Below, one piece after another: positions 1 through 64,000 of a stretch of DNA of 64,000 bases. Source of the DNA: Fibrobacter sp. (GTDB lineage Bacteria > Fibrobacterota > Fibrobacteria > Fibrobacterales > Fibrobacteraceae); the NCBI GenBank assembly GCA_024398835.1, contig JAKSIK010000006.1, positions 1 to 64,000 on the forward strand. The letters are read 5' to 3'. The position numbers were made by a program, and so were the translations under genes. The number at the start of each line of letters is the position of its first letter. Position 1 is the stretch's first letter. Below the pieces are notes generated by a model, which saw only the letters and a program-made list of their open reading frames with translations, searched no databases and was not told the origin of the DNA.

Positions 1-1783
1 CTTCGCCTTCTTCGGTCTGGCTTTCTTCACGGAAGTGACCGCCGCAAGATTCTTCGCGGTGGAGGGCGTCGAGTGTGAGGACTTCTGCAAATTCCAGGAA
101 GTCAGCCACGCGGCCGGCACGTTCCAGGTTCTGGTTGAAGGAACCTTCGGAGCCGACGACGTTGACGTTGTGCCAGAATTCGTCGCGGAGAGCAGGAATC
201 TTTTCGAGAGCGGTTTCAAGGCCCTGCTTGTTACGAGCCATGCCCACGTATTCCCACATGATGTTACCCAGTTCACGATGGATATCGTTAACAGTGCGGT
301 GACCCTTGATGCTGAGGAGCTTCTGAATCTTTTCAGCCGTCTGCTTCTTGCAATCTTCGAAGGCCGGGTCAGTTTCAGAAACCTTTTCCAGCTTGGTGCC
401 GGCAAAGTAACCACCGATGGTGAACGGAATCACGAAGTAACCGTCGGAGAGGCCCTGCATCAAAGCAGAAGCGCCAAGGCGGTTAGCACCGTGGTCAGAG
501 AAGTTTGCTTCACCGAGAACGAAGCAACCCGGAATGGTACTCATCAAATCGTAGTCCACCCAGAGACCGCCCATGGTATAGTGGATGGCCGGGAAGATGC
601 GCATCGGAACCTTGTACGGGTCTTCATCGGTAATCTTTTCGTACATCTGGAACAAGTTACCATACTTGGCAGAAACGCCAGCAACGCCCATACGCTTGAT
701 AGCATCGGCGAAGTCGAGGTAAACGGCAAGCTTCGTGTTACCGACACCCATACCGGCGTCGCAAACCTGCTTGGCGTTACGGGAAGCCACGTCACGGGGG
801 ACGAGGTTACCGAAGCTCGGGTACTTTTCTTCCAGGTAGTAGTAACGATCTTCTTCAGGAATCTGGTCCGGAGAGCGGGTATCGCCCACCTTCTTCGGAA
901 CCCAAATACGGCCATCGTTACGGAGAGACTCACTCATCAAAGTGAGCTTGGACTGCAAGTCGCCATGGCGAGGAATGCAAGTCGGGTGAATTTGTGTGTA
1001 ACAGGGGTTAGCAAAGAGAGCGCCCTTCTTGTAAGCACGGAAGGCGGCGGTCACGTTGGAACCCTGAGCGTTGGTGGAGAGGTAGTAGACGTTACCGTAA
1101 CCGCCAGTGCAAAGGCAAACGGCGTCACCCACATGGCTTTCCAGTTCGCCAGTGATGAGGTTACGGACGATGATACCACGAGCCTTGCCGTCGATAACGA
1201 CGAGGTCCATCATTTCGCGGCGGGGGAACATGGTCACCTTACCGGCGGCAACCTGGCGCATCAAGGCCTGGTAAGCACCGAGCAGGAGCTGCTGACCCGT
1301 CTGACCACGAGCGTAGAACGTACGAGACACCTGAGTACCACCGAAGGAACGGTTGTCCAGAAGTCCACCGTATTCACGGCCGAAGGGAACGCCCTGGGCC
1401 ACGCACTGGTCAATAATCAAATTGGAGTTTTCAGCCAAACGATGCACGTTGGCTTCACGAGCGCGGAAGTCACCACCCTTCACAGTATCGTAGAAGAGAC
1501 GGTAGACGGAGTCGCCATCGTTCTTGTAAGCCTTGGCAGCATTGATACCGCCCTGGGCAGCGATGGAGTGAGCGCGGCGGGGGCTATCCTGAATGCAGAA
1601 GCTCTTAACGTTGTAACCGAGTTCTGCAAGGGAAGCTGCAGCGGATGCACCAGCAAGGCCGGTACCCACCACGAGGACTGTAAACTTACGCTTATTGGTG
1701 GGGTTCACAAGCTTCAGTTCGAACTTATGCTTGGTCCACTTTTCAGAGATTGAACCACCGGGGATTTTAGAATCAAGAATCAT
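1..1783 (-). CDS. sdhA: Succinate dehydrogenase/fumarate reductase flavoprotein subunit, 3' end cut by window
   Basis: Catalytic flavoprotein of complex II, interconverting succinate and fumarate on the cytoplasmic side of the inner membrane. The 594 visible codons are open to the left edge. They show the FAD dinucleotide motif GTGLAG (about residues 40-45), the HSIAAQGG segment whose His (about 72) is the usual covalent FAD attachment site, and near the end [13 protein letters not shown], the substrate-site Arg/His motif in the form typical of the long Bacteroidetes-like SdhA. ATG at 1783 follows AAGGAG, 11 bases after the sdhC stop. The iron-sulfur subunit presumably lies beyond the window. 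In a succinate-producing Fibrobacter it probably works as fumarate reductase, but sequence alone cannot fix the direction. Confidence 0.95.
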
Positions 1784-1794
1784 GAGTGGTCTCC

Positions 1795-2643
1795 TTAGTC
1801 AATGTTGAAAGAAACTTGAACTTCGCCAACAGAAGGAATCACGAAGGCAGCCTTTTCTGCGGCCTTCTTCTGCTGTTGCTGTTCGTACTGCGGCTGGAGG
1901 GCGCGGGACTTTTCAATCAGTTCCTGGGTAGCCGGTTGGTTGCCAAGGTAGAAGGCAGCCACAGCGGTAATGCCGAAACCAAGAGCGATGACCACGCTAT
2001 AGAGAATGCCGAACTTGTCGATAAACGGCGTCCACTTCTGGTGGGCGATACCGAGCGTCTGGAAGGCAGAGGAAATAGCGTGGAAGAGGTGCATACCCAC
2101 GACGAACATGCTCACTACGTAGAAAGCAGCCCAGGCGGGGTTAGCAAACATGGTGATAGTGGTGAGCCACATGTCGCGGACAATCTCACCCTGAGCGTTC
2201 ACGTATAGGAAGTGTTCGCCGAACTTGAGCATCATGAGGTGCTGGATGAGGAAAGCCACCACAAAGAGGCCAGACCAAATCATGGTGAAGGTTGCGAAAG
2301 TCTTATTACCCTTGCGAGCATTGACTTCGTAAGCGATGTCACCACGAGCCTTCTTGTTTTCGAGCTTGAGCGTCACAGCGAGGAAGATATGAATAGCAAA
2401 AGCAGCCACCAGCACCAGTTCGATGAGGTAAATCAGCTTTACCGGGAAGTGGAGGGGGTTGAAGCTAGTCAGGAACTCGGTGTAGGCATTGTAGGATGCC
2501 TGAGCGGAAGCCTGGTCGAAGTTTAAGAGTTGGAAGTTACCACACATGTGGCCCAGGACGAACAGGGCGAGGAACGCTCCCGTGCATCCCATGATCTGCT
2601 TCTTACCAATGGAAGAAGTAAGATACTTGATGATCCATTTCAT
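1795..2643 (-). CDS. sdhC: Succinate dehydrogenase cytochrome b subunit (b558 family)
   Basis: Di-haem membrane anchor that passes electrons between quinol and the SdhAB head. The 282 residues contain five hydrophobic helices. Candidate haem-ligand histidines lie in GHMCGNF (about 32), AIHIFL (about 84), IQHLMM (about 143) and MHLFHAI (about 182), as in the TIGR02046-type anchor. After the last helix there is a polar tail of about 50 residues with a QQQQ run, longer than the core fold needs. The start is preceded by AAGGAG. It lies 45 bases after ndk with no terminator visible, so ndk-sdhC-sdhA may be co-transcribed. Confidence 0.92.
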
Positions 2644-2688
2644 TGAGTTTGTCTCCTTAGAGGGGTCTTTGTTTTTTGTTTTTTAAAC

Positions 2689-3141
2689 TTAGAGAATGCA
2701 GCAAGCTTTCTTGCTGGGGGTTTCGTAAGCGTAGCGTTCCTTCTTCGTGAACCAGAAGTCCAGTTCGCGCTTTGCGCTCTTGGGGCTATCGGAGCTATGA
2801 ACCACGTTTTCGGTCATGGAAGGTGCAAAATCGTAACGGAGGGTGCCCGGTTCTGCCTTGGCAGGATTGGTGGCACCATTAATGGCACGGACCTTGGCAA
2901 TGGCATTTTCGCCACCCAGAGCGAGCATCACGGACGGGCCCTTGGTCATATAAGCTTCCAGTTCCGGGAAGAAGGGCTTCTTCACATGTTCAGCGTAAAA
3001 ACCGCGAGCGTCCTTCTTGGTCATCTGGTGCATCTTCACAGCGCAGACAGACAAACCGGCAGCTTCGTAGCGAGCGATAATCTGACCAACCAAACCAGAC
3101 TTCACTGCATTCGGCTTGATCATAGCAAATGTCATTTCCAT
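2689..3141 (-). CDS. ndk: Nucleoside diphosphate kinase
   Basis: Transfers the gamma phosphate from ATP to other (d)NDPs. The 150-residue protein begins MEMTFAMIKPNAV, the canonical Ndk start, and has the catalytic-His segment NVVHSSDSP (family pattern NxxHGSDS; here Ser replaces Gly). A longer reading from a GTG at 3153 is possible, but that GTG lies inside the AAAGGTGG ribosome site that serves the ATG at 3141, so I chose 3141. The protein ends KKACCIL, a chance CaaX-like terminus. A TATATTTCG box about 28 bases upstream of the ATG may be a -10 element. Confidence 0.95.
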   Translation of the reverse strand: MEMTFAMIKPNAVKSGLVGQIIARYEAAGLSVCAVKMHQMTKKDARGFYAEHVKKPFFPELEAYMTKGPSVMLALGGENAIAKVRAINGATNPAKAEPGTLRYDFAPSMTENVVHSSDSPKSAKRELDFWFTKKERYAYETPSKKACCIL

Positions 3142-3179
3142 AGTTAATACCACCTTTTATTGTGTTCTCGAAATATAGT

Positions 3180-5471
3180 TTAGTTTCCCTCGGCGTCTAT
3201 TTTCTTCATCAAATCGTCAGCCAGTTTCCCGCTACTTTTGATGTCCGCCATGAGCCATTCCGCAGATTCCTTCAGTTCGCTCTTCGGATACTTCTTACAG
3301 AATGCTTCCAGGACCCGGAGAGCCTCCTTGTCCTTATGCAGATTTTCGTTCAGAACGAACCCTCGGCTAAACATGGCCTTCTCCGCCTCCGGGTGTTCCG
3401 GCCAGATGGTGTAGAAAGCCTCGTAGTTCTTTTCGGACTCATCATAACGGCCCACATCGGCGTATGCCTGGGCGAGTTCCAGCATTGTTTTCTGGAATAC
3501 AGAATCCTCGCCGGCAAATGTTCTCAAGACAATTTCGTACAACTTAACAGACTTCTCAAAATTTCCTGATTTGCGCGACTCCGCCGCTTTATCCAGAATG
3601 TCTTGGGGAATTGTCTTCGGACACATCGTTTCCCATTGAGGGTCAAAGAAGGAACTGCGAACCTTATTCCAGGATTCCAGCTGTTTCATCCGCACATAGT
3701 TCATCCCGTAATTCGCGGAATACTTGTTTACCAGCTCACCCCTGCAAGATGCCAAGTCCTTGCCCGGGCAAACAGCTTCTCCGCCAATGACAAAGTCATA
3801 CTGCAACAGGTTATCCAGATACTTGACATAGGAGGAATCGGGAACCTGAGCGCTCTTCATGCTCAAATCCGCCTTGTAGTGTTTGAGGATGAATGCGCGG
3901 CGGGCCCCGCGAAGGGAAGCCTTATAGTACCAGGAATGGTCCACCTTCTTCTTTTGAGCCATCTCAGCCCCGATGGAGCTTCCCAACATCATCGCAACCA
4001 TTCTATTGTGTGTGTTTTGGTCTGAATCTTCCTTGCCCATTTCTTCCTGAAGAAGGCGTCGCACATCGGATTCCAGGAAAAGGGGCTTTCCCTTTCTCGA
4101 AATGATCACCGCCGAGGAATCCACAGCCCTGAAATCCCTTGTATAAACTGCAGGAATACCGGATTTTGCGCGTTCATAGGGTTTCACCTCGCTCGGAATC
4201 ACCGCAGAGACGTAGAACACATGGAAAAGCCCGTCATTGGATGAACGGTATATACCGGATACATACTCCTCAGCCTTCCCCGCCAGTTCCTTAAAGAGTT
4301 CCGGCATCATTCCTATCCCATACGGCAAAGCGTAATCCACCTTGACCTTTCCGATGAATCCGCCCTTCTCTGCAGTTTCCTTCACTTCGCTCCGGCTCAA
4401 TGCCACATTTTTGAAGGAATCCAGATTTTGCAGCAGGCCCAGACTTCTAATGGAATCCAGGACCATGGAATCCGCCATTCCTATGTGGTACAGTTCAAAA
4501 CCAGGAACCGTGCGGAAAAGGTTCTTATGGTCCTCATAGAATTTCTGAGGATTTTCAGGGGCAACAACCTCTGCCACAAAATCCTTATTCTCCCTCAATT
4601 GGGCATACAAGTCCTCCACCAGGAAATTACGCCGTTTTTCAATAAAATTCCTTTCGATGGTCGGGCGGACTTCTTCCAAATTGGCTTCAGCAAAAGGCGT
4701 TCTCGTCACAATCTTTATGGCAAAGTACTCAACGGTCGAGTCCCTATCCAACGCAAACATTCTCGCCTCACCCACCCTCATGGAATCTGCAGAGAAAAAG
4801 GCGCGGATAAAAATGCTATCCCTCAAAAATCCCTTTTCGCGGCCCTTGGACACATGGGCACTGTGAAGGTCATGCAGGGAATCCAGAGGAATACCCATGT
4901 TAAGGGTATCCGCCATTGACACCGCCCAGGCCGAATCGCTCTCAAAAACGGCGATGTGGACCTCTTCAGGAACGTCGTAATTGTGGAGGGAATTCCTGAT
5001 GAAGGTTTCCAAAGAATCCTTCGCCTTGTAGAGATAATACTGCTCTGCAACTTTTGACCTCACGGCAAGATAGTCGGCCCCATCAAAATCGTCTTTTTTC
5101 TTATCAAAGAAATCCCTAAGTTCCTCTTCCGTGTAGCCCAAACTCTGCTTGATAAAGATGTTCTGGTACACAAGGGCCAGGACTCGTTTTTCCATCAATG
5201 GGGAATAGGACTTCCACTGCTCCTCGTACTGAGGATTTTCCTGCAGAATTCTACCAACGAAAGCCGTTTCATCAAAAAGATTTCCATAGGCATCCATGTT
5301 CTTTTCCGAACTGAAATCGCCCAGTTCCGGATTGAAGGCGAGATTCAAGTCCTCCTGATACACATTCTCGCTGCCGATGCGGGCAATCAAGGTGTCCTTG
5401 TTCCCGACACCGTTGCAACCCGTCAGGGATACGGTTAAAAGTGCGCAAAACACAAAAAACAGACGTTTCAT
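3180..5471 (-). CDS. Lipoprotein with parvulin-type (PpiC) rotamase region and C-terminal TPRs
   Basis: Probable periplasmic folding factor. From the ATG at 5471 (GGAG 7 bases upstream) the 763-residue product starts with a lipoprotein signal, hydrophobic segment then SLTGC. The central region (about 330-430) has parvulin-like features: a KGGFIGKV strand, then a segment resembling the 'mpelf..l..aeeyvSg.' core, then the HVFYV strand. The last 140 residues read as two or three TPR units (EKSVKLYEIVLRTF, AQAYADVGRYDESEKNYEAF). The layout recalls SurA/PrsA-type chaperones, but the catalytic residues are not obvious, so isomerase activity is uncertain. It ends just upstream of ndk. Confidence 0.75.
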   Translation of the reverse strand: MKRLFFVFCALLTVSLTGCNGVGNKDTLIARIGSENVYQEDLNLAFNPELGDFSSEKNMDAYGNLFDETAFVGRILQENPQYEEQWKSYSPLMEKRVLALVYQNIFIKQSLGYTEEELRDFFDKKKDDFDGADYLAVRSKVAEQYYLYKAKDSLETFIRNSLHNYDVPEEVHIAVFESDSAWAVSMADTLNMGIPLDSLHDLHSAHVSKGREKGFLRDSIFIRAFFSADSMRVGEARMFALDRDSTVEYFAIKIVTRTPFAEANLEEVRPTIERNFIEKRRNFLVEDLYAQLRENKDFVAEVVAPENPQKFYEDHKNLFRTVPGFELYHIGMADSMVLDSIRSLGLLQNLDSFKNVALSRSEVKETAEKGGFIGKVKVDYALPYGIGMMPELFKELAGKAEEYVSGIYRSSNDGLFHVFYVSAVIPSEVKPYERAKSGIPAVYTRDFRAVDSSAVIISRKGKPLFLESDVRRLLQEEMGKEDSDQNTHNRMVAMMLGSSIGAEMAQKKKVDHSWYYKASLRGARRAFILKHYKADLSMKSAQVPDSSYVKYLDNLLQYDFVIGGEAVCPGKDLASCRGELVNKYSANYGMNYVRMKQLESWNKVRSSFFDPQWETMCPKTIPQDILDKAAESRKSGNFEKSVKLYEIVLRTFAGEDSVFQKTMLELAQAYADVGRYDESEKNYEAFYTIWPEHPEAEKAMFSRGFVLNENLHKDKEALRVLEAFCKKYPKSELKESAEWLMADIKSSGKLADDLMKKIDAEGN

Positions 5472-5588
5472 AGAAAGTCTCCAAAAGTCTTTGGAAAAGA
5501 TAAAAAAAGGATGAAAATAGCGGGAATCTTTTGTCAAAGAATCCCTGCTATGTGAAGGCATGGGTTTTGCGTTGGAATGGACCGAATT

Positions 5589-6722
5589 TTAGTTGTCCTT
5601 GAGGCAACGAACCGACCTTGCGATGTACTTGAAGTGCCAGAAGAGGCCTGTGTCATAGTCGTAGCCTAGGGTCAAGAAGAAAGCTCCTTCGTTATCGTAC
5701 TCCGTAGAACTCCAGAAATCGGCATATGTACCATTATAGAAGAATGCCTCATTGTGGATGCTATAGTTTCCAGCGGGAAGCGCAGAGAAACCATGGGTGT
5801 CATTGCCGTTACCACAATCATTCTCCCAACCGCTGGTTGCCTTGAGATAATAGCCTATGGTCGACGAGCTTGCATCGCCAGTATGACCATATCCGAAATC
5901 CGGGTCAATATAATTGATTAGCGTTTCAAATTCCCCATAGCTCGGCAGGTGCCAGCCACTGGGGCAGACGCCACGGGTGTTTCCGCTTGCACTGCACGTA
6001 ATGCCATCATCAGCATAGCCACAGCCCTTACCATCAGATGAGAATACTCCTGCGGAGTCCATGGCTCCAGCCCAACTGTATAGTCTACCATACAGGGAGC
6101 AATCTCCCTCTATTTTGTCTTTTCCTCCACCACACCAACTGAACTGAATACTGTCCTTAGCATCCTTCGGTAAAACTTTTAGGTCGTAGTTCAAATTCTG
6201 TGCCATCCAAGTCTGGGTGCTTGCACTACTGCCGATGGTCACCACCTTGTACACCTGGTCGTCGCGAGTGTCCAGGATTTCGCCATAAGTAATACCAGCC
6301 TTCAGATATGTGGACGGGGCGGCATCCTTGCAAGTATGGCCCGCAGGGCAGTTTTCGGCATAGTAACCCGCCGACATCACCTCCGCCACAGCTTCTTCAC
6401 TGGAACTGCTTTCTTCACTGCTGGAGCTACATTCTTCACTGCTGGAGGATTCCTCGGAGCTGCTGGAACTGGTTGCTTCTCCGCTGGAGGAGGAGTCGCC
6501 CTTCTTCGCTTCGGAACTGCTGGACTTCTTATCGGCAGCGCTGGACTTGCCTTCTTCCTTGGCGCTAGACTTGCCTTCCTCTTCAACAGAGGAAGAGGAT
6601 TCGTCTTCCGCCTCGATGGAGGAGCTGGATTCCTCTTCTGGGCCGGAGGAACTGTCGTCACCGCAGGCGGTGAACAGGGCAAATGTCGCGAGAATTGCGG
6701 AGGAGAGTAGTAGTTTCTTCAT
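5589..6722 (-). CDS. FISUMP-domain lipoprotein (Fibrobacter succinogenes major paralogous domain)
   Basis: Surface or periplasmic lipoprotein of unknown function. The 377 residues begin with a signal and lipobox ending FTAC, followed by GDDSSSG and about 90 residues of Ser/Glu-rich spacer. The C-terminal FISUMP domain (about 150-377) shows the family landmarks WMAQNLNYD, CSLYGRLYSWAGAMD, GVCPSGWHLPSYGEFE, LKATSGW, GFSALPAGN, FWSSTE and the terminal ARSVRCLKDN. Paired cysteines in this fold probably form disulfides. Start at 6722 is set by AGAAGGA and the lipoprotein signal. A second paralogue lies at 40.6-41.6 kb. The domain identifies the lineage but not a biochemical role. Confidence 0.9.
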   Translation of the reverse strand: MKKLLLSSAILATFALFTACGDDSSSGPEEESSSSIEAEDESSSSVEEEGKSSAKEEGKSSAADKKSSSSEAKKGDSSSSGEATSSSSSEESSSSEECSSSSEESSSSEEAVAEVMSAGYYAENCPAGHTCKDAAPSTYLKAGITYGEILDTRDDQVYKVVTIGSSASTQTWMAQNLNYDLKVLPKDAKDSIQFSWCGGGKDKIEGDCSLYGRLYSWAGAMDSAGVFSSDGKGCGYADDGITCSASGNTRGVCPSGWHLPSYGEFETLINYIDPDFGYGHTGDASSSTIGYYLKATSGWENDCGNGNDTHGFSALPAGNYSIHNEAFFYNGTYADFWSSTEYDNEGAFFLTLGYDYDTGLFWHFKYIARSVRCLKDN

Positions 6723-6749
6723 GCGTGAATCCTTCTGTGGAATTGCGCC

Positions 6750-6783
6750 CAAAAGTAGAAAAAACACTGGATGGCTCTGTCAA
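6750..6783 (-). promoter_or_regulatory. Predicted promoter of the FISUMP gene
   Basis: On the minus strand TTGACA (6783-6778) is followed after 20 bases by TACTTTTG (6757-6750), which fits TAnnTTTG, the -7 element of Bacteroidetes-type promoters. It lies about 28 bases upstream of the ATG and leaves a short leader with the ribosome site. Confidence 0.5.
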
Positions 6784-7165
6784 GCCAAATCGTACGCGGG
6801 CCCACTTCTCATCCATAAGTTTGCATAGGAGGGGCGCGCTCTGTCGGGCCTGGCTGTACATTCCTAAAACCGGTCCGCTAATAAAGATTTGCGGAAGTTC
6901 AATCAAAAACGCGGTTATGTTTATAAATATCTACGGAAAGGGGGCTTACGAAACTGGAAACGTTTGCTATGGCGCTCGATTTGTACAGATTGGCCTAGCA
7001 GAGCCGGATTTCACATGCTCATTTGTTCATTAGTCCAACATAGATCATTCGTTTTGCAGAAGGCGCCATTTTTATCGGCATTATTTTTGCCGACATGTGC
7101 ACGTAACTCATTGATATTCAACGACTTATGCGTGATAAGGACAAACATGTCAACCCATTATATGC
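6784..7165. other. Intergenic region without a recognisable gene
   Basis: The whole gap between the divergent FISUMP and tamB genes is 457 bases (6723-7179). Apart from the promoter boxes at its two ends I see no coding signal, RNA gene or long repeat. A weak six-base stem with a T-rich loop lies at 7076-7094 (TCGGCA / TGCCGA), and a five-base one at about 6875-6897. Confidence 0.5.
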
Positions 7166-7171
7166 TATAAT
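7166..7171 (+). promoter_or_regulatory. TATAAT box immediately before tamB
   Basis: A perfect TATAAT ends eight bases before the TTG initiation codon of the tamB-like gene. A transcript from this box would start at or within a base or two of the start codon. No convincing -35 is seen. Confidence 0.45.
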
Positions 7172-7179
7172 TCTACCCG

Positions 7180-10100
7180 TTGAAGAAGAATACTTCGACA
7201 TTTAGGTTCACCGCCGCCATTGCGACGGTTATTGTTGGCGTGTTGGCTCTATGCGCCTGGTTGGGGCATAGTGTCCTCGTTTCTTACCTGTCATCCACCC
7301 ACACTTATAATGGAGTCGAGGTTACCCCCTACGGGCACCAAATGGAAGGGCTCCTCACCCACTCCTTTGATTCCATCGCCGTAAAAAAGGGGAACTCCAC
7401 TTATGTAGTGCGGAAGCTGGACTTCGATTTGACCGTTGTTGGCGATTCCAAGGGGCTCGCCCTCAAGGCGGATGCCGTCGAACTGGATATCAAGAGTGCG
7501 GAAAATTCAAAGGACAAGCAGGACTCCGCCACGGGGCCACCGAGCATTCCAGAGGAACTGAAGTTCTACCTGCCCGTAAGCGTGGAGGCGAACAGCCTCT
7601 CGATTAAGGTGGACAGCGCCGCATGGACGGCGAAAGATATTTCCATCCGTAGCGAAGGCGAACACCAGGTTCGCGTTAAAGCGCGTGACATTGAAGGCGA
7701 CAACATCGCCCAAAAGACTTCTGTCGAAGTGGCGGCAAACTTCAGCGGGCAGAAGGTGTATGCGGACGGTCAGATTGTGGCTGGTTCCGATTCCGTGCAC
7801 ATGAATGTGGCAGCGAACAAGAGCAACCTGACGGAAGTCTCCACCCAGGTGAACCTGGATGTGAACAATCCGGAGGAGTGGCTGCCGTTCAAACTGCCCG
7901 AGGCGGTGCCGCCTATCGGGAAATTGAAGGTGAGCGGTTCCGCCCGCCTGGATGCGAGAAAGAATCCGCATTACGACGTGACCATCCAAACCCGCGTGGG
8001 TGCGTTCTGGCCGTTAAAGACACAGAATGTGAACCTGCACCTCAAGGGCGGGCCACAGGGCTTCCATGCCGTGGTGAACCTGCGGGACGACGAAGGCGGG
8101 CACATCTTTGCAGAGGGCGATGTAGACAAGAACTGGGACTTCAAGGCGAGCGGTAAGGTGACGAACCTGAGCGCCATGTTCGGGCCCCAGATGATGCCTA
8201 TGGACATGATAATTCATTCTGCCTCCAAGGATGGTGACGTAATCCGCGCGAAGGCGGAGACGCGTCAGGGCTCCATCGTGGAAGCGACCATCAACCTGAA
8301 GGACAAGTTCCGGATGACCTACACCGGCGACATGTCGCCCTACGAGCAATGGGCGCTGGACTGGAGCAAGGGAAGACTCGTCCTGAAGGAGCGGTTCAAG
8401 GTGTACGGCACGGTGGAAGATGCCAAGACCCGCATTTTGGTGAAGATTCCCAATGTGTACGACGCCTACGAAATCCGCGCGGACTCACTACAGACCGTTC
8501 TCCTCATCGACAAGAACGGCATTGACTTCTCCGACGGTATCATCTACTCGCCTAAGGAGACCTTTGACTTTACCGGTGATGTGAAGTGGAATGGCAAAGG
8601 CCCCCACACTTCATGGGAAGTGATTCAGCGGCACGGCGGTGTGGCGAGAGCCTACGTTTCCATTCTGGATTCCATTTCCCTAGATGTCACTGCGGATAGT
8701 GTGGAAGTTTCCACCATACCTTTTGCGAATATCAAACTAAACGAAAAGTTAAGCGGCAAAGTAACGGGACACTGGTTCCAGAACTTTGACAAAAATTCTG
8801 GTGTAGCCGATGTGAGCTTTGACGGCAATTTCGAGCCCTTCAATTTGCAGGCCCATGTGAAAGGGTATGAGAACAATGACACCGTATTTGTAGAGAAAGC
8901 TGAAGCTTTGCAGAACAAGAACCGCGTGGAGGCCGAGGGAGCCTTCATTCTGCCCAATGATTCCAATCCGAACTTCGACCCCACAGGAACTCTACCCATT
9001 CAGGTATTGCACGCTTGGATCATGGCAAAAGACTTCAACATTCCTTTGCTTCTGGAACCATTGAATGATTCAACCATGACCTCTGGTCTAATCACAGGAG
9101 ATCTTGCCTACAATGAAGGCGGAGGCCTGCAGGGGAACATCGATTTCACTGACTTGAAATTCAGTAACATTCCGAGCCATCTGCTCAGCATCAACAAGAT
9201 GAACCTCTTCGCTGAAGGCAACAAGATGGAGCTAAACGCCTATCTGGATATTGGCAACGGCGGATGGACCGGCAACACACAGGTGATTTTAGACGACATA
9301 TTCAAGCCCAAACGCCATGTCAGCATATCCCATAGTAGCGACAATGGTGGCGACCTTTATGCAGAAGGCTTCATTGATTCACTACTCGTCTTCAACGGCA
9401 AGATGAATATGAATGGCTCCTGGTTTATCCCGGGAACCTTAAGTGAACTTCAGCGTACAGATGTGTCTGTTGACGTTACCGCAGACATACGCAAGGGACT
9501 CAAGGGTGTCACTGCAGACTTCCGTGCGGATTCCACCTTACTGAAACTTCAAAAAATGAACTATCGATTCCCTGTACGCGTACGTGGGCATTTAGAGGAT
9601 GGAATCCTGGACGTGTCCGAAGCAAGCACGCAGAATGACAGCGGAGAAACCATTTCTGGAAAGATTCGTTTGGACTTGGACAAGTTCCAGGTTGAAGCCT
9701 TTGATGTGGAATCCAAGTTGTACTCCATACGCACCGCAAGTCATACCGTTGTGGTTGAAAATGTCAGCGGGCATTTAGAAGACACTGAAGAAAACATGGT
9801 TCTCTCTGCACAAATCCCTACCATACGCTACTTGTTCCACAACGAGACTTATGGCGATGCAGAAGCCTTGGGCCACAGCAATCTCTACTTTGCCATTCCA
9901 CACGCAAAAGAAGGCATCATTGAGAACAAGACCATTGGCGGTGAGTTGGTTGTAGACCGCCTTCTGTACCGCAAGAACATTGAAATTGAGATGACACCTT
10001 CTTCATTGGATAAGTTCATTTCCATGTTCCACAATGCAGTAGCCCGAGTGAAGAAATCCGAAACTCAAGAGGCCAAGATTTCCACAGCAAGGCCCATCAA

Positions 10101-11070
10101 CCTCGCACTCCATATCAGCGATTCCCAGCAGGATTCCATACAAATTCTCACTCCGTTCGCCACCTTCCCCTTCACCTTTGATTTCTGGGTCATGGGAAGC
10201 ACCAATCGTCCTCTACTCCGTGGCGACTTGAGCAACTCCAACGCAGGCTTTATTGGCGTGAAGGACATTTATCAGTTTGATTTGAATTCGTTTAGAATCA
10301 CATGGACTGATGCGCCATGGCAGCAAGGTAATGTGGATGTTTCCAGCGCACAGGAGCTTCCCTACTGTAATGAAACAGAAGAAAACGAAAACGAAACCTG
10401 CCCCATCAATTTGGATATACAGGGTACTCTTTCCAACCCGCAGGCAACACCTAGCTCTAACTGTGGCAACGAATCCAGTTCCGCCGCCATCTACTACAAC
10501 ATCTTCCTCGGTTGTATTGCCGAAAATACAGACGAATCTACAGACTGGAACAAACTTGCCGGTAAAGCAATTGGTAAGGTGCTTTCCTCTACGGCCAACA
10601 AGACCCTTGGCGGCGATTACATCGGCGATATCGACATGAAGGTGATGTTATTCAACAGCAACACCCAGAATGAAAAAGACTCCAGCTACTTCAAGCTGCC
10701 CATCTCCCTGGATAAATGGGTAAAGGACTTGAGTCTCATCTTCGGGTATACACAAGACCAGAGCGAGAACCCCACTTACGACCAGGCATTACAATTCGGC
10801 GTGAACTACAAGCTTCCCGTGTTTAAAGAAAAAGAATATTCTCACAAAAATCACCTGAATCCGGCCCTCTCTCTGAATGGTCAGCTCGTTTCCAAGCAGT
10901 ATTTGACCAACACAGGTACCGAAGGCAACGAAAACCGCATTGAAAAAAATGTGGGTATAAACTACACTTACCGTTACTGGAACCCTTGCCTCCTCGGCAT
11001 CGGGCACTGCGAAACCATTTCTCCGAGAGATACCACACAAACCAAGGCTAAGACAGAGGTAGCAAAATGA
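7180..11070 (+). CDS. tamB: TamB-like inner-membrane/periplasmic translocation-assembly protein
   Basis: Large AsmA/TamB-type protein thought to bridge inner and outer membranes in lipid or protein transport. It has 1296 residues (E. coli TamB is of similar size), an N-terminal membrane anchor (about 10-33) and then long beta-rich repeats (many GxLxLxxxDfkxxNF-like strands). The C-terminal 300 residues (TARPINLALHISD, LRGDLSNSNAGFIGVKDIYQF) resemble the conserved TamB end. The only start that keeps the anchor is TTG at 7180; there is an in-frame stop at 7168 and no ribosome site. The stop overlaps the tamA start as ATGA, so the pair is translationally coupled in the order B-A, reversed from E. 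coli. Confidence 0.85.
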   Translation: MKKNTSTFRFTAAIATVIVGVLALCAWLGHSVLVSYLSSTHTYNGVEVTPYGHQMEGLLTHSFDSIAVKKGNSTYVVRKLDFDLTVVGDSKGLALKADAVELDIKSAENSKDKQDSATGPPSIPEELKFYLPVSVEANSLSIKVDSAAWTAKDISIRSEGEHQVRVKARDIEGDNIAQKTSVEVAANFSGQKVYADGQIVAGSDSVHMNVAANKSNLTEVSTQVNLDVNNPEEWLPFKLPEAVPPIGKLKVSGSARLDARKNPHYDVTIQTRVGAFWPLKTQNVNLHLKGGPQGFHAVVNLRDDEGGHIFAEGDVDKNWDFKASGKVTNLSAMFGPQMMPMDMIIHSASKDGDVIRAKAETRQGSIVEATINLKDKFRMTYTGDMSPYEQWALDWSKGRLVLKERFKVYGTVEDAKTRILVKIPNVYDAYEIRADSLQTVLLIDKNGIDFSDGIIYSPKETFDFTGDVKWNGKGPHTSWEVIQRHGGVARAYVSILDSISLDVTADSVEVSTIPFANIKLNEKLSGKVTGHWFQNFDKNSGVADVSFDGNFEPFNLQAHVKGYENNDTVFVEKAEALQNKNRVEAEGAFILPNDSNPNFDPTGTLPIQVLHAWIMAKDFNIPLLLEPLNDSTMTSGLITGDLAYNEGGGLQGNIDFTDLKFSNIPSHLLSINKMNLFAEGNKMELNAYLDIGNGGWTGNTQVILDDIFKPKRHVSISHSSDNGGDLYAEGFIDSLLVFNGKMNMNGSWFIPGTLSELQRTDVSVDVTADIRKGLKGVTADFRADSTLLKLQKMNYRFPVRVRGHLEDGILDVSEASTQNDSGETISGKIRLDLDKFQVEAFDVESKLYSIRTASHTVVVENVSGHLEDTEENMVLSAQIPTIRYLFHNETYGDAEALGHSNLYFAIPHAKEGIIENKTIGGELVVDRLLYRKNIEIEMTPSSLDKFISMFHNAVARVKKSETQEAKISTARPINLALHISDSQQDSIQILTPFATFPFTFDFWVMGSTNRPLLRGDLSNSNAGFIGVKDIYQFDLNSFRITWTDAPWQQGNVDVSSAQELPYCNETEENENETCPINLDIQGTLSNPQATPSSNCGNESSSAAIYYNIFLGCIAENTDESTDWNKLAGKAIGKVLSSTANKTLGGDYIGDIDMKVMLFNSNTQNEKDSSYFKLPISLDKWVKDLSLIFGYTQDQSENPTYDQALQFGVNYKLPVFKEKEYSHKNHLNPALSLNGQLVSKQYLTNTGTEGNENRIEKNVGINYTYRYWNPCLLGIGHCETISPRDTTQTKAKTEVAK

Positions 11071-12947
11071 AGAAGATAATTTGCGTTCTGTTGTTCTTAG
11101 CTTCGGCGGTGCTGGCAGATGAAGGAGTGAAGCACCCCTGGTACGTGGACTTTGACGGAAATAAGGTATTCTCTACCTTCCAGCTGGAAGAGCAGCTAGA
11201 CATTCCTGATGAATTCGGCCAACTGGATACGACCAAGCAGGATTTCATGATGCGACTCTCTGCAGAAGGAATCCGGGCCCTCTACTACTCTCGCGGTTAT
11301 TACAGTCTGGATTTAAAAATGGATATCCGCCGGCAGTACTACTCCCTCGATAGCATGGAACGCGGATACATGTTCAGTATCGTAGAAGGCGAGCGCTACC
11401 GCTTTAGCGGGGTTTCAATTGTTGCACCGGAAACCAAAGATGTTGAAATTAACGAAAGCTCTCTGAAAACAGAACAGGATCGCTACTTCTCTCAAGATGA
11501 CATTGCCGAAGACGTGCAGACTATTCAAAGCGCCTATCGTAAGGCGGGTTACCTCCATGTTTATGTTTCCCCCGCCGAAAAAATTGACACCTTGAACAAA
11601 AAGATTCTTGTGGAAATCAATGTGCTCCCAGGCGCCAAAGTGATGATGGGAAACATGGTGAGTAGCAGCAAGCGAGTCACTGACAGGCAAAACGGTTCTG
11701 TTGAAGAAACGGGATTGTCGGATACGGCCTGGCTTTCCTCCCTTTGGAAAATTCCACAGGGAGAAACCATTGACGGTAACCAATACAACTCTTTTAAGAA
11801 CAAATTATTCTCCACGCAGTTGTTTACACAAATCAAGCTAAACGATTCGTTACGCACTGACGGACTTTCCGATGTTCATTTAGATGTAACCGAACGCGTT
11901 CCTGGCGAAGCCCGCTACGGATTCTTCTTTGAAGAGATTTATGGTTTCGGAGCCCAGGCCTACGCAAAGCACAAGAACTTCTTTGGGAGATTCAACGAAT
12001 TTTCCACCAGTTTCCAGATTGCACAACACAAGCAGGAAATTTCGGCAGGTTATGCGAACCCCCTTCTTTTCGGTACAGCGTTCACCTTCATTCCTACCGC
12101 AATCCGCTTTGAAGACCGTCTAAGTTTCAACCACGAAAAGATCAATCCGCCCGCCTACCCCGACAGCATTGAAGAGCGCTACGAAGTCATTAACCGCGGC
12201 GACCTTACCTTCGGCATTACAAGTCACATCCGCTTCCGTGGAACTGTGGATACCCGTTATGTGAACAAGAACGATGACGAACTTTTGAAGGTCAAAGGAG
12301 AAGTGGCGCTCACCTTTGACTATACCGATGATTACTTCAACCCCACCAAAGGTATCCGTATCGCTCCTACCACAGGTGTTGGCACCAACCTAACCGCCTC
12401 CCTGGATAATCCTACCATGATCGGCAACCCCTACACCTATACCGAGGGAACCGTCAATCTGTATTTCCCGCTGTTATGGACTTTCTATGGAGCCCTAAGC
12501 GGTAGCGCAGGCAAGTTCTTCAACTCCGCCTTGGAAGATGACGCCCGCGTATTCTACCAGGGCGGTTCCCGTTCCGTTCGCGGTTACCGCTTCCGCAGTA
12601 TCTATGCCAGCTATGAATCTCTGGACGATGAAGGCGAAACCATCATCAACACTGGCCTCACTCCTATCTACTTCCGCTTCAATCAGGAACTCCGCTGGAC
12701 ACTTCCGTGGAAATCTGCAAAACGCTGGCAGATTGTGCAATTCTTCGACTGGGCAAAAGTCATGGATGAAGAGGACGATGTCTACGCCATGGAATCTGAC
12801 GCTAGCTTAGGCCTTGGCATTCGTTACCACTGGCAGTTCCTTACCTTCCGTCTGGATTACGCCTTCAACAAGAACTTCTCCGACCACGACTGGACTGAAA
12901 AATTTGGCTGGGGCAGATTCGCCTTCGACTTGTCGCAGACCTTCTAG
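11067..12947 (+). CDS. tamA: Omp85/TamA-type outer-membrane assembly factor
   Basis: The 626-residue product has a signal peptide (cleaved near VLADEG), two or three POTRA-like units (about 35-280, with 'yl.v.V..gekyrfsgVsi' and 'aYrkaGYlhvyVsp' patterns) and a C-terminal 16-strand-type barrel ending in aromatic DLSQTF, the usual outer-membrane signature. The family motif appears as YQGGSRSVRGYRFRS in the barrel. It overlaps the TamB-like gene by four bases, which supports a TamA role rather than BamA. It converges with the ABC gene with nine bases between stops and no terminator visible. Confidence 0.88.
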   Translation: MKKIICVLLFLASAVLADEGVKHPWYVDFDGNKVFSTFQLEEQLDIPDEFGQLDTTKQDFMMRLSAEGIRALYYSRGYYSLDLKMDIRRQYYSLDSMERGYMFSIVEGERYRFSGVSIVAPETKDVEINESSLKTEQDRYFSQDDIAEDVQTIQSAYRKAGYLHVYVSPAEKIDTLNKKILVEINVLPGAKVMMGNMVSSSKRVTDRQNGSVEETGLSDTAWLSSLWKIPQGETIDGNQYNSFKNKLFSTQLFTQIKLNDSLRTDGLSDVHLDVTERVPGEARYGFFFEEIYGFGAQAYAKHKNFFGRFNEFSTSFQIAQHKQEISAGYANPLLFGTAFTFIPTAIRFEDRLSFNHEKINPPAYPDSIEERYEVINRGDLTFGITSHIRFRGTVDTRYVNKNDDELLKVKGEVALTFDYTDDYFNPTKGIRIAPTTGVGTNLTASLDNPTMIGNPYTYTEGTVNLYFPLLWTFYGALSGSAGKFFNSALEDDARVFYQGGSRSVRGYRFRSIYASYESLDDEGETIINTGLTPIYFRFNQELRWTLPWKSAKRWQIVQFFDWAKVMDEEDDVYAMESDASLGLGIRYHWQFLTFRLDYAFNKNFSDHDWTEKFGWGRFAFDLSQTF

Positions 12948-12956
12948 GGTAGCAAA

Positions 12957-13775
12957 CTATGTGCCAGTGGCATCCCTGTAGATATCCGAAAGACTTCCCT
13001 GGCGTTGCTCAATATCTTTGATAGCAATGTGAGCCGCCGTCAAAGCCTTCTCAATTTGCGTGGCAGTCACCCCATTTTCCAGTTTGAGAGAGAATACATC
13101 GCCCGCGCCAACCTGAACTGCGCCGGTAGCCTTAACCACACCGTGGTCAATGATTCCATAGTGGGTGGCCTCCGCTTCCATTTCCGCCAGAATATGAGAA
13201 GACACGATGGCAGTGCCACCCGTTTCCCTACGCCACTTGGATATAAGCTTCCACACCGTCTCTCGCGCGTTAGGGTCCAGATTCGCCACAGGTTCATCCA
13301 GAATGAGAATTTCCGGATGTGGCAGCATTGCACGCATGAGCTGCACCTTCTGGCGATTTCCTAAGGAAAGCGCGCTCATTTTCTGCTGCAAATCGCCCAA
13401 CAGCAATTCCTCGGAAAGTTTTTTTGCATGATCCGCTACCGCAGCAGAATCCATGCCGTAAAAACCTCCAAAATACTGGAGATATTCCAAAACAGAAAGT
13501 TTCGCATAAACGCCAGGATTCTCGAGAAGTACGCCATAATGCTTCGGATCCAGAAAACCTGATGCGGAACGATACCGAAAATCAACAATCAAGCGTCCGT
13601 CAAAAGTTTCAAACCTGCCGCACAGCAAGCGGAGAAGTGTCGTCTTCCCCGCGCCATTGGGGCCAAGAAGTGCAAAAAATGAACCTTCCGGAATTTCTAG
13701 CGAAATGCCGTTCAACGCAAGCCCATTACTCTTTGGATAGCGAAAGGAAACATTTTCGAAACTAATGATTGGCAT
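12957..13775 (-). CDS. ABC transporter ATP-binding protein (exporter type)
   Basis: ATPase subunit of an ABC-2-like exporter. The 272 residues contain Walker A GPNGAGKTT (about 38-46), a Q-loop region, the signature in degenerate form LSLGNRQK (common in ABC-2 ATPases instead of LSGGQ), Walker B ILILDEP and the H-loop VSSHIL. No permease lies on either side, so the partner must be encoded elsewhere. The start overlaps the stop of the upstream diguanylate cyclase as TAATG, so the two are translated together. Confidence 0.88.
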   Translation of the reverse strand: MPIISFENVSFRYPKSNGLALNGISLEIPEGSFFALLGPNGAGKTTLLRLLCGRFETFDGRLIVDFRYRSASGFLDPKHYGVLLENPGVYAKLSVLEYLQYFGGFYGMDSAAVADHAKKLSEELLLGDLQQKMSALSLGNRQKVQLMRAMLPHPEILILDEPVANLDPNARETVWKLISKWRRETGGTAIVSSHILAEMEAEATHYGIIDHGVVKATGAVQVGAGDVFSLKLENGVTATQIEKALTAAHIAIKDIEQRQGSLSDIYRDATGT

Positions 13776-14917
13776 TAGCGCTCCGAATGCCTAGCTTCTT
13801 TCACCTGGTACAGCGCTGCATCAGCCTTATTGAAGAAGTCGGGAACTATTTCCATATCATCGGAATATTCCGCATATCCAACACTCATCTTCAGCGGATA
13901 CTTCATGCTGGACGAAGCTTCCTTCAGACTTTCATCAATGAGCGCCACCAAATTCTTCGCGGTTTCTTCGGAATCAAATTCTCCTGCCACTACAAATTCG
14001 TCGCCACCATAACGGGCGATAAAGCAATTCCTAGGACCGCAAACTCTTTTTAGCACACCCGCCATAACCTGCAGAGCATTGTCACCTTCCCCATGGCCGT
14101 AGGTATCGTTAATGTGCTTGAAATCGTCCGCATCCAAGACGAAAAGGTAGAGGTTTCCAATGGCGGGGCGAGCAGCCACCATCTTTTTAGAAAGGAACTT
14201 GTAGAACTGCAAGCGATTGTTGAGGCCCGTCAAAGGGTCCACAGAAATCATCTGTGCCTGAATGTTCACAAACACCATGAGAATGGCAAGGGTCATGCCC
14301 ACTGCGAGTAGCGGCACCCCAGGAAGAAGGGTTTGCAGAAGGCTCGCCACCAAAGGGAAGAAACCCAAGGTAAACAGGGAGAGATAGACATTCCGCTCCG
14401 CATAATTTTTGCGTTTGAAAGCCTGGGCTAGCGACATGGCCATCGCCCAAAAGAGATAGATGTAAACAAGAAGAGGCTGAACGAGATACAATTCACCGCG
14501 ATGATAATGGTTGAAATCGTCCACCGAGAAAATCCAGCCCGTCCAGATAGAGGCTACCGACAAGACGATGAGCGCCACCATCGGCACTAGCGACAATTTG
14601 CGCCACAATGGGTGATGATGAATTTTATGCCCCAAGCAATAATCAATGTAGCTGAACCATCCCCAAGCGAGCACGGCCGTTTCCACAAAATAGCCCGCAT
14701 TAATGAGCGTCAAAATCTCATAAGCACCCGGGAAACTCTTCCCGTCTAACAGAATCCACAAAAAATCTAGGAACAAAAGCAAGACGCCATTCAGCGTCAC
14801 ATTCGTGAATAAAATCTGCTCCGTTTGTCGGCGATAGTTCAAGCGCGCCTTGTGCAAGAGGAGCACCAGGATGCAAACGCAGAACAGGTTAATCTCTATA
14901 TAAAGCAGATCGTACAT
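13775..14917 (-). CDS. Membrane diguanylate cyclase, 7TM sensor plus GGDEF
   Basis: Makes cyclic di-GMP from two GTP. The first 220 residues form about seven transmembrane helices with no recognised sensory family. A GGDEF domain follows, starting DPLTGLNNR with the active-site loop RYGGDEF intact, so it should be active. The position of the inhibitory I-site (RxxD upstream of GGDEF) reads RNCF, so product inhibition is probably lost. The stop is shared with the ATG of the downstream ABC ATPase. The N-terminal DLLYIEIN start at 14917 has no strong ribosome site. Confidence 0.88.
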   Translation of the reverse strand: MYDLLYIEINLFCVCILVLLLHKARLNYRRQTEQILFTNVTLNGVLLLFLDFLWILLDGKSFPGAYEILTLINAGYFVETAVLAWGWFSYIDYCLGHKIHHHPLWRKLSLVPMVALIVLSVASIWTGWIFSVDDFNHYHRGELYLVQPLLVYIYLFWAMAMSLAQAFKRKNYAERNVYLSLFTLGFFPLVASLLQTLLPGVPLLAVGMTLAILMVFVNIQAQMISVDPLTGLNNRLQFYKFLSKKMVAARPAIGNLYLFVLDADDFKHINDTYGHGEGDNALQVMAGVLKRVCGPRNCFIARYGGDEFVVAGEFDSEETAKNLVALIDESLKEASSSMKYPLKMSVGYAEYSDDMEIVPDFFNKADAALYQVKEARHSER

Positions 14918-15016
14918 AACAAATCAAGACTTCCAAACCAATCGGACTAATTGATAAAGATACATTATTTAATGGGTTGGAATGATTGGCTCTATAGTCC
15001 ACTTTGGAATGCAAAT

Positions 15017-15283
15017 TCAGGATTTTTCGGGTTCAGAAACCAGCGCAGACGATTCAGTTTTCGGCATTGTGATGTCGAACACTTCCTCGCGACGGTACGG
15101 CTTTTCAGGGGTAAGCAGCTTATTGAGGGCAACAATCAGCATATCCTGCGTGTGCCTCGGGATAGCCCGCTTGCCAAGCCTCGCCTTCTGCACCATCTTG
15201 TGGTTCAAATGTTCTGGAAGTTGCTCCACCAAATCGTGGTTAGAAGCATTGGCGGCAGTCAAAATTTCGTCTAGTTTCGTCAT
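15017..15283 (-). CDS. Small conserved-looking protein of unknown function
   Basis: An 88-residue, charged, soluble product (MTKLDEILTAANASNHDLVEQL...). No family recognised. Coding is supported by ordinary codon use and by its own putative -10 box TATATTTG (15295-15288), four bases before the ATG. It begins just after the ssrA terminator. There is no ribosome site, so if real it is probably read from a leaderless transcript. Confidence 0.6.
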   Translation of the reverse strand: MTKLDEILTAANASNHDLVEQLPEHLNHKMVQKARLGKRAIPRHTQDMLIVALNKLLTPEKPYRREEVFDITMPKTESSALVSEPEKS

Positions 15284-15296
15284 GTTTCAAATATAG

Positions 15297-15332
15297 AAAA
15301 GCGCGGGCTCCACCCTTTGGCGAAGCCCGCTC
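15297..15332 (-). terminator. Intrinsic terminator of ssrA
   Basis: Minus strand AGCGGGCT ... AGCCCGC stem with a 14-base loop, followed by GCTTTTC, directly after the tmRNA 3' end. Confidence 0.75.
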
Positions 15333-15336
15333 TATA

Positions 15337-15693
15337 TGGAGGTGAGGGGAGTCGAACCCCTGTCCAAAATCCCGTCCATGTACATTCCTACAAGCTTTCC
15401 CTTCGTATTTGAGGTCTCGCCTCACCCACGCCCAAGAAGGTCGGCGCAGGTTTCAGCCAGCCTAGTAAATCTCGGAATCTGCACCCAGGCATTACAAATC
15501 CCTATCCCATATTGCGTCCGGACGTACTACCCAATGGGAGTGAGTCGAGGCCCGGCGTTGCCGCTAATTAGGCAGCGAGTGCGTAGTTTTCGTCAGCACT
15601 TATTTTTTTTCAGACTTTTTAACGAGTGCCCTCGTCTGAGACCTCGGCTTGCAACTAACACTTCAGCGACCCTGTCGAAACCAGATCACCCCC
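15337..15693 (-). ncRNA. ssrA: Transfer-messenger RNA (tmRNA)
   Basis: Rescues stalled ribosomes by trans-translation. The 5' end GGGGGTGATCTGGTTTCGAC and 3' end TTCGACTCCCCTCACCTCCA form the tRNA-Ala-like acceptor (GGGGGTG with CACCTCC, one G-T pair) and the T arm AGGGG/CCCCT. The discriminator A is 15337 and CCA is not encoded. The tag reading frame at 15597-15568 is GCT GAC GAA AAC TAC GCA CTC GCT GCC TAA, giving ADENYALAA, a classical degradation tag. Length about 357 nt. It is preceded by two tandem structured repeats and a good promoter, so the primary transcript likely has a leader of about 175 nt removed by RNase P. Confidence 0.96.
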
Positions 15694-15774
15694 AGGTGAG
15701 AGGCGTGCAAGAAAGTTCGCTTTCTTGCATGACCGAACCGCAGGTGCTCGGCTCTGAAAGAGCAAAGCACCCCC
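15694..15774 (-). repeat. Tandem structured repeat unit B in the ssrA leader
   Basis: 81 bases ending at the tmRNA 5' end. It starts GGGGGTGCTTT like unit A, has an imperfect hairpin GGTGCT.../...GAGCACC, the shared linker GGTTCGGTCAT, a nine-base-pair hairpin GCAAGAAAG/CTTTCTTGC (15707-15728) and ends CTCACCT. Its stems differ in sequence from unit A while staying paired. Confidence 0.8.
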
Positions 15775-15856
15775 AAGGTGAGCGTCGCGCAAGAACGCTT
15801 GCGTTCTTGTATGACCGAACCGGGGTGCTTCTGTTCGAAGAACAGAAAGCACCCCC
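15775..15856 (-). repeat. Tandem structured repeat unit A in the ssrA leader
   Basis: 82 bases, same layout as unit B: GGGGGTGCTTT, a near-perfect 15-bp hairpin (15822-15855, one bulge, three-base loop), linker GGTTCGGTCAT, and the palindrome CAAGAACGCAAGCGTTCTTG (15809-15790), then CTCACCTT. Confidence 0.8.
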
Positions 15857-15875
15857 AGTTATTAGAAGATTAGTG

Positions 15876-15906
15876 CAAATATAACAACTTCACACACTCA
15901 AGTCAA
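15876..15906 (-). promoter_or_regulatory. Predicted ssrA promoter
   Basis: TTGACT (15906-15901), 17-base spacer, TATATT (15883-15878) continuing as TATATTTG. This is the best sigma70-like promoter in the window and lies upstream of both leader repeats. Confidence 0.7.
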
Positions 15907-16007
15907 TCATACTCAATTCGTGATCTGGTTGAGACAGGTCTGTTGACAGCCCCTTCCCAACCAAAACCCTTTCACTATTATATCGCTTGAAAATTCTGTT
16001 TTGTCAA

Positions 16008-16042
16008 CAAAAAAACACTCCCGGCATAACCGAAAGTGTTTT
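16008..16042 (-). terminator. Intrinsic terminator of gdhA
   Basis: Minus strand AACACTTTCGG / CCGGGAGTGTT stem (one mismatch), five-base loop, then seven T. It follows the gdhA stop by about 40 bases. Between them is a small ACTTAC/GTAAGT hairpin (16060-16076). Confidence 0.85.
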
Positions 16043-16083
16043 CATTGGTCATAGCAGGTACTTACGTTAAGTAAGTCCGAGCA

Positions 16084-17457
<1,374 letters not shown>

Positions 17458-17609
17458 TTAACGGGCAGAAAAATAACAAAAAATGGACTTGTTCAGCAGA
17501 CTTTTTTCCGCATTTTTTTACAGGGAAAACAAAAATATTTTTGCTAAAAATTCGTCAAAAATTGAAGATTTAACAGGAAAATGAGCGTAACTCGTTCAAC
17601 ATCAACAAG

Positions 17610-18404
17610 TTAGCGCAAGGTCTTTATCAAAGTTTCGTGCAAGAGGCCATTACTGAAAATCACCTGCTCCCGGTCCACAAATTGCATCGGAGTGCCGTCG
17701 ATATGAGTAGCCCTGCCCCCGGCCTCCTCCACAAGGAGCGCAATAGCCGCAATGTCCCAAGGATAGCTCATGGTCATGACGAAACAATCCAGACGGCCGC
17801 AGGCGGTAAAACAGCCCTCAATCACCGCAGACCCGAGGCACTTCACCCGCTCAAAAGTCTCCGCCTCCCGCGCAAAATTGCGGGAATTGCAAGCGTTGAT
17901 GACCGCTGCCTCCCCCACATTGAAGTCGCCGTTACTCACGAGCGCATGGGTAGGATTGCTTTCCTGGCTCACATGGACCGGATGCCCATTCATGAAGGTT
18001 CCGCCGCCGCGAATAGCGGTAAAAACCTCCCCCAGTTTCGGGAGGTTCACGCAGGCCACCAGCGGCTTATCCTCAAAAAACAACGCGATGGAAATCCCCC
18101 ACAGGGGAATGCCGCGGCTGAAGTTCACCGTGCCGTCCACAGGGTCAATAATCCAGCGGTAGCGGGAATCGGAGCCCTCGATAATGCCCGCCTCTTCTGT
18201 GCGGATGGAATGGGAGGGAAACGCGGCGCGGAGCCCATCCACAATGAGTTTTTCACTGCCCACATCGGCGATGGTCACCACATCCTTCACAGACTTGTAC
18301 TTCACATTGCCCAAATTCTGCTGCAGTTCCAAGCAAAGATTCCCGGCCTTGCGAGCCAAGGTCTCTGCCACCGACAAAAAGCGTTCCTGTTCCTGCGATT
18401 CCAT
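17610..18404 (-). CDS. Inositol monophosphatase-family phosphatase (SuhB-like)
   Basis: Mg-dependent, Li-sensitive sugar or nucleotide phosphatase superfamily. Metal site residues are present in TEEAG (about 70), IDPVDGTVNF (about 86-95, the D-x-V-D-G-T signature) and PWDIAAIALLVEEAGG (about 214-229). 264 residues is normal. Substrate cannot be told: inositol-1-phosphate, 3'(2'),5'-bisphosphate nucleotide and histidinol-phosphate enzymes share these motifs. It lies 30 bases after the DUF2279-like gene in a leftward run with fabF. Confidence 0.85.
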   Translation of the reverse strand: MESQEQERFLSVAETLARKAGNLCLELQQNLGNVKYKSVKDVVTIADVGSEKLIVDGLRAAFPSHSIRTEEAGIIEGSDSRYRWIIDPVDGTVNFSRGIPLWGISIALFFEDKPLVACVNLPKLGEVFTAIRGGGTFMNGHPVHVSQESNPTHALVSNGDFNVGEAAVINACNSRNFAREAETFERVKCLGSAVIEGCFTACGRLDCFVMTMSYPWDIAAIALLVEEAGGRATHIDGTPMQFVDREQVIFSNGLLHETLIKTLR

Positions 18405-18434
18405 ATTATTGCCAACCCATTACATATAAATTCA

Positions 18435-19391
18435 TCAGAACTTGATGGGATAGAGCCAGAACCACTTCACATCGGGATAGACCTGAACGGTGGGCGCCGG
18501 GAATTTGAAGTAGTTGAGCCACTTGATGGCTTGGCGGGCCAATCGGCTCTGGGGGCGGAAGGCTTCCAAGTCGTAGTCGAGGGCGATGTACACCTCGCGA
18601 TGGGGGTGCGGGTCGTGGGTAAACACGCCTTCGTCAATGCTGAGGCCAGCCGCAATGGCAAGCCAGCTGGGATAGAACTGGCGGGCAGCGGCGGGTAGCA
18701 TGCGGTAAATTTTGAAGGAAGCCCAGAAAGTCTGGTTGCAATAGTCGTCGGTGAAAATTCCCGTATCGCTCTGGCGGTAATAGGCCTTGGTGTTAATCCA
18801 GTAGCTCCATTTCAAATCCACGTATTTGAACAAAGGAACGTAGCGCTCCGCCATAGGCAAAAAGCCGCCCAGCGTTCCCGAAAGAACATCGAAAATGCTG
18901 AAGCCCCATTCCGGAGAATAGCCGTCCTTCACGTCGATGGCGATGTGGGTGGCCATAGCGGAAAGGCCCGCAAACAGGTAGGCCTGAAATTCGCTGGCTC
19001 CGGCCCAGTGATAGCCCTCGTAGAAGCCCTCACCCAGTGCAACGCCAGCAGCAAAGTGGCCTAATTTGTCCAAATTCAAGGCGTAATCAAAATCGTTCTC
19101 GAAGTGGAAATGGCTTTTTTCATCGTCCCACCAGCCCTTCTCAAAAACCAACCAGTAAGCGGCACCGTAAGCGATGAGCGTGAGGGAAGCAACGCCAACC
19201 AATTTGGGAACGGAAACTTCCGTCGGGATGTCCGTGGAATCCTCGCTGCGGTAATCCCAAGTGGAATCGCGCCAGGTGTAGGGATCGTAAGGTGCGGCAT
19301 AGGATGGGGTGGACAAAACAAGGCACTGCAAAACGAGCGTCAACGCAAAAAATAAACCGAGATTTTTCAAACGGAACCATTCGCGAAGCAT
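18435..19391 (-). CDS. DUF2279-like predicted envelope protein
   Basis: 318 residues with an N-terminal signal (cleavage after SYA), one further hydrophobic helix (about 65-82) and the DUF2279/YfiM landmark LDKLGHFAAG followed by EGYHWAG and AIDVKDGYSPEWGFSIFDVLSGTLGG. The DK-GH and D-DG-S residues are the conserved core of that family, whose function is unknown. It starts two bases after the fabF stop, so it is tightly coupled to fatty-acid synthesis transcription. I infer an envelope location only. Confidence 0.7.
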   Translation of the reverse strand: MLREWFRLKNLGLFFALTLVLQCLVLSTPSYAAPYDPYTWRDSTWDYRSEDSTDIPTEVSVPKLVGVASLTLIAYGAAYWLVFEKGWWDDEKSHFHFENDFDYALNLDKLGHFAAGVALGEGFYEGYHWAGASEFQAYLFAGLSAMATHIAIDVKDGYSPEWGFSIFDVLSGTLGGFLPMAERYVPLFKYVDLKWSYWINTKAYYRQSDTGIFTDDYCNQTFWASFKIYRMLPAAARQFYPSWLAIAAGLSIDEGVFTHDPHPHREVYIALDYDLEAFRPQSRLARQAIKWLNYFKFPAPTVQVYPDVKWFWLYPIKF

Positions 19392-19393
19392 TT

Positions 19394-20656
19394 CTAGTTC
19401 CTCCCAAACACGATGACGCAGTTCTGGCCGCCAAAGCCAAAGCTGTTGTTCAACGCATAATCAAAACGGTGACTGCAGGCGCCATTTTCGCAAACATCCA
19501 GATGGATTTCCGGATCCTTGTTGAACACATTCTTTGTGCCGTGAAGCTTTTGCTCTTGCAGGGATTTGATGACGGCGATGGCTTCCAGGGCGCCGGCGGC
19601 ACCGAGAGCATGGCCCAGCATGGATTTTGTGGAATTCACTTTCAAGTGGTCCTGTGCGGCCGGCGATGTTTTTGCCGGCATGGACTGCCCGCCGAAAACG
19701 GCCTCGATGGCGCGGCATTCCGCCACATCGCCCAGTGGTGTTGAGGTGCCGTGAGTATTGATATAGCCGATGTCGTCGGGGTTTATTCGGGCATCCGCCA
19801 AGGCGTTCTGCATGGCAAGCATCACGCCCTTGCCGTCTTCCCTCGGAGCGGAGATGTGGTAGGCGTCGGCGCTGAAGCCAACACCAGCGATGCGCGCAAG
19901 CACTTCAGCGCCCCGTGCTCGCGCGTGAGATTCACTTTCCAGGACGAGCACGGCCGACCCTTCGCCCATGACGAACCCATCTCGGTCCCTGTCGAAGGGT
20001 CGCGACGCCGTCTCGGGCGAATCGTTCCGCCGGCTCACCGCATGCATGCTGGTAAAACCAGCCAGCCCGAGGGGATTCACCGTCTCGTCGGAACCACCAG
20101 CCAGCATAATATCCGCCCGACCCAGACGTATCTGGTCCACAGCACTGGCAATGGAATGATTGCTAGTCGCACATGCAGAAGTCACAGAAAAACTGGGCCC
20201 CATCCAACCCAAACGATTGGAAACCTCTCCCGATGCCATGTTCACAATGGACATAGGGATGAAAAATGGGGAAACCCGGTTGGGACCGCGGGTAGAAAGT
20301 GTCACCGCAGCTTCATAATAGTGCTGCATGCCGCCAATGCTACTGCCAATCACCACACCACTTCGGGCAGGATTTTCTGCAGCGGCATCCACACCTGCAT
20401 TTCGCAAAGCCTGCTTCGCCGCAAAAACAGCATACATCACATAGCGGGAAAAGCGCTTCAAATCCCGTTCCGAGCAAAACTCGTTGGGGCCAAATTCTCG
20501 TACCTCCCCCGCAATCTGCGAGGTAAAGGCGCTTGCATCAAAGCGTTCAATGGGAGCAATGCCGGACTTGCCCAGCAGCAAATTCCGCCACAGTTCCTCA
20601 GGAGAATTTCCTAAGGCGGAGACGCAACCCATGCCTGTGACGACTATATTTTCCAT
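19394..20656 (-). CDS. fabF: 3-oxoacyl-ACP synthase II
   Basis: Condensing enzyme that elongates acyl-ACP with malonyl-ACP. 420 residues with the Cys-His-His triad: VTSACATSNHSIA (nucleophile Cys about 166), NTHGTSTPLGD and KSMLGHALGAAGALEA. N-terminus VVTGMGCVSALG is typical. The ATG at 20656 has no Shine-Dalgarno; a TATCTTTG box ends eight bases before it. Its first-gene position suggests an operon with the DUF2279-like and phosphatase genes. It is divergent from orn. Confidence 0.96.
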   Translation of the reverse strand: MENIVVTGMGCVSALGNSPEELWRNLLLGKSGIAPIERFDASAFTSQIAGEVREFGPNEFCSERDLKRFSRYVMYAVFAAKQALRNAGVDAAAENPARSGVVIGSSIGGMQHYYEAAVTLSTRGPNRVSPFFIPMSIVNMASGEVSNRLGWMGPSFSVTSACATSNHSIASAVDQIRLGRADIMLAGGSDETVNPLGLAGFTSMHAVSRRNDSPETASRPFDRDRDGFVMGEGSAVLVLESESHARARGAEVLARIAGVGFSADAYHISAPREDGKGVMLAMQNALADARINPDDIGYINTHGTSTPLGDVAECRAIEAVFGGQSMPAKTSPAAQDHLKVNSTKSMLGHALGAAGALEAIAVIKSLQEQKLHGTKNVFNKDPEIHLDVCENGACSHRFDYALNNSFGFGGQNCVIVFGRN

Positions 20657-20664
20657 TTCAAGGG

Positions 20665-20672
20665 CAAAGATA
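20665..20672 (-). promoter_or_regulatory. -10-like TATCTTTG box of fabF
   Basis: Matches TAnnTTTG. TTGATA lies 21 bases upstream of it. The eight-base distance to the ATG implies a leaderless or nearly leaderless mRNA. Confidence 0.4.
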
Positions 20673-20720
20673 GAAAAAACGGGTTTCCATCGCTATCAAA
20701 AAAACTCATTTTACTATTTT

Positions 20721-21266
20721 ATGGATATGCCAAAGCACTCAAGAAATCTGGTCTGGATGGACCTTGAAATGTCTGGCCTCGAACCAGAGAAAGATGTCAT
20801 CCTGGAAATCGCCACCATCGTCACCGATGGAGACCTGAATGTGCTCGCCGAGGGCCCCGTCATCGCGGTTCATCAGCCGGAAAACGTGTTTGAGGGCATG
20901 GACGAATGGAACACGAAGCACCACAATGCAAGCGGGCTCGTGAACCGCTGCCGCCATTCCCGCTATTCGCTCTCCGACGCGGACCAGGAGACACTCAACT
21001 TCATCAAGCCCTGGACCGAAAAGGGGAAGAACATCCTCTGCGGCAACTCCATCACCCAGGACCGTCGCTTCATGTACAAGTACATGCCCAAGGTTTCTGA
21101 GTGGCTCAACTATCGGAACATTGACGTGAGTTCCATCAAAGAGCTCACCTTCCGCTGGTACCCCAAACTGGAAGAATTTCAAAAAGACAAGAATCACGAG
21201 GCTCTGAGCGACATCCGCGAGAGCATCGCCGAACTTGCCTACTACCGCAAAACGATTTTTAAGTAA
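20721..21266 (+). CDS. orn: Oligoribonuclease
   Basis: Degrades two- to five-base RNA oligomers to mononucleotides and also clears pGpG from c-di-GMP turnover. 181 residues with DEDDh residues in WMDLEMSGL, VDPxxx-equivalent EGMDEWNTKHH, GNSITQDRRFMYKYMP and NHEALSDIRESI. The start could be the first ATG (20721) or the third codon (20727, MPKHSRNL), which is nearer to other Orn N-termini and fits a leaderless start from TACTAT at 20712. There is no ribosome site for either. Confidence 0.95.
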   Translation: MDMPKHSRNLVWMDLEMSGLEPEKDVILEIATIVTDGDLNVLAEGPVIAVHQPENVFEGMDEWNTKHHNASGLVNRCRHSRYSLSDADQETLNFIKPWTEKGKNILCGNSITQDRRFMYKYMPKVSEWLNYRNIDVSSIKELTFRWYPKLEEFQKDKNHEALSDIRESIAELAYYRKTIFK

Positions 21267-21286
21267 CCTACGGATTTTCGCATTAC

Positions 21287-22624
21287 ATGGAACTGCAACC
21301 CTACGAAAAGAGAATTAGAAACCGATACATCGCCATAGCTGTATTTTTTGCATGTTGTGTCTTTATCGCCTCCTGCATTTTTGGCGGTAGCGATGACGAA
21401 GATATGGCAGACACGCTTCCGCAGGCCGGGGAAGCCCCCATTACAGAACTTATGGCCGACAGCGCCAAATCCGCCTCTCCAAAAACGGCGAACAAGCCGC
21501 TTCAAAAGCAGGCAGAAACTACCGATGCAGAGGATTTAGCCAACACCCAAGCCTCCATTACAGACGCAGTCACTCCGGAAGAACCGCCTGAAGTCGAGGT
21601 CATTGACTCCACCCACATCAAAAAGCAGAAGAATGTGTTTCTGGCTGAAAAAATCGACCAGATGTTGCGCCGATTCAAGCCTCTCTACGGCGTTGTTCTT
21701 GTGGTAGACGCTCCTACCAACGAAATCATCGCCTGGGGCGAGCGCCGGGACGAGCAAATCCAGCAGCAGCCGGACTATTTTGTGCGGAACACCTTCCCCG
21801 CCGCCTCCCTCGCCAAGACCATCACCATCGCCGCGGCCATGGAAAGCAACCGCTTCTCCCTGAACAGCAAGATTCCCGAAATCGGGGCCCACCACACGCT
21901 GTACAAGCGACAGCTAAAAGTGCCCGAAAACTATACGGGCCCCACCATCGAGCTCCAGGACGCCTACGCCAAATCCGCAAACCAGCCCCTGGCCTACATC
22001 GGCATGAACGTGGGTGCCAAAAAACTGCGGAGCGCCGCCCACAATCTGGGCTACAACATGAACTTCCCCAGCGGCATTCCGGGTCGTTCCAGCTATACAC
22101 CGCCCGATACAGGATATGGGTTAGCCGAGGCCAGCTGTGGATTTACGGAAGCCACAACGCTGACGCCACTACTTGCAGCTGCACAAGTTCGTTCCATCAT
22201 CACCAAAAAACCTTTGGAAATCCCTTGGGCCGAAAACCTCGCCCCCTTCGCCCCCAACAAGCGGTTAGCGCTTGATGTAAGCAAGTTCAGCGACAACACC
22301 TACTATGGCGTTCGCGCCTCCATGATCCGCTCCATCACCAACGGCACCGCCCGCAAGCAGATTTCCACCAAGAACATGGCCCGGAAAAACTTCGAGGCCC
22401 TGGATATTGGCGGTAAGACCGGCTCTCTGGACGGTCATGATCCTTACGGACGCTATGAGTGGTTCATGGGATTTGCCCAATCCAAAACGGACAAGAACAA
22501 AGCTATCGTGGTGGTGATTCTCCAGATTCACGACTTGCAAAAGGTTCGTTCTCAGCCTGCCACCCAAGTGGCCGCCATGATTATGAACTACTGGGCGCAC
22601 CAGAACCTTTGGGAAAAGAAATAA
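21287..22624 (+). CDS. Penicillin-binding transpeptidase-domain protein
   Basis: Likely D,D-transpeptidase or D,D-carboxypeptidase acting on peptidoglycan. 445 residues: N-terminal hydrophobic segment (15-32, ending FIASC, so either a signal anchor or a lipoprotein), an acidic linker to about 115, then the serine acyl-enzyme fold with PAASLAKT (SxxK), AKSANQP (SxN) and GGKTGSLDG (KTG). No transglycosylase or PASTA domain. The triad is complete, so it should be active. It begins 20 bases after orn. Confidence 0.85.
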   Translation: MELQPYEKRIRNRYIAIAVFFACCVFIASCIFGGSDDEDMADTLPQAGEAPITELMADSAKSASPKTANKPLQKQAETTDAEDLANTQASITDAVTPEEPPEVEVIDSTHIKKQKNVFLAEKIDQMLRRFKPLYGVVLVVDAPTNEIIAWGERRDEQIQQQPDYFVRNTFPAASLAKTITIAAAMESNRFSLNSKIPEIGAHHTLYKRQLKVPENYTGPTIELQDAYAKSANQPLAYIGMNVGAKKLRSAAHNLGYNMNFPSGIPGRSSYTPPDTGYGLAEASCGFTEATTLTPLLAAAQVRSIITKKPLEIPWAENLAPFAPNKRLALDVSKFSDNTYYGVRASMIRSITNGTARKQISTKNMARKNFEALDIGGKTGSLDGHDPYGRYEWFMGFAQSKTDKNKAIVVVILQIHDLQKVRSQPATQVAAMIMNYWAHQNLWEKK

Positions 22625-22651
22625 CTAGTTTTTGAGTGTTTAGGACAAATT

Positions 22652-23575
22652 ATGGAATTATCTTGGTGGAATCTCATACCGACCTATTTTGACGGAACCG
22701 CCTTCCAGCTGGGGAGTTTCCCTGTGCGCTGGTACGGCATCATGTACATCTTCGCCTTCGTTACCGCCTACCTTACCATGTGGCACATCAACAAGAAAGA
22801 GAAGATGGGATACACCAAGGAACAGTTCGATAGCCTCTTCACCTGGATTATCGCAGGCATTCTCATCGGGGCACGCCTCGGCTATGTGTTCTTCTACAAG
22901 CCGGGCTACTTCCTCACCCACCCTCTGGAAATCATCCTCCCCCTCACAACAGATGCCGCCGGCACCCACTTCACTGGCATCGCAGGCATGAGCTACCACG
23001 GAGGCCTCATTCTCGGCATTCTCTTCATCATCATCGGCATCAAACGCAACAAGATGAAACTTTGGGAGACGCTCAACCTTGCGTTCCTCGCCGCCCCCCT
23101 CGCCTATACCTGGGGCCGTTTCGGAAATTTCATCAACGGGGAACTCTTCGGCGAAGTCACCACCAGCCCCATCGGCATGTGGTTCCCTCTGGCCCACGAC
23201 AGTCCCGTCACAAAGCCAATTCTCCATCACCCGAGCCAGCTCTACGAAATGTGCTTTGAGGGCGTGATTTTGTTCGCAGTTCTCTACAACCTGCGCCGCA
23301 TCCCCGTGCTTCGCGACAAGATGCCCTGCCTCTACCTGATGGGCTACGGGCTATTCAGATTCATTATCGAATTTTTCCGCCGTCCAGACGCCCACTTGGG
23401 CCGCATTGACCTGTTCGGCATGAGTCGCGGACAAACTTTATGCTCCCTCATGATTCTTGCAGGGGTAATTTGGCTCATTTGCCTGCTGATAAAAGAGCAC
23501 AAAAAATGCAAATCTGTGCAATCACAGGAACCCGCCAACAGTGCCACCGGGAACAAGGCTACCAAAGCAGATTAA
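22652..23575 (+). CDS. lgt: Prolipoprotein diacylglyceryl transferase
   Basis: Attaches diacylglycerol to the lipobox Cys of prolipoproteins; the substrates include the many lipoproteins in this window. 307 residues, about seven membrane helices. Family signatures: YHGGL, WGRFGNFINGELFG (the Lgt signature), HHPSQLYEM and FRFIIEFFRRPD. AGGA precedes the ATG. The tail after the last helix is 25 polar residues. Confidence 0.95.
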   Translation: MELSWWNLIPTYFDGTAFQLGSFPVRWYGIMYIFAFVTAYLTMWHINKKEKMGYTKEQFDSLFTWIIAGILIGARLGYVFFYKPGYFLTHPLEIILPLTTDAAGTHFTGIAGMSYHGGLILGILFIIIGIKRNKMKLWETLNLAFLAAPLAYTWGRFGNFINGELFGEVTTSPIGMWFPLAHDSPVTKPILHHPSQLYEMCFEGVILFAVLYNLRRIPVLRDKMPCLYLMGYGLFRFIIEFFRRPDAHLGRIDLFGMSRGQTLCSLMILAGVIWLICLLIKEHKKCKSVQSQEPANSATGNKATKAD

Positions 23576-23663
23576 ACCGAATTTCTAAAACAAATTAACG
23601 AGTTTCAAGGCGCAAATCCCGCAAAAGACGTTTTTTTTAATATATTGCTTAAAAGAAATTTAT

Positions 23664-23684
23664 GGAGAAAATTCTCCAAAGGAG
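23664..23684 (+). promoter_or_regulatory. Alternative hairpins at the ribosome site of the LPP20-like gene
   Basis: GGAGAAAATTCTCC (23664-23677) is a perfect inverted repeat. Its CTCC can alternatively pair with the real Shine-Dalgarno GGAG at 23681-23684 across a three-base loop, giving two mutually exclusive small stems. Confidence 0.35.
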
Positions 23685-23689
23685 ATAAA

Positions 23690-24238
23690 ATGAAAAAGTT
23701 GTTTGCTATTCTCGCCACGGCGGCATTCCTCGCCGGTTGTGCCAGCACTCCCCAAGAAAAGGGAGCCAGCATGCTGGTGGAAATGCAGAAAGAAAAGACC
23801 GCTCTTATTGATAAGGGCGTGGTTGCCGGTTTTGGCATTGGCGAATCCCAGGACGAGATGACGGCCTACAACAAGGCTGACCTTGCCGCCCGTGAAGACA
23901 TTGCCCGCGAACTGGAATCCAAGCTTGGAAACCTGAGCCGCTCCTACACGGAAGAAGTGGGTAGTGAACTCACAAAGCACTACGAAGAAATCACAAAGAA
24001 CGTTGTTTCCCAGACCCTCCGCGGAGCAACCCTCATCAAGGTGAAGACGGAAGCCACCGAAAAGACCATCAAAGTCTATGGTATCATGGCTCTGGATCCA
24101 AAGCTGGTGAAGGAAGCCTTCGAAGCCGAAATGCAGGCAAAGCAGGCTGATGTAGCCCGCATGCGCGCCGCCAAGGGCTATGGCGACCTAAACGCAGAAG
24201 TCGCCGCCTACGACCAGTTCAAGAAAGAAAACCAGTAA
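23690..24238 (+). CDS. LPP20-like lipoprotein
   Basis: 182 residues from the ATG at 23690 (GGAG six bases upstream). Lipoprotein signal ending FLAGC. The mature part resembles the LPP20/LPXTG-free lipoprotein fold: GVVAGFGIGES, alternating with NKADLAAREDIARELESK and a C-terminal strand KTIKVYGIMALD, the pattern of small proteins that recycle 'ArarDLAaqV' helices. C-terminal 30 residues are a charged coil. Function unknown; probably outer-membrane-associated. Followed by a strong terminator. Confidence 0.75.
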   Translation: MKKLFAILATAAFLAGCASTPQEKGASMLVEMQKEKTALIDKGVVAGFGIGESQDEMTAYNKADLAAREDIARELESKLGNLSRSYTEEVGSELTKHYEEITKNVVSQTLRGATLIKVKTEATEKTIKVYGIMALDPKLVKEAFEAEMQAKQADVARMRAAKGYGDLNAEVAAYDQFKKENQ

Positions 24239-24257
24239 TCCAAATTTTGCTGAACTT

Positions 24258-24290
24258 GAAAAGAGGCTCCCCATGGGAGCCTCTTTTTAC
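24258..24290 (+). terminator. Intrinsic terminator, probably bidirectional
   Basis: AAGAGGCTCCC AT GGGAGCCTCTT stem followed by TTT on the plus strand and by TTTTC on the minus strand. It separates two convergent genes. Confidence 0.9.
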
Positions 24291-24332
24291 ATGTTTCTTT
24301 CTTGCGAATCAATATAATACTTGAGGAGCATC

Positions 24333-25466
24333 TCATTTAATAGATGCTGGATCAATCTCACGAATAGAAACCATTTTATATTCAGCCTGAACAACATTGT
24401 TGGCATTTCCATCGGTACGCATAAGAACGGCCCCATGGCCCTCTAAAATTGCAGATTTGGCGTCCACCAAACCATTATAGCTTTCACAGCCGCTAATAGT
24501 CGCTGCACCGTTTGCTGCCCCGGACCAATCTGTACCGGCATCATCCGCCTCACCAACTTTTTCCCATTTGGCTAGGCTGGGTTCACCCCCAGATATGGAG
24601 TCGATATAGAGTTCCAAGTGAACCGAAGTCTCACTAGAATTATATACGATATACTTCATGCCAATCCACCGATTAACAGGAAGTTTTTCTCCACCCCAAA
24701 GTGGAGTTTGTACTCCAATCATTCCCATGCTCTGGTAGTAACTGTCCGGGTGCTTCCATTCCTTCTCAAAATCCCAATTTCCATCATGGCGGAACCGAGC
24801 ATAATAAGTACTAGCATCACAATTATTTCCTCCACTGGAGGCATGCCCTAAATTGCCACTGCGGACACCCACAACCATGCCGCCATAATCCGGCCCCCCT
24901 ACGGAAGCCTCGCCACGGCGATAGTAGCCAGTCCATTCCACATTTTTGAAAAACTGTTTTTGAGTGGAGTTGTTGTCTTTAGCATTAATATGGAAACGAG
25001 GGCCGGAACTCATCATCTGCATTACACCCTGTCCATCAATTTTGAAGAAAGGGTTTGCATCTCCAGCACTGCGGTTATCCGTCCAACCCGTCGGGTCATC
25101 CGGATCTCCGTCCCAGCTCACACCGCGTGCATTCCCGTTGCCCCAATGAGCCGACGTCCATTCAATCGTTCCTACCTTTGTGGCATAGAATTCCTTAGAG
25201 CCGAATACATCCGTCATCGCACCGCTAGCAGAAGAGCCAACAACCGCTTCACTAGAAATGCCTTGATGACTTTCGCTAGAAGCCATTCCATTTGATTCAC
25301 TGGAAAAAGGATTTTCTCCCATAGACGAAAAGCCTTCCTCCCCGCTCGAAAGATTTTCTTCACTATTGGACGAAAATCCCTCTATAGTATTGGAACCACT
25401 ATCATCGCCACAGGCAATAAACAAGGCGGCGGCAATAAGACCAAAGCATAAATTCAGAGATTTCAT
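24333..25466 (-). CDS. Lipoprotein with one copy of an unrecognised exported module
   Basis: 377 residues. The start at 25466 is chosen for its GGGAAAG site and for the lipoprotein signal ending FIACGDDSGS. A Ser/Glu/Asn spacer (about 25-80) leads to a 285-residue module starting DVFGSKEFYATKVGTIEWTS. Landmarks are YGGMVVGVRSG, YYARFRHDGNWDFEKE, WIGMKYIVYNSSETSVHLELYIDS and the closing SIREIDP. Two further copies are in the upstream gene 13 bases away. The beta-rich pattern and YYARFR..G...KE strand suggest a jelly-roll carbohydrate-active or lectin-like fold, which is only a guess. Confidence 0.8.
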   Translation of the reverse strand: MKSLNLCFGLIAAALFIACGDDSGSNTIEGFSSNSEENLSSGEEGFSSMGENPFSSESNGMASSESHQGISSEAVVGSSASGAMTDVFGSKEFYATKVGTIEWTSAHWGNGNARGVSWDGDPDDPTGWTDNRSAGDANPFFKIDGQGVMQMMSSGPRFHINAKDNNSTQKQFFKNVEWTGYYRRGEASVGGPDYGGMVVGVRSGNLGHASSGGNNCDASTYYARFRHDGNWDFEKEWKHPDSYYQSMGMIGVQTPLWGGEKLPVNRWIGMKYIVYNSSETSVHLELYIDSISGGEPSLAKWEKVGEADDAGTDWSGAANGAATISGCESYNGLVDAKSAILEGHGAVLMRTDGNANNVVQAEYKMVSIREIDPASIK

Positions 25467-25479
25467 TTTCTTTCCCTTT

Positions 25480-27705
25480 TTAACGAACAACAATGCGTTG
25501 CAATTGATTATTCACACGAACAAAATACATTCCAGCAGACGGAGCCTGCAATACAGATTTCCCTTGCAGTGAGACCTTCTGCAGAATTCTTCCCTGCATG
25601 TCCATAAGCACTGCATCTCTCTGCTGCACATCGGCAGATACATGAATGCTTCGTCCAGCCACAGCAACTGTAAATACCGGAAGAGCGGTTCCTTGAGCAA
25701 CTCGCATTTCAGCTCCAGAATTTGAAGATTTTGCATTCTTGATAGAGCTAGAAGACGCATCCAACGCAATTGAACTAGAAGAAGTCTCTTCCTCTGAAGA
25801 ACTTGAATGAGTCATAGGAATATTCGAAGGGTCAATTTCACGAAGAGTTACAAACTTGTAGTAGGGATTGTCGTTATCCGAACGCATCAGAGCCGTTCCA
25901 CCACCCTGCAGGATTGCGGTATAGGCGCTCGTAAGGCCGAATGCTTCACACCCTTCAATTATAGATGCATTGTTACTTGCCCCAGACCATGACTTTCCAT
26001 TGTCTTCCGCCATGCCTACCAGTTCCCACTTTCCCGGAGGTGTAGCGCTACTAGTAGAATCGATGTATAATTCCAGGCGTACGGTACTTTCGTCCTTATT
26101 GTAGACGATGTACTTCATGCCAATCCATTTGCCTACGGGGAGAGTTTTCCCGCCCCACAACGGATCCTGCTTACCTATGCCAGAGCCACTGCGAACGAAA
26201 CTGCCAGGATGCTTCAGTTCCTTCTCGAAATCCCACTTTCCCGAATTCATAAAACGGGCGTAATAGGTATTCGCTTGACAATCATTGCCCTCGCTAGACC
26301 CATGATTATCCGGCCCACTACGAAGGCCCACCACAAGGCCACCATGATCCTTGCCACCTTCAGCATTGCGCATAAAGTATCCAGTCCATTCCATATCCCG
26401 GAAGAACTGCTTTTGAGTATCCGTCAGTTCCTTGTCTAGAGAATTGATGTGGAAGCGAGGAATGTTGCTAATCATCTGCATGCGGCCATCTCCAAAAACA
26501 CGGAAATGATCCACACTGCTGCCATCGCCGCTCTGGTCATCGGCCCAACCCGTAGGGTCAAGTGAATCACGGGGCCAGTAGTTAATCGTGTAGTCCTTTC
26601 CATTGCCCCAATAGGCGGAGGTCCAAACCTTGTAGCCTTCCTTTGTCGGATATTTCATGGAAAAGCCAAAGTCGTCTTTGCCAACACCTGTAAATGTAGA
26701 ACCGGGCTTGGAACTGCTACCCGAAGAAGATGAAGTTACAGAACTGGAGGAATAGTCAATGTCGCCATATTCTTCCTCTGTAAATTTTGCAGTCGGGTCG
26801 ATTTCGCGAATGGTAACATACTTGTAATAAGGTTGGTCATCATCCGTGCGCATCAATATAATTCCGCCGCCATTAAGAATTGCCGTGTAGGCATTAGAAT
26901 ATTTACAACCCGAAATTGTAGCAGCTCCACCACTGGCTCCAGACCAATCATTACCGGCATCATCAGCCTCGCCTACTTTTTTCCACACCGCTTTTGAAGG
27001 ATTTCCTCCCGAAATGGAATCAATATAGAGCTCAAGGTGTACAGACGTTTCACTTGAATTGTACACAATATACTTCATGCCAATCCAACGACCTACTGGA
27101 AGAGAAGTCCCCCCCCAAAGATGGTCTTGATGGCCTATGCCGGAACCACTACGATAGTAGCTTCCTGGATGTTGCAATTCTTTTTCAAAATCCCACTTAC
27201 CGTCATTGCGAAAGCGGGCATAATAGGTATTGGCATCACAGTTGTTGCCACCCGAGGAGCCATGTCCGAGAGCGCCACTTCGAACGCCCACAACCATTCC
27301 GCCATAATCCTTTCCACCAAGGGCTTTTCTCTTAAAATAACCAGTCCATTCCACATTCTTGTAAAACTGCTTTGTACTTGCCCAACTTTGCTGACTATTG
27401 ATATGGAATCGAGGACCCGAGCCCAGCAATTGCATCTGACCATTGCCATCAATAACAAAACCGTCTCCTTCATTGGAGCTCCGATTATCAGACCAGTCAT
27501 AAGGATCATAACTATCGGCAGACCAGTTGGTACATTCTCTATAAATTCCATTACCCCAATGTTCCGAAGTCCATTCTACCGTCCCCGAGACAGTCTTGAA
27601 GAACTTCTTACTGCCAAAGACATCTGCCGCTGACTCTGCTGCCAAACTTACCGAAGCGCAAACCATCGTCGCGCATGACAATATTTTCAAAACACTCCAA
27701 TTCAT
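25480..27705 (-). CDS. Secreted two-module protein with T9SS sorting tail
   Basis: 741 residues. The start at 27705 follows AAAGGG; an earlier TTG lies inside that region. Signal peptide ends near SLAAES. Two copies of the module (about 25-305 and 345-625) share DVFGSKKFF/..., YGGMVVGVRSG, YYARFR/M and WIGMKYIVYN. Ser-rich linkers follow each copy. The last 70 residues (VAGRSIHVSADV, VLMDMQGRILQKVSLQGKS, GMYFVRVNNQLQRIVVR) are a type A T9SS C-terminal sorting domain, so the protein is exported to the surface or medium. It heads an operon with the lipoprotein paralogue. Confidence 0.85.
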   Translation of the reverse strand: MNWSVLKILSCATMVCASVSLAAESAADVFGSKKFFKTVSGTVEWTSEHWGNGIYRECTNWSADSYDPYDWSDNRSSNEGDGFVIDGNGQMQLLGSGPRFHINSQQSWASTKQFYKNVEWTGYFKRKALGGKDYGGMVVGVRSGALGHGSSGGNNCDANTYYARFRNDGKWDFEKELQHPGSYYRSGSGIGHQDHLWGGTSLPVGRWIGMKYIVYNSSETSVHLELYIDSISGGNPSKAVWKKVGEADDAGNDWSGASGGAATISGCKYSNAYTAILNGGGIILMRTDDDQPYYKYVTIREIDPTAKFTEEEYGDIDYSSSSVTSSSSGSSSKPGSTFTGVGKDDFGFSMKYPTKEGYKVWTSAYWGNGKDYTINYWPRDSLDPTGWADDQSGDGSSVDHFRVFGDGRMQMISNIPRFHINSLDKELTDTQKQFFRDMEWTGYFMRNAEGGKDHGGLVVGLRSGPDNHGSSEGNDCQANTYYARFMNSGKWDFEKELKHPGSFVRSGSGIGKQDPLWGGKTLPVGKWIGMKYIVYNKDESTVRLELYIDSTSSATPPGKWELVGMAEDNGKSWSGASNNASIIEGCEAFGLTSAYTAILQGGGTALMRSDNDNPYYKFVTLREIDPSNIPMTHSSSSEEETSSSSIALDASSSSIKNAKSSNSGAEMRVAQGTALPVFTVAVAGRSIHVSADVQQRDAVLMDMQGRILQKVSLQGKSVLQAPSAGMYFVRVNNQLQRIVVR

Positions 27706-27762
27706 ATTACACCCTTTTTTCAAGATAGTAAAATGATTTCTTTATAATGTAATAAATAATCA

Positions 27763-27799
27763 ATAAAAAAGGCCTGAGGTGCAAAAGCACTTCAGGCCC
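27763..27799 (-). terminator. Intrinsic terminator of rplY
   Basis: GGCCTGAAGTGC / GCACCTCAGGCC stem with loop TTTT, one mismatch, then six T. Confidence 0.9.
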
Positions 27800-27820
27800 G
27801 AGTTCTCTAATCTCCGAGAA

Positions 27821-28480
27821 TTACTTCTTGGCGTCGGCAGCAGGAGCGGCGGCAGCGTCAGCAGCAGGAGCGGCGGCAGCAGGTGCAGCAGCGGCAGCAG
27901 CTTCTTCAGCAGCGTCCTTCTTCTTAGCCTTAGAAGAAATGGAGAAAATCACAGTGCGAGGACCGGAGGCCAATTCCACGCCTTCTTCAAACTTGAACTG
28001 CTTGGCGTAGAAGGTGGTGTTGGTCTCGACATCGGAGATGTCCATTTCAATCACTGTAGGAATCTTGGTGGGAAGAGCGGAAAGCATCAGGTAACGAGTT
28101 TCCTGAGCAAAGATACCGCCCTGAGTCTTCACACCAACCGGAAGACCGGTCAGCTTCACAGGAACGCGAACCTTCACCTTGGTGTCTTCAGCGATCTTGA
28201 GGAAGTCGATGTGGATGATGTCCTGAGTGATGCAGTCCTTGTCGTAGTTGTAGATGACGGCCGGATTGCCAGCCTTGCCATCAATTTCAAGGTCGAGAAG
28301 CGTATAGCGCTTACCCGGAGCCAAGACCTTGCGAACATCCACTGCGTTAACGGTAATGTTCACAGCCTCAGCACCCTTACCATAATAGACCGCCGGAATC
28401 TGACCGGCCTTACGCAAGCGAGCATTGTTGCGGCTTGCACCTAGCACTCTCGAGGTGGCTTTGAGCGTTGTGAGTTCCAT
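27821..28480 (-). CDS. rplY: Ribosomal protein bL25 (Ctc form)
   Basis: Binds 5S rRNA in the large subunit. 219 residues: the L25 domain (1-95, with VLGASRNNARLRKAGQIPAVYYGKG and IIHIDFLKI), the TL5/Ctc beta domain (96-185) and an Ala-rich tail (AEEAAAAAAPAAA..., 30 residues) ending DAKK. GGAGATAAAAA precedes the ATG. It has its own terminator. tRNA-Gln lies just upstream, so both may be on one transcript. Confidence 0.95.
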   Translation of the reverse strand: MELTTLKATSRVLGASRNNARLRKAGQIPAVYYGKGAEAVNITVNAVDVRKVLAPGKRYTLLDLEIDGKAGNPAVIYNYDKDCITQDIIHIDFLKIAEDTKVKVRVPVKLTGLPVGVKTQGGIFAQETRYLMLSALPTKIPTVIEMDISDVETNTTFYAKQFKFEEGVELASGPRTVIFSISSKAKKKDAAEEAAAAAAPAAAAPAADAAAAPAADAKK

Positions 28481-28516
28481 TTTTTATCTCCAATTTGGAA
28501 TTTTGAAAAAATTTCA

Positions 28517-28588
28517 TTGGGGTAGCTGGACTCGAACCAACGAATAACGGAATCAAAATCCGTTGTCTTACCACTTGACGATACCCCA
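28517..28588 (-). tRNA. tRNA-Gln (anticodon TTG)
   Basis: 72 nt. Acceptor TGGGGTA / TACCCCA with discriminator A, D arm with AAGTGGTAAG, anticodon stem-loop CGGATTTTGATTCCG giving TTG, T arm GTTGGTTCGAGTCCAGC. CCA is not encoded. Confidence 0.96.
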
Positions 28589-28597
28589 ATGGTGGCG

Positions 28598-28605
28598 CAA
28601 ATATA
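28598..28605 (-). promoter_or_regulatory. -10-like TATATTTG box of tRNA-Gln
   Basis: Nine bases before the mature tRNA 5' end. The -35 region is weak. Confidence 0.45.
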
Positions 28606-28662
28606 GTAAAAAGGGGCTGAAAATAAAAGGGAAAAGGGGCCAAGACGGCTCAATTTCGGGTT

Positions 28663-29595
28663 TTACAGCGCAAATCCCGTAAAAAAGCGCGTCACTTTGC
28701 GGTATCTAGAAATGGATTTCAGTGCTTCGGAAGCCCGTTCTGCAGACTCCCTGGAGGGGAAAATTCCAAAGACCGAGGCACCGGACCCGCTCATGAGGGT
28801 GGCCCTCGCCCCCAGCTTCACGAACTCCTCTTTCATGGACGCAACCAGAGGATGCTTCGGGAAAACGGAGGTTTCAAAGGCGTTGAAATTAACAAGTCGC
28901 ACAAGGAAATCACTATTCTGCATTCTGCATTCTGCATTCATAATTCCCTTAAAGTTCTCCCAGCGGTCCGGGCCGGATTTGGGAACACCAGCATAAGCAT
29001 CCTTCGTGGGGACAGCATCTAACGGGGTTGCGATGAGGAGATGTTCGTCGCCGGAAAGTTGCAGCGGGTTCTTGAACGTAAGGCGCTCGCCGATGCCCTC
29101 GGCGAATGCCGTGCCGCCTCTGACGAGGAAGGGCACATCGGCCCCGAGCTTCGCACCGATTTCTTCCAAGGTGGTGGCCGGGAGGTTCAGGTTCCAGAGG
29201 CGGTTCAGCCCCCGGAGGGTGGCTGCGGCATCGGCGCTTCCGCCGCCAAGGCCTGCGCCAAGAGGCATCACTTTTTCGAGATAAAGGTCCGCTCCCAGAT
29301 TCTCGGCCTGCAGTTTCTCCTCGGGAGTATTTTCAGAACCTGAAACCATGCCGACCGCATAATTTTTGAGGGCAACTGCGGCCTTGTACACCAGGTCTGA
29401 TTCCTTGGGATAGTCTTGAGGCTGATTGTATTCCAGAGTGATAACTCCGTCGTTTCGGGCTTCCAAAGTCAAAGTATCGCCCGCATCCACCGTCTGGAAA
29501 ACCGTTCCCAAATCATGGTAGCCGTCTTCACGCTTGCGGATGACATCTAAAAACAGATTGATTTTTGCAGGTGCGTATTCTTTCATCGCTATCAT
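28663..29595 (-). CDS. ispE: 4-diphosphocytidyl-2-C-methyl-D-erythritol kinase
   Basis: GHMP kinase of the MEP isoprenoid pathway. 310 residues with PAKINLFLDV (N-terminal motif with the active-site Lys), the ATP loop PLGAGLGGGSADAAATL (about 115-131) and the C-terminal LMSGSGASVFGIF. The first ATG (29595) overlaps the ftsK stop as ATGA; an ATG three codons later is an alternative. An in-frame insert MNAECRMQNSDF at about 215-226 comes from a 7-base tandem repeat (28915-28939) and looks foreign to the fold. Confidence 0.95.
   Translation of the reverse strand: MIAMKEYAPAKINLFLDVIRKREDGYHDLGTVFQTVDAGDTLTLEARNDGVITLEYNQPQDYPKESDLVYKAAVALKNYAVGMVSGSENTPEEKLQAENLGADLYLEKVMPLGAGLGGGSADAAATLRGLNRLWNLNLPATTLEEIGAKLGADVPFLVRGGTAFAEGIGERLTFKNPLQLSGDEHLLIATPLDAVPTKDAYAGVPKSGPDRWENFKGIMNAECRMQNSDFLVRLVNFNAFETSVFPKHPLVASMKEEFVKLGARATLMSGSGASVFGIFPSRESAERASEALKSISRYRKVTRFFTGFAL
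28915..28939. repeat. Heptamer microsatellite inside ispE
   Basis: ATTCTGC x3 plus ATTC. Three 7-base units make 21 bases, so the reading frame is kept. Confidence 0.85.
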
Positions 29596-32528
29596 CCGAA
29601 TCTACCAGAACGTTCCAATTGCATCAACTCTTCTTCCGTAATGAGCATGGCCCTGGGTTTCGAGTTTCCTGTTCCCGGAGCGCAAAGTCCTAGTCCATAA
29701 ATCTGGTCCACAATCTTCCCTGCGCGGCTATAGCCTACGCTAAAGTGGCGCTGCACTGCAGAGGTGGAAAGGCCCTTAGATTCAATGGCATACTTACAGA
29801 CTTCAAAGATGAGCTTATCCAACTTTCCGCCAACAGCTCCGCCAACTTCACCACCTTCTTCGTCACCGCCATCCTCGGCTACATCAAAAGATTCCAGCTG
29901 AGGATAGTTCACATTCTGGTTACTGCAGGCATCGGCCAAGCGTTCCGCCTCCTCATCGCTGAGGAATGCACCATGAAGTCGGATGGGGTCCGGAGCATTC
30001 ACAGCCTTATACAGCATGTCACCACGACCTAAGAGTTTTTCTGCGCCAGCATGGTCCATCACCGTGCGGGCATCCACCTGGGAAGCCACCTTGAAACTGA
30101 TACGGGTTGGCAGGTTCGCCTTGATGTTACCGGTAATCACCTTTACGGAGGGGCGCTGTGTGGCGAGCACCAAATGAATGCCCACAGCACGAGCCTTTGC
30201 AGCAAGGCGACTTACGGATTTTTCGATTTCCTTCCCAGCCACCATCATCAAATCCGCCATCTCATCAATGATGACCACGATGAAGGCCATGCGGTGATTG
30301 CGATCTTCCTCGGGCACATCCTCCGGCAGTTCTCCGGCTTCAAACTTCTCGTTAAAGCCCAGCAGGTTACGAACACGGGCCTTTGCCAGCACCTCGGTAC
30401 GGCGGTCCATCTCATAACAGAGCCACTGCAATGCTTGTATTGCTACCTCCGGCTTGGTAATCACGGGCGCGAGAAGATGCGGGATGTTCTCATACATCTT
30501 CAGTTCCACCGCCTTCGGGTCCACCAATATCATGCGGAGTTCGTCCGGCGTTTTGCTAAAGAGCATGCTCGCCATGAGGGCGTTGATGCAGACGGACTTA
30601 CCAGAGCCTGTCTGGCCTGCAATCATCAGGTGCGGAGCCTTGGCCAAATCCATGGCAAAAGGTTCACCGGAAATATCCTTACCGATGGCCATGACAATTT
30701 TATCGGGCGATGGAGAGAATTCCTCGCTTTCAAAAATGTCCCTGCCATAAATCGTCTGCGTCTTGCGGTTGGGAATTTCAATACCTACAGCACCCTTGCC
30801 TGGAATCGGAGCGAGGATACGAATGGAGGTTGCCTTCAACGCCATAGCCAAATCATCTTGCAGGGCACTGAACTGCGACACCTTCACGCCAGGGCCCGGC
30901 TCCACTTCAAAGCGCGTAATCACGGGGCCCGTTTCACAGCCAACCACCTTCCCCTTCACCTTGAAGTTTTCCAACTTCTCTTCCAGCATGTGGCCAATGT
31001 CGTTCAATTCGTCCGCCGTGTAATCCGCCGACTGCGGCTCATGTTCACTCAAAATTTCATCAACAGAGGGAACCTTGTATTCATCATAAGCCACCGTAGG
31101 GTCTGGCTGTGGAATCCCAGTGCTGGTACCAATCTGGTTAGGAGCAACGTATGAAGGATCCTCACCCACTTCATCGCTAGAGACAATCTGCGGAATGAAG
31201 GTTTCGTCATCGCTGGAATCGCCGTAGGAATCCGCAGGCACATCGTCAGGATTTCCATCCAGAGGTTCCGCGCGATTCCCGTCGCATGAAGTATTTTCCG
31301 GATTTGCAGTTTCAGAAACACCCGCAACTGCGGTGGCATCGTTACCATCCGCGGGAACTGTTGCCGCAGCGCCGGCAACTGCCGTAGCATCACTATCGAT
31401 AGCAGCATTGTCTGCCTGAGCCGCCACATTTTCTCCACCGCGAACAGCGCCCTTCACCACCAAACGTCCATCATGGCCCTGTTCCCAGTTAAGCATGTCA
31501 CGGGCGCGACGAAGAGCCGCAATGCGGTCCTTGATTTCCATGATCTGGAGTGCATTCATCTGCGCTGCATTATCGCGCAGTTCCTGCTCCAGGCGGGCAA
31601 TTTCCGGATCCTCGCTAGGCAAAGCCAAATCCGGCTGAGGTTCAGCGCCACCAACCGCAGGCTGCACAGAAGCACCCGCAGGTGGCATGGGAGATTCCCC
31701 CTGCAATCCAGGCATCATGGTAGGAGCATCCGAAACCGTCTGATCCATCCAATTGGAACGTGCATTGAAAGGCTTCAGAACCCCTTTCCGCTTCATCTTA
31801 TAATCATCGGGCACATTGAATAGCGTTGTATCGCTGGACATCTCAATACCACGGCGTTTAGGAGTCGCAACCTTTGTCGTTGCGTCCTCGTCGCTTGAAT
31901 CGCTATCAGCGTCCTCAAGTTCCTTCTTTTTGAACAATCCCGCAATGCCGCGAACCGCCACCAACAAGAAGCGGAAATGCCGAGGCCGCAGTCCAAATGA
32001 GAACACCAGAATCAAAATCAGAACTGCCACAAGAATCAACGCTGGAGCAAGGCAGGATTCCTTTCCAAATACGGGAATCGCCATATACTGGGTAAAGAAC
32101 TGGCCGATTGCACCACCATTCATTCCCAAAACTTCCTTAGACACTTGAGCCTGGCCATAATTTTTCAGAGAAAGCAGGCAGGACAAATCCAAGGTTAGCA
32201 GGCTCACCCCCACCGTAGCCGCAAGGATTTTCGCCCGGGCCGGTCTAAGCGCCACAAACAAACCCCACAGCATCACCGCAAAGGTAAAAATCACCACAGG
32301 GAGTTTTCCAAACAGGAAAATAAAGAATTTGGGAATCAAGTCACCAAAGAAGGGGCCCAACCAATTGCCCTCAGAACCACTATACACCGAGCTAATACAA
32401 CCCATCAAAAGGATTGCACCAACAGCAAAGACAAACCATCCCAGAATAAGAACTCCCAAGGAGGAACTGGAAGATTCTCCCTTGGATTTTGAGGTGTTTT
32501 TAGAAGATTTCTTTTTTTGCGTAGCCAA
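29592..32528 (-). CDS. ftsK: DNA translocase FtsK
   Basis: Hexameric ATPase that pumps chromosome termini through the closing septum. About 978 residues: four N-terminal membrane helices, an acidic Ala/Asp-rich linker (about 210-470), the alpha/beta motor with AGQTGSGKSVCINAL (Walker A) and IVVIIDEMADL (Walker B), and the gamma winged helix at the C-terminus (YAIESKGLSTSAVQRHFSVGYSRAGKIVD) that reads KOPS-type sites. I prefer TTG at 32528, eight bases after GGAGG; a GTG at 32537 overlaps that site. The stop overlaps ispE. Confidence 0.95.
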   Translation of the reverse strand: MATQKKKSSKNTSKSKGESSSSSLGVLILGWFVFAVGAILLMGCISSVYSGSEGNWLGPFFGDLIPKFFIFLFGKLPVVIFTFAVMLWGLFVALRPARAKILAATVGVSLLTLDLSCLLSLKNYGQAQVSKEVLGMNGGAIGQFFTQYMAIPVFGKESCLAPALILVAVLILILVFSFGLRPRHFRFLLVAVRGIAGLFKKKELEDADSDSSDEDATTKVATPKRRGIEMSSDTTLFNVPDDYKMKRKGVLKPFNARSNWMDQTVSDAPTMMPGLQGESPMPPAGASVQPAVGGAEPQPDLALPSEDPEIARLEQELRDNAAQMNALQIMEIKDRIAALRRARDMLNWEQGHDGRLVVKGAVRGGENVAAQADNAAIDSDATAVAGAAATVPADGNDATAVAGVSETANPENTSCDGNRAEPLDGNPDDVPADSYGDSSDDETFIPQIVSSDEVGEDPSYVAPNQIGTSTGIPQPDPTVAYDEYKVPSVDEILSEHEPQSADYTADELNDIGHMLEEKLENFKVKGKVVGCETGPVITRFEVEPGPGVKVSQFSALQDDLAMALKATSIRILAPIPGKGAVGIEIPNRKTQTIYGRDIFESEEFSPSPDKIVMAIGKDISGEPFAMDLAKAPHLMIAGQTGSGKSVCINALMASMLFSKTPDELRMILVDPKAVELKMYENIPHLLAPVITKPEVAIQALQWLCYEMDRRTEVLAKARVRNLLGFNEKFEAGELPEDVPEEDRNHRMAFIVVIIDEMADLMMVAGKEIEKSVSRLAAKARAVGIHLVLATQRPSVKVITGNIKANLPTRISFKVASQVDARTVMDHAGAEKLLGRGDMLYKAVNAPDPIRLHGAFLSDEEAERLADACSNQNVNYPQLESFDVAEDGGDEEGGEVGGAVGGKLDKLIFEVCKYAIESKGLSTSAVQRHFSVGYSRAGKIVDQIYGLGLCAPGTGNSKPRAMLITEEELMQLERSGRFG

Positions 32529-32583
32529 ATGACGCACCTCCGTCTAATCATGGATAATATAATTAATGTGATTTGTTATTTTT

Positions 32584-35500
32584 ATGAATATGCAAAGAAA
32601 GTTATCTAAAAAGCTGAAGAAAATTCCCGTTGGTTTCGGGCTCTCGGCCATAGTCGTTTTTTTGATTATCGTTTTAGGTAACGTTCAAGATCCGTACGTT
32701 CCTGCGGCCCGTACTGCGGCGGAACCTGTGGAATACCTCTTCTACGACATGTTCTTCAAAGCGGCTACAGCTGGAACAGAAACGCAAAGCGACATTGACG
32801 ACAAGGTTTCCCTCGCCCAGAACTACGATCCCAACATTCTAATTGTTGATATTGACGAGCCTTCCCTTGCAAAACTGGGTAACTACAACGAATGGGACCG
32901 GTCCATCCATGCCAATGTGGTGAAAAACCTAGGGAATGGCGGTGCCTCGGCCATTGGCTTCGATATTCTATTCAAGAATGCAGACTTCGGAAAGCAAAAA
33001 GCAGCCCAAGCCACCCGCATCATGAACAAGTTTATTCCCAGCGAGGTGCGGCCTAGTGATCCAGAAGATGTTTTTTACATCTACGACAGTACTCTCACTG
33101 GCGAAAAACGATATTTTGACTCTCTAAAAGTACGACAAACCTTCTTTGACAACATTCAGAAGAGCTACAACTACGATTCTCTTCTCATCGAAGCAGTTAG
33201 AGGAGGAGGCAATTCCATTGTATGCTTCACGGTAGAAGAAGCCAAAGCCTACAAGCATGAATCCCAGTGGCGCCCCCTCAGCACTATCGATCGCGCCATT
33301 GAACTGGGCTTTGAATCCTCATTTGCCAACGAACAGATTGACCATCCCGAAAACATTGAGAACAAGGAACTTCTGGATAACATCTTCCCGGAATTAGCAC
33401 ATGCCGCAGCCCACATGGGTTCCGTAAATGCCTATCCGGATAACGACGGCGTAGTCCGCCATGTATCCATGCTCTATCGATTCCCAGACCCAAATTTGTA
33501 TCCCGACGAAGGAAGCCGCATCTATTCCACCATGTCCCTCATGACCATCCTCCACCTATTCCATCAGGATCCGGCTAACGTTCAAGTGAAGATGGGAGAA
33601 TACATCGATGTGGGCAAGCCCTTTGGCATATACCGCGATTACAAGGGAAATTTTCACACCTCCTACCCCGGCTTCAGTTACCCCATGTTTCTCTCCCTGC
33701 GAGATAAGTTGAAGAAGGCGGACATTGACAACAGCACTAACGACGATTTTATTGATGTTTCCTCAAAAATCATCGCTACCAGAAATGCAGAAAACGGCTT
33801 CTCTTTTGAAATTTTTGAAGGACAACTTCTTGAATCCATTCTCGCCGAAGCTCTCATTGACTTGGACACGAACGCATTCAATAATTTGGGGGATGAAGAA
33901 GAACGTGACATAGGGAAAGGCATCACGATTAAGAAGGACGAAGAAGGTGAAGGAAGGTTCATTCTCACAGATGTTGAAAATGAGGAAGAGGCGGTAATCA
34001 CGCCATATATTGTAAAGGCTGTTCACTTCTTTAAAGATTCTCTTGTAAAACTTCCTGTCAACAAGCCCACCTTTCTCTCCATGGACATGGATATCCGTTA
34101 TGACCACAAGACATCCAAATGGGAATCCAACCTTATCATTTTAAGCGACTCCGTCCTAAAAGAAATTCGTGAAACGGAAAACAGCGAAGTAGATAACCTA
34201 AAGGGCGGTGCAGAATACCGCTTTGGTCCCGTGAAACGCATCCCCATTGATAATTACGGACGATTCCTCGTCAACTACCAAGGGCGTTACAACACCAACG
34301 AAGCGAATCGAGCCTTCCAGCACATTTCCTATTACGATGTGACAAAGAACCGCATTGACCCCGGATTCTATCAGGGAAAAATTTTCATTCTCGGGTCTGC
34401 AGCACCAGCCTTGTTTGACTTTGTACCTGCGCCGCACGAAGAAAAGAACCCCGCCGTTCTCATTCACGCCACCATTCTTCAAAACATTTTGAAGGACAAA
34501 TACATGGTGATGCTTAACGAGAATTACCAACAAATTATCGTCATCTTACTTGCGCTGGTTTGCTTACTTATTGGGCTATTTGTCAGGAGTTACATTTCCA
34601 TTACGCTCTCCGTCATCATGATGGCCACCTACACCTTCATCGCCTATCGATACTTCCAAGATGGCATTTACATCGGTGTGGCAAAGCAACTGCTCGTAAT
34701 GCTTTTCACCAACATCATCGCTTTGATTGTGCAGTTCTATTATGAATCCAAGGAGAAGCGCTTCTTGGGCAATGCATTCAAGCAGTATATTTCTCCGGAG
34801 CTGATTGATGAAATGGTGAACAACGAAATCATGCCGACCTTGGGCGGATCCAAGTCTGACATGACAGCCTACTTTACCGACATTCAGGGATTCTCCACAT
34901 TCTCTGAAAAGATTGGCGACCCGACGCGATTGGTTGAACTTTTGAACGAATATCTAACATCCATGACCGACACGCTGCTCCGCAACAAGGGAACGCTGGA
35001 CAAGTATGAAGGAGATGCAATCATCGCCTTCTTTGGGGCGCCCATGCCTCTCCCCAACCATGCACAGAGTGCTTGTGATGCCGCCGTTGAAATGCAACAG
35101 GAACTGATGAAGCTCCGCAAAAAATGGATTGGAGAAGGCGACAAGTGGCCAAAGATTGTCCACGACATGCATATGCGCATTGGTATCAACTCCGGTAATA
35201 TTGTGACAGGGAACATGGGTTCCACCATGCGTAAGAACTACACCATGATGGGTGACGCCGTGAACCTGGGCGCCCGTTTGGAAAGTGCAGCAAAACAGTA
35301 TGGCGCCTACATTCAAATCAGTGAAGACACTGAAAAGCATTTGGAGAAGGGGCGCTACATCTACCGCTCTCTCGACACTATCCGCGTGATTGGTAAGAGT
35401 CAACCCGTAAAAACCTACGAGCTATTAACAAAAGTGGGAAGTGAAGACGAAGAAGTTCTCAACAAGTTGGTGGATATTTGGGAAAGGGCTCGTGCCGCCT

Positions 35501-35700
35501 ACCTCGCCATGGATTGGGACAAGGCTATCGAACTCTTTACAGAATGCTTGGATTACGAACCCCACCATCCGGAAAGAGACCCTGGCAGTAGAACTACTCC
35601 TAGCCACGTCTACATCAAGCGCTGCGAAGCCTACAAAGTGAATCCACCAGTTCCCGAAGGCGAAACTTGGGACGGCGTGTTTACCGCTACTGAAAAGTAA
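32584..35700 (+). CDS. CHASE2-domain class III adenylate/guanylate cyclase
   Basis: Membrane sensor that should make a cyclic nucleotide. 1038 residues: TM1 (15-33), extracytoplasmic CHASE2 (about 80-635, starting ILIVDIDEPSLAKLG and ending FILGSAAPALFD), three TMs (650-725), then a cyclase domain (760-940). Both metal Asp are present (YFTDIQGFS, KYEGDAIIAFFG), as is TMMGDAVNLGARLES with the transition-state Asn and Arg. A C-terminal 95-residue TPR-like segment follows. cAMP is likely but not provable by eye. No ribosome site precedes the ATGs at 32584 and 32590. It is divergent from ftsK with a very short shared promoter region. Confidence 0.9.
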   Translation: MNMQRKLSKKLKKIPVGFGLSAIVVFLIIVLGNVQDPYVPAARTAAEPVEYLFYDMFFKAATAGTETQSDIDDKVSLAQNYDPNILIVDIDEPSLAKLGNYNEWDRSIHANVVKNLGNGGASAIGFDILFKNADFGKQKAAQATRIMNKFIPSEVRPSDPEDVFYIYDSTLTGEKRYFDSLKVRQTFFDNIQKSYNYDSLLIEAVRGGGNSIVCFTVEEAKAYKHESQWRPLSTIDRAIELGFESSFANEQIDHPENIENKELLDNIFPELAHAAAHMGSVNAYPDNDGVVRHVSMLYRFPDPNLYPDEGSRIYSTMSLMTILHLFHQDPANVQVKMGEYIDVGKPFGIYRDYKGNFHTSYPGFSYPMFLSLRDKLKKADIDNSTNDDFIDVSSKIIATRNAENGFSFEIFEGQLLESILAEALIDLDTNAFNNLGDEEERDIGKGITIKKDEEGEGRFILTDVENEEEAVITPYIVKAVHFFKDSLVKLPVNKPTFLSMDMDIRYDHKTSKWESNLIILSDSVLKEIRETENSEVDNLKGGAEYRFGPVKRIPIDNYGRFLVNYQGRYNTNEANRAFQHISYYDVTKNRIDPGFYQGKIFILGSAAPALFDFVPAPHEEKNPAVLIHATILQNILKDKYMVMLNENYQQIIVILLALVCLLIGLFVRSYISITLSVIMMATYTFIAYRYFQDGIYIGVAKQLLVMLFTNIIALIVQFYYESKEKRFLGNAFKQYISPELIDEMVNNEIMPTLGGSKSDMTAYFTDIQGFSTFSEKIGDPTRLVELLNEYLTSMTDTLLRNKGTLDKYEGDAIIAFFGAPMPLPNHAQSACDAAVEMQQELMKLRKKWIGEGDKWPKIVHDMHMRIGINSGNIVTGNMGSTMRKNYTMMGDAVNLGARLESAAKQYGAYIQISEDTEKHLEKGRYIYRSLDTIRVIGKSQPVKTYELLTKVGSEDEEVLNKLVDIWERARAAYLAMDWDKAIELFTECLDYEPHHPERDPGSRTTPSHVYIKRCEAYKVNPPVPEGETWDGVFTATEK

Positions 35701-35807
35701 ACTAGTGATTGCGGCAATTTAATATTTAACGCAATCTCGGCTGATTGTGAGCGCAAAAAATTTAATGTGCGCGACGAATTGGCTAGTACAGCGACGAGTA
35801 CGATGAA
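35701..35807. other. Convergent intergenic region with two hairpins
   Basis: GATTGCG/CGCAATC (35707-35736) and GCGC/GCGC stems lie between two converging genes. There is no T run, so they are not classical terminators. Confidence 0.4.
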
Positions 35808-37352
35808 TTAACGAGCACGACGAGGAAGTTCGTTGGCATGCTTTTCAAGCCAAACAGCGTCTTCCATAGCGCGTTCCGCTTCCATCGCCCAATCTGAATC
35901 GGGGAACTGCTGAACAACTTCGCGATAGCGAGTCACTGCGCTGTGGAAATCTCGCATTTCGCGATAGATGTTGCCCATCTGAAGCATGGAGAAGTAGCGC
36001 TCGTCAGGAGAAATTTCTTTTTCCAGAAGGGAGCGATACATCTGTAACGCGCCTTCTAAATCTCCAGACCTGAAAAGATTGTTGGCATTTACAACAGAAA
36101 GTTCATCTGTCGGGCCCGATGTAGGTGCGGCCGCAGTTGCTGTTGCAGGTGCAGATTCGGCTGTCGTGGCAGCCGCCTCAGGTGCCGCTGCTGTTGCGGG
36201 AGCCGCTTCTGCAGTAGCCTGTGCTGTTTCCTCAGGAACGGCATCAGCAGCAGTCTCCTGCGGTTTCGTTAGTGCAGCAAAACGTTCCTCCGCCTGTTTC
36301 CGGAACTTGGCATCGGGCGCAGCTTTCTTGAGGTAAGCAGCCAAAGCTTTTTTCTCTTGCTCTTCCTTCTTAGTTTTCTGGTAGACACAAGCCAGATAGA
36401 AGTTGGCGTCATTGCCCTCTTCCTTATAACTCAAGCCTTTTTTCAGGTTGAATTCCGCCTTATCCATCTCGCCCAACTCATAGCGGGTCACGCCTGCATA
36501 GAAGTAGGCGCCGGCATGTCCAGGATGTTTAGCCAAAACTTCACGCCACAGGGGAGCGGCTTCCTTAAACTTTCCTTCCGCCAGAAGAGCTTTACCTCTT
36601 TCGAATGGATCTTCCGGCAATGTAGCAGTTGGTGCCGCCGGTGCAGGTTCCGCAGCAGCGGGAGCTTGTTCAGCAGCGGGAGCGGCAGCTGTTTCAGCAG
36701 GGGCGGTCGTTTTCGCCGGAGCCACAGCAGTCTCAACAGGTGCCGTAGCTGGTTCAGCTGTTGGTGTCGGAGCACTTGCAGGCTGAGCAGCAACCTCTGC
36801 TGGTGCCGCGGTCGCAGATTCCGCCAGCGATGCATTTGCAGCGGATGCCGCGGCAGTCTCGGCAGCAGGAGCCGTTGCAGGTGCCGGGGCTGTTTCAGCA
36901 GCTGTTTCCGTAGGCGCCGTAGTTCCCGCCTCAATAGGCATCATCGCAGGCGCAGCTTCAGCAGCGGGTGCCGCTTCCTGAGCCACCTCTTCAACAGGCT
37001 TGTTCTTCGGATCTTTCGCCCGCTCTGCCTCAGCCTTGGCCTTCTGGCCCAAAGCCTCATACACCTTTGCCGCACCTTCGTAAGCAGCGCTCATGGTGGG
37101 CTCGTACTTGTACGCCAAACGGTAGTTGGCAATAGCACCGCTATAATCTTTTTTCATCATGCGGGCTTCACCAGCCGCAAAATAAGCCTCGGAGTTTCGA
37201 GGTTGTTCCGCCAACACCGCACGATATTCAGCAATGGCCTTGTCGTACTCCCCTTGAGCAGCATAGGCGTTGCCTTGTTCCAAACGGGGGTCAGTCGCAA
37301 AAGAAGCTCCCACAGCGAGAGCCAAAGCCAGAGTAGAAATTCGAATATTCAT
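35808..37352 (-). CDS. Exported TPR protein with long Ala/Pro linkers
   Basis: 514 residues from the ATG at 37352, which opens a clear signal peptide (MNIRISTLALALAVGASFA). Three TPR blocks (about 20-115, 245-345, 430-514; for example GEYDKAIAEYRAVLAEQPRNSEAYFAAGE) are separated by Ala/Pro/Thr/Glu-rich linkers of about 120 and 70 residues. Probably a periplasmic scaffold. The last block (YFSMLQMGNIYREMRDFHSAVTRYREVVQQFPDS in pieces) resembles YbgF/CpoB repeats. No ribosome site. It is divergent from the M23 peptidase gene 67 bases away, and a functional link is possible. Confidence 0.8.
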   Translation of the reverse strand: MNIRISTLALALAVGASFATDPRLEQGNAYAAQGEYDKAIAEYRAVLAEQPRNSEAYFAAGEARMMKKDYSGAIANYRLAYKYEPTMSAAYEGAAKVYEALGQKAKAEAERAKDPKNKPVEEVAQEAAPAAEAAPAMMPIEAGTTAPTETAAETAPAPATAPAAETAAASAANASLAESATAAPAEVAAQPASAPTPTAEPATAPVETAVAPAKTTAPAETAAAPAAEQAPAAAEPAPAAPTATLPEDPFERGKALLAEGKFKEAAPLWREVLAKHPGHAGAYFYAGVTRYELGEMDKAEFNLKKGLSYKEEGNDANFYLACVYQKTKKEEQEKKALAAYLKKAAPDAKFRKQAEERFAALTKPQETAADAVPEETAQATAEAAPATAAAPEAAATTAESAPATATAAAPTSGPTDELSVVNANNLFRSGDLEGALQMYRSLLEKEISPDERYFSMLQMGNIYREMRDFHSAVTRYREVVQQFPDSDWAMEAERAMEDAVWLEKHANELPRRAR

Positions 37353-37419
37353 ATAGTAAAATGTATAAATTTTCTTTTTGAAAAGCGAAGGTTCGCCCCA
37401 TTTTTCTAGCTTAATCCAC

Positions 37420-39234
37420 ATGAGATTCAAAGCCGCATTTTTCCTCCTCGCACTCACTTTTGCAGCACAAGCCGCCGACTATTCCCCCTTCGGTAAAGAA
37501 GCCTACCTCACCAGTTCCTTTGGCGAAAACCGCGGTACCCGCTACCACGCCGGATTCGATTACTCCACCCTCATGGAGGAAGGCTGGGTCATCTATGCGC
37601 CCGAAGACGGAATCGTAAAAGAACTCCAAACCTCCCCCTTTGGCTACGGGAAAGCCATGTACTATCAGGGAAACAGCGGCGTCACCTGGGTTTACGCCCA
37701 CCAGAGCAGTTTCGGCAAATTGGATTCTCTAGTTTTTGAGGAAATGTACAAGACTCAAAAGAACGACATCAAAATCAAGCCGGGAGTCGCTTACAAAAAA
37801 GGAGATACCCTCTCTTTTGCAGGGAGTAGCGGCATCGGAAACCCTCACCTACACCTGGAAACCCGCATCAATAAAGACGTCATCGTCAACCCCATCTTAA
37901 AAGGCACCATCGTCAGCGACACCATGGACCCCCAGATTTTCGGCATTGCCACCTGGAACAGCACCGACGTTGCATTCACCGACCCTGTGGCCTTGGAAAA
38001 TGGCTGCGTAGAAGTTCCTAGTGGGGTTGGCACTAACATGCACATCGCGGTGAAGATTGCCGATTACAGTCGCGAGCCCAAGGAAAATCCCATGTCTGTT
38101 AGGCGAGTGACGCTTCTTGACGGGAAGAAGAAAGTCTTCAACAGCCTGCTGGACACTTTGCGGTTTTCCACTATGCTGAACATCAGAGATGAACTGTTGT
38201 GGACCGAGGAAGCAGATACCGCCGGCGACTGGCACTACATTGACGCAAAACTTTCCGCAAAGAAATTCTACACCATCGAGGTGGAAGATTATGCGGGCCA
38301 CATTCTCAAGCAACAATTCTCCTTCCAGCAAAAATGCAAGGGAAACTCCCCCATCCTCTTGACAAAAGTGCAGGAATCGCCACTGTTTACCGCCCTCGCA
38401 AAACCAATGCTGGACCTGTCCCGCTGTGAATCAGGAACCAAATTCAAAGCCATTGGAGATAAAGAAATCATCCTCGCCCAAAACCTCTGCGAGACGCTTC
38501 CGAACAAAGTAATATTTCTGAACAAAGCCGTGAGCAAGTTCCCCAAAATGCAGAAAATCCAGTATGACGGGCCCAACGGATCTGGCGAAATTGCAGTCTA
38601 TCAGCACGCATCCACGGATTCAAGCCTGACTTGGAACTTCAATTTGGGCAAAGCAAATCTTTCTCAAAAAATTTCCAAACTCACCAAGCCTCTGGACAGT
38701 TCAACAGTCCTTCTTGCCGCAACTCGCACCCATACCGACAGCCTGGATTACTTCGAGTTCCACCCCAAGGGACTTCAGTTCATGGGCAAATGGGAAGTCT
38801 GTATCGACAGCACAACCGCAGGCGCCCCACTCTACTGGCTCGGAGAAACCAGCCGGGACTGGTTCATCTTCAGCAAGCAATCCAACAAGGGCATGCGTTG
38901 CGCTAGCACCAACGAACTGCGAGACATTTCCTGGTTAAACGACACCGAGGCTCCTACACTAGGAACACCCTATTGGGAAAAATCCATGATTTATGGGAAA
39001 AAAGAGGACGTTCTCCGCATCCCCGTCCTTTATAAATACGCGGGAATCCTTAACGGCAACGCCATCAATGTCACAAACGGAAGCCAGTGGATTGCTGCAG
39101 AATTTGATTCCGAGCCCAAAGAAATCGTCCTGGACAAAAAGAAACTCCCCCCAGAAGGCGGGAAAATCACCATCGAACTGGAAGATGAGGCCGGAAACAA
39201 GGCAAAATACGAGATTTCCGTTCCAAAAATGTGA
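37420..39234 (+). CDS. M23-family (LytM) metallopeptidase-like protein
   Basis: Likely peptidoglycan endopeptidase. 604 residues from the ATG at 37420 (signal ending AAQAADYS; an upstream ATG at 37378 would bury the signal). The LytM fold is at about 20-170 with the zinc residues in RYHAGFDYS (H-x-x-x-D) and GNPHLHLETRI (H-x-H), and the extra His in VYAHQSSFG, so the site looks complete. The other 430 residues are beta-rich with Ig-like traits (IEVEDYAGHILKQ, ELEDEAGNKAKYEISV) and may bind glycans or partner proteins. Confidence 0.85.
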   Translation: MRFKAAFFLLALTFAAQAADYSPFGKEAYLTSSFGENRGTRYHAGFDYSTLMEEGWVIYAPEDGIVKELQTSPFGYGKAMYYQGNSGVTWVYAHQSSFGKLDSLVFEEMYKTQKNDIKIKPGVAYKKGDTLSFAGSSGIGNPHLHLETRINKDVIVNPILKGTIVSDTMDPQIFGIATWNSTDVAFTDPVALENGCVEVPSGVGTNMHIAVKIADYSREPKENPMSVRRVTLLDGKKKVFNSLLDTLRFSTMLNIRDELLWTEEADTAGDWHYIDAKLSAKKFYTIEVEDYAGHILKQQFSFQQKCKGNSPILLTKVQESPLFTALAKPMLDLSRCESGTKFKAIGDKEIILAQNLCETLPNKVIFLNKAVSKFPKMQKIQYDGPNGSGEIAVYQHASTDSSLTWNFNLGKANLSQKISKLTKPLDSSTVLLAATRTHTDSLDYFEFHPKGLQFMGKWEVCIDSTTAGAPLYWLGETSRDWFIFSKQSNKGMRCASTNELRDISWLNDTEAPTLGTPYWEKSMIYGKKEDVLRIPVLYKYAGILNGNAINVTNGSQWIAAEFDSEPKEIVLDKKKLPPEGGKITIELEDEAGNKAKYEISVPKM

Positions 39235-39336
39235 TTTTAAACAACAATAAAAGCATCTTTGGAACAACTTTTTTATCGTCGTGCACAACAGAAATTATAT
39301 TGTAATGTATACAATAACTCAACAAAAGGAAACAGT

Positions 39337-39888
39337 ATGTCTTTAAAGAAACTCTCCCTTTCCCTCTCCCTCTTTGCCGCTTTCGGTCTCATGGCTTGCG
39401 GTGATGATTCCTCCAGCGGTTCCAGCAGCGACGTCATCAGCTGCAAATTCAGCACCACTGAAACGTCTTACAAGATGGTAGCAGAAGGTGGCGACTATTA
39501 CGTTGTTGACGAAAGTTCCGTTGATGGACCTAGTCACACATCCATCACCACCTCTATTGTACCTGAAGAAGAACTCAAGGAAGCTTGCTCTACTGAAGGC
39601 GATGTTCCGGGTATGATGGAAACGAAGTGCGAAGGCAACAAGCTCATCCTCACGATTAAGACCGTTCTTCCAAGCGAAGATGCTGCAAAGACTCTTTTGG
39701 AAAACCAGAAAAACGATGCCGAAAAGCGTTGCAAAGAAATCGATGGCAAGACCGTAAAAGAAGTTGAAAAGTCTTTCTTCGACGATGAAGGCGACGAAGG
39801 CTGTGACGAAGCTTGCCAAAAGGAATTGGAAAATCTAAAGCCAACGGAAGAAAATCAAGGCGATTTTACTCTTCCCCTGGAAAAATAA
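39337..39888 (+). CDS. Small Fibrobacter-type lipoprotein, function unknown
   Basis: 183 residues. AAAAGGA precedes the ATG at 39337. Lipobox ends LMACGDDSSSGSSS, the same style as the FISUMP and module lipoproteins. The mature domain has two Cys-containing strands (ISCKFSTTE, EACSTEGD, TKCEGN) and an acidic, helical C-terminus with EGCDEACQKE, so one or two disulfides are likely. No family recognised. Confidence 0.8.
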   Translation: MSLKKLSLSLSLFAAFGLMACGDDSSSGSSSDVISCKFSTTETSYKMVAEGGDYYVVDESSVDGPSHTSITTSIVPEEELKEACSTEGDVPGMMETKCEGNKLILTIKTVLPSEDAAKTLLENQKNDAEKRCKEIDGKTVKEVEKSFFDDEGDEGCDEACQKELENLKPTEENQGDFTLPLEK

Positions 39889-39908
39889 TTTTTAAGCATT
39901 TCTTTTTA

Positions 39909-39943
39909 TTAAAGGCGTCCCTAATTCAAGGGATGCCTTTTTT
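39909..39943 (+). terminator. Intrinsic terminator between convergent genes
   Basis: AAAGGCGTCCC / GGGATGCCTTT stem (one G-T-type mismatch), eight-base loop, then T run. Usable from both sides. Confidence 0.85.
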
Positions 39944-39947
39944 AATT

Positions 39948-40268
39948 TTAGCCGCCTGCAAGTTTGACGGTGTAGCCCTTCTTCTCTAGTTCCGCTTTGA
40001 TAACGTTTCGCTTGTCGCCCTGGATTTCGATATTGAAATCCTTGACAGAACCCCCTACCCCGCACTTCTGCTTTAAGCTGCGGGCAAGGTCCTTCATGCC
40101 GTCTTCATCCAGCGGGAGACCTGTGACAACGCTCGCCATTTTACCGCCGCCAAGACGCTTGAGCTGGATGCGCACAACGCCATCGCCCTGAGGGCGTTCT
40201 GCCTTGGGTTTTTCTTCTTTGATGCGGCCGATGCCCGATACAAATACCAGTGTGGAGCGCTCTTCCAT
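39948..40268 (-). CDS. yciH: SUI1/YciH-family translation initiation factor homologue
   Basis: 106 residues of the eIF1 fold. The core reads VVRIQLKRLGGGKMASVVTGL, then LKQKCGVGGSVKD, IEIQGDKRNVIKAELEKKGY, which are the hallmark SUI1 strands and the basic loop. In bacteria YciH is thought to affect start-codon fidelity or stress translation; many bacteria lack it. It ends a three-gene leftward unit starting at the FISUMP gene, six bases after the small membrane protein gene. Confidence 0.92.
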   Translation of the reverse strand: MEERSTLVFVSGIGRIKEEKPKAERPQGDGVVRIQLKRLGGGKMASVVTGLPLDEDGMKDLARSLKQKCGVGGSVKDFNIEIQGDKRNVIKAELEKKGYTVKLAGG

Positions 40269-40274
40269 ACAAAC

Positions 40275-40598
40275 TCACTTTTTTGCGGCATTAGGATTCG
40301 TCGCGCCCGACGCTTCCGGTTTAGCAGTCGCGGTATCAACTTCCGCCGCATTGACTTTCGTCGCATTAACTTCCGCCGCTCCCGACGTTTCTTCCGATTT
40401 TACAGACAAATTATCATTTGTCTTAGGAGCGTTTTTGCGATTGAAAACGGCAGCGATAATCAGAGCGCAGCCAATGTAAAGAAGAACTGCGGCAACAAGG
40501 CCCAAAACTTCCGAACCCGTCCAGCTGGACACGCGCAGAAAGAGCCACATGGAAAGAGGCACGCAGAGGATGAAGAAAATTCCTGCGAAACTTTTCAT
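40275..40598 (-). CDS. Small two-helix membrane protein, function unknown
   Basis: 107 residues: helices at about 5-22 and 30-49, then a polar Ala/Thr/Glu tail of 55 residues with degenerate repeats (AAEVNATKVNAAEVDTATA). No family recognised. It starts six bases after the FISUMP stop and ends six bases before the SUI1 gene. Confidence 0.65.
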   Translation of the reverse strand: MKSFAGIFFILCVPLSMWLFLRVSSWTGSEVLGLVAAVLLYIGCALIIAAVFNRKNAPKTNDNLSVKSEETSGAAEVNATKVNAAEVDTATAKPEASGATNPNAAKK

Positions 40599-40604
40599 AG
40601 CCGT

Positions 40605-41639
40605 TTACTTCTTGATGCAGCGGACAGAGTAAGCGAATGTCTTGAGGTTGTTGTAATCGCCCAAGAAATTCTGGTTTGCGTAGTACATGTTCCAATAGGG
40701 CGCATGCGTAGGTTCAGAGCTTTCTTCGGCGACCCAGAAGTCAGCGTCCTCATGAACGAAAGCGAACTGTCCCTGAGGATTGCGGTAGCCCGCAGCCTTG
40801 GCGCCAAAGCCATAGCGGTCCGTGCCCACAATTTCTTCGTCGTTCTCTTCCCAGCCCGATGTTTTCTTCAAACTGGTGCCAACCTCTTCCGAGGCGAACC
40901 CATTGTCTGCATTTGTCTTCAGCACATATTCCACCAGTTTCCGCATATCGGCATGAGATGGAAGGAACCAGCCTTCGGGACATACGCCGCGGTGCTTGGC
41001 CTGAACAAGGCTGCCTGCAGATTTCGTTGCATATTCAGCGGGTAAATCCAGAGCCGCAGTCCAGAGGTAAAGACGACCATAGGCAGAGCAGTTTTCCAGT
41101 TTGCCTTTATAGCACCAGCTGTTTTCGGATGCGTAGTTCAGGTTCTCTGCCATCCACACTTGAGAGCCGATGCGAGCCATTCGATAGATGTGTCCATCGC
41201 GCATGTCGCACAATGTTCCTGCAGGGACTTCGGCGCAATAAGACGTATCCTGAACCGTCGTATCTGCCGCAACGGTATCAACAGTGGCAGTATCGGCTGC
41301 GGTCGTGTCTGCGCGAGCGGTGTCTGCAACAACTGTATCTTTCTTGACGGTATCCGGAGGCAAGGTGTCCTTGGGGGCCACTGCTATCGTATCCTGAACG
41401 GACGAACTGGAGACGGCTTCAACAGAAGATGAAACGGGGACCGAAGAGGAGGAAACCTCAACCGTATCCACCACCGTCGTATCCTTAGCGGAATCCACAA
41501 CCGCCACAGGAGCCGCAGGCTTTTCCACAACCGGAGTCTGCTTTTCCTCTGAATTACAGGCAACAAGCAAAAACGCCATTAAAGAGCATTTAAGGGAAAT
41601 TCCGCAAAAACGGCTGAATTTTGGCAATTTTTTCATCAT
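40605..41639 (-). CDS. FISUMP-domain lipoprotein (second paralogue)
   Basis: 344 residues. Lipobox MAFLLVACNSEEKQ, then a Val/Asp/Thr-rich spacer (DTTVVDTV..., TVAADTTVQDT) unlike the Ser-rich one of the 5.6-kb paralogue. The FISUMP domain (about 150-344) has VWMAENLNYASENSWC, CSAYGRLYLWTAALD, GVCPEGWFLPSHADM, LKKTSGWEE, GFGAKAAGYR, DFWVAEESS and the terminal AYSVRCIKK. The two ATGs at 41639/41636 have no strong ribosome site; TATATTTG ends six bases upstream. Confidence 0.88.
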   Translation of the reverse strand: MMKKLPKFSRFCGISLKCSLMAFLLVACNSEEKQTPVVEKPAAPVAVVDSAKDTTVVDTVEVSSSSVPVSSSVEAVSSSSVQDTIAVAPKDTLPPDTVKKDTVVADTARADTTAADTATVDTVAADTTVQDTSYCAEVPAGTLCDMRDGHIYRMARIGSQVWMAENLNYASENSWCYKGKLENCSAYGRLYLWTAALDLPAEYATKSAGSLVQAKHRGVCPEGWFLPSHADMRKLVEYVLKTNADNGFASEEVGTSLKKTSGWEENDEEIVGTDRYGFGAKAAGYRNPQGQFAFVHEDADFWVAEESSEPTHAPYWNMYYANQNFLGDYNNLKTFAYSVRCIKK

Positions 41640-41645
41640 TCAAGA

Positions 41646-41653
41646 CAAATATA
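41646..41653 (-). promoter_or_regulatory. -10-like TATATTTG box of FISUMP operon
   Basis: Six bases separate it from the ATG at 41639, implying a leaderless transcript if used. Confidence 0.4.
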
Positions 41654-41726
41654 GGCAATTTTTAAAGGCTTCTAGAAAAAAGCATACAAAAACTCCTTTT
41701 TTTATACTTCCACAAAATTGCATCCG

Positions 41727-41755
41727 TTGTCAATATTTATGCGTTTTTTTAGATT
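41727..41755 (+). promoter_or_regulatory. Predicted metK promoter
   Basis: TTGTCA, 17-base spacer, TAGATT, about 31 bases before the ATG. I see no SAM-riboswitch-like structure in the 147-base region. Confidence 0.5.
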
Positions 41756-41786
41756 TATGCATAGATAACAAAATAAAGGACGCCAA

Positions 41787-42977
41787 ATGGCACACTATCT
41801 TTTTACTTCAGAATCCGTTTCCAAGGGCCATCCAGATAAGGTGGCCGACCAGATTTCCGACTCCATTTTGGACGCTTGCCTCGCCCAAGACCCCAACAGC
41901 CGCGTGGCTTGCGAGACCCTCGTCAGCACGGGCCTCGTGGTGATTTCTGGCGAGATTACCACCAAGGCGATGATCGACTACCAGCAGATTGCCCGCAAGA
42001 CCATCAAGTCCATCGGTTACGTGAATCCGGAACTGGCCTTCGACTACAAGGGCTGCTCTGTGTTGGTGGCTATGGACAAGCAGTCTCCGGATATTGCTCA
42101 GGGAGTGGATGCCCGCGCAGCAGAAGGCAAGGAAGGCAAGGAACAAGGTGCCGGCGACCAGGGCATGATGTTTGGCTATGCTTGCGATGACACCAAGGAA
42201 TTGATGCCGCTCCCCATCAGCCTCGCCCACAAGCTCATGGAGAAAATCCAGAACCTCCGCGAGACCGGAAAGATCAAGTGGCTTCGCCCTGACGCCAAGA
42301 GCCAGGTGACGGTGGAATACGATGAGAAGGATCGCCCCGTCCGCGTGCAGAATGTGGTGATTTCTACCCAGCACGACGAATTTGTGAACGGGAAGGAACT
42401 GAAGCCGGAACAAATCAAGAAGGTGATTTTCGACCAGCTCATCAAGAAAGTGATTCCCGCAAAACTTTTGGACAAGAATACCGAGATTCTCGTGAACCCC
42501 ACCGGCAAGTTTGTGGTGGGCGGACCTCACGGAGACTGCGGCCTTACCGGGCGCAAGATCATCGTGGACACTTATGGTGGCATGGGCCGTCACGGTGGTG
42601 GCGCATTCAGCGGTAAGGACCCTTCCAAGGTAGACCGCAGTGGCGCTTACGCCGCCCGCTATGTGGCTAAAAACATCGTGGCAGCAGGCCTTGCCCGCCG
42701 TTGCGAAGTGCAGGTGGCTTATGCCATCGGTTACCCGAGACCGGTTTCTGTGCTAGTGAACACCTTCGGTACAGGCAAGATTAGCGACCGCGAAATCGAG
42801 AAACTCATCCCGAAGTTCTTTGACCTCTCCCCTGCCGGCATTGTGAAGATGCTGGATTTGAAGAAACCCGGCTATGTTGCAACGGCAGCCCTCGGTCACT
42901 TTGGCCGCACTGGCGCCCGTTTCACTTGGGAAAAGACGGACAAGGCTAACGCTCTCAAGAAGGCCGCGAAGATCTAA
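41787..42977 (+). CDS. metK: S-adenosylmethionine synthetase
   Basis: Makes SAM from methionine and ATP. 396 residues with [20 protein letters not shown] (ATP/methionine site with His and Asp), [33 protein letters not shown] and [19 protein letters not shown], all canonical. AAAGGA lies eight bases before the ATG. Confidence 0.98.
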
Positions 42978-43025
42978 TTTGCAATTCAAAATTCACAATT
43001 CAAAATTCATAATTAAAAATTCATA
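42978..43025. repeat. AT-rich AATTCA-type repeat after metK
   Basis: Repeated AATTCAAAATTCACAATT and related hexamer-like units. The same words recur at 53.9-54.1 kb. Confidence 0.6.
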
Positions 43026-43027
43026 AA

Positions 43028-43060
43028 GAAAGCTTGGCGAAAATTGCGTCAAGCTTTTTT
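43028..43060 (+). terminator. Intrinsic terminator of metK
   Basis: AAAGCTTGGCG / CGTCAAGCTTT stem with a short loop, then T6. Confidence 0.85.
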
Positions 43061-43125
43061 GTTGGCGACACACGCTTAAAACCAATTCAAAAAATTCTGA
43101 AATTTTCTACTATTAGAAGCATACT

Positions 43126-44163
43126 ATGGAAGATCAGCGCATTATTTCTCCGGCAAAAAGCCCCATTGATGAAAATGATATGGAGCGGAATCTCCGCCCT
43201 CCTACCCTAGCGGAATTCACGGGCCAGGAAGACATCAAGGAAAGCCTTTCTATTGCCATTGAAGCCGCGAAGCACCGCGGTGATGCGCTGGACCATTGCT
43301 TGTTTGCTGGGCCTCCGGGCCTTGGCAAAACAACACTTGCTGGCATTATCGCGAAAGAGATGGGCGTGAACATCCATATCACCAGCGGGCCTGTGCTGGA
43401 GAAGGCTAGCGACCTTGCCGGTCTCCTCACGAGTTTGCAGGAAAATGACGTATTGTTCATCGATGAAATCCATCGGTTGAATCGCGTGGTGGAAGAATAC
43501 CTCTACCCCGCCATGGAAGATTTCCGCCTAGACATCATGCTGGATTCTGGCCCGGCAGCCCGCAGTGTGAACCTGCCATTGAAGCACTTTACCCTAGTGG
43601 GGGCAACGACCCGCAGTGGTCTCTTGACCGGGCCGCTCCGTGACCGTTTTGGGCTGCAATACCGCCTGGAACTCTACAACGCGAAGGAAATCGTGAAAAT
43701 TCTCATGCGGAGCGCGAAGATTCTGGGCGTGGAACTGACCAGCGATGCGGCCGAGATTTTGGGAAGCCGTTGCCGTGGAACCCCTCGCGTGGCTAACCGC
43801 GTGCTCCGCCGTTGTAGAGATGTGGCGCAGGTTCGTGGCAACGGCGTCATCGATGCAAATTCTGCGCTAAAGACATTAGAGATGCTAGGCATCGATAGCG
43901 AAGGCTTGGACCCGACAGATAGAAAGATTCTCGCCCTGATGATTGACAAGTTTGATGGTGGCCCCGTGGGACTCAATACCATCGGTGCAGCTATGGGCGA
44001 AGAGCCCGATACCATCGAGGAAGTGTACGAGCCCTACCTGATTCAAAAGGGACTGCTGAGCCGCACACCTCGCGGTCGTGTAGTTACCATGAATGCCTAC
44101 CGGATGTTCCATAAGGAACCGCCCCGGGGATTCGTCTCCGAACAGATGGAATTACCGCTGTAA
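43126..44163 (+). CDS. ruvB: Holliday junction branch-migration helicase RuvB
   Basis: AAA+ motor that drives branch migration with RuvA. 345 residues: RPPTLAEFTGQEDIK start, GPPGLGKTTLA (Walker A), LFIDEIHRLN (Walker B), ATTRSGLLTGPLRDRFG (sensor 1 and Arg finger region) and the winged-helix end GLLSRTPRGRVVT. No ruvA or ruvC nearby. It converges with the TPR gene with a single base between stop codons. Confidence 0.98.
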   Translation: MEDQRIISPAKSPIDENDMERNLRPPTLAEFTGQEDIKESLSIAIEAAKHRGDALDHCLFAGPPGLGKTTLAGIIAKEMGVNIHITSGPVLEKASDLAGLLTSLQENDVLFIDEIHRLNRVVEEYLYPAMEDFRLDIMLDSGPAARSVNLPLKHFTLVGATTRSGLLTGPLRDRFGLQYRLELYNAKEIVKILMRSAKILGVELTSDAAEILGSRCRGTPRVANRVLRRCRDVAQVRGNGVIDANSALKTLEMLGIDSEGLDPTDRKILALMIDKFDGGPVGLNTIGAAMGEEPDTIEEVYEPYLIQKGLLSRTPRGRVVTMNAYRMFHKEPPRGFVSEQMELPL

Positions 44164-44164
44164 G

Positions 44165-45262
44165 TTATTTCTTTTCGCGGATGCGCTTGTAGAAGGATTC
44201 TGCCTTCTCTGTGTCGCCGGCGTTGGAATATACATGGCCTACATTTTCGGCACCGATGCGGCCCTGAGAATTACCCGCAAGCCAAGCCTTCATATAGCAT
44301 TCGAAGGCTTCTTCATAGCGTTTCTGGTTGAAGTAAATTTGTCCTAAATCCAAGTTCAAATCCGCCTTGCCCTTCTTATGGCGAAGACCTTCTTCCAAAG
44401 TAAAAATCGCCATCCAGGGAGAATTCTCCTTCACATATGTCTGCGCAAGATAACGCCTTGCCGAAACATTTTCCGGATCCATCAAAAGACCATTTTCCAT
44501 CTCATTCAGGGAAAGCCTTGTGGAATCCATACTGCGGTAATAGTAAGCAAGCGTAAAGTGGACATCCGCCCCTGCGGTCGCCGTCATTTGGAGGGCATTC
44601 TGCAGCGTCTTGATGGCGTATTCGTAATCGCCTAATTTCTCGTAGACTTCCGCCAAGCCATACCAGGCATCCATTCGGTCCGGATTCAGTTGCAAGGCCT
44701 TCTCGAAATGCTTTTGGGCTAATGTCCAATCACGACCTTTCAGATAACATTCCGCCAACGCAAAATGAATGTGGTCCGTTTCGCCACCCAGCTCAATGGC
44801 GCGATTGTAGGCGGCAATGGCCTCCCCTATATCTTCTGAAAGAAAGTAGAGGTCTCCCATCAAGGCCCAGGCTTTTGTGAATGTGGGGAGAAGTTCCACG
44901 GTGCGTTTGTAAGCGACCAATGCCACCTGCTTGCGGTCCAGTTGGACCATGGCGTTCCCCAGATTGAACCAGGCAAAAGGTTCGTAGCGGCCTTCGTCAA
45001 TGGCAGCGCGATAAAGCTGTACCGCTTCCTTGAATTTTCCCTGGTCGTAAAGTTCATTCGCCTGGAAGAAATAATCCTCCGCCGCATGGACAGGAACTGC
45101 AAAAGATACCAGAAGCACTAGAGGTACAACTTTTGATAATAATGTTTTATTCTGATAATAAAGTATTCTTTCTGCATTAGCGTCGGCCAAGGATGGGGTG
45201 GGCGCAGGGAGGGGCCCGTGCGGCCTTCGCAACTCCGAGCTGGGGCCCCTCCCGCAGAGCAT
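44165..45262 (-). CDS. TPR protein of the TonB2-type cluster; start uncertain
   Basis: Last gene of the energy-transduction cluster. At least eight TPR units (for example AWFNLGNAMVQLDRKQVALVAYKRTVELLP) follow a hydrophobic signal (VVPLVLLVSFAVPVHA). The natural first residue of that signal peptide would be where NKTLLSK begins (45151), but the codon there is AAT. The nearest in-frame ATG is 45262, which puts about 37 extra residues in front and runs through a GC-rich hairpin. A TTG at 45190 is another choice. None has a ribosome site. Mature protein from about 45100 is secure; the start is not. Periplasmic partner of TonB2-type systems in other phyla. Confidence 0.75.
   Translation of the reverse strand: MLCGRGPSSELRRPHGPLPAPTPSLADANAERILYYQNKTLLSKVVPLVLLVSFAVPVHAAEDYFFQANELYDQGKFKEAVQLYRAAIDEGRYEPFAWFNLGNAMVQLDRKQVALVAYKRTVELLPTFTKAWALMGDLYFLSEDIGEAIAAYNRAIELGGETDHIHFALAECYLKGRDWTLAQKHFEKALQLNPDRMDAWYGLAEVYEKLGDYEYAIKTLQNALQMTATAGADVHFTLAYYYRSMDSTRLSLNEMENGLLMDPENVSARRYLAQTYVKENSPWMAIFTLEEGLRHKKGKADLNLDLGQIYFNQKRYEEAFECYMKAWLAGNSQGRIGAENVGHVYSNAGDTEKAESFYKRIREKK
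45207..45253. repeat. GC-rich 11-bp inverted repeat
   Basis: GGGAGGGGCCC and GGGCCCCTCCC separated by 25 bases, between tonB and the TPR gene. Base composition is unlike the flanks. No T run on either strand, so it is not an ordinary terminator. Confidence 0.75.
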
Positions 45263-45302
45263 TCTCGCCAGAGAAAGAATTTTTTCCCAGAAAAAAATAA
45301 GA

Positions 45303-45959
45303 CTACTTAACAAAGCGGAACTCCTTTGTGGCTTTCTGAGCCACAGGATATCCGCCCAAGTGTGCGGGAGAGAACTTCCACTGCCGAACCGCATTCAAGG
45401 CTTCCGTTTCAAAGCCATATCCTGGAGGGTCCACGTTCATGACGCTGGCTTGAGCTACATCGCCATAGACGTCGATGACAATCATTACCTTCACATAGCC
45501 CGAAATACCCAGCTTCTTTGCGCGCTCCGGGAAGTTAGGCTGTGTTTCCTTGAGAACTTCGGCCTGCTCGTCCACATCGCCAGCCTCGTAGACCACATTC
45601 TCCATGACGCCGGCATCCACGGCGGCTCCATCGCCAGCGGCACCGCGTGCAAGAGAAAGGTCCATCTGGAAATTCTGACTGCGATTGAGACCCGCATGGC
45701 TCGAAATTTTGAACGGATTGGGATTCACCACCGTGCGGATGACTTTCTGCTTGACTTCCGGCTTCTTTTCGCTAACCAAGACCTCTACTTCCGTGACGGC
45801 GTCCAGCTCCTTCTCGGATTTGACACCTTTATCAAAAAACAGCACATTCAATACGGGAATAGCCAGGAAGAAGATTGCGCTCACCACAAAAGAAGCAACT
45901 AGTGCCACGGGGACGCGGAACCATTTTGCTAGAAAATCTGTGGGAGAAAAATGACGCAA
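45303..45959 (-). CDS. tonB: TonB-family energy transducer
   Basis: Carries energy from the ExbBD motor to outer-membrane receptors. 218 residues: one N-terminal helix (about 15-40), a linker shorter and less Pro-rich than in classical TonB, and the C-terminal domain with QPNFPERAKKLGISGYVKVMIVIDVYGDV and ALNAVRQWKFSPA. Read from a TTG that directly abuts the exbD stop (TAGTTG), with AGAGGA just upstream. Short linker and context fit the TonB2 class. Confidence 0.9.
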   Translation of the reverse strand: MRHFSPTDFLAKWFRVPVALVASFVVSAIFFLAIPVLNVLFFDKGVKSEKELDAVTEVEVLVSEKKPEVKQKVIRTVVNPNPFKISSHAGLNRSQNFQMDLSLARGAAGDGAAVDAGVMENVVYEAGDVDEQAEVLKETQPNFPERAKKLGISGYVKVMIVIDVYGDVAQASVMNVDPPGYGFETEALNAVRQWKFSPAHLGGYPVAQKATKEFRFVK

Positions 45960-46364
45960 CTATTCCTCTTTATTTGCGGAGATGGAAACTTTACGCACCT
46001 TTGCCAAATTGCATTCGTCCAAAATATCCACCACAACGCCATTGGGGGCGTCACGGTCGCTGACGATAATCACCGGGCGGTCGGGAGCCTCCGCCATCAT
46101 CTGGCGAAGAACGGTCTGAAGGGTGGACAGGTTCACCTGAGTTTCATTGATGTGGATAGTTCCCTGACGGGTAACGCCAATCAAAATGCTTTCCTTAGCG
46201 AGTTCCTTGGCAGAACTGGCCTTAGGCTTCGTAACATCCACACCGGTTTCACGAGTGAATGTGGAGGTGACGATGAAGAAGATGAGCAGAATGAACACCA
46301 TGTCCAGCATTGGAGAAACATCGATTCCTCCAGTACCGCGGACTCTTTTGCGAATAAAACTCAT
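45960..46364 (-). CDS. exbD: ExbD/TolR-family proton-channel subunit
   Basis: 134 residues. The single helix carries the functional Asp in GGIDVSPMLDMVFILLIFFIV (Asp about 22), followed by the periplasmic domain. The ATG overlaps the exbB stop (ATGA) with GGGAGG upstream. A longer in-frame reading lacks such support. Confidence 0.93.
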   Translation of the reverse strand: MSFIRKRVRGTGGIDVSPMLDMVFILLIFFIVTSTFTRETGVDVTKPKASSAKELAKESILIGVTRQGTIHINETQVNLSTLQTVLRQMMAEAPDRPVIIVSDRDAPNGVVVDILDECNLAKVRKVSISANKEE

Positions 46365-46993
46365 TTTTCCTCCCGACCAAAGCAGAGAGCCTCGTATTTG
46401 AGAGCCTCGCTCCAAACTTTGTCGTTAATGGTTTCAATGCGGCCCTCCATGTGGTTGAACACCAACATTAAAGGGAACGCCACCAGAAGCCCCGCCTGCG
46501 TTGTGAGAAGGGCTTCAGAAATTCCATCGGCCAAGAGAACCGGGTTCCCGAAACCGAACATCTGGATAGTTTCAAAAGTGTGGACCATGCCGCTCACCGT
46601 ACCAAGCAAGCCCTGCAACGGAGCAACAGATGCGCAGGTAACAATAGTGCGCTGAGACGTGGCAAGTTTTGTGCTGATGCGGTGTCGCGTGGCATCCATG
46701 GCGTTACGAACAGCCACAGGGCCCTCATCCCGATGTTTACGAATGTCTTCGGCCAAGGCAAGGAAATAACCATACCGGCGTTTGCGGATTTTCGCAAAGG
46801 CAGCCTCTTCCCCATTCTTCTCCAATTCCTTGAAAAACAGAGATGCTCCAGCACCTTTAAGCATCAGGAAATAGCCCAATTTTTCAAACATCAGGAACCA
46901 GCCCACCCATCCCAGCAGGAACAGGGGCGCTAGAACCCAACCACCGCGCAGCAGCAGGTTCAAGGTCGCTTCAATGACGGAATATTCATCCAT
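46361..46993 (-). CDS. exbB: ExbB/TolQ/MotA-family proton-channel subunit
   Basis: 210 residues with three membrane helices. Conserved segment VASVAPLQGLLGTVSGMVHTFE-type is present as CASVAPLQGLLGT and the last helix has LTTQAGLLVAFPLMLVFN. Together with ExbD it forms the proton-driven motor. It begins 24 bases after the TtpC-like gene. Confidence 0.93.
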   Translation of the reverse strand: MDEYSVIEATLNLLLRGGWVLAPLFLLGWVGWFLMFEKLGYFLMLKGAGASLFFKELEKNGEEAAFAKIRKRRYGYFLALAEDIRKHRDEGPVAVRNAMDATRHRISTKLATSQRTIVTCASVAPLQGLLGTVSGMVHTFETIQMFGFGNPVLLADGISEALLTTQAGLLVAFPLMLVFNHMEGRIETINDKVWSEALKYEALCFGREEK

Positions 46994-47017
46994 TGATCTA
47001 TCCTTGAAATCTACCGA

Positions 47018-48514
47018 TTATGCGTCACTTTTCTCTTTAATCCAAAGTGCATTTAGAACGGCAAGGCCCGTCTTTTCCATACGAGAACGAAGGGCATCGG
47101 CCCGGTTCACAAGGAAGGTATGGAGAAGTTGGAGGGGAATTGCCACAATGAGGCCCGCTTCCGTAGTCACGAGGGCGATGGAAATACCGCCCGCCAAAAG
47201 CTTCGGGTCGCTGGTGCCGTGCATGGTAATCACGTCAAAGAGTTCAATCATGCCCATCACCGTACCGAGAAGTCCAAGGAGCGGTGCCGTGGAAGCAAAC
47301 ACAGAAACCCAGTTCAAGCCTTTTTCCAGTTTGGGGACGTCCGAAGCAAAGAGGACTTCCAAAGCCTTTTCGGCACTGGCACGATTGGGATATTCTTTTG
47401 CGAAAACGGTCTTCAATACCTTCCCCACTTCACCGCGGGCTTTTGCAGATTCTTCCTTCGCCTTGGCCACATCGCCTGCATCAAGAGCCTTGAGGGCTGC
47501 ACGAGCAGCTTTTCCGCCGAAGCCAACAATGGAAATCCAGATATAGCGAATGAGGAAAATCAGAATGCCAAGAATGAACAAAACCGTGATGGGATACATG
47601 AGGATACCGCCATCCTTGAAGAACTGCTTCAAATCATCCTTCCAGGTGGTTTCGGTATGATTGGCAAGTTCGCTGGAAAGTTCCGTACTCAAGAGCACAT
47701 CCACAGGAACCATGATGTAGGCGGAATCCTTCGTGGCAGCAAAAGCCTTAGAGACATCCGCCTTAGTTTCCGGCGTCAAGTTTTCTTGCCAGCCATAAGT
47801 CCGCTTCTTCTCCCCCGCAATGGGAAGCATGAGGGCAGTTGCTTTGTTGCCAGCCTCATCGGCGGCCACGTCTGCCATTTCCATCGCGTAGAGGCCGCCG
47901 AGCCGAAGGCGTGAGCCTTGGGCCACAGACGTCCCGAAAATGAGTTCCGCTTTCTCGAGGGAAATCTCACGGGTGAAGTCCATCTCGCTTCTAGCGGCTT
48001 CCAACAAAGATTTGGCGATACGGAGCGGGTCGTCCCGATAGAGGCCCATTTCCTTCTTCACCTTGTTCTGGACTTCGACGCGCTCCGAAACCTTGAAGGG
48101 AACGCCCTGCTCCTGAAACTTGGAGAGGGTTTCCAGGCGTTCGGGGCCAGCGGCGAGGCTGAGGAATTCGGCACGAGCCTTTTCGGCCTGAAGTTTCACT
48201 TGCGCCAAATCTTCACGAGCCACACGGACATCTTCGAAAAGGCGAGCGCGCTCCGACATGAGGGCATCCACCTTCTCCTTGCTTTCCTGATATTTTTCGT
48301 TAAAGAGTTCCCGTTCCTGATTAGCGGTTTCGCGATCCTTCCAGCGTTCGGCAACGGCCATGTCACGCTTTTTGCGGGCCTCTTCCAGGCTAGCCTTTGC
48401 GCTGTTCAGTTCCGCACGCTTTTTGACGGCATCTACATCTGAAACCGCCTGCTGCGCCATAACAGGAGCCATTCCCAATGTGAGAACAAGAGCAATAGAA
48501 AGGAGGTGCTTCAT
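47018..48514 (-). CDS. ttpC: TtpC-like long MotA/TolQ/ExbB protein
   Basis: 498 residues: signal peptide (ending VMAQQ), a long charged coiled coil (25-150, KKRAELNSAKASLEEARKKRDM), a periplasmic domain to about 270, then an ExbB-like membrane part with VFASTAPLLGLLGTVMGMIELFD and VTTEAGLIVAIPLQLLHTF. This fused layout is that of TtpC, which is essential in Vibrio TonB2 systems. ATG is preceded by AGGAGG and overlaps the DUF3450 stop as TAATG. Confidence 0.9.
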   Translation of the reverse strand: MKHLLSIALVLTLGMAPVMAQQAVSDVDAVKKRAELNSAKASLEEARKKRDMAVAERWKDRETANQERELFNEKYQESKEKVDALMSERARLFEDVRVAREDLAQVKLQAEKARAEFLSLAAGPERLETLSKFQEQGVPFKVSERVEVQNKVKKEMGLYRDDPLRIAKSLLEAARSEMDFTREISLEKAELIFGTSVAQGSRLRLGGLYAMEMADVAADEAGNKATALMLPIAGEKKRTYGWQENLTPETKADVSKAFAATKDSAYIMVPVDVLLSTELSSELANHTETTWKDDLKQFFKDGGILMYPITVLFILGILIFLIRYIWISIVGFGGKAARAALKALDAGDVAKAKEESAKARGEVGKVLKTVFAKEYPNRASAEKALEVLFASDVPKLEKGLNWVSVFASTAPLLGLLGTVMGMIELFDVITMHGTSDPKLLAGGISIALVTTEAGLIVAIPLQLLHTFLVNRADALRSRMEKTGLAVLNALWIKEKSDA

Positions 48515-49308
48515 TATTCAGCCTCCTTTGCAATGGCCACAGGAATGGTAACCAGCTTGGGAGCAGTCTTCCCCTCTGCCACTTTCATCACATCTTTCAG
48601 AAGTGTTCTCATGGCGAGATCCCCGGACACATTTTTCCAGCTGTAGTCCGCGGCACCCTCTTTCGAAAGCCACAACACGTCATTCCCATCATTACTCACA
48701 AAAATTGAAGCCACCGCCCCATAACGGAGGAAAGTTCCCGGCACGTTTCGGGCATCCACCATCAAAAATCCCTTGTAGACTTCCGTGGTGTAACCCAGGC
48801 GAATCCGCTCGTAGAAGACTTCCAGTGTGCGATTCAAGGCGTCATCGGCTTCTATCACACCCTTGTGGAGCTGATCGGCAATTTCTTTAACGCTATTCAC
48901 CGTCTCTTCGTTGCGGTACGGGAAATCCGATTCAAAAACGGGAACTAGGGAATCGATGACCTTTGCAAAGGACTCGTTGTACTTGGTTTTGCGACCCTCG
49001 TACCACTTAATGGTTCCTGCTGTTTTTTGGCGGGCATTGGAGAGGTTCGCAAGTTCTGCTTTCAGGGAGTCGATTTCTGCCTTCAAGGATTTGTTCTGGC
49101 TTGCGAGGGCCTGGACTTTTTGGCGGCCCACATTCACAAATTCCGCATGGCGCTTTTTTTCTGCATCGTGCATGGATTTTTCACGGGCAGTTTCCGCCTC
49201 CACGGCCTTAATCTGACGTTGGATACTTTCCACAGTTTCCTGTGCGGCCGCAATGGTCGTCACGAGAAAGAGACTGAGGAGGAGTTTTGAGAGAATATGA
49301 AATTTCAT
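48514..49308 (-). CDS. DUF3450-family coiled-coil periplasmic protein
   Basis: 264 residues: signal peptide (ending TIAAAQE), coiled coil (about 25-115, VESIQRQIKAVEAETAREK...), then a mixed domain with GTFLRYGAVA and WLSKEGAADYSW, where the '..R.G.v.L.y...dg...w....' pattern of DUF3450 is seen. First gene of the TonB2-type cluster. No ribosome site; a TATTTT box lies six bases upstream of the ATG. Coiled coil probably pairs with that of TtpC (inference). Confidence 0.85.
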   Translation of the reverse strand: MKFHILSKLLLSLFLVTTIAAAQETVESIQRQIKAVEAETAREKSMHDAEKKRHAEFVNVGRQKVQALASQNKSLKAEIDSLKAELANLSNARQKTAGTIKWYEGRKTKYNESFAKVIDSLVPVFESDFPYRNEETVNSVKEIADQLHKGVIEADDALNRTLEVFYERIRLGYTTEVYKGFLMVDARNVPGTFLRYGAVASIFVSNDGNDVLWLSKEGAADYSWKNVSGDLAMRTLLKDVMKVAEGKTAPKLVTIPVAIAKEAE

Positions 49309-49389
49309 AGGGAGAAAATAGAAATCCTATGGTCAAAAAACCATAGGTTTCGGGTCTATTTAGGATTAGTTTGTCAAAAGAGGCGGGTT

Positions 49390-50574
49390 TTAGAGCTTGA
49401 CCTGCACCTTTTCACGCATAGCCATCACAGTAGCCTTAGCCTCATCCACAGATTCGCGGCGGGCCAAAAGCACTCCCATGCGGCGATGTCCCTTCAATTC
49501 GGGCTTGCCGAACAGGCGAAGAGCGGTATCGGGCTCGGCGAGAACTTCCTGGAGACCGCCGAACTGCACATGGTCGGATTCGCCCTCCACAACGATGGCC
49601 TTGCTGGCGCTGGGGCCATGGAAAGCGATGTTGGGAATGGGAAGCCCGAGAATGGCGCGGGCATGGAGAGCAAATTCGGAAAGGTCCTGAGAAATGAGGG
49701 TCACCATGCCTGTATCGTGGGGGCGCGGAGAGACTTCGCTAAAGAGAACCTCGTCCTTGCAGACGAAGAGTTCCACGCCGAAAATGCCGCGACCGCCGAG
49801 GGCGTCTGTAATCTTCTTCGCGATTTCCTTAGCTTGTTCCAAAAGTTCCGGCTTCATGGGCTGGGGCTGCCAGGATTCCTGGTAGTCGCCGTTCACCTGG
49901 TGGTGGCCTACGGGCTGGAGGAAGCTGGTGCCGCCAACATGACGGACCGTCAGGAGGGTGATTTCGTAATCGAAGGGAACAAAACCTTCCACAATGACGC
50001 GGCTAGCCTTGCCAGTACGGCCTTCATTCTGGGAAATATCCCATGACTTCTGGACATCGGCTTCCGTCTTGATGACGCTCTGGCCATGGCCGGAGGAACT
50101 CATGACGGGCTTCACCACGCAAGGAATGCCGATTTCCTTAACGGCAGCCTTGAATTCCTCGAAAGAATCCGCAAACTTGTACGGGCTGGTCTTGAGGCCC
50201 AGTTCCTCAGCAGCCAGACGGCGAATGCCTTCGCGGTTCATGGTGAGCTTTGTGGCCTTTGCCGTAGGAATCACATTGAAGCCTTCCTTTTCAAGCTCCA
50301 CAAGCGTATCGGTAGCGATGGCTTCCACCTCAGGAACGATGTAGTCCGGACGTTCCTTCTCGATAACTTCGCGGAGGGCCTTGCCATCCAACATATTGAT
50401 GACATAGGAACGATGAGCCACCTGCATACCAGGAGCGTTGGCGTAGCGGTCCACAGCCACAACTTCCACACCAAGACGCATCATTTCGATAATGACTTCT
50501 TTACCGAGTTCGCCTGCACCACAGAAAAGGACCTTGGTGGCAGAAGAACTGAGAGGGGTACCAATTTCGAACAT
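49390..50574 (-). CDS. purT: Formate-dependent GAR transformylase
   Basis: ATP-grasp enzyme using formate and ATP to make FGAR in purine synthesis, an alternative to folate-dependent PurN. 394 residues: [33 protein letters not shown] (ATP loop) and [26 protein letters not shown] six bases before the ATG. Confidence 0.97.
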
Positions 50575-50669
50575 ATAAAACTCCTTAACGCCCTATAATG
50601 TAATCATTTTAAGAGCCCCAAATTCGCACAATTCTATAAAAAAACGCTGTTTTGTGGTCAAAAATTGTG

Positions 50670-50676
50670 TATATTG
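50670..50676 (+). promoter_or_regulatory. -10-like TATATTG of rubrerythrin
   Basis: Transcription from it would begin inside the adjoining palindromic operator. The -35 is not clear. Confidence 0.45.
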
Positions 50677-50680
50677 ACTG

Positions 50681-50695
50681 TTGTAATAATTACAA
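50681..50695. promoter_or_regulatory. PerR/Fur-like operator
   Basis: Perfect 7-1-7 palindrome TTGTAATAATTACAA, differing from the PerR-box consensus TTATAATNATTATAA at one position in each arm. It overlaps the expected start of rubrerythrin transcription. Confidence 0.7.
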
Positions 50696-50720
50696 AAACA
50701 CAACCCATGGAGATTGGAAA

Positions 50721-51260
50721 ATGGCAAACAAATATGCTGGCACACAAACTGAAAAGAATCTGGAAGCAGCCTTCGCTGGCGAATCCCAGGCACGCAACAA
50801 GTACACCTACTTTGCATCCAAGGCAAAGAAGGAAGGCTTTGAACAGATTGCAGAACTTTTCCAGAAGACTGCCGACAACGAAAAGGAACACGCCAAGCTC
50901 TGGTTCAAGGAACTGAACGGCATTGGTGAAACCGCCGATAACCTGAAGGCTGCCGCCGACGGTGAAAACTATGAATGGACCGACATGTACGAAGGGTTTG
51001 CAAAGACCGCCGAAGCGGAAGGCTTTACCGCCCTCGCCAAGAAGTTCCGCATGGTGGCCGCCATCGAAAAGCGCCATGAAGAACGCTACCGCGCCCTCCT
51101 GAAGAACGTGGAAACTGCTGCCGTGTTCGAGAAGAGCGAAGTGAAAGTTTGGGAATGCCGTAACTGCGGCCACATCGTGGTTGGCACCAAGGCTCCGGAA
51201 GTCTGCCCGGTTTGCGCACACCCGAAGGCCTTCTTCGAAGTGCACATGGACAACTTCTAA
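50721..51260 (+). CDS. rbr: Rubrerythrin
   Basis: Non-haem iron peroxidase that reduces hydrogen peroxide in anaerobes. 179 residues: four-helix diiron domain (ligands in [38 protein letters not shown]) and a C-terminal rubredoxin-like domain with ECRNCGH...[15 protein letters not shown] 50721 follows GGAGATTGG. Likely derepressed by peroxide through the PerR-like site 26 bases upstream. Confidence 0.97.
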
Positions 51261-51278
51261 TTCACGTCAAGTCCATAC

Positions 51279-51311
51279 GAAAAAATCCGGCCCGAAGGTC
51301 GGATTTTTTAT
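51279..51311. terminator. Bidirectional intrinsic terminator
   Basis: AAAAATCCGGCC CGAA GGTCGGATTTTTT. T runs on both strands, between convergent rbr and ppa. Confidence 0.9.
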
Positions 51312-51343
51312 TACACAATCCGCGGGATTTTTCCGCGGCAGTT

Positions 51344-51934
51344 TTATATCAATTCTTCTGGAGGAAGATTCCCATCTCCCTCGGGTTCCTGGTAGCAGCT
51401 CTCCGGAACCTGCACCTGATTCTGGAAGTAGGCCCTGTGAGCATTGATGACGCGTTCCCGAGCGAAATTCGCATCCTGCCAATCCCCAATCTTCACATCC
51501 TTTCCTTCCAATTCCTTGTAGTTCTGGAAGAAGTTCTTGGTAATGCGAAGGAACATCTGGTCCACATCGCAAATGTCCTTGATAGGGCGCGGGTTGAAAA
51601 CGGGAACGCCCAAAACCTTGTAGTCCTTCTTGCCGCCATCAGTCATGTCGAGGGCACCGATAACGCGACAAGTGCAAACCGTACCCGTCATCATGGAGGC
51701 CGGGCTGTAAATCAGCATATCCAAAGCATCGCCATCATCGGCCTTGGTGCTGGGAATAAAACCATAGGTGCAAGGATAACTCATCGAGCTGAGGAGGCAG
51801 CGGTCCAGGCGGAACACATGCAGCCGTTCATCGTATTCGTACTTGAGGTTGGTATCCTTGCCGATTTCCACCACGCAATCCACCTCGTAAGGGTACTTTC
51901 TGCCAATGGGGAGATCCAGATAATTAATTGCCAT
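51344..51934 (-). CDS. ppa: Inorganic pyrophosphatase (family I)
   Basis: Hydrolyses PPi to drive biosynthesis. 196 residues: KYEYDERLHVFRLDR, YPCTYGFIPST and DDGDALDMLI, the D-x-D-x-x-D signature in the variant with Ala-Leu, plus NARRFD-type end replaced by NFARERVINAH. C-terminal 25 residues are an acidic extra tail. The family I assignment is firm. Confidence 0.93.
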   Translation of the reverse strand: MAINYLDLPIGRKYPYEVDCVVEIGKDTNLKYEYDERLHVFRLDRCLLSSMSYPCTYGFIPSTKADDGDALDMLIYSPASMMTGTVCTCRVIGALDMTDGGKKDYKVLGVPVFNPRPIKDICDVDQMFLRITKNFFQNYKELEGKDVKIGDWQDANFARERVINAHRAYFQNQVQVPESCYQEPEGDGNLPPEELI

Positions 51935-52056
51935 TCTAACTCCAAAGGGTTCACCTCGAACCCATCAATCATAGACGTTATTTTGTTAATACAAATTTAA
52001 CAATTCTAAAAAATATTTCAAGGGATTAGGGGAACGCGGGCACGAGGCCATGCATT

Positions 52057-53349
52057 TTAGCGACTGCGCCAGCGTGCCGACGTTACCTTGTCAAACAAAC
52101 CAAAGTAGAAGACCGGCTCCCCGTTGTCGGGGCTGTAACCCACCTCAAAGCGAATGCGGTCCAGCGCCGGAATCACAAGATGAATGCCGCCATAAACTGC
52201 GCCCTCATAGTTGTCCCAGCCAGGATGACCTTCATCCCACAAGAGGCTTCCATCCAAGCCGGCCACCAACTGGATGCCATAGAAGAAGTTGATTCCCCAG
52301 AGGCTTGCCGCGTGGCGCTCCATCAGTACGAATCGCTCTTCCAGAGTGAGCAATGCCTCGTGAACTCCAAGATGAAGCGAATCCGATTCATGCCCGCGGA
52401 AGGTGTTTGCGCCACCATGATAGAAGTAGTCATAAAAGCCCACGTTGCCCGGCCGATAGCGGAGAAGCGCCGTAGCGCCCGTAATAAAGCGCCATACCGG
52501 ATAGTAGGCACGACTATCGCTTAGGAGTTCCCAGTAGTCATCGCCCTCATACTTTCCGTGTCCCACATGAGTGAGCATGTATTCCTGATAAATTCCCTTG
52601 CGGGTGTCCAAAGCGGCATCCCGAAAATCGAAAGCAAAGCCCGCACCCACTTCCGGCAAATGCTGTTCCACATCTTCCATATAGCGGTAGGCACCCGTCA
52701 TGAGAATGGAGAAATGTTCCTTCAGCTTCCAATCCAAATCCAAGTCCACCAGCCAACTGGCATCCTGGAAATCCCGAATATCATCGTAACTGTTCGTCCG
52801 AAGAAACTCGAAATTCCAACCCAAGGGAAGCCCAAGCAAATAAGGCGAACTAGCATAAAACGCATACTCGTTATTGTCAAAAACCGGGTCCACCGATGTG
52901 CGGTACTGCACCTCCGCGCGAATATCCTCCCCAGCCACATTCAAGTTGGCAAGGGCAAGGCCAATCATGAGTCCGTCGCGGTCCGTCTTCTTCCCTGCAG
53001 GGGACGGAATCCAGCGGAAGATTTCCTTGAAGTGATAGTGAAGCGCCTGGCCAGATTTTGGGTTGGACGAAATTGGCTCACAGCTGGCAGAAACTTCCGT
53101 GAACAAATCCAGGTCCTGAAGCCGCAGTTTTTCAGCAGCAAAACTTGCCGCAGAATAGGGTTCGCCCACCTTGTTCAAAAGCTCACGATCTACAACTCTA
53201 GGGTTTGTGTGGACCAGTCCCTCGTAATCGATGGAAGCGATGGTCGCCCCATCAACGCAGGCATTTCCCTGATTCCCTGCATCCGCGAAAGCCTCTCCCA
53301 TTAGCAGGAGCAAGGGCAGGGCAAGCATTTTTTTCGGGGAAAACTTCAC
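52057..53349 (-). CDS. Omp85-superfamily outer-membrane protein with a single POTRA
   Basis: 430 residues: signal peptide (ending EAFADAG), one POTRA-like unit (about 33-105, IASIDYEGLVHTNPRVVDRELLNKVGE), and a barrel with the family motif as YHGGANTFRGHES, lacking the usual VRGY Arg-Gly-Tyr but keeping RG. The C-terminus ends in polar RWRSR rather than an aromatic, which is unusual for a barrel end. Possibly a patatin-less Omp85 or a small exporter. It is divergent from the small membrane protein gene. Confidence 0.75.
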   Translation of the reverse strand: MKFSPKKMLALPLLLLMGEAFADAGNQGNACVDGATIASIDYEGLVHTNPRVVDRELLNKVGEPYSAASFAAEKLRLQDLDLFTEVSASCEPISSNPKSGQALHYHFKEIFRWIPSPAGKKTDRDGLMIGLALANLNVAGEDIRAEVQYRTSVDPVFDNNEYAFYASSPYLLGLPLGWNFEFLRTNSYDDIRDFQDASWLVDLDLDWKLKEHFSILMTGAYRYMEDVEQHLPEVGAGFAFDFRDAALDTRKGIYQEYMLTHVGHGKYEGDDYWELLSDSRAYYPVWRFITGATALLRYRPGNVGFYDYFYHGGANTFRGHESDSLHLGVHEALLTLEERFVLMERHAASLWGINFFYGIQLVAGLDGSLLWDEGHPGWDNYEGAVYGGIHLVIPALDRIRFEVGYSPDNGEPVFYFGLFDKVTSARWRSR

Positions 53350-53416
53350 AGAACCTCACGCGTTACCCTAAAAGTAGAAAAATAATTGCTATTTTTCCCA
53401 GCAAATAGAGGTCCCT

Positions 53417-53884
53417 ATGTTAGATTTTCTTGCCAATAATTGGCCCTATATTCTCGCAGTTGTTCTCGTGGTGCTAGCGGTTTTTGCATTCCGTGGGCTC
53501 CGCAAAGCCCTAAAGGAAGGCGGTGGAGCATTTAGCCTCGCCACCATCCGGAAGAATTCTGAGCCCAACTTTGCCGCTCTTAAACAAAAGTCCAAGGCTC
53601 TTCTGGCCGATGCCGACATGATTTGCGAAACCAAGGAAAACAGCAATTTCGTGATTCCAAGCAAGGAAGACATGAAGTTCTTCCGTCGCGCCGTTTCTCA
53701 AAAGTATAAGCTCGCCATGTTCCTCATTCCAGGTACAAACAAAGTGGTGTACTTCTTCTGCAAAACAGAAGCTGGCCTCCGCCGTCGCATCGAGAACCTG
53801 GTCATCAACCAGAAATTCCGCGAAGGTAAGCCGCCCTATATGGATGTGCCCACCGGCGAAAAACTCAAATACCCGAAAGCGTAA
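53417..53884 (+). CDS. Membrane-anchored small protein, function unknown
   Basis: 155 residues: an N-terminal helix (8-26), a short basic stretch, then a mixed soluble domain with SNFVIPSKEDMKFFRRAVSQKYKL and KVVYFFCKTEAGLRRRIENL. No family recognised. AGAGG lies nine bases before the ATG. Confidence 0.7.
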   Translation: MLDFLANNWPYILAVVLVVLAVFAFRGLRKALKEGGGAFSLATIRKNSEPNFAALKQKSKALLADADMICETKENSNFVIPSKEDMKFFRRAVSQKYKLAMFLIPGTNKVVYFFCKTEAGLRRRIENLVINQKFREGKPPYMDVPTGEKLKYPKA

Positions 53885-53887
53885 GCA

Positions 53888-54144
53888 ATTAACAATTAAT
53901 AATTCACAATTCAAAATTAATAATTGAGTCTGGCGATGCATCATACCAGAGACCTAATTGTGAATTTTGTCGAGGCGAGTGCAGCGACCAAGCTTGCTCG
54001 GGCATTGTACAAGTACCAAACCTGTCGCTTGAAAATAGAAAAGCAAGCTTTTCTACTTTGCTCGCTTATGGGTTTGTGCCGAGCCGAAGTCAAAATGAGT
54101 ACGAAGTACTAATTGTGAATTTTGAATTTTAAATTTTGAATTGT
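53888..54144. repeat. AT-flanked, nested-hairpin repeat element
   Basis: AT-rich ends (53888-53930 and 54109-54144) repeat AATTCACAATT/AATTGTGAATT words, partly inverted. The direct repeat CTAATTGTGAATTTTG occurs at 53954-53969 and 54109-54124. The core has nested stems GCTCGG/CCGAGC (53996-54001 with 54079-54084), CAAACC/GGTTTG (54017-54022 with 54071-54076) and TAGAAAAGC/GCTTTTCTA (54036-54055). Confidence 0.65.
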
Positions 54145-54145
54145 C

Positions 54146-56677
54146 ATGCTGTCATATCAGAATCTAGCCATTGCGGAGGAAGAGGGTAAGCTTCTCGAGG
54201 CTGTCAACACTTCCCGCAATTTGCTGATTGAGGCGCCTACAGGCAGCGGAAAATCCCTTTACCTTCCCTACTTTCTGGAAAATCATTTTTCTGGAAAAAT
54301 TGTGGTGTTGCAGCCCAGGCGGATTGCGGCGCTCGCTCTTGCTGAATTTTCCGCAAAACTCCATCACGAGCCCTGCGGCAAAACCATCGGTTACCAGTTT
54401 CGGCAGGAATCATGCCGCAGCGACGCAACCCGGATTCTGTTCCAAACCTACGGGAACTTTCTTCAGGAAATTCTCCACGGCAAACTTGACGCAGAATGGG
54501 TCATCTTCGACGAATACCATGAACGAAAATCCGATATGGATTTGCTGTTCAGCTACCTCACGACACTAAAAAACGGGCCGCGGCTGATAGTAATGTCCGC
54601 CAAACTCAACCGGGAAGAAATGGAGAAGGCTCTCGGCGTAAAATGTTTGGAGTTAGGTCACCCTCTCTATCCCGTGCAGGTACTTCACCAGGATCCTGCA
54701 ACTGGTACTACCCTAGAAACTGAAGTGGTTCGAGCGCTGCGAACTTTGTACCGCAACAACATCTGGCAAACCACGCTGGTGTTTCTCCCGGGCAAAGGAG
54801 AAATCGCAAAGTGCCATACTGCCGCCATGGAAGCCCTGGGGCCAAATGTGGCTCAGATGTTCGAGCTCTACGCAGGTCAAAGCCGCGAGGTTCAGAACCA
54901 GATTTTTGAAGAGACGGAATCGCCCCGCATCATCTTCACTACCAACATTGCAGAAACTTCCATCACCGTTCCCGGTGTCACAGGCGTTGTAGATTCCGGA
55001 GTGGAGCGGATTAGCGAATACGATGACGCCCAGAGAATAAACGTTCTTCGCACGGTGCAGATTTCCAAGCAGAATTCCATCCAGCGGGCAGGCCGTGCAG
55101 GCCGTACACAGAATGGCGTATGCATCCAGCTGTGGAATGAGGCTACCGACAAGCGGATGCCTGCGGGAATCATTCCCGAAGTGACGCAAATCGAGCCCTC
55201 GGAATTCATTTTGCAAAAGGCGGCACTGGAATACCATTTAGAGAAAAATGCCTTAGCAAATGACGACGCTAATTGGGGCGCAAAAAATGTGCCAAATACA
55301 TTGCAATTGCCCACCGCAATTCCTGCTGCTAGAGAGCAGGCTGCTCTTGCCAAACTCAATCGCCTCAAAATGTTAGCCCAGGCTAACATTACGGAATTGG
55401 GTTTGAAAGCCGTACAATCACCCATCTCCGACGTAAGCCTTTCCCAGATTCTCTTTTCCGGCGAACCCCTTTCCTGCCTCACCTTAATGGCTATGGCCTG
55501 GATTCATTCCGGCACGGAATCGCTCCAAAAAAACAAGAATCCCGTCAACCTCATCACTTTGGCCGAAGATTCTCTAAGTGACAGGGCGGAGCTCCCGCGG
55601 GAGGTGCAGTGGACATTCCGTCAGTTAAAGGATTACTGTAAGAACACCGGAATATTATTGGCGACAGACACCTCGCAAGCCACAAAAAAAGCCTTGCTTC
55701 AAGCCTACCCCGATTGCCTAGCCACAACTTCTGGCACCAACGGCAATACAGTTACATACAAATTAAGTAATCAAAATGCAATCCGTTTGCAAACTGACGA
55801 GCCTCCCTACGCCATTCTCGCCATCCAAATGCTCCGCACAGGAACAGCAAGCAAAGTGGAGCTGCGACTCAATCTCTACGTCCCTCTAGAAGAAAGCCTC
55901 CTGAATAACGGGACTGAAGAAGCTCATTATGAGCTTTTATGGCGAAATGGACAGGAACGTTTCATTGGCATAGAAGTAACGCCTTTCAGCCGAAAGGAAA
56001 TTTTACCGCAAGAGGCTTCGCCAAAAGTTTTGAACGCGTTGAAGGAACTTACCGCAACCGCCTGGAAGGAAAAACTTGAAAAGGAAAACTGGAATGGTCG
56101 TTTCCAGACAGAGGCAGTTCAGACGCTCCTCATCAAGATGCGTTTGGCGGCAAAGCTGTATCCCGAATTCGGATTGCCAGAATTCAATGAGGAGGACATG
56201 GCCCTCATTCTGGAAGATTTCGTCAGCGGCGTATTTATGCTGCGAGACATTAGTGAAGACCGCTACCGCGCCATTCTGGAGGACTACTTCGGAAAATCCA
56301 TGCTGCCCTGGCTTGCAAAGACATTTCCGGACCACTACCAGCTCCCTAACGGGAAGCGAGCCCGCTACAGCTATCAGGCGGTAGCCGAGGGCAGCACCCG
56401 CGAAACTGCGGGGAATAGCCGCGGCCAAATTGTGCAAAGTGCCGCCGGCGTCCTGGTAGAAATTTCCGCCCGCATTGAAGACCTCATGGAACTTCGGGGC
56501 GAGCACTTCATCGCCGACAAAAAACTGAAAGTCCGCTATGACATTCTAGCGCCAAACTTCAGGACGATTCAGAAGACTTGGGACCTGACGGGATTCTGGG
56601 AGAACACATATCCCGAAGTCAGGAAGGAACTGCGCGGTCGCTACCCCAAGCACCCCTGGCCCGAGAAAGTTGTATAA
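54146..56677 (+). CDS. hrpB: ATP-dependent helicase HrpB
   Basis: DEAH/DExH-type RNA helicase-like protein; its role in the cell is poorly defined. 843 residues: EAPTGSGKSLYLP (motif I), IFDEYHER (motif II; Tyr replaces the Phe often seen in HrpB), MSAKLN (motif III), TNIAETSITVPGV and QRAGRAGRTQNG (motif VI), and the HrpB-specific C-terminal region ending RYPKHPWPE. The ATG abuts the AT-rich repeat element and has no ribosome site. Confidence 0.95.
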   Translation: MLSYQNLAIAEEEGKLLEAVNTSRNLLIEAPTGSGKSLYLPYFLENHFSGKIVVLQPRRIAALALAEFSAKLHHEPCGKTIGYQFRQESCRSDATRILFQTYGNFLQEILHGKLDAEWVIFDEYHERKSDMDLLFSYLTTLKNGPRLIVMSAKLNREEMEKALGVKCLELGHPLYPVQVLHQDPATGTTLETEVVRALRTLYRNNIWQTTLVFLPGKGEIAKCHTAAMEALGPNVAQMFELYAGQSREVQNQIFEETESPRIIFTTNIAETSITVPGVTGVVDSGVERISEYDDAQRINVLRTVQISKQNSIQRAGRAGRTQNGVCIQLWNEATDKRMPAGIIPEVTQIEPSEFILQKAALEYHLEKNALANDDANWGAKNVPNTLQLPTAIPAAREQAALAKLNRLKMLAQANITELGLKAVQSPISDVSLSQILFSGEPLSCLTLMAMAWIHSGTESLQKNKNPVNLITLAEDSLSDRAELPREVQWTFRQLKDYCKNTGILLATDTSQATKKALLQAYPDCLATTSGTNGNTVTYKLSNQNAIRLQTDEPPYAILAIQMLRTGTASKVELRLNLYVPLEESLLNNGTEEAHYELLWRNGQERFIGIEVTPFSRKEILPQEASPKVLNALKELTATAWKEKLEKENWNGRFQTEAVQTLLIKMRLAAKLYPEFGLPEFNEEDMALILEDFVSGVFMLRDISEDRYRAILEDYFGKSMLPWLAKTFPDHYQLPNGKRARYSYQAVAEGSTRETAGNSRGQIVQSAAGVLVEISARIEDLMELRGEHFIADKKLKVRYDILAPNFRTIQKTWDLTGFWENTYPEVRKELRGRYPKHPWPEKVV

Positions 56678-56711
56678 AATTCTTATTTGCCACCGCAATC
56701 CGCAGCAGTAC

Positions 56712-58601
56712 TTAATTTCTGTTCTCTAGCCAGTGAGCAAGCACTGTAATATCTGCAGGGCGAACTCCGGGAATGCGACTGGCCTGGCCTAGCGTCAAAG
56801 GCTTTTGGGCGTTCAAGCGCTGGCGGCTTTCAATGCTCACCGCCGTAATGGACATGTAGTCTAAATCCGCAGGGAGCCGTACCATGTCGTATTTCTTCTG
56901 CTCTTCGATTTCCTTTTCCTGGCGTTCAAAGAAGCCGGAATAAATCTCTTCCGCAAAAAGATACCACTGGTCTCGTCGCGGCAATTCCACATCGGGCGTT
57001 GCTGTTTTGAAGAACAACTCCGGATTGATTCCCGGGCGACGCAGCACGTTTATCCAGCGAGTGCGTTCTGTTGCCGGAGCCTGTCCGCCTGGGGCCAAAA
57101 TCTTGTTGGCTTCTTCTGGCGTTGCGGATTCTTCCGCCAAGCGACGCTTCACTGCCTGCATGGTTTCCTCGCGATTCATCCAAGCCGCCCAATCGCGGTC
57201 ATCAATCATGCCAATCTTTCGGGCCTTCTCTTTCAGACGCGCTTCCGCATTATCACTCCGGAGGAACAGGCGGTATTCCGCACGACTGGTGAACATGCGG
57301 TAAGGTTCGTCTAGCAGGACGTTCACCAGATCATCCACCATGACACCGAGATAGCTTTCCGAACGCCCGAGAATAAAGGGCTCCTCCCCCTTCACCTTCA
57401 AAGCGGCGTTGATGCCCGCCATAAGGCCCTGGCCCGCCGCTTCTTCATAACCGCTAGTGCCACAAACCTGGCCCGCAAAATAAAGGCCCGGGACTTTCTT
57501 ACATTCAAAGGTAGGGTAAAGCTGCGTCGCATCTACGGAATCGTACTCCACCGCATACCCAATCTGCAAAACTTTCGCCCGCATGAGGCCCGGAATAGTG
57601 TGGATTGCAGAGAGCTGAATATCCGCCGGCAAACTGGAACTGAAGCCGTTGATGTAAACGCGACCAATATCCGCTTGTTCCGGCTCCAAGAAAAGCTGAT
57701 GGCCATCCCTATCACCAAAACGGTTTATTTTGTCTTCAATGCTGGGGCAATAGCGGGGTCCCTTTCCGTGAATACGCCCACTGAACATGGGGCTATCCTT
57801 GAAACCACTGCGCAAAATATCGTGAGTCTTGATGTTGGTGCGGGTAATCCAGCAAACGCAATCATTGCGAACCGTTTTATTCGCGCGGTCACCATAAAAG
57901 CGGTCATCTGTATGGCGGTCGCTAAATGGCCACGGGAATTCATCACCCCGCTGCACTTCGCACTCGTTAAAATCAATACTGTCCGGATCCAAACGGCTGG
58001 GCGTTCCCGTCTTCAAACGCCGTAGGCTAATTCCCGCAGCCGCTAGGCAAGCAGAAAGTTTATCAGAACTGGGTTCCCCTACTCGCCCACCAATGCTGGT
58101 TTCAAGCCCCGTAAACATCTTGGAAGCAAGGAAGGTTCCGCTAGTCACCACAATTGCGCGGGTGATATAGCGGTTTCCATTCAGCAATGTGATTTCCAAG
58201 CGACCATCAGGCATGCGCTCAAAAGCAGCCAACTCGCCTTCAATCAAATCGAGACCAGGAAGACTCTCCATAGTCTCCCGCGCCACCTCGCTGTAAAACT
58301 TCATATCGCACTGAGCCCGTGGGCCCCAGACTGCAGGTCCCTTGCTCATATTGAGCATCCGGAACTGAATGCCCGCACGGTCCGTCAGCAGCCCCATGAG
58401 GCCACCAAGTGCATCTATGTCGCGAACTATCTGCCCTTTGGCAACACCGCCTACAGCGGGATTGCAAGACATGCGACCAATGGCCCTCAAGTCCATGGTC
58501 AGCATGGCGGTTTTAACGCCTAATTTCCATGCGGCGTGGGTGGCTTCAATGCCTGCGTGGCCACCACCCACCACAACTACATCATATTCTGCGAGAATCA
58601 C
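56712..58601 (-). CDS. mnmG: tRNA uridine-5-carboxymethylaminomethyl modification enzyme
   Basis: With MnmE, modifies wobble U34. 629 residues: FAD motif VVVGGGHAGIEATHAAW, the Cys-containing MSCNPAVGGVAKG, GTFLASKMFTG, YCPSIEDKI and the C-terminal LTLGQASRIPGVRPADI. Its GTG start overlaps the TGA of the thioredoxin fusion gene (GTGA), so the two are coupled. It converges with hrpB. Confidence 0.97.
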   Translation of the reverse strand: MILAEYDVVVVGGGHAGIEATHAAWKLGVKTAMLTMDLRAIGRMSCNPAVGGVAKGQIVRDIDALGGLMGLLTDRAGIQFRMLNMSKGPAVWGPRAQCDMKFYSEVARETMESLPGLDLIEGELAAFERMPDGRLEITLLNGNRYITRAIVVTSGTFLASKMFTGLETSIGGRVGEPSSDKLSACLAAAGISLRRLKTGTPSRLDPDSIDFNECEVQRGDEFPWPFSDRHTDDRFYGDRANKTVRNDCVCWITRTNIKTHDILRSGFKDSPMFSGRIHGKGPRYCPSIEDKINRFGDRDGHQLFLEPEQADIGRVYINGFSSSLPADIQLSAIHTIPGLMRAKVLQIGYAVEYDSVDATQLYPTFECKKVPGLYFAGQVCGTSGYEEAAGQGLMAGINAALKVKGEEPFILGRSESYLGVMVDDLVNVLLDEPYRMFTSRAEYRLFLRSDNAEARLKEKARKIGMIDDRDWAAWMNREETMQAVKRRLAEESATPEEANKILAPGGQAPATERTRWINVLRRPGINPELFFKTATPDVELPRRDQWYLFAEEIYSGFFERQEKEIEEQKKYDMVRLPADLDYMSITAVSIESRQRLNAQKPLTLGQASRIPGVRPADITVLAHWLENRN

Positions 58602-59917
58602 TTTGCAGGTGCTGCGGGAGCAGCTGGAGCTTCAGCCTTGGCAGGTGCAGCAGGCGCAACAGGCGCAGCCGTATCAACTGGAGCCGGAGCATCCAATTTC
58701 CAAACCACATTCTGCCCCTTCATCAAGGCAGCAATATCCGCCTTCATCTCAGGCTTGTCCTTCTCGAAAGAGGCATACTGCTTGTAAGTACCATCGGGGT
58801 TCACCAGATAAACCTTGGGAACATAGCCATCGCTATAAAGTTCACCAAACTGACGGGATTCATCAAACATCACGTTGACGGTTTCATCCCACTTGGCGTT
58901 GTCCATAAACTTGCGGATGCCAGACTTGGAGTTTCCACCGCTGCTGATTGCCAGGGTGGTAAGGCCCTGAGGCGCAAATTCCTTGGCCATTTCAAGAATG
59001 GACGGCGCGGCGTGAGCGCAATGTCCGCATGTAGCAGAGAAGTAGAAAATTAGGAGAGGCTTACCCGCAAAGGCTTCAATGGTTTCACCCTTCACTGTGA
59101 TTCCCGTAGCCTTCACCTTGAAGTTGATCTTTGCCGGCATTCCATTCACCAAAGTGTCACCGCGAAGAGCATTCACTTCAGCCTTCAGTTTTTCCATTTC
59201 TTCCTGCTGTTTCTTCATGGCAGCTTCACGAATGGTTTTCATTTTCTCGTTGAAGCGTTCACCAACAGCCTTCAAGGAATCTTCCGGCAATTGGAGCGTC
59301 TTCGTAGTATCACGAACCTTGACACCAGCATCGCGAACACCCAGCACAAAATAATTCACATCAAATTCTGTTTCAAACTGGTTTCCGATAGCCACGAACT
59401 GGTTGCCAAACTGGAGACCGATGAGGTAGGAGAACTTTTGATTGTCCGTGGAATTTGCGTCAAGCTTAACAGGGGCGTTCGTTACCGGAGTCGCAGGAGC
59501 CATAGGTAGAGACTTGTTCACAGAATCCACATAGGCCCGCATCTTAGCCTGGTCGCCAGCGAAAGAAGCCATAGTGGCACTATCCGGACGAGTCTTATTC
59601 ATGCGTTCACGAGCAATGTTGGAATAGCGAGCCCCCACAGCCTGGAGCGTATCATCAGAAAGCTGGACCTTGAAAGTCGTATCCTTGTTCGCCTTTTGCA
59701 CATCCAAAACAGCCTGGACCACCACATCTTCATCCAGCGGCTCACCTACCTGGCGAGGCAGGGCCACAAAGTTCTGGCCACCAAACTGGGCCCCCAGCAT
59801 ATAGGCGAACTTCTGGTCATCCGTAGAATTTGGAGAAATAGCCGCAGACTTCGCTTGCATATCGCAAGCCGTCATAGCGAGAGCGGCAACACCGACTGCA
59901 ATAATTTTGGATTTCAT
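58598..59917 (-). CDS. Lipoprotein: two FKBP_N-type domains fused to a CGHC thioredoxin
   Basis: 439 residues from the ATG 59917 (AAGGAAG six bases upstream; the earlier TTG is part of the spacer). Lipobox ALAMTAC, then two FKBP-N-like dimerisation units (about 28-135, STDDQKFAYMLGAQFG; and 155-260, STDNQKFSYLIGLQFG), the second ending in a charged helix KTIREAAMKKQQEEMEK. A TlpA-like thioredoxin domain follows with FSATCGHCAHAAPS (active-site CGHC, as in PDI) and VPKVYLVNPDG; then an Ala/Pro tail. No FKBP isomerase domain. Probable periplasmic thiol oxidoreductase. Confidence 0.85.
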   Translation of the reverse strand: MKSKIIAVGVAALAMTACDMQAKSAAISPNSTDDQKFAYMLGAQFGGQNFVALPRQVGEPLDEDVVVQAVLDVQKANKDTTFKVQLSDDTLQAVGARYSNIARERMNKTRPDSATMASFAGDQAKMRAYVDSVNKSLPMAPATPVTNAPVKLDANSTDNQKFSYLIGLQFGNQFVAIGNQFETEFDVNYFVLGVRDAGVKVRDTTKTLQLPEDSLKAVGERFNEKMKTIREAAMKKQQEEMEKLKAEVNALRGDTLVNGMPAKINFKVKATGITVKGETIEAFAGKPLLIFYFSATCGHCAHAAPSILEMAKEFAPQGLTTLAISSGGNSKSGIRKFMDNAKWDETVNVMFDESRQFGELYSDGYVPKVYLVNPDGTYKQYASFEKDKPEMKADIAALMKGQNVVWKLDAPAPVDTAAPVAPAAPAKAEAPAAPAAPAK

Positions 59918-59984
59918 TTTCAACTTCCTTTTGATAAATCTTTGGTTTACACCATCTTTTTACTATAAATTAGCAAAATTTTGT

Positions 59985-62462
59985 CTATCCCAGAATCTGG
60001 AGCGCCGCATATTTGAGGATAATGGTGCGTTCCATGTTATCTCCATTAAAGCGGACATCCACGCGAGCATTTTCCCCCGTTCCATAGCAGCGGGTAATGG
60101 TCCCCACACCGTATTTGCTATGACGCACCCGAACGCCTGGGCGGTAGGGATTTTCGCTGTACTCATCGTAAACAATTCGCGGGCCCGAAGGTACCTCGGC
60201 CTGCACCTTGACGGGATTGCGATAGACGATACGCTGATCGTTCTTGCGGACAGAGGATGGAATTGAACGAGAGCCGAATCCAGAACTCGAAAAACTAGAA
60301 CTGCGGCCACCCGAACTAAATCCGCCAAAATTGCTAGATCCGCCAAATCCACCATTTCCACCAAACCGACTAGAGCCACCAAATCCGCTACTGGATCTGC
60401 GAGCAAACGCTGGAGCCTGATGGTAAACGGGTTGTTCATCAATACAAGGTGTAAATTCCACTACAGACGGGTCCAATTCCTTCAAAAATCTGGATGGCGC
60501 AAAGGGACGGATAGTTCCCTGATGAAAGCGGCGACCGGCATGGTACAAAAACAGCTTTTTCTCTGCACGAGTGCAGCCCACATAGAACAAACGACGTTCT
60601 TCCTCCATCTGCTCCTGGGCTTCTTTGCTACTAGTCAAGAGAGAGCCGCGAACCAACGGGAAAATTTCCTCATCGCAACCGGCAATGTGAACCGTATTGA
60701 ATTCCAAGCCCTTCGCCATGTGAATGGTCATCAAGGTCACCTGACCCTGAGACGCATCTACCTTCTTGTCCGCGTCTGTCAAAAGAGAAATATCCTGCAA
60801 GAAGGCATCCAAGGTAGCACCGGGATGTTCTTCGTCAAATTCACGAATGGCGTTAATCATTTCGTCCAGGTTGGCAATGCGTTCATCCGCAGTGAGTTCG
60901 TCATCCTTCCTGAGGAATTCCTTGTAGTTCACATCGGCGATGACCTGCTCCACAAAGATAGGGAGCGGAGTTTCGCCCTCTGCTAAAAGTTTCTTCCAAT
61001 TCAGAACCAAGTCCGTAAAAGGTTTCAGCTTTGCTGCCGCGCGGCCAGTACCTTCCACCTCAGCTAAAAGCATCTCCCAGAAAGTGCCGCTTCCCGCACG
61101 AACCTTTTCCAAGATGCCTTCCACCGTTGTCTTTCCGATGGCACGAGGCGGCGTATTGATAACCCGCAAATAAGCGGCATCGTCCTTCTCGTTAGCGAGA
61201 AGCCGCAAGTAAGCCAGAATATCCTTCACTTCCTTGCGGTCCCAGAACCGCGTACCGCCAAAAATCACCGAAGGAATGCGGCTATCGTTCAGCGCCTTTT
61301 CAATAACGCGGGATTGAGCGTTGGTGCGGTAGAAGACCGCCGTCTTAGAATAGAATTCCGGGCCTGCTGCTGCGATATATTCCGCAATCTGGCTCGCTTC
61401 CGTGCGGTCGTCCATCATGTGTCGCACACGAATCAAATCCCCAGCCTCTTCCTTAGAGAAAACCTTCTTCTCCATCTCCGCCGGACGGATATTGTGAGCA
61501 ATGACAGAACCTGCACCCTTCACGATGTTACTGGTGGAGCGATAATTCCGCTCGAGCTTCACAATGGTCACGGGAGCAAAATCCCGATGGAAATTCCGGA
61601 TGATTTTGATGTTGGCGCCACGCCAGCCATAGATGCTCTGGTCATCATCACCCACCACCGTCACATTCTTATTCTCGTTGATGAGGAGCTTCAGAAGTTC
61701 ATACTGGACATCGTTGGTATCCTGATATTCGTCCACCACCACATACTGGAAGCGGTTAGCCAGTTGCTCCGCCAAATGAGGAACCTTCTGGAGCATGTAA
61801 ACCGTATTGAACAGCAAGTCGTCAAAATCCATGGCATTGGATTCCAGAAGACGCTGCTGGTATTCCTTGTAAAGGCGAGCATAGCGCTCCTGGTCTGCAA
61901 ATTCCGCCTGGGCCAAGGCCACATCGGGAGTTTGCAATACCGCCGTTTTTCCATGATAGAGAATAGTGTTCTTGTAATGGGAAATGGCACCGTGAACCTT
62001 CTTCACCTCCGCCGCATCGTATTCCTCACCCAATTCCGTCTTCAGAATATCCTTCAAGACCCGTTTCTGGTCCTCGTCATCATAAATGGAGAAATTGGAG
62101 TCGTACCAAGGCCCGCCCAGTTCGCGAATCACGAAATCCTTGGCGAGGCACATCTTCAAAAATTTGAGACAAACGGAGTGGAAAGTCCCCATCCAGAAAA
62201 ACGGCACATAGCAGCCCAGCAATTTCTGAATGCGGTCCTTCATTTCGCGGGCAGCCTTGTTGGTGAACGTCACCGCAAGAATCCGCTCCGATTCGATGTG
62301 ATGGAACGAGACGAGATGTGCGATTTTGTAAGTGATGGCGCGAGTCTTTCCCGAACCTGCCCCCGCAAGAATGAGCATAGGCCCATCAATCTTTTTTGCA
62401 GCAGCCGCCTGCTCGGGATTCAGTTCCCTATCCAATACCCCAAAATCAACAACATTCGCCAT
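59985..62462 (-). CDS. uvrD: UvrD/PcrA-type superfamily 1 DNA helicase
   Basis: Repair and replication-restart helicase. 825 residues: LNPEQAAAAKKIDGPMLILAGAGSGKTR (Q motif and Walker A), VVVDEYQDTNDVQ, VGDDDQSIYGWRGA, LMTIHMAKGLEF, YVGCTRAEKKL. Between the motor and a C-terminal Tudor-like domain (GVRVRHSKYGVGTITRCYG) is an unusual Gly/Ser/Phe-rich stretch (about 687-735) full of FGG and GFG. It heads a leftward run with the thioredoxin fusion and mnmG. Confidence 0.95.
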   Translation of the reverse strand: MANVVDFGVLDRELNPEQAAAAKKIDGPMLILAGAGSGKTRAITYKIAHLVSFHHIESERILAVTFTNKAAREMKDRIQKLLGCYVPFFWMGTFHSVCLKFLKMCLAKDFVIRELGGPWYDSNFSIYDDEDQKRVLKDILKTELGEEYDAAEVKKVHGAISHYKNTILYHGKTAVLQTPDVALAQAEFADQERYARLYKEYQQRLLESNAMDFDDLLFNTVYMLQKVPHLAEQLANRFQYVVVDEYQDTNDVQYELLKLLINENKNVTVVGDDDQSIYGWRGANIKIIRNFHRDFAPVTIVKLERNYRSTSNIVKGAGSVIAHNIRPAEMEKKVFSKEEAGDLIRVRHMMDDRTEASQIAEYIAAAGPEFYSKTAVFYRTNAQSRVIEKALNDSRIPSVIFGGTRFWDRKEVKDILAYLRLLANEKDDAAYLRVINTPPRAIGKTTVEGILEKVRAGSGTFWEMLLAEVEGTGRAAAKLKPFTDLVLNWKKLLAEGETPLPIFVEQVIADVNYKEFLRKDDELTADERIANLDEMINAIREFDEEHPGATLDAFLQDISLLTDADKKVDASQGQVTLMTIHMAKGLEFNTVHIAGCDEEIFPLVRGSLLTSSKEAQEQMEEERRLFYVGCTRAEKKLFLYHAGRRFHQGTIRPFAPSRFLKELDPSVVEFTPCIDEQPVYHQAPAFARRSSSGFGGSSRFGGNGGFGGSSNFGGFSSGGRSSSFSSSGFGSRSIPSSVRKNDQRIVYRNPVKVQAEVPSGPRIVYDEYSENPYRPGVRVRHSKYGVGTITRCYGTGENARVDVRFNGDNMERTIILKYAALQILG

Positions 62463-62507
62463 ACAAAAACCTTAATTTCCGTTTTGAAAAATAGTAAATT
62501 TCACTCC

Positions 62508-63224
62508 ATGAAAACGCCCGACAGCCGATTTTTCATTCCCGAGATTTCCGTAGGAAATTTCACACTGGATGAGAACGAAAGTACTCATGCAGTGCGGGTG
62601 TGTCGTGCTGCAATCGGCGATATTCTGCAACTCTCTGATGGCAAAGGACATTACGCCGACGCCATCATCACGAGGGCCGATGCGAAAGCCTGCGAAGTCC
62701 GGATCGACAAGTTTGAAACTGCCGAAGGCCCCGCGCCCCACATCAATCTCGCCATCGCTTGCCTCAAGGATGACGCCTTGGAAGAAGTGGTGTTTCACGC
62801 AGCACAAACCGAAGTCAATACCATCTATTTTCTCCGGACGGAATTTTCCCAGGAGCCCAAGAATTCCGACTTAAACAAGCTGGTACGGCGCTCCGAACTC
62901 AAAAGCCTCGTGAGCCTAAAACAATCCAAGAAGCCCTGGCTCACTAAAATCGAAGGGCCTGTTGAATTTTCGGAATGGCTCTCCCGCTATGAGGGCGATT
63001 TAATCCTCTGCGATGTGGATGGAGAAAAGGGGTTGGAAGCGGACGTCACCGCTGGCGATAAGCCGCTTACACTTCTGGTCGGTCCCGAGGGCGGATTCTC
63101 CCCGAAAGAAATTGCCGCAATAAAAGCATTTACCAAAGGCAAAGTTCATCTTTTGAACCTAGGGAACACGAGACTTCGGGCCAGAACCGCAGCCATCATC
63201 GCCCTCGGAAAAGTAGTCTGCTAA
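62508..63224 (+). CDS. rsmE: 16S rRNA m3U1498 methyltransferase
   Basis: SPOUT-family enzyme. 238 residues from ATG 62508 (MKTPDSRFFIPEI). HAVRVCRAAIGD (PUA-like part), then the knot with LLVGPEGGFSPKEI and LNLGNTRLRARTAAI (family usually LG.RILRTETA; here RLRART). It is divergent from uvrD with 45 bases between starts. A much longer upstream in-frame extension overlaps uvrD and is rejected. Confidence 0.93.
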   Translation: MKTPDSRFFIPEISVGNFTLDENESTHAVRVCRAAIGDILQLSDGKGHYADAIITRADAKACEVRIDKFETAEGPAPHINLAIACLKDDALEEVVFHAAQTEVNTIYFLRTEFSQEPKNSDLNKLVRRSELKSLVSLKQSKKPWLTKIEGPVEFSEWLSRYEGDLILCDVDGEKGLEADVTAGDKPLTLLVGPEGGFSPKEIAAIKAFTKGKVHLLNLGNTRLRARTAAIIALGKVVC

Positions 63225-63287
63225 TTTCAGGCGTTTAAGCAGCCCGCACCATTTCAAGCGTTCAAATTGCCCGCGCTGTTTCGGGCG

Positions 63288-64000
63288 CTATTTCTTCACG
63301 AGCCGCAGAATTCCCTGGCGGTTGAACTCCGGAGCGTCTTTCGCAAAAGGACTTTTCAGTTCCTGACGAAGCGTCCACACGCCCACATCACCGCCATCTA
63401 CTTCCGTTCCTGATTTTGCAGTAATTCCATCCATAAACAGGCTATCGGCAACCACGCTTAAAATGTCCTGAGGGTCGTCGCCAGAAGTTGCTGCAGATTT
63501 CGAGATGCAAATGTCCGGAAGTCCGAAAGTTTCCATCCCGAGAGAGAACAAGGTTTCTCCATTTTCCAGATAATTCAGCCAAGGATCCATGGGGAATTCA
63601 GCATCCCCGAGAATCTCGCGGAATCGTGCCGCGGTCCAGGCGGTTCCCGATTGCTGCATATAGACGCCCAGAGCGCCCGCAGAAAGCATTTTCAAAATGG
63701 CATTATTCACCATCCGCAAATCTTCCCCACTTTTCAGCGAGCCTAATAAAAACAGCAAAGACTTGTGAGCATTCAAAGCAGCTGTTTCTTCTGCAGAAAG
63801 CGGCTCATGCTCATTAAAAAGTTGGGCGAGGCCTTCAGTCGCCCCGTTCCAAACAACAGAAAATTCAATGATGCAACCGGGAATGATGACTTTCTTTGTA
63901 TCTGCCGTAATCTTTACATTTTCAGTAATGGCAAATTCAGTGGCACTGTTTTTAGCAGGGCAATCCACATTCAAGGGGAAAGCAAGAACAAACTGGTTCA
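63288..64000 (-). CDS. Partial protein of unknown function, 5' end outside window
   Basis: The reading frame is open to the right edge: about 236 residues seen, starting in NQFVLAFPLNVDCPAKN. A TTG at 63974 is only an internal codon in my view. The segment LFLLGSLKSGEDLRMVNNAILKML ... AGALGVYMQQSGTAWTAARFREIL and FPMDPWLNYL faintly recalls DUF4261-type proteins. The assignment is weak. Confidence 0.6.
   Translation of the reverse strand, partial: NQFVLAFPLNVDCPAKNSATEFAITENVKITADTKKVIIPGCIIEFSVVWNGATEGLAQLFNEHEPLSAEETAALNAHKSLLFLLGSLKSGEDLRMVNNAILKMLSAGALGVYMQQSGTAWTAARFREILGDAEFPMDPWLNYLENGETLFSLGMETFGLPDICISKSAATSGDDPQDILSVVADSLFMDGITAKSGTEVDGGDVGVWTLRQELKSPFAKDAPEFNRQGILRLVKK

Follow-up and report, generated by a model that had tools for sequence, protein, structure and literature searches.

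Two double-hairpin units upstream of the tmRNA gene

The window, by which we mean the whole 64,000-nt stretch of DNA analysed, belongs to a Fibrobacter-like metagenome bin of 2.1 Mb that is 72% complete. It carries a tmRNA gene (ssrA) on the minus strand, and between a promoter-like site and the mature tmRNA, which starts at 15693, the minus strand from 15856 to 15694 holds two units in head-to-tail order, one of 82 and one of 81 nt, each with two hairpins. The features of the region and one further site in the window are as follows.

15334–15693, minus strand: ssrA, tmRNA with the tag ADENYALAA (ARAGORN, 15337–15693; RF00023, 15334–15693, 171 bits)
15694–15774, minus strand: unit 2, 81 nt, with GGGGGTGCTTTG, hairpin 1 (about 15743–15772), a linker, the hairpin-2 core and a final ...CTCACCT
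15775–15856, minus strand: unit 1, 82 nt, with GGGGGTGCTTT, hairpin 1 (15822–15856), the hairpin-2 core (15775–15821) and a final ...CTCACCTT
15878–15906, minus strand: proximal promoter-like site of the sigma-70 type, TTGACT-17-TATATT(TG), found by promoter scan upstream of the units
15920–15938, minus strand: CCTGTCTCAACCAGATCAC, complement of the tmRNA 5' end, an inverted copy (89% complementary) further upstream than the units
15977–16007, minus strand: possible distal promoter, TTGACA-19-TATAAT, read from the sequence, directly after a gdhA terminator-like hairpin
16084–17436, minus strand: glutamate dehydrogenase-like gene (gdhA), upstream of ssrA on the same strand, 85% identity to Fibrobacter sp.
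53972–54068, both strands: degenerate core-like sequence (30.2 bits on the plus strand at 54026–54068; 12.5 bits on the minus strand at 53972–54022)

Each unit begins with GGGGGTGCTTT and continues with a hairpin with GGGGTGC/GCACC-type arms, GGTTCGGTCAT, a second hairpin and CTCACCT. The stems differ in sequence between the two units and pairing is kept. Tandem Repeats Finder independently reported an 82-nt period in 2.1 copies at 15687–15857, and the fold of both hairpins in both units has a minimum free energy of -80.8 kcal/mol (z = -6.8; 0 of 200 shuffles equally stable). Sequence, repeat finding and folding thus agree with the original prediction of two head-to-tail 81–82-nt double-hairpin units before the tmRNA, in coordinates and in description. 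Its statement that each unit starts with the GGGGGTG of the tmRNA acceptor strand is equally correct: CACCCCC, which is GGGGGTG on the minus strand, repeats at spacings of 81 and 82, the start of the tmRNA being the third copy of this flank sequence. Against a hairpin-2 covariance model (R1; 21 sequences, 47 positions), unit 1 scored 71.1 bits (E 3e-18 over the window) and the hairpin-2 core of unit 2 gave a match at 15693–15739 (60.7 bits, E 3.4e-15).

The units contain no gene. Rfam matches in the window were to tmRNA and tRNA only, and the units fell in no Rfam family above its gathering score. The proximal promoter-like box reads TATATTTG, and many relatives that lack the units have a similar box ~20–25 nt upstream of GGGGGTG; if this candidate promoter is used, the units would fall in a 5' leader of ~175 nt. 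The distal candidate has a 19-nt spacer, which exceeds the limits of the promoter scan.

Hairpin 2 is a dispersed repeat of the Fibrobacteraceae

In a blastn search of 111 Fibrobacteraceae genomes, ssrA was matched in about a dozen, and many further matches spanned hairpin 2 only, at loci other than ssrA. The incomplete source genome holds 32 hairpin-2 copies at E ≤ 0.01, with the two ssrA units scoring highest. The model matched in 92 of the 111 genomes of the family, some of which have 55 copies or more, many of the genomes compared being metagenome bins in which palindromes can misassemble; it had no match in 57 other Fibrobacterota genomes. At dozens of unrelated sites the 47-nt core is conserved as GGYTCGGTCAT...CTCRCCTT, a sequence not drawn from the surroundings. 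Hairpin 2 is therefore a dispersed short palindromic repeat and is not specific to ssrA, so that the idea of an ssrA-specific leader RNA is not supported. In the literature on Fibrobacter with tmRNA or palindromic sequences we found nothing on such repeats, and the main text of the F. succinogenes S85 paper does not mention them.

Several loci (L132, L133, L053, L156 and G000:C34:2012-2749, the latter with L161, L166, L169, L170 and L175) consist of truncated or duplicated carB-like and thrS-like fragments full of hairpin-2 cores; an intact carB served as the element-free sequence for comparison with the filled carB-like fragments. The repeats may foster such gene-fragment duplication. We considered in-frame insertion in proteins, as in Rickettsia, and rejected it, since these carB-like and thrS-like copies disrupt the frame and the fragments that contain them are truncated or duplicated.

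One core copy interrupts an IS200-type transposase gene (L224, 1860–1902; outer stem GGAACAT/ATGTTCC). Short palindromes dispersed between genes, together with IS200-like Y1 genes in 44 of the 111 family genomes, would fit REP-type repeats moved by a Y1 (RAYT/IS200) transposase. However, there is no Y1 gene in the source genome or in the copy-rich genomes G018, G025 and G046 (all incomplete bins), the Y1 genes that we examined have other ends, and the core matches near them look like separate insertions. Y1 genes do not follow the copies across genomes. Mobilisation by Y1 is accordingly very improbable, and we rejected RAYT/IS200 as a simple answer because the genes are missing from copy-rich genomes.

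Copies tend to carry sequences of their own flanks

A typical copy is ordered as flank T, hairpin 1, an inverted T', the hairpin-2 core and flank T. In dispersed copies the hairpin before the core is often GACGCC-TNC-GGCGTC, accompanied by a short T' complementary to the T that follows the core, and T is often found again upstream of hairpin 1. Examples of T are CGCCTTTTTTGTA (L150), GCTAATA (L127) and CTATATTT (L138). Over 47 copies the inverted T'/T outer stem scored 5.38 against 4.51 ± 0.13 in flank-swapped controls, and the direct T..T repeat 6.91 against 5.43 ± 0.20, a control that leaves part of local composition uncorrected. At ssrA, GGGGGTG, the tmRNA acceptor strand, serves as T and CACCCC as T'. 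Because copies tend to carry their own flank, the likeness of the units to the acceptor strand is expected at this location.

These features also bear on the possibility that the hairpins are replication by-products rather than mobile sequences, grown or corrected in place by template switching and then locally duplicated. Quasi-palindrome correction predicts inverted copies of the local flank, arms that turn complementary to the neighbouring gene and strand-symmetric compensation. Against it stands the conserved, non-local core at dozens of unrelated sites, which must therefore have spread. We regard template switching as an unlikely source of the repeats, although it may still shape their arms.

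Turnover of hairpin elements at ssrA

Two hairpin classes occur before ssrA in the genus: type B, the element of the window, and type A, a different multi-hairpin element of ~130 nt. Among 62 readable genus loci, 31 have type A, 8 have type B, 5 have both and 18 have neither, so that type B is present at only 13 of the 62 and either class at 44. The 18 loci without a hairpin element have a leader of ~20 nt. On a tree of tmRNA nt 25–358, the distribution of the four locus classes takes 19 or more changes to explain; the tree is weakly resolved, and kinship inflates the number of independent events. The nearest relative, G045 (L067), has a tmRNA identical over 333 columns beyond nt 24 and only one unit, 100% identical to unit 2 of the window. 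The original prediction held that absence of the units in close relatives would count against it, and they are not kept: 18 of the 62 loci have neither class and G045 has a single unit. The tmRNA of G045 starts with GGGGGTGCTCTGGTAT and that of the window with GGGGGTGATCTGGTTT; the tmRNA end adjoining the repeat has therefore changed. The different 5' end in G045 looks as if it had been converted from the adjacent repeat arm. At six loci (L018, L078, L099, L102, L110 and L111), read by eye, the promoter is closer to the gene than the hairpin element or its relic, and the element would therefore be outside that transcript.

These observations can be set against a functional ssrA leader RNA, an acceptor-stem mimic that would regulate folding of the pre-tmRNA or its processing by RNase P or RNase III. 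The placement of the units between promoter-like site and tmRNA and the occurrence of hairpins at ssrA in most genus loci are in its favour, whereas the element-free loci with their short leader, the promoters between element and gene in several relatives and the differing unit number at an identical tmRNA argue against it.

In L080, L115, L118, L119 and L041, and in the bins that gave no good tmRNA match (G037, G065, G067, G069, G070, G074 and G088), contigs frequently stop within ssrA or next to it, probably because palindromes break short-read assembly.

A sister element at ssrA and tRNA-Pro

Type A elements are arranged as tmRNA nt 1–16, a core, CGACAGG and the reverse complement of the tmRNA 5' end. 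In the type A structure 27 of 41 pairs are compensatory; one member has a folding z of -8.1. The 3' arm often matches the host's own tmRNA variant. The type A model has no match at the ssrA of the window, where only the sequence at 15920–15938 is left; it is probably a 3' relic of a type A element, as its motif CCTGTCTCAACCAGATCAC also terminates intact type A elements in relatives.

All placeable type A matches of at least 98 bits lie at ssrA, and some other high-scoring ones fall at the ends of contigs, in bins that gave no good tmRNA match. All 18 weaker matches examined beyond ssrA are next to tRNA-Pro and share one orientation, the core being followed immediately by CGAAC. In most of these cases the tRNA end up to ...AGATT precedes the core, so that the site is split at TT^CGA, in parallel with GGTTT^CGACAGG in tmRNA. 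At L258–L272, L274 and L275, type A cousins beside tRNA-Pro (CGG or TGG) are found past the tRNA terminator. The T-loop motif is split there at TT^CGA, and the site also occurs as an inverted copy; the case in the source genome is L272 (G000:C23:128300-129900).

Three further loci have unusual arrangements. In G028 (L076, 1058–2481) there are three tandem tmRNA genes, and copies 2 and 3 have a type A core of ~120 nt inside the gene, between GGTTT and CGACAGG; apart from this inserted core they are complete to the 3' end. Candidate explanations for the extra copies are a tmRNA with an intervening sequence, paralogs born of recombination and an assembly artefact. G046 (L078) has a second tmRNA copy similar to those of G028. 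In the last 40 nt before the tmRNA of L016 (G026), the leader reads GGGGGTGCTCTCAACCAGATCACCCCC...GGGGGTG and looks like a type A element without its core, possibly an excision footprint.

Stem compensation and predicted folding

The original prediction also stated that the stems differ between units yet remain paired. This is right: in 21 related copies of hairpin 2, both sides have changed in 12 of 16 pairs and 96.3% of cells are paired, with compensation well above shuffled and slid controls (0 of 500 shuffles equal). The step from this covariation to selection of an RNA type is not sustained. DNA palindromes also compensate, and selection on an RNA permits G-U but not A-C. Departures from pairing in hairpin 2 comprised 11 G-T and 15 A-C cases (82 distinct cores, one near-invariant U-G pair excluded), against 237 G-T and 33 A-C in the tmRNA of the same genomes as control and 51 G-T and 35 A-C in type A, a ratio that is indicative, as the structures are of unequal quality and the copies related. 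The type B stems thus look strand-symmetric in sequence, and their lack of an excess of G-U over A-C is the main argument against taking covariation as the mark of a functional leader RNA.

Folding, which ignores pseudoknots, proteins and modification, gave the acceptor stem a predicted pairing of about 0.99 without the leader and about 0.49 with it, and in nascent chains the acceptor strand was predicted to pair into the leader with a probability of up to 0.86. An effect of the leader on tmRNA maturation is thus possible by these models. To this extent the suggestion that the leader could compete with the acceptor strand stands; the match to that strand, which had prompted it, reflects the general habit of these repeats of copying their flanks. 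The predicted pairings and the frequent fit of the type A 3' arm to the host's tmRNA variant speak for a leader RNA with a function, but the core also occurs at dispersed sites, the sister element is found beyond the tRNA-Pro terminator and a G-U excess is absent, and together with the turnover at ssrA these points make such a function quite unlikely.

A repeat family with probable hot spots at RNA genes

We consider it probable that the units belong to a non-autonomous family of two-hairpin palindromic repeats that has hot spots at ssrA and tRNA-Pro and is passively transcribed. Dispersal, flank copies, turnover and the missing G-U excess suggest that the family spread and is maintained as DNA palindromes. 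One unit could readily have become two through the direct GGGGGTG repeats, by recombination or slippage. As a promoter lies upstream, they are probably transcribed as a leader of ~175 nt that would be cut away in 5' maturation, and they would have no conserved role of their own. ssrA would be a recurrent hot spot for the repeats, and tRNA-Pro one for type A, split at TT^CGA; mobility and the mode of insertion are inferred here from the arrangement of copies. Several points weigh against this reading: no mobilising enzyme was identified, Y1 transposases being absent from the source genome and several copy-rich genomes, the recurrence of the two classes at 44 of 62 ssrA loci could mean selection for a local effect, and folding suggests that pairing of the acceptor stem can be upset by the leader.

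REP/BIME and other short interspersed bacterial palindromes are short and dispersed, have compensated stems, form tandem clusters and are mostly non-coding. The Fibrobacteraceae repeats are palindromic and share all of these traits, but we found no Y1/RAYT link for them, and their flanks tend to recur within the copies, in direct and inverted form. Rickettsia palindromic elements lie inside as well as between genes and keep reading frames. The Fibrobacteraceae repeats likewise occur within and between genes, whereas the copies in coding sequence that we checked are in truncated or duplicated gene fragments. In Rfam, a weak antisense match to Clostridiales-1 RNA (RF01699) at L097 (1037–1170, minus strand) covers a palindrome of a type A arm and the tmRNA start; at 41.6 bits, below the gathering score of 48 bits, and in antisense, we read it as a palindrome coincidence and rejected membership. 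Genomic islands at ssrA in Dehalococcoides carry integrase genes and use the ssrA 3' end (PMC3146451). Common to both systems are the ssrA hot spot, direct repeats of the gene end, tandem accumulation and a T-loop-type insertion motif; in contrast to the islands, the Fibrobacter inserts are ~80–200 nt long, contain no gene and lie at the tmRNA 5' end.

The conclusion of a leader that controls tmRNA is tempting and probably wrong, and a family-wide repeat system takes its place. This system, apparently undescribed, sits beside ssrA and tRNA-Pro genes and carries copies of their ends. Where covariation alone convinces, comparing G-U with A-C departures in stems offers a cheap test of DNA palindromes against selected RNAs. 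As a tentative and rather doubtful proposal, gene-less mobile palindromes may recognise TT^CGA in tmRNA and tRNA-Pro, or other short sites, and on insertion leave the site split and the target present in one inverted and one intact copy; the layout would then be half site, core, half site, inverted site and gene. We know of no described site-specific insertion process of this kind. If it is real, the process would act on essential RNA genes without destroying them, and a target-copying pattern that reflects a true insertion mechanism would be new to mobile DNA biology.
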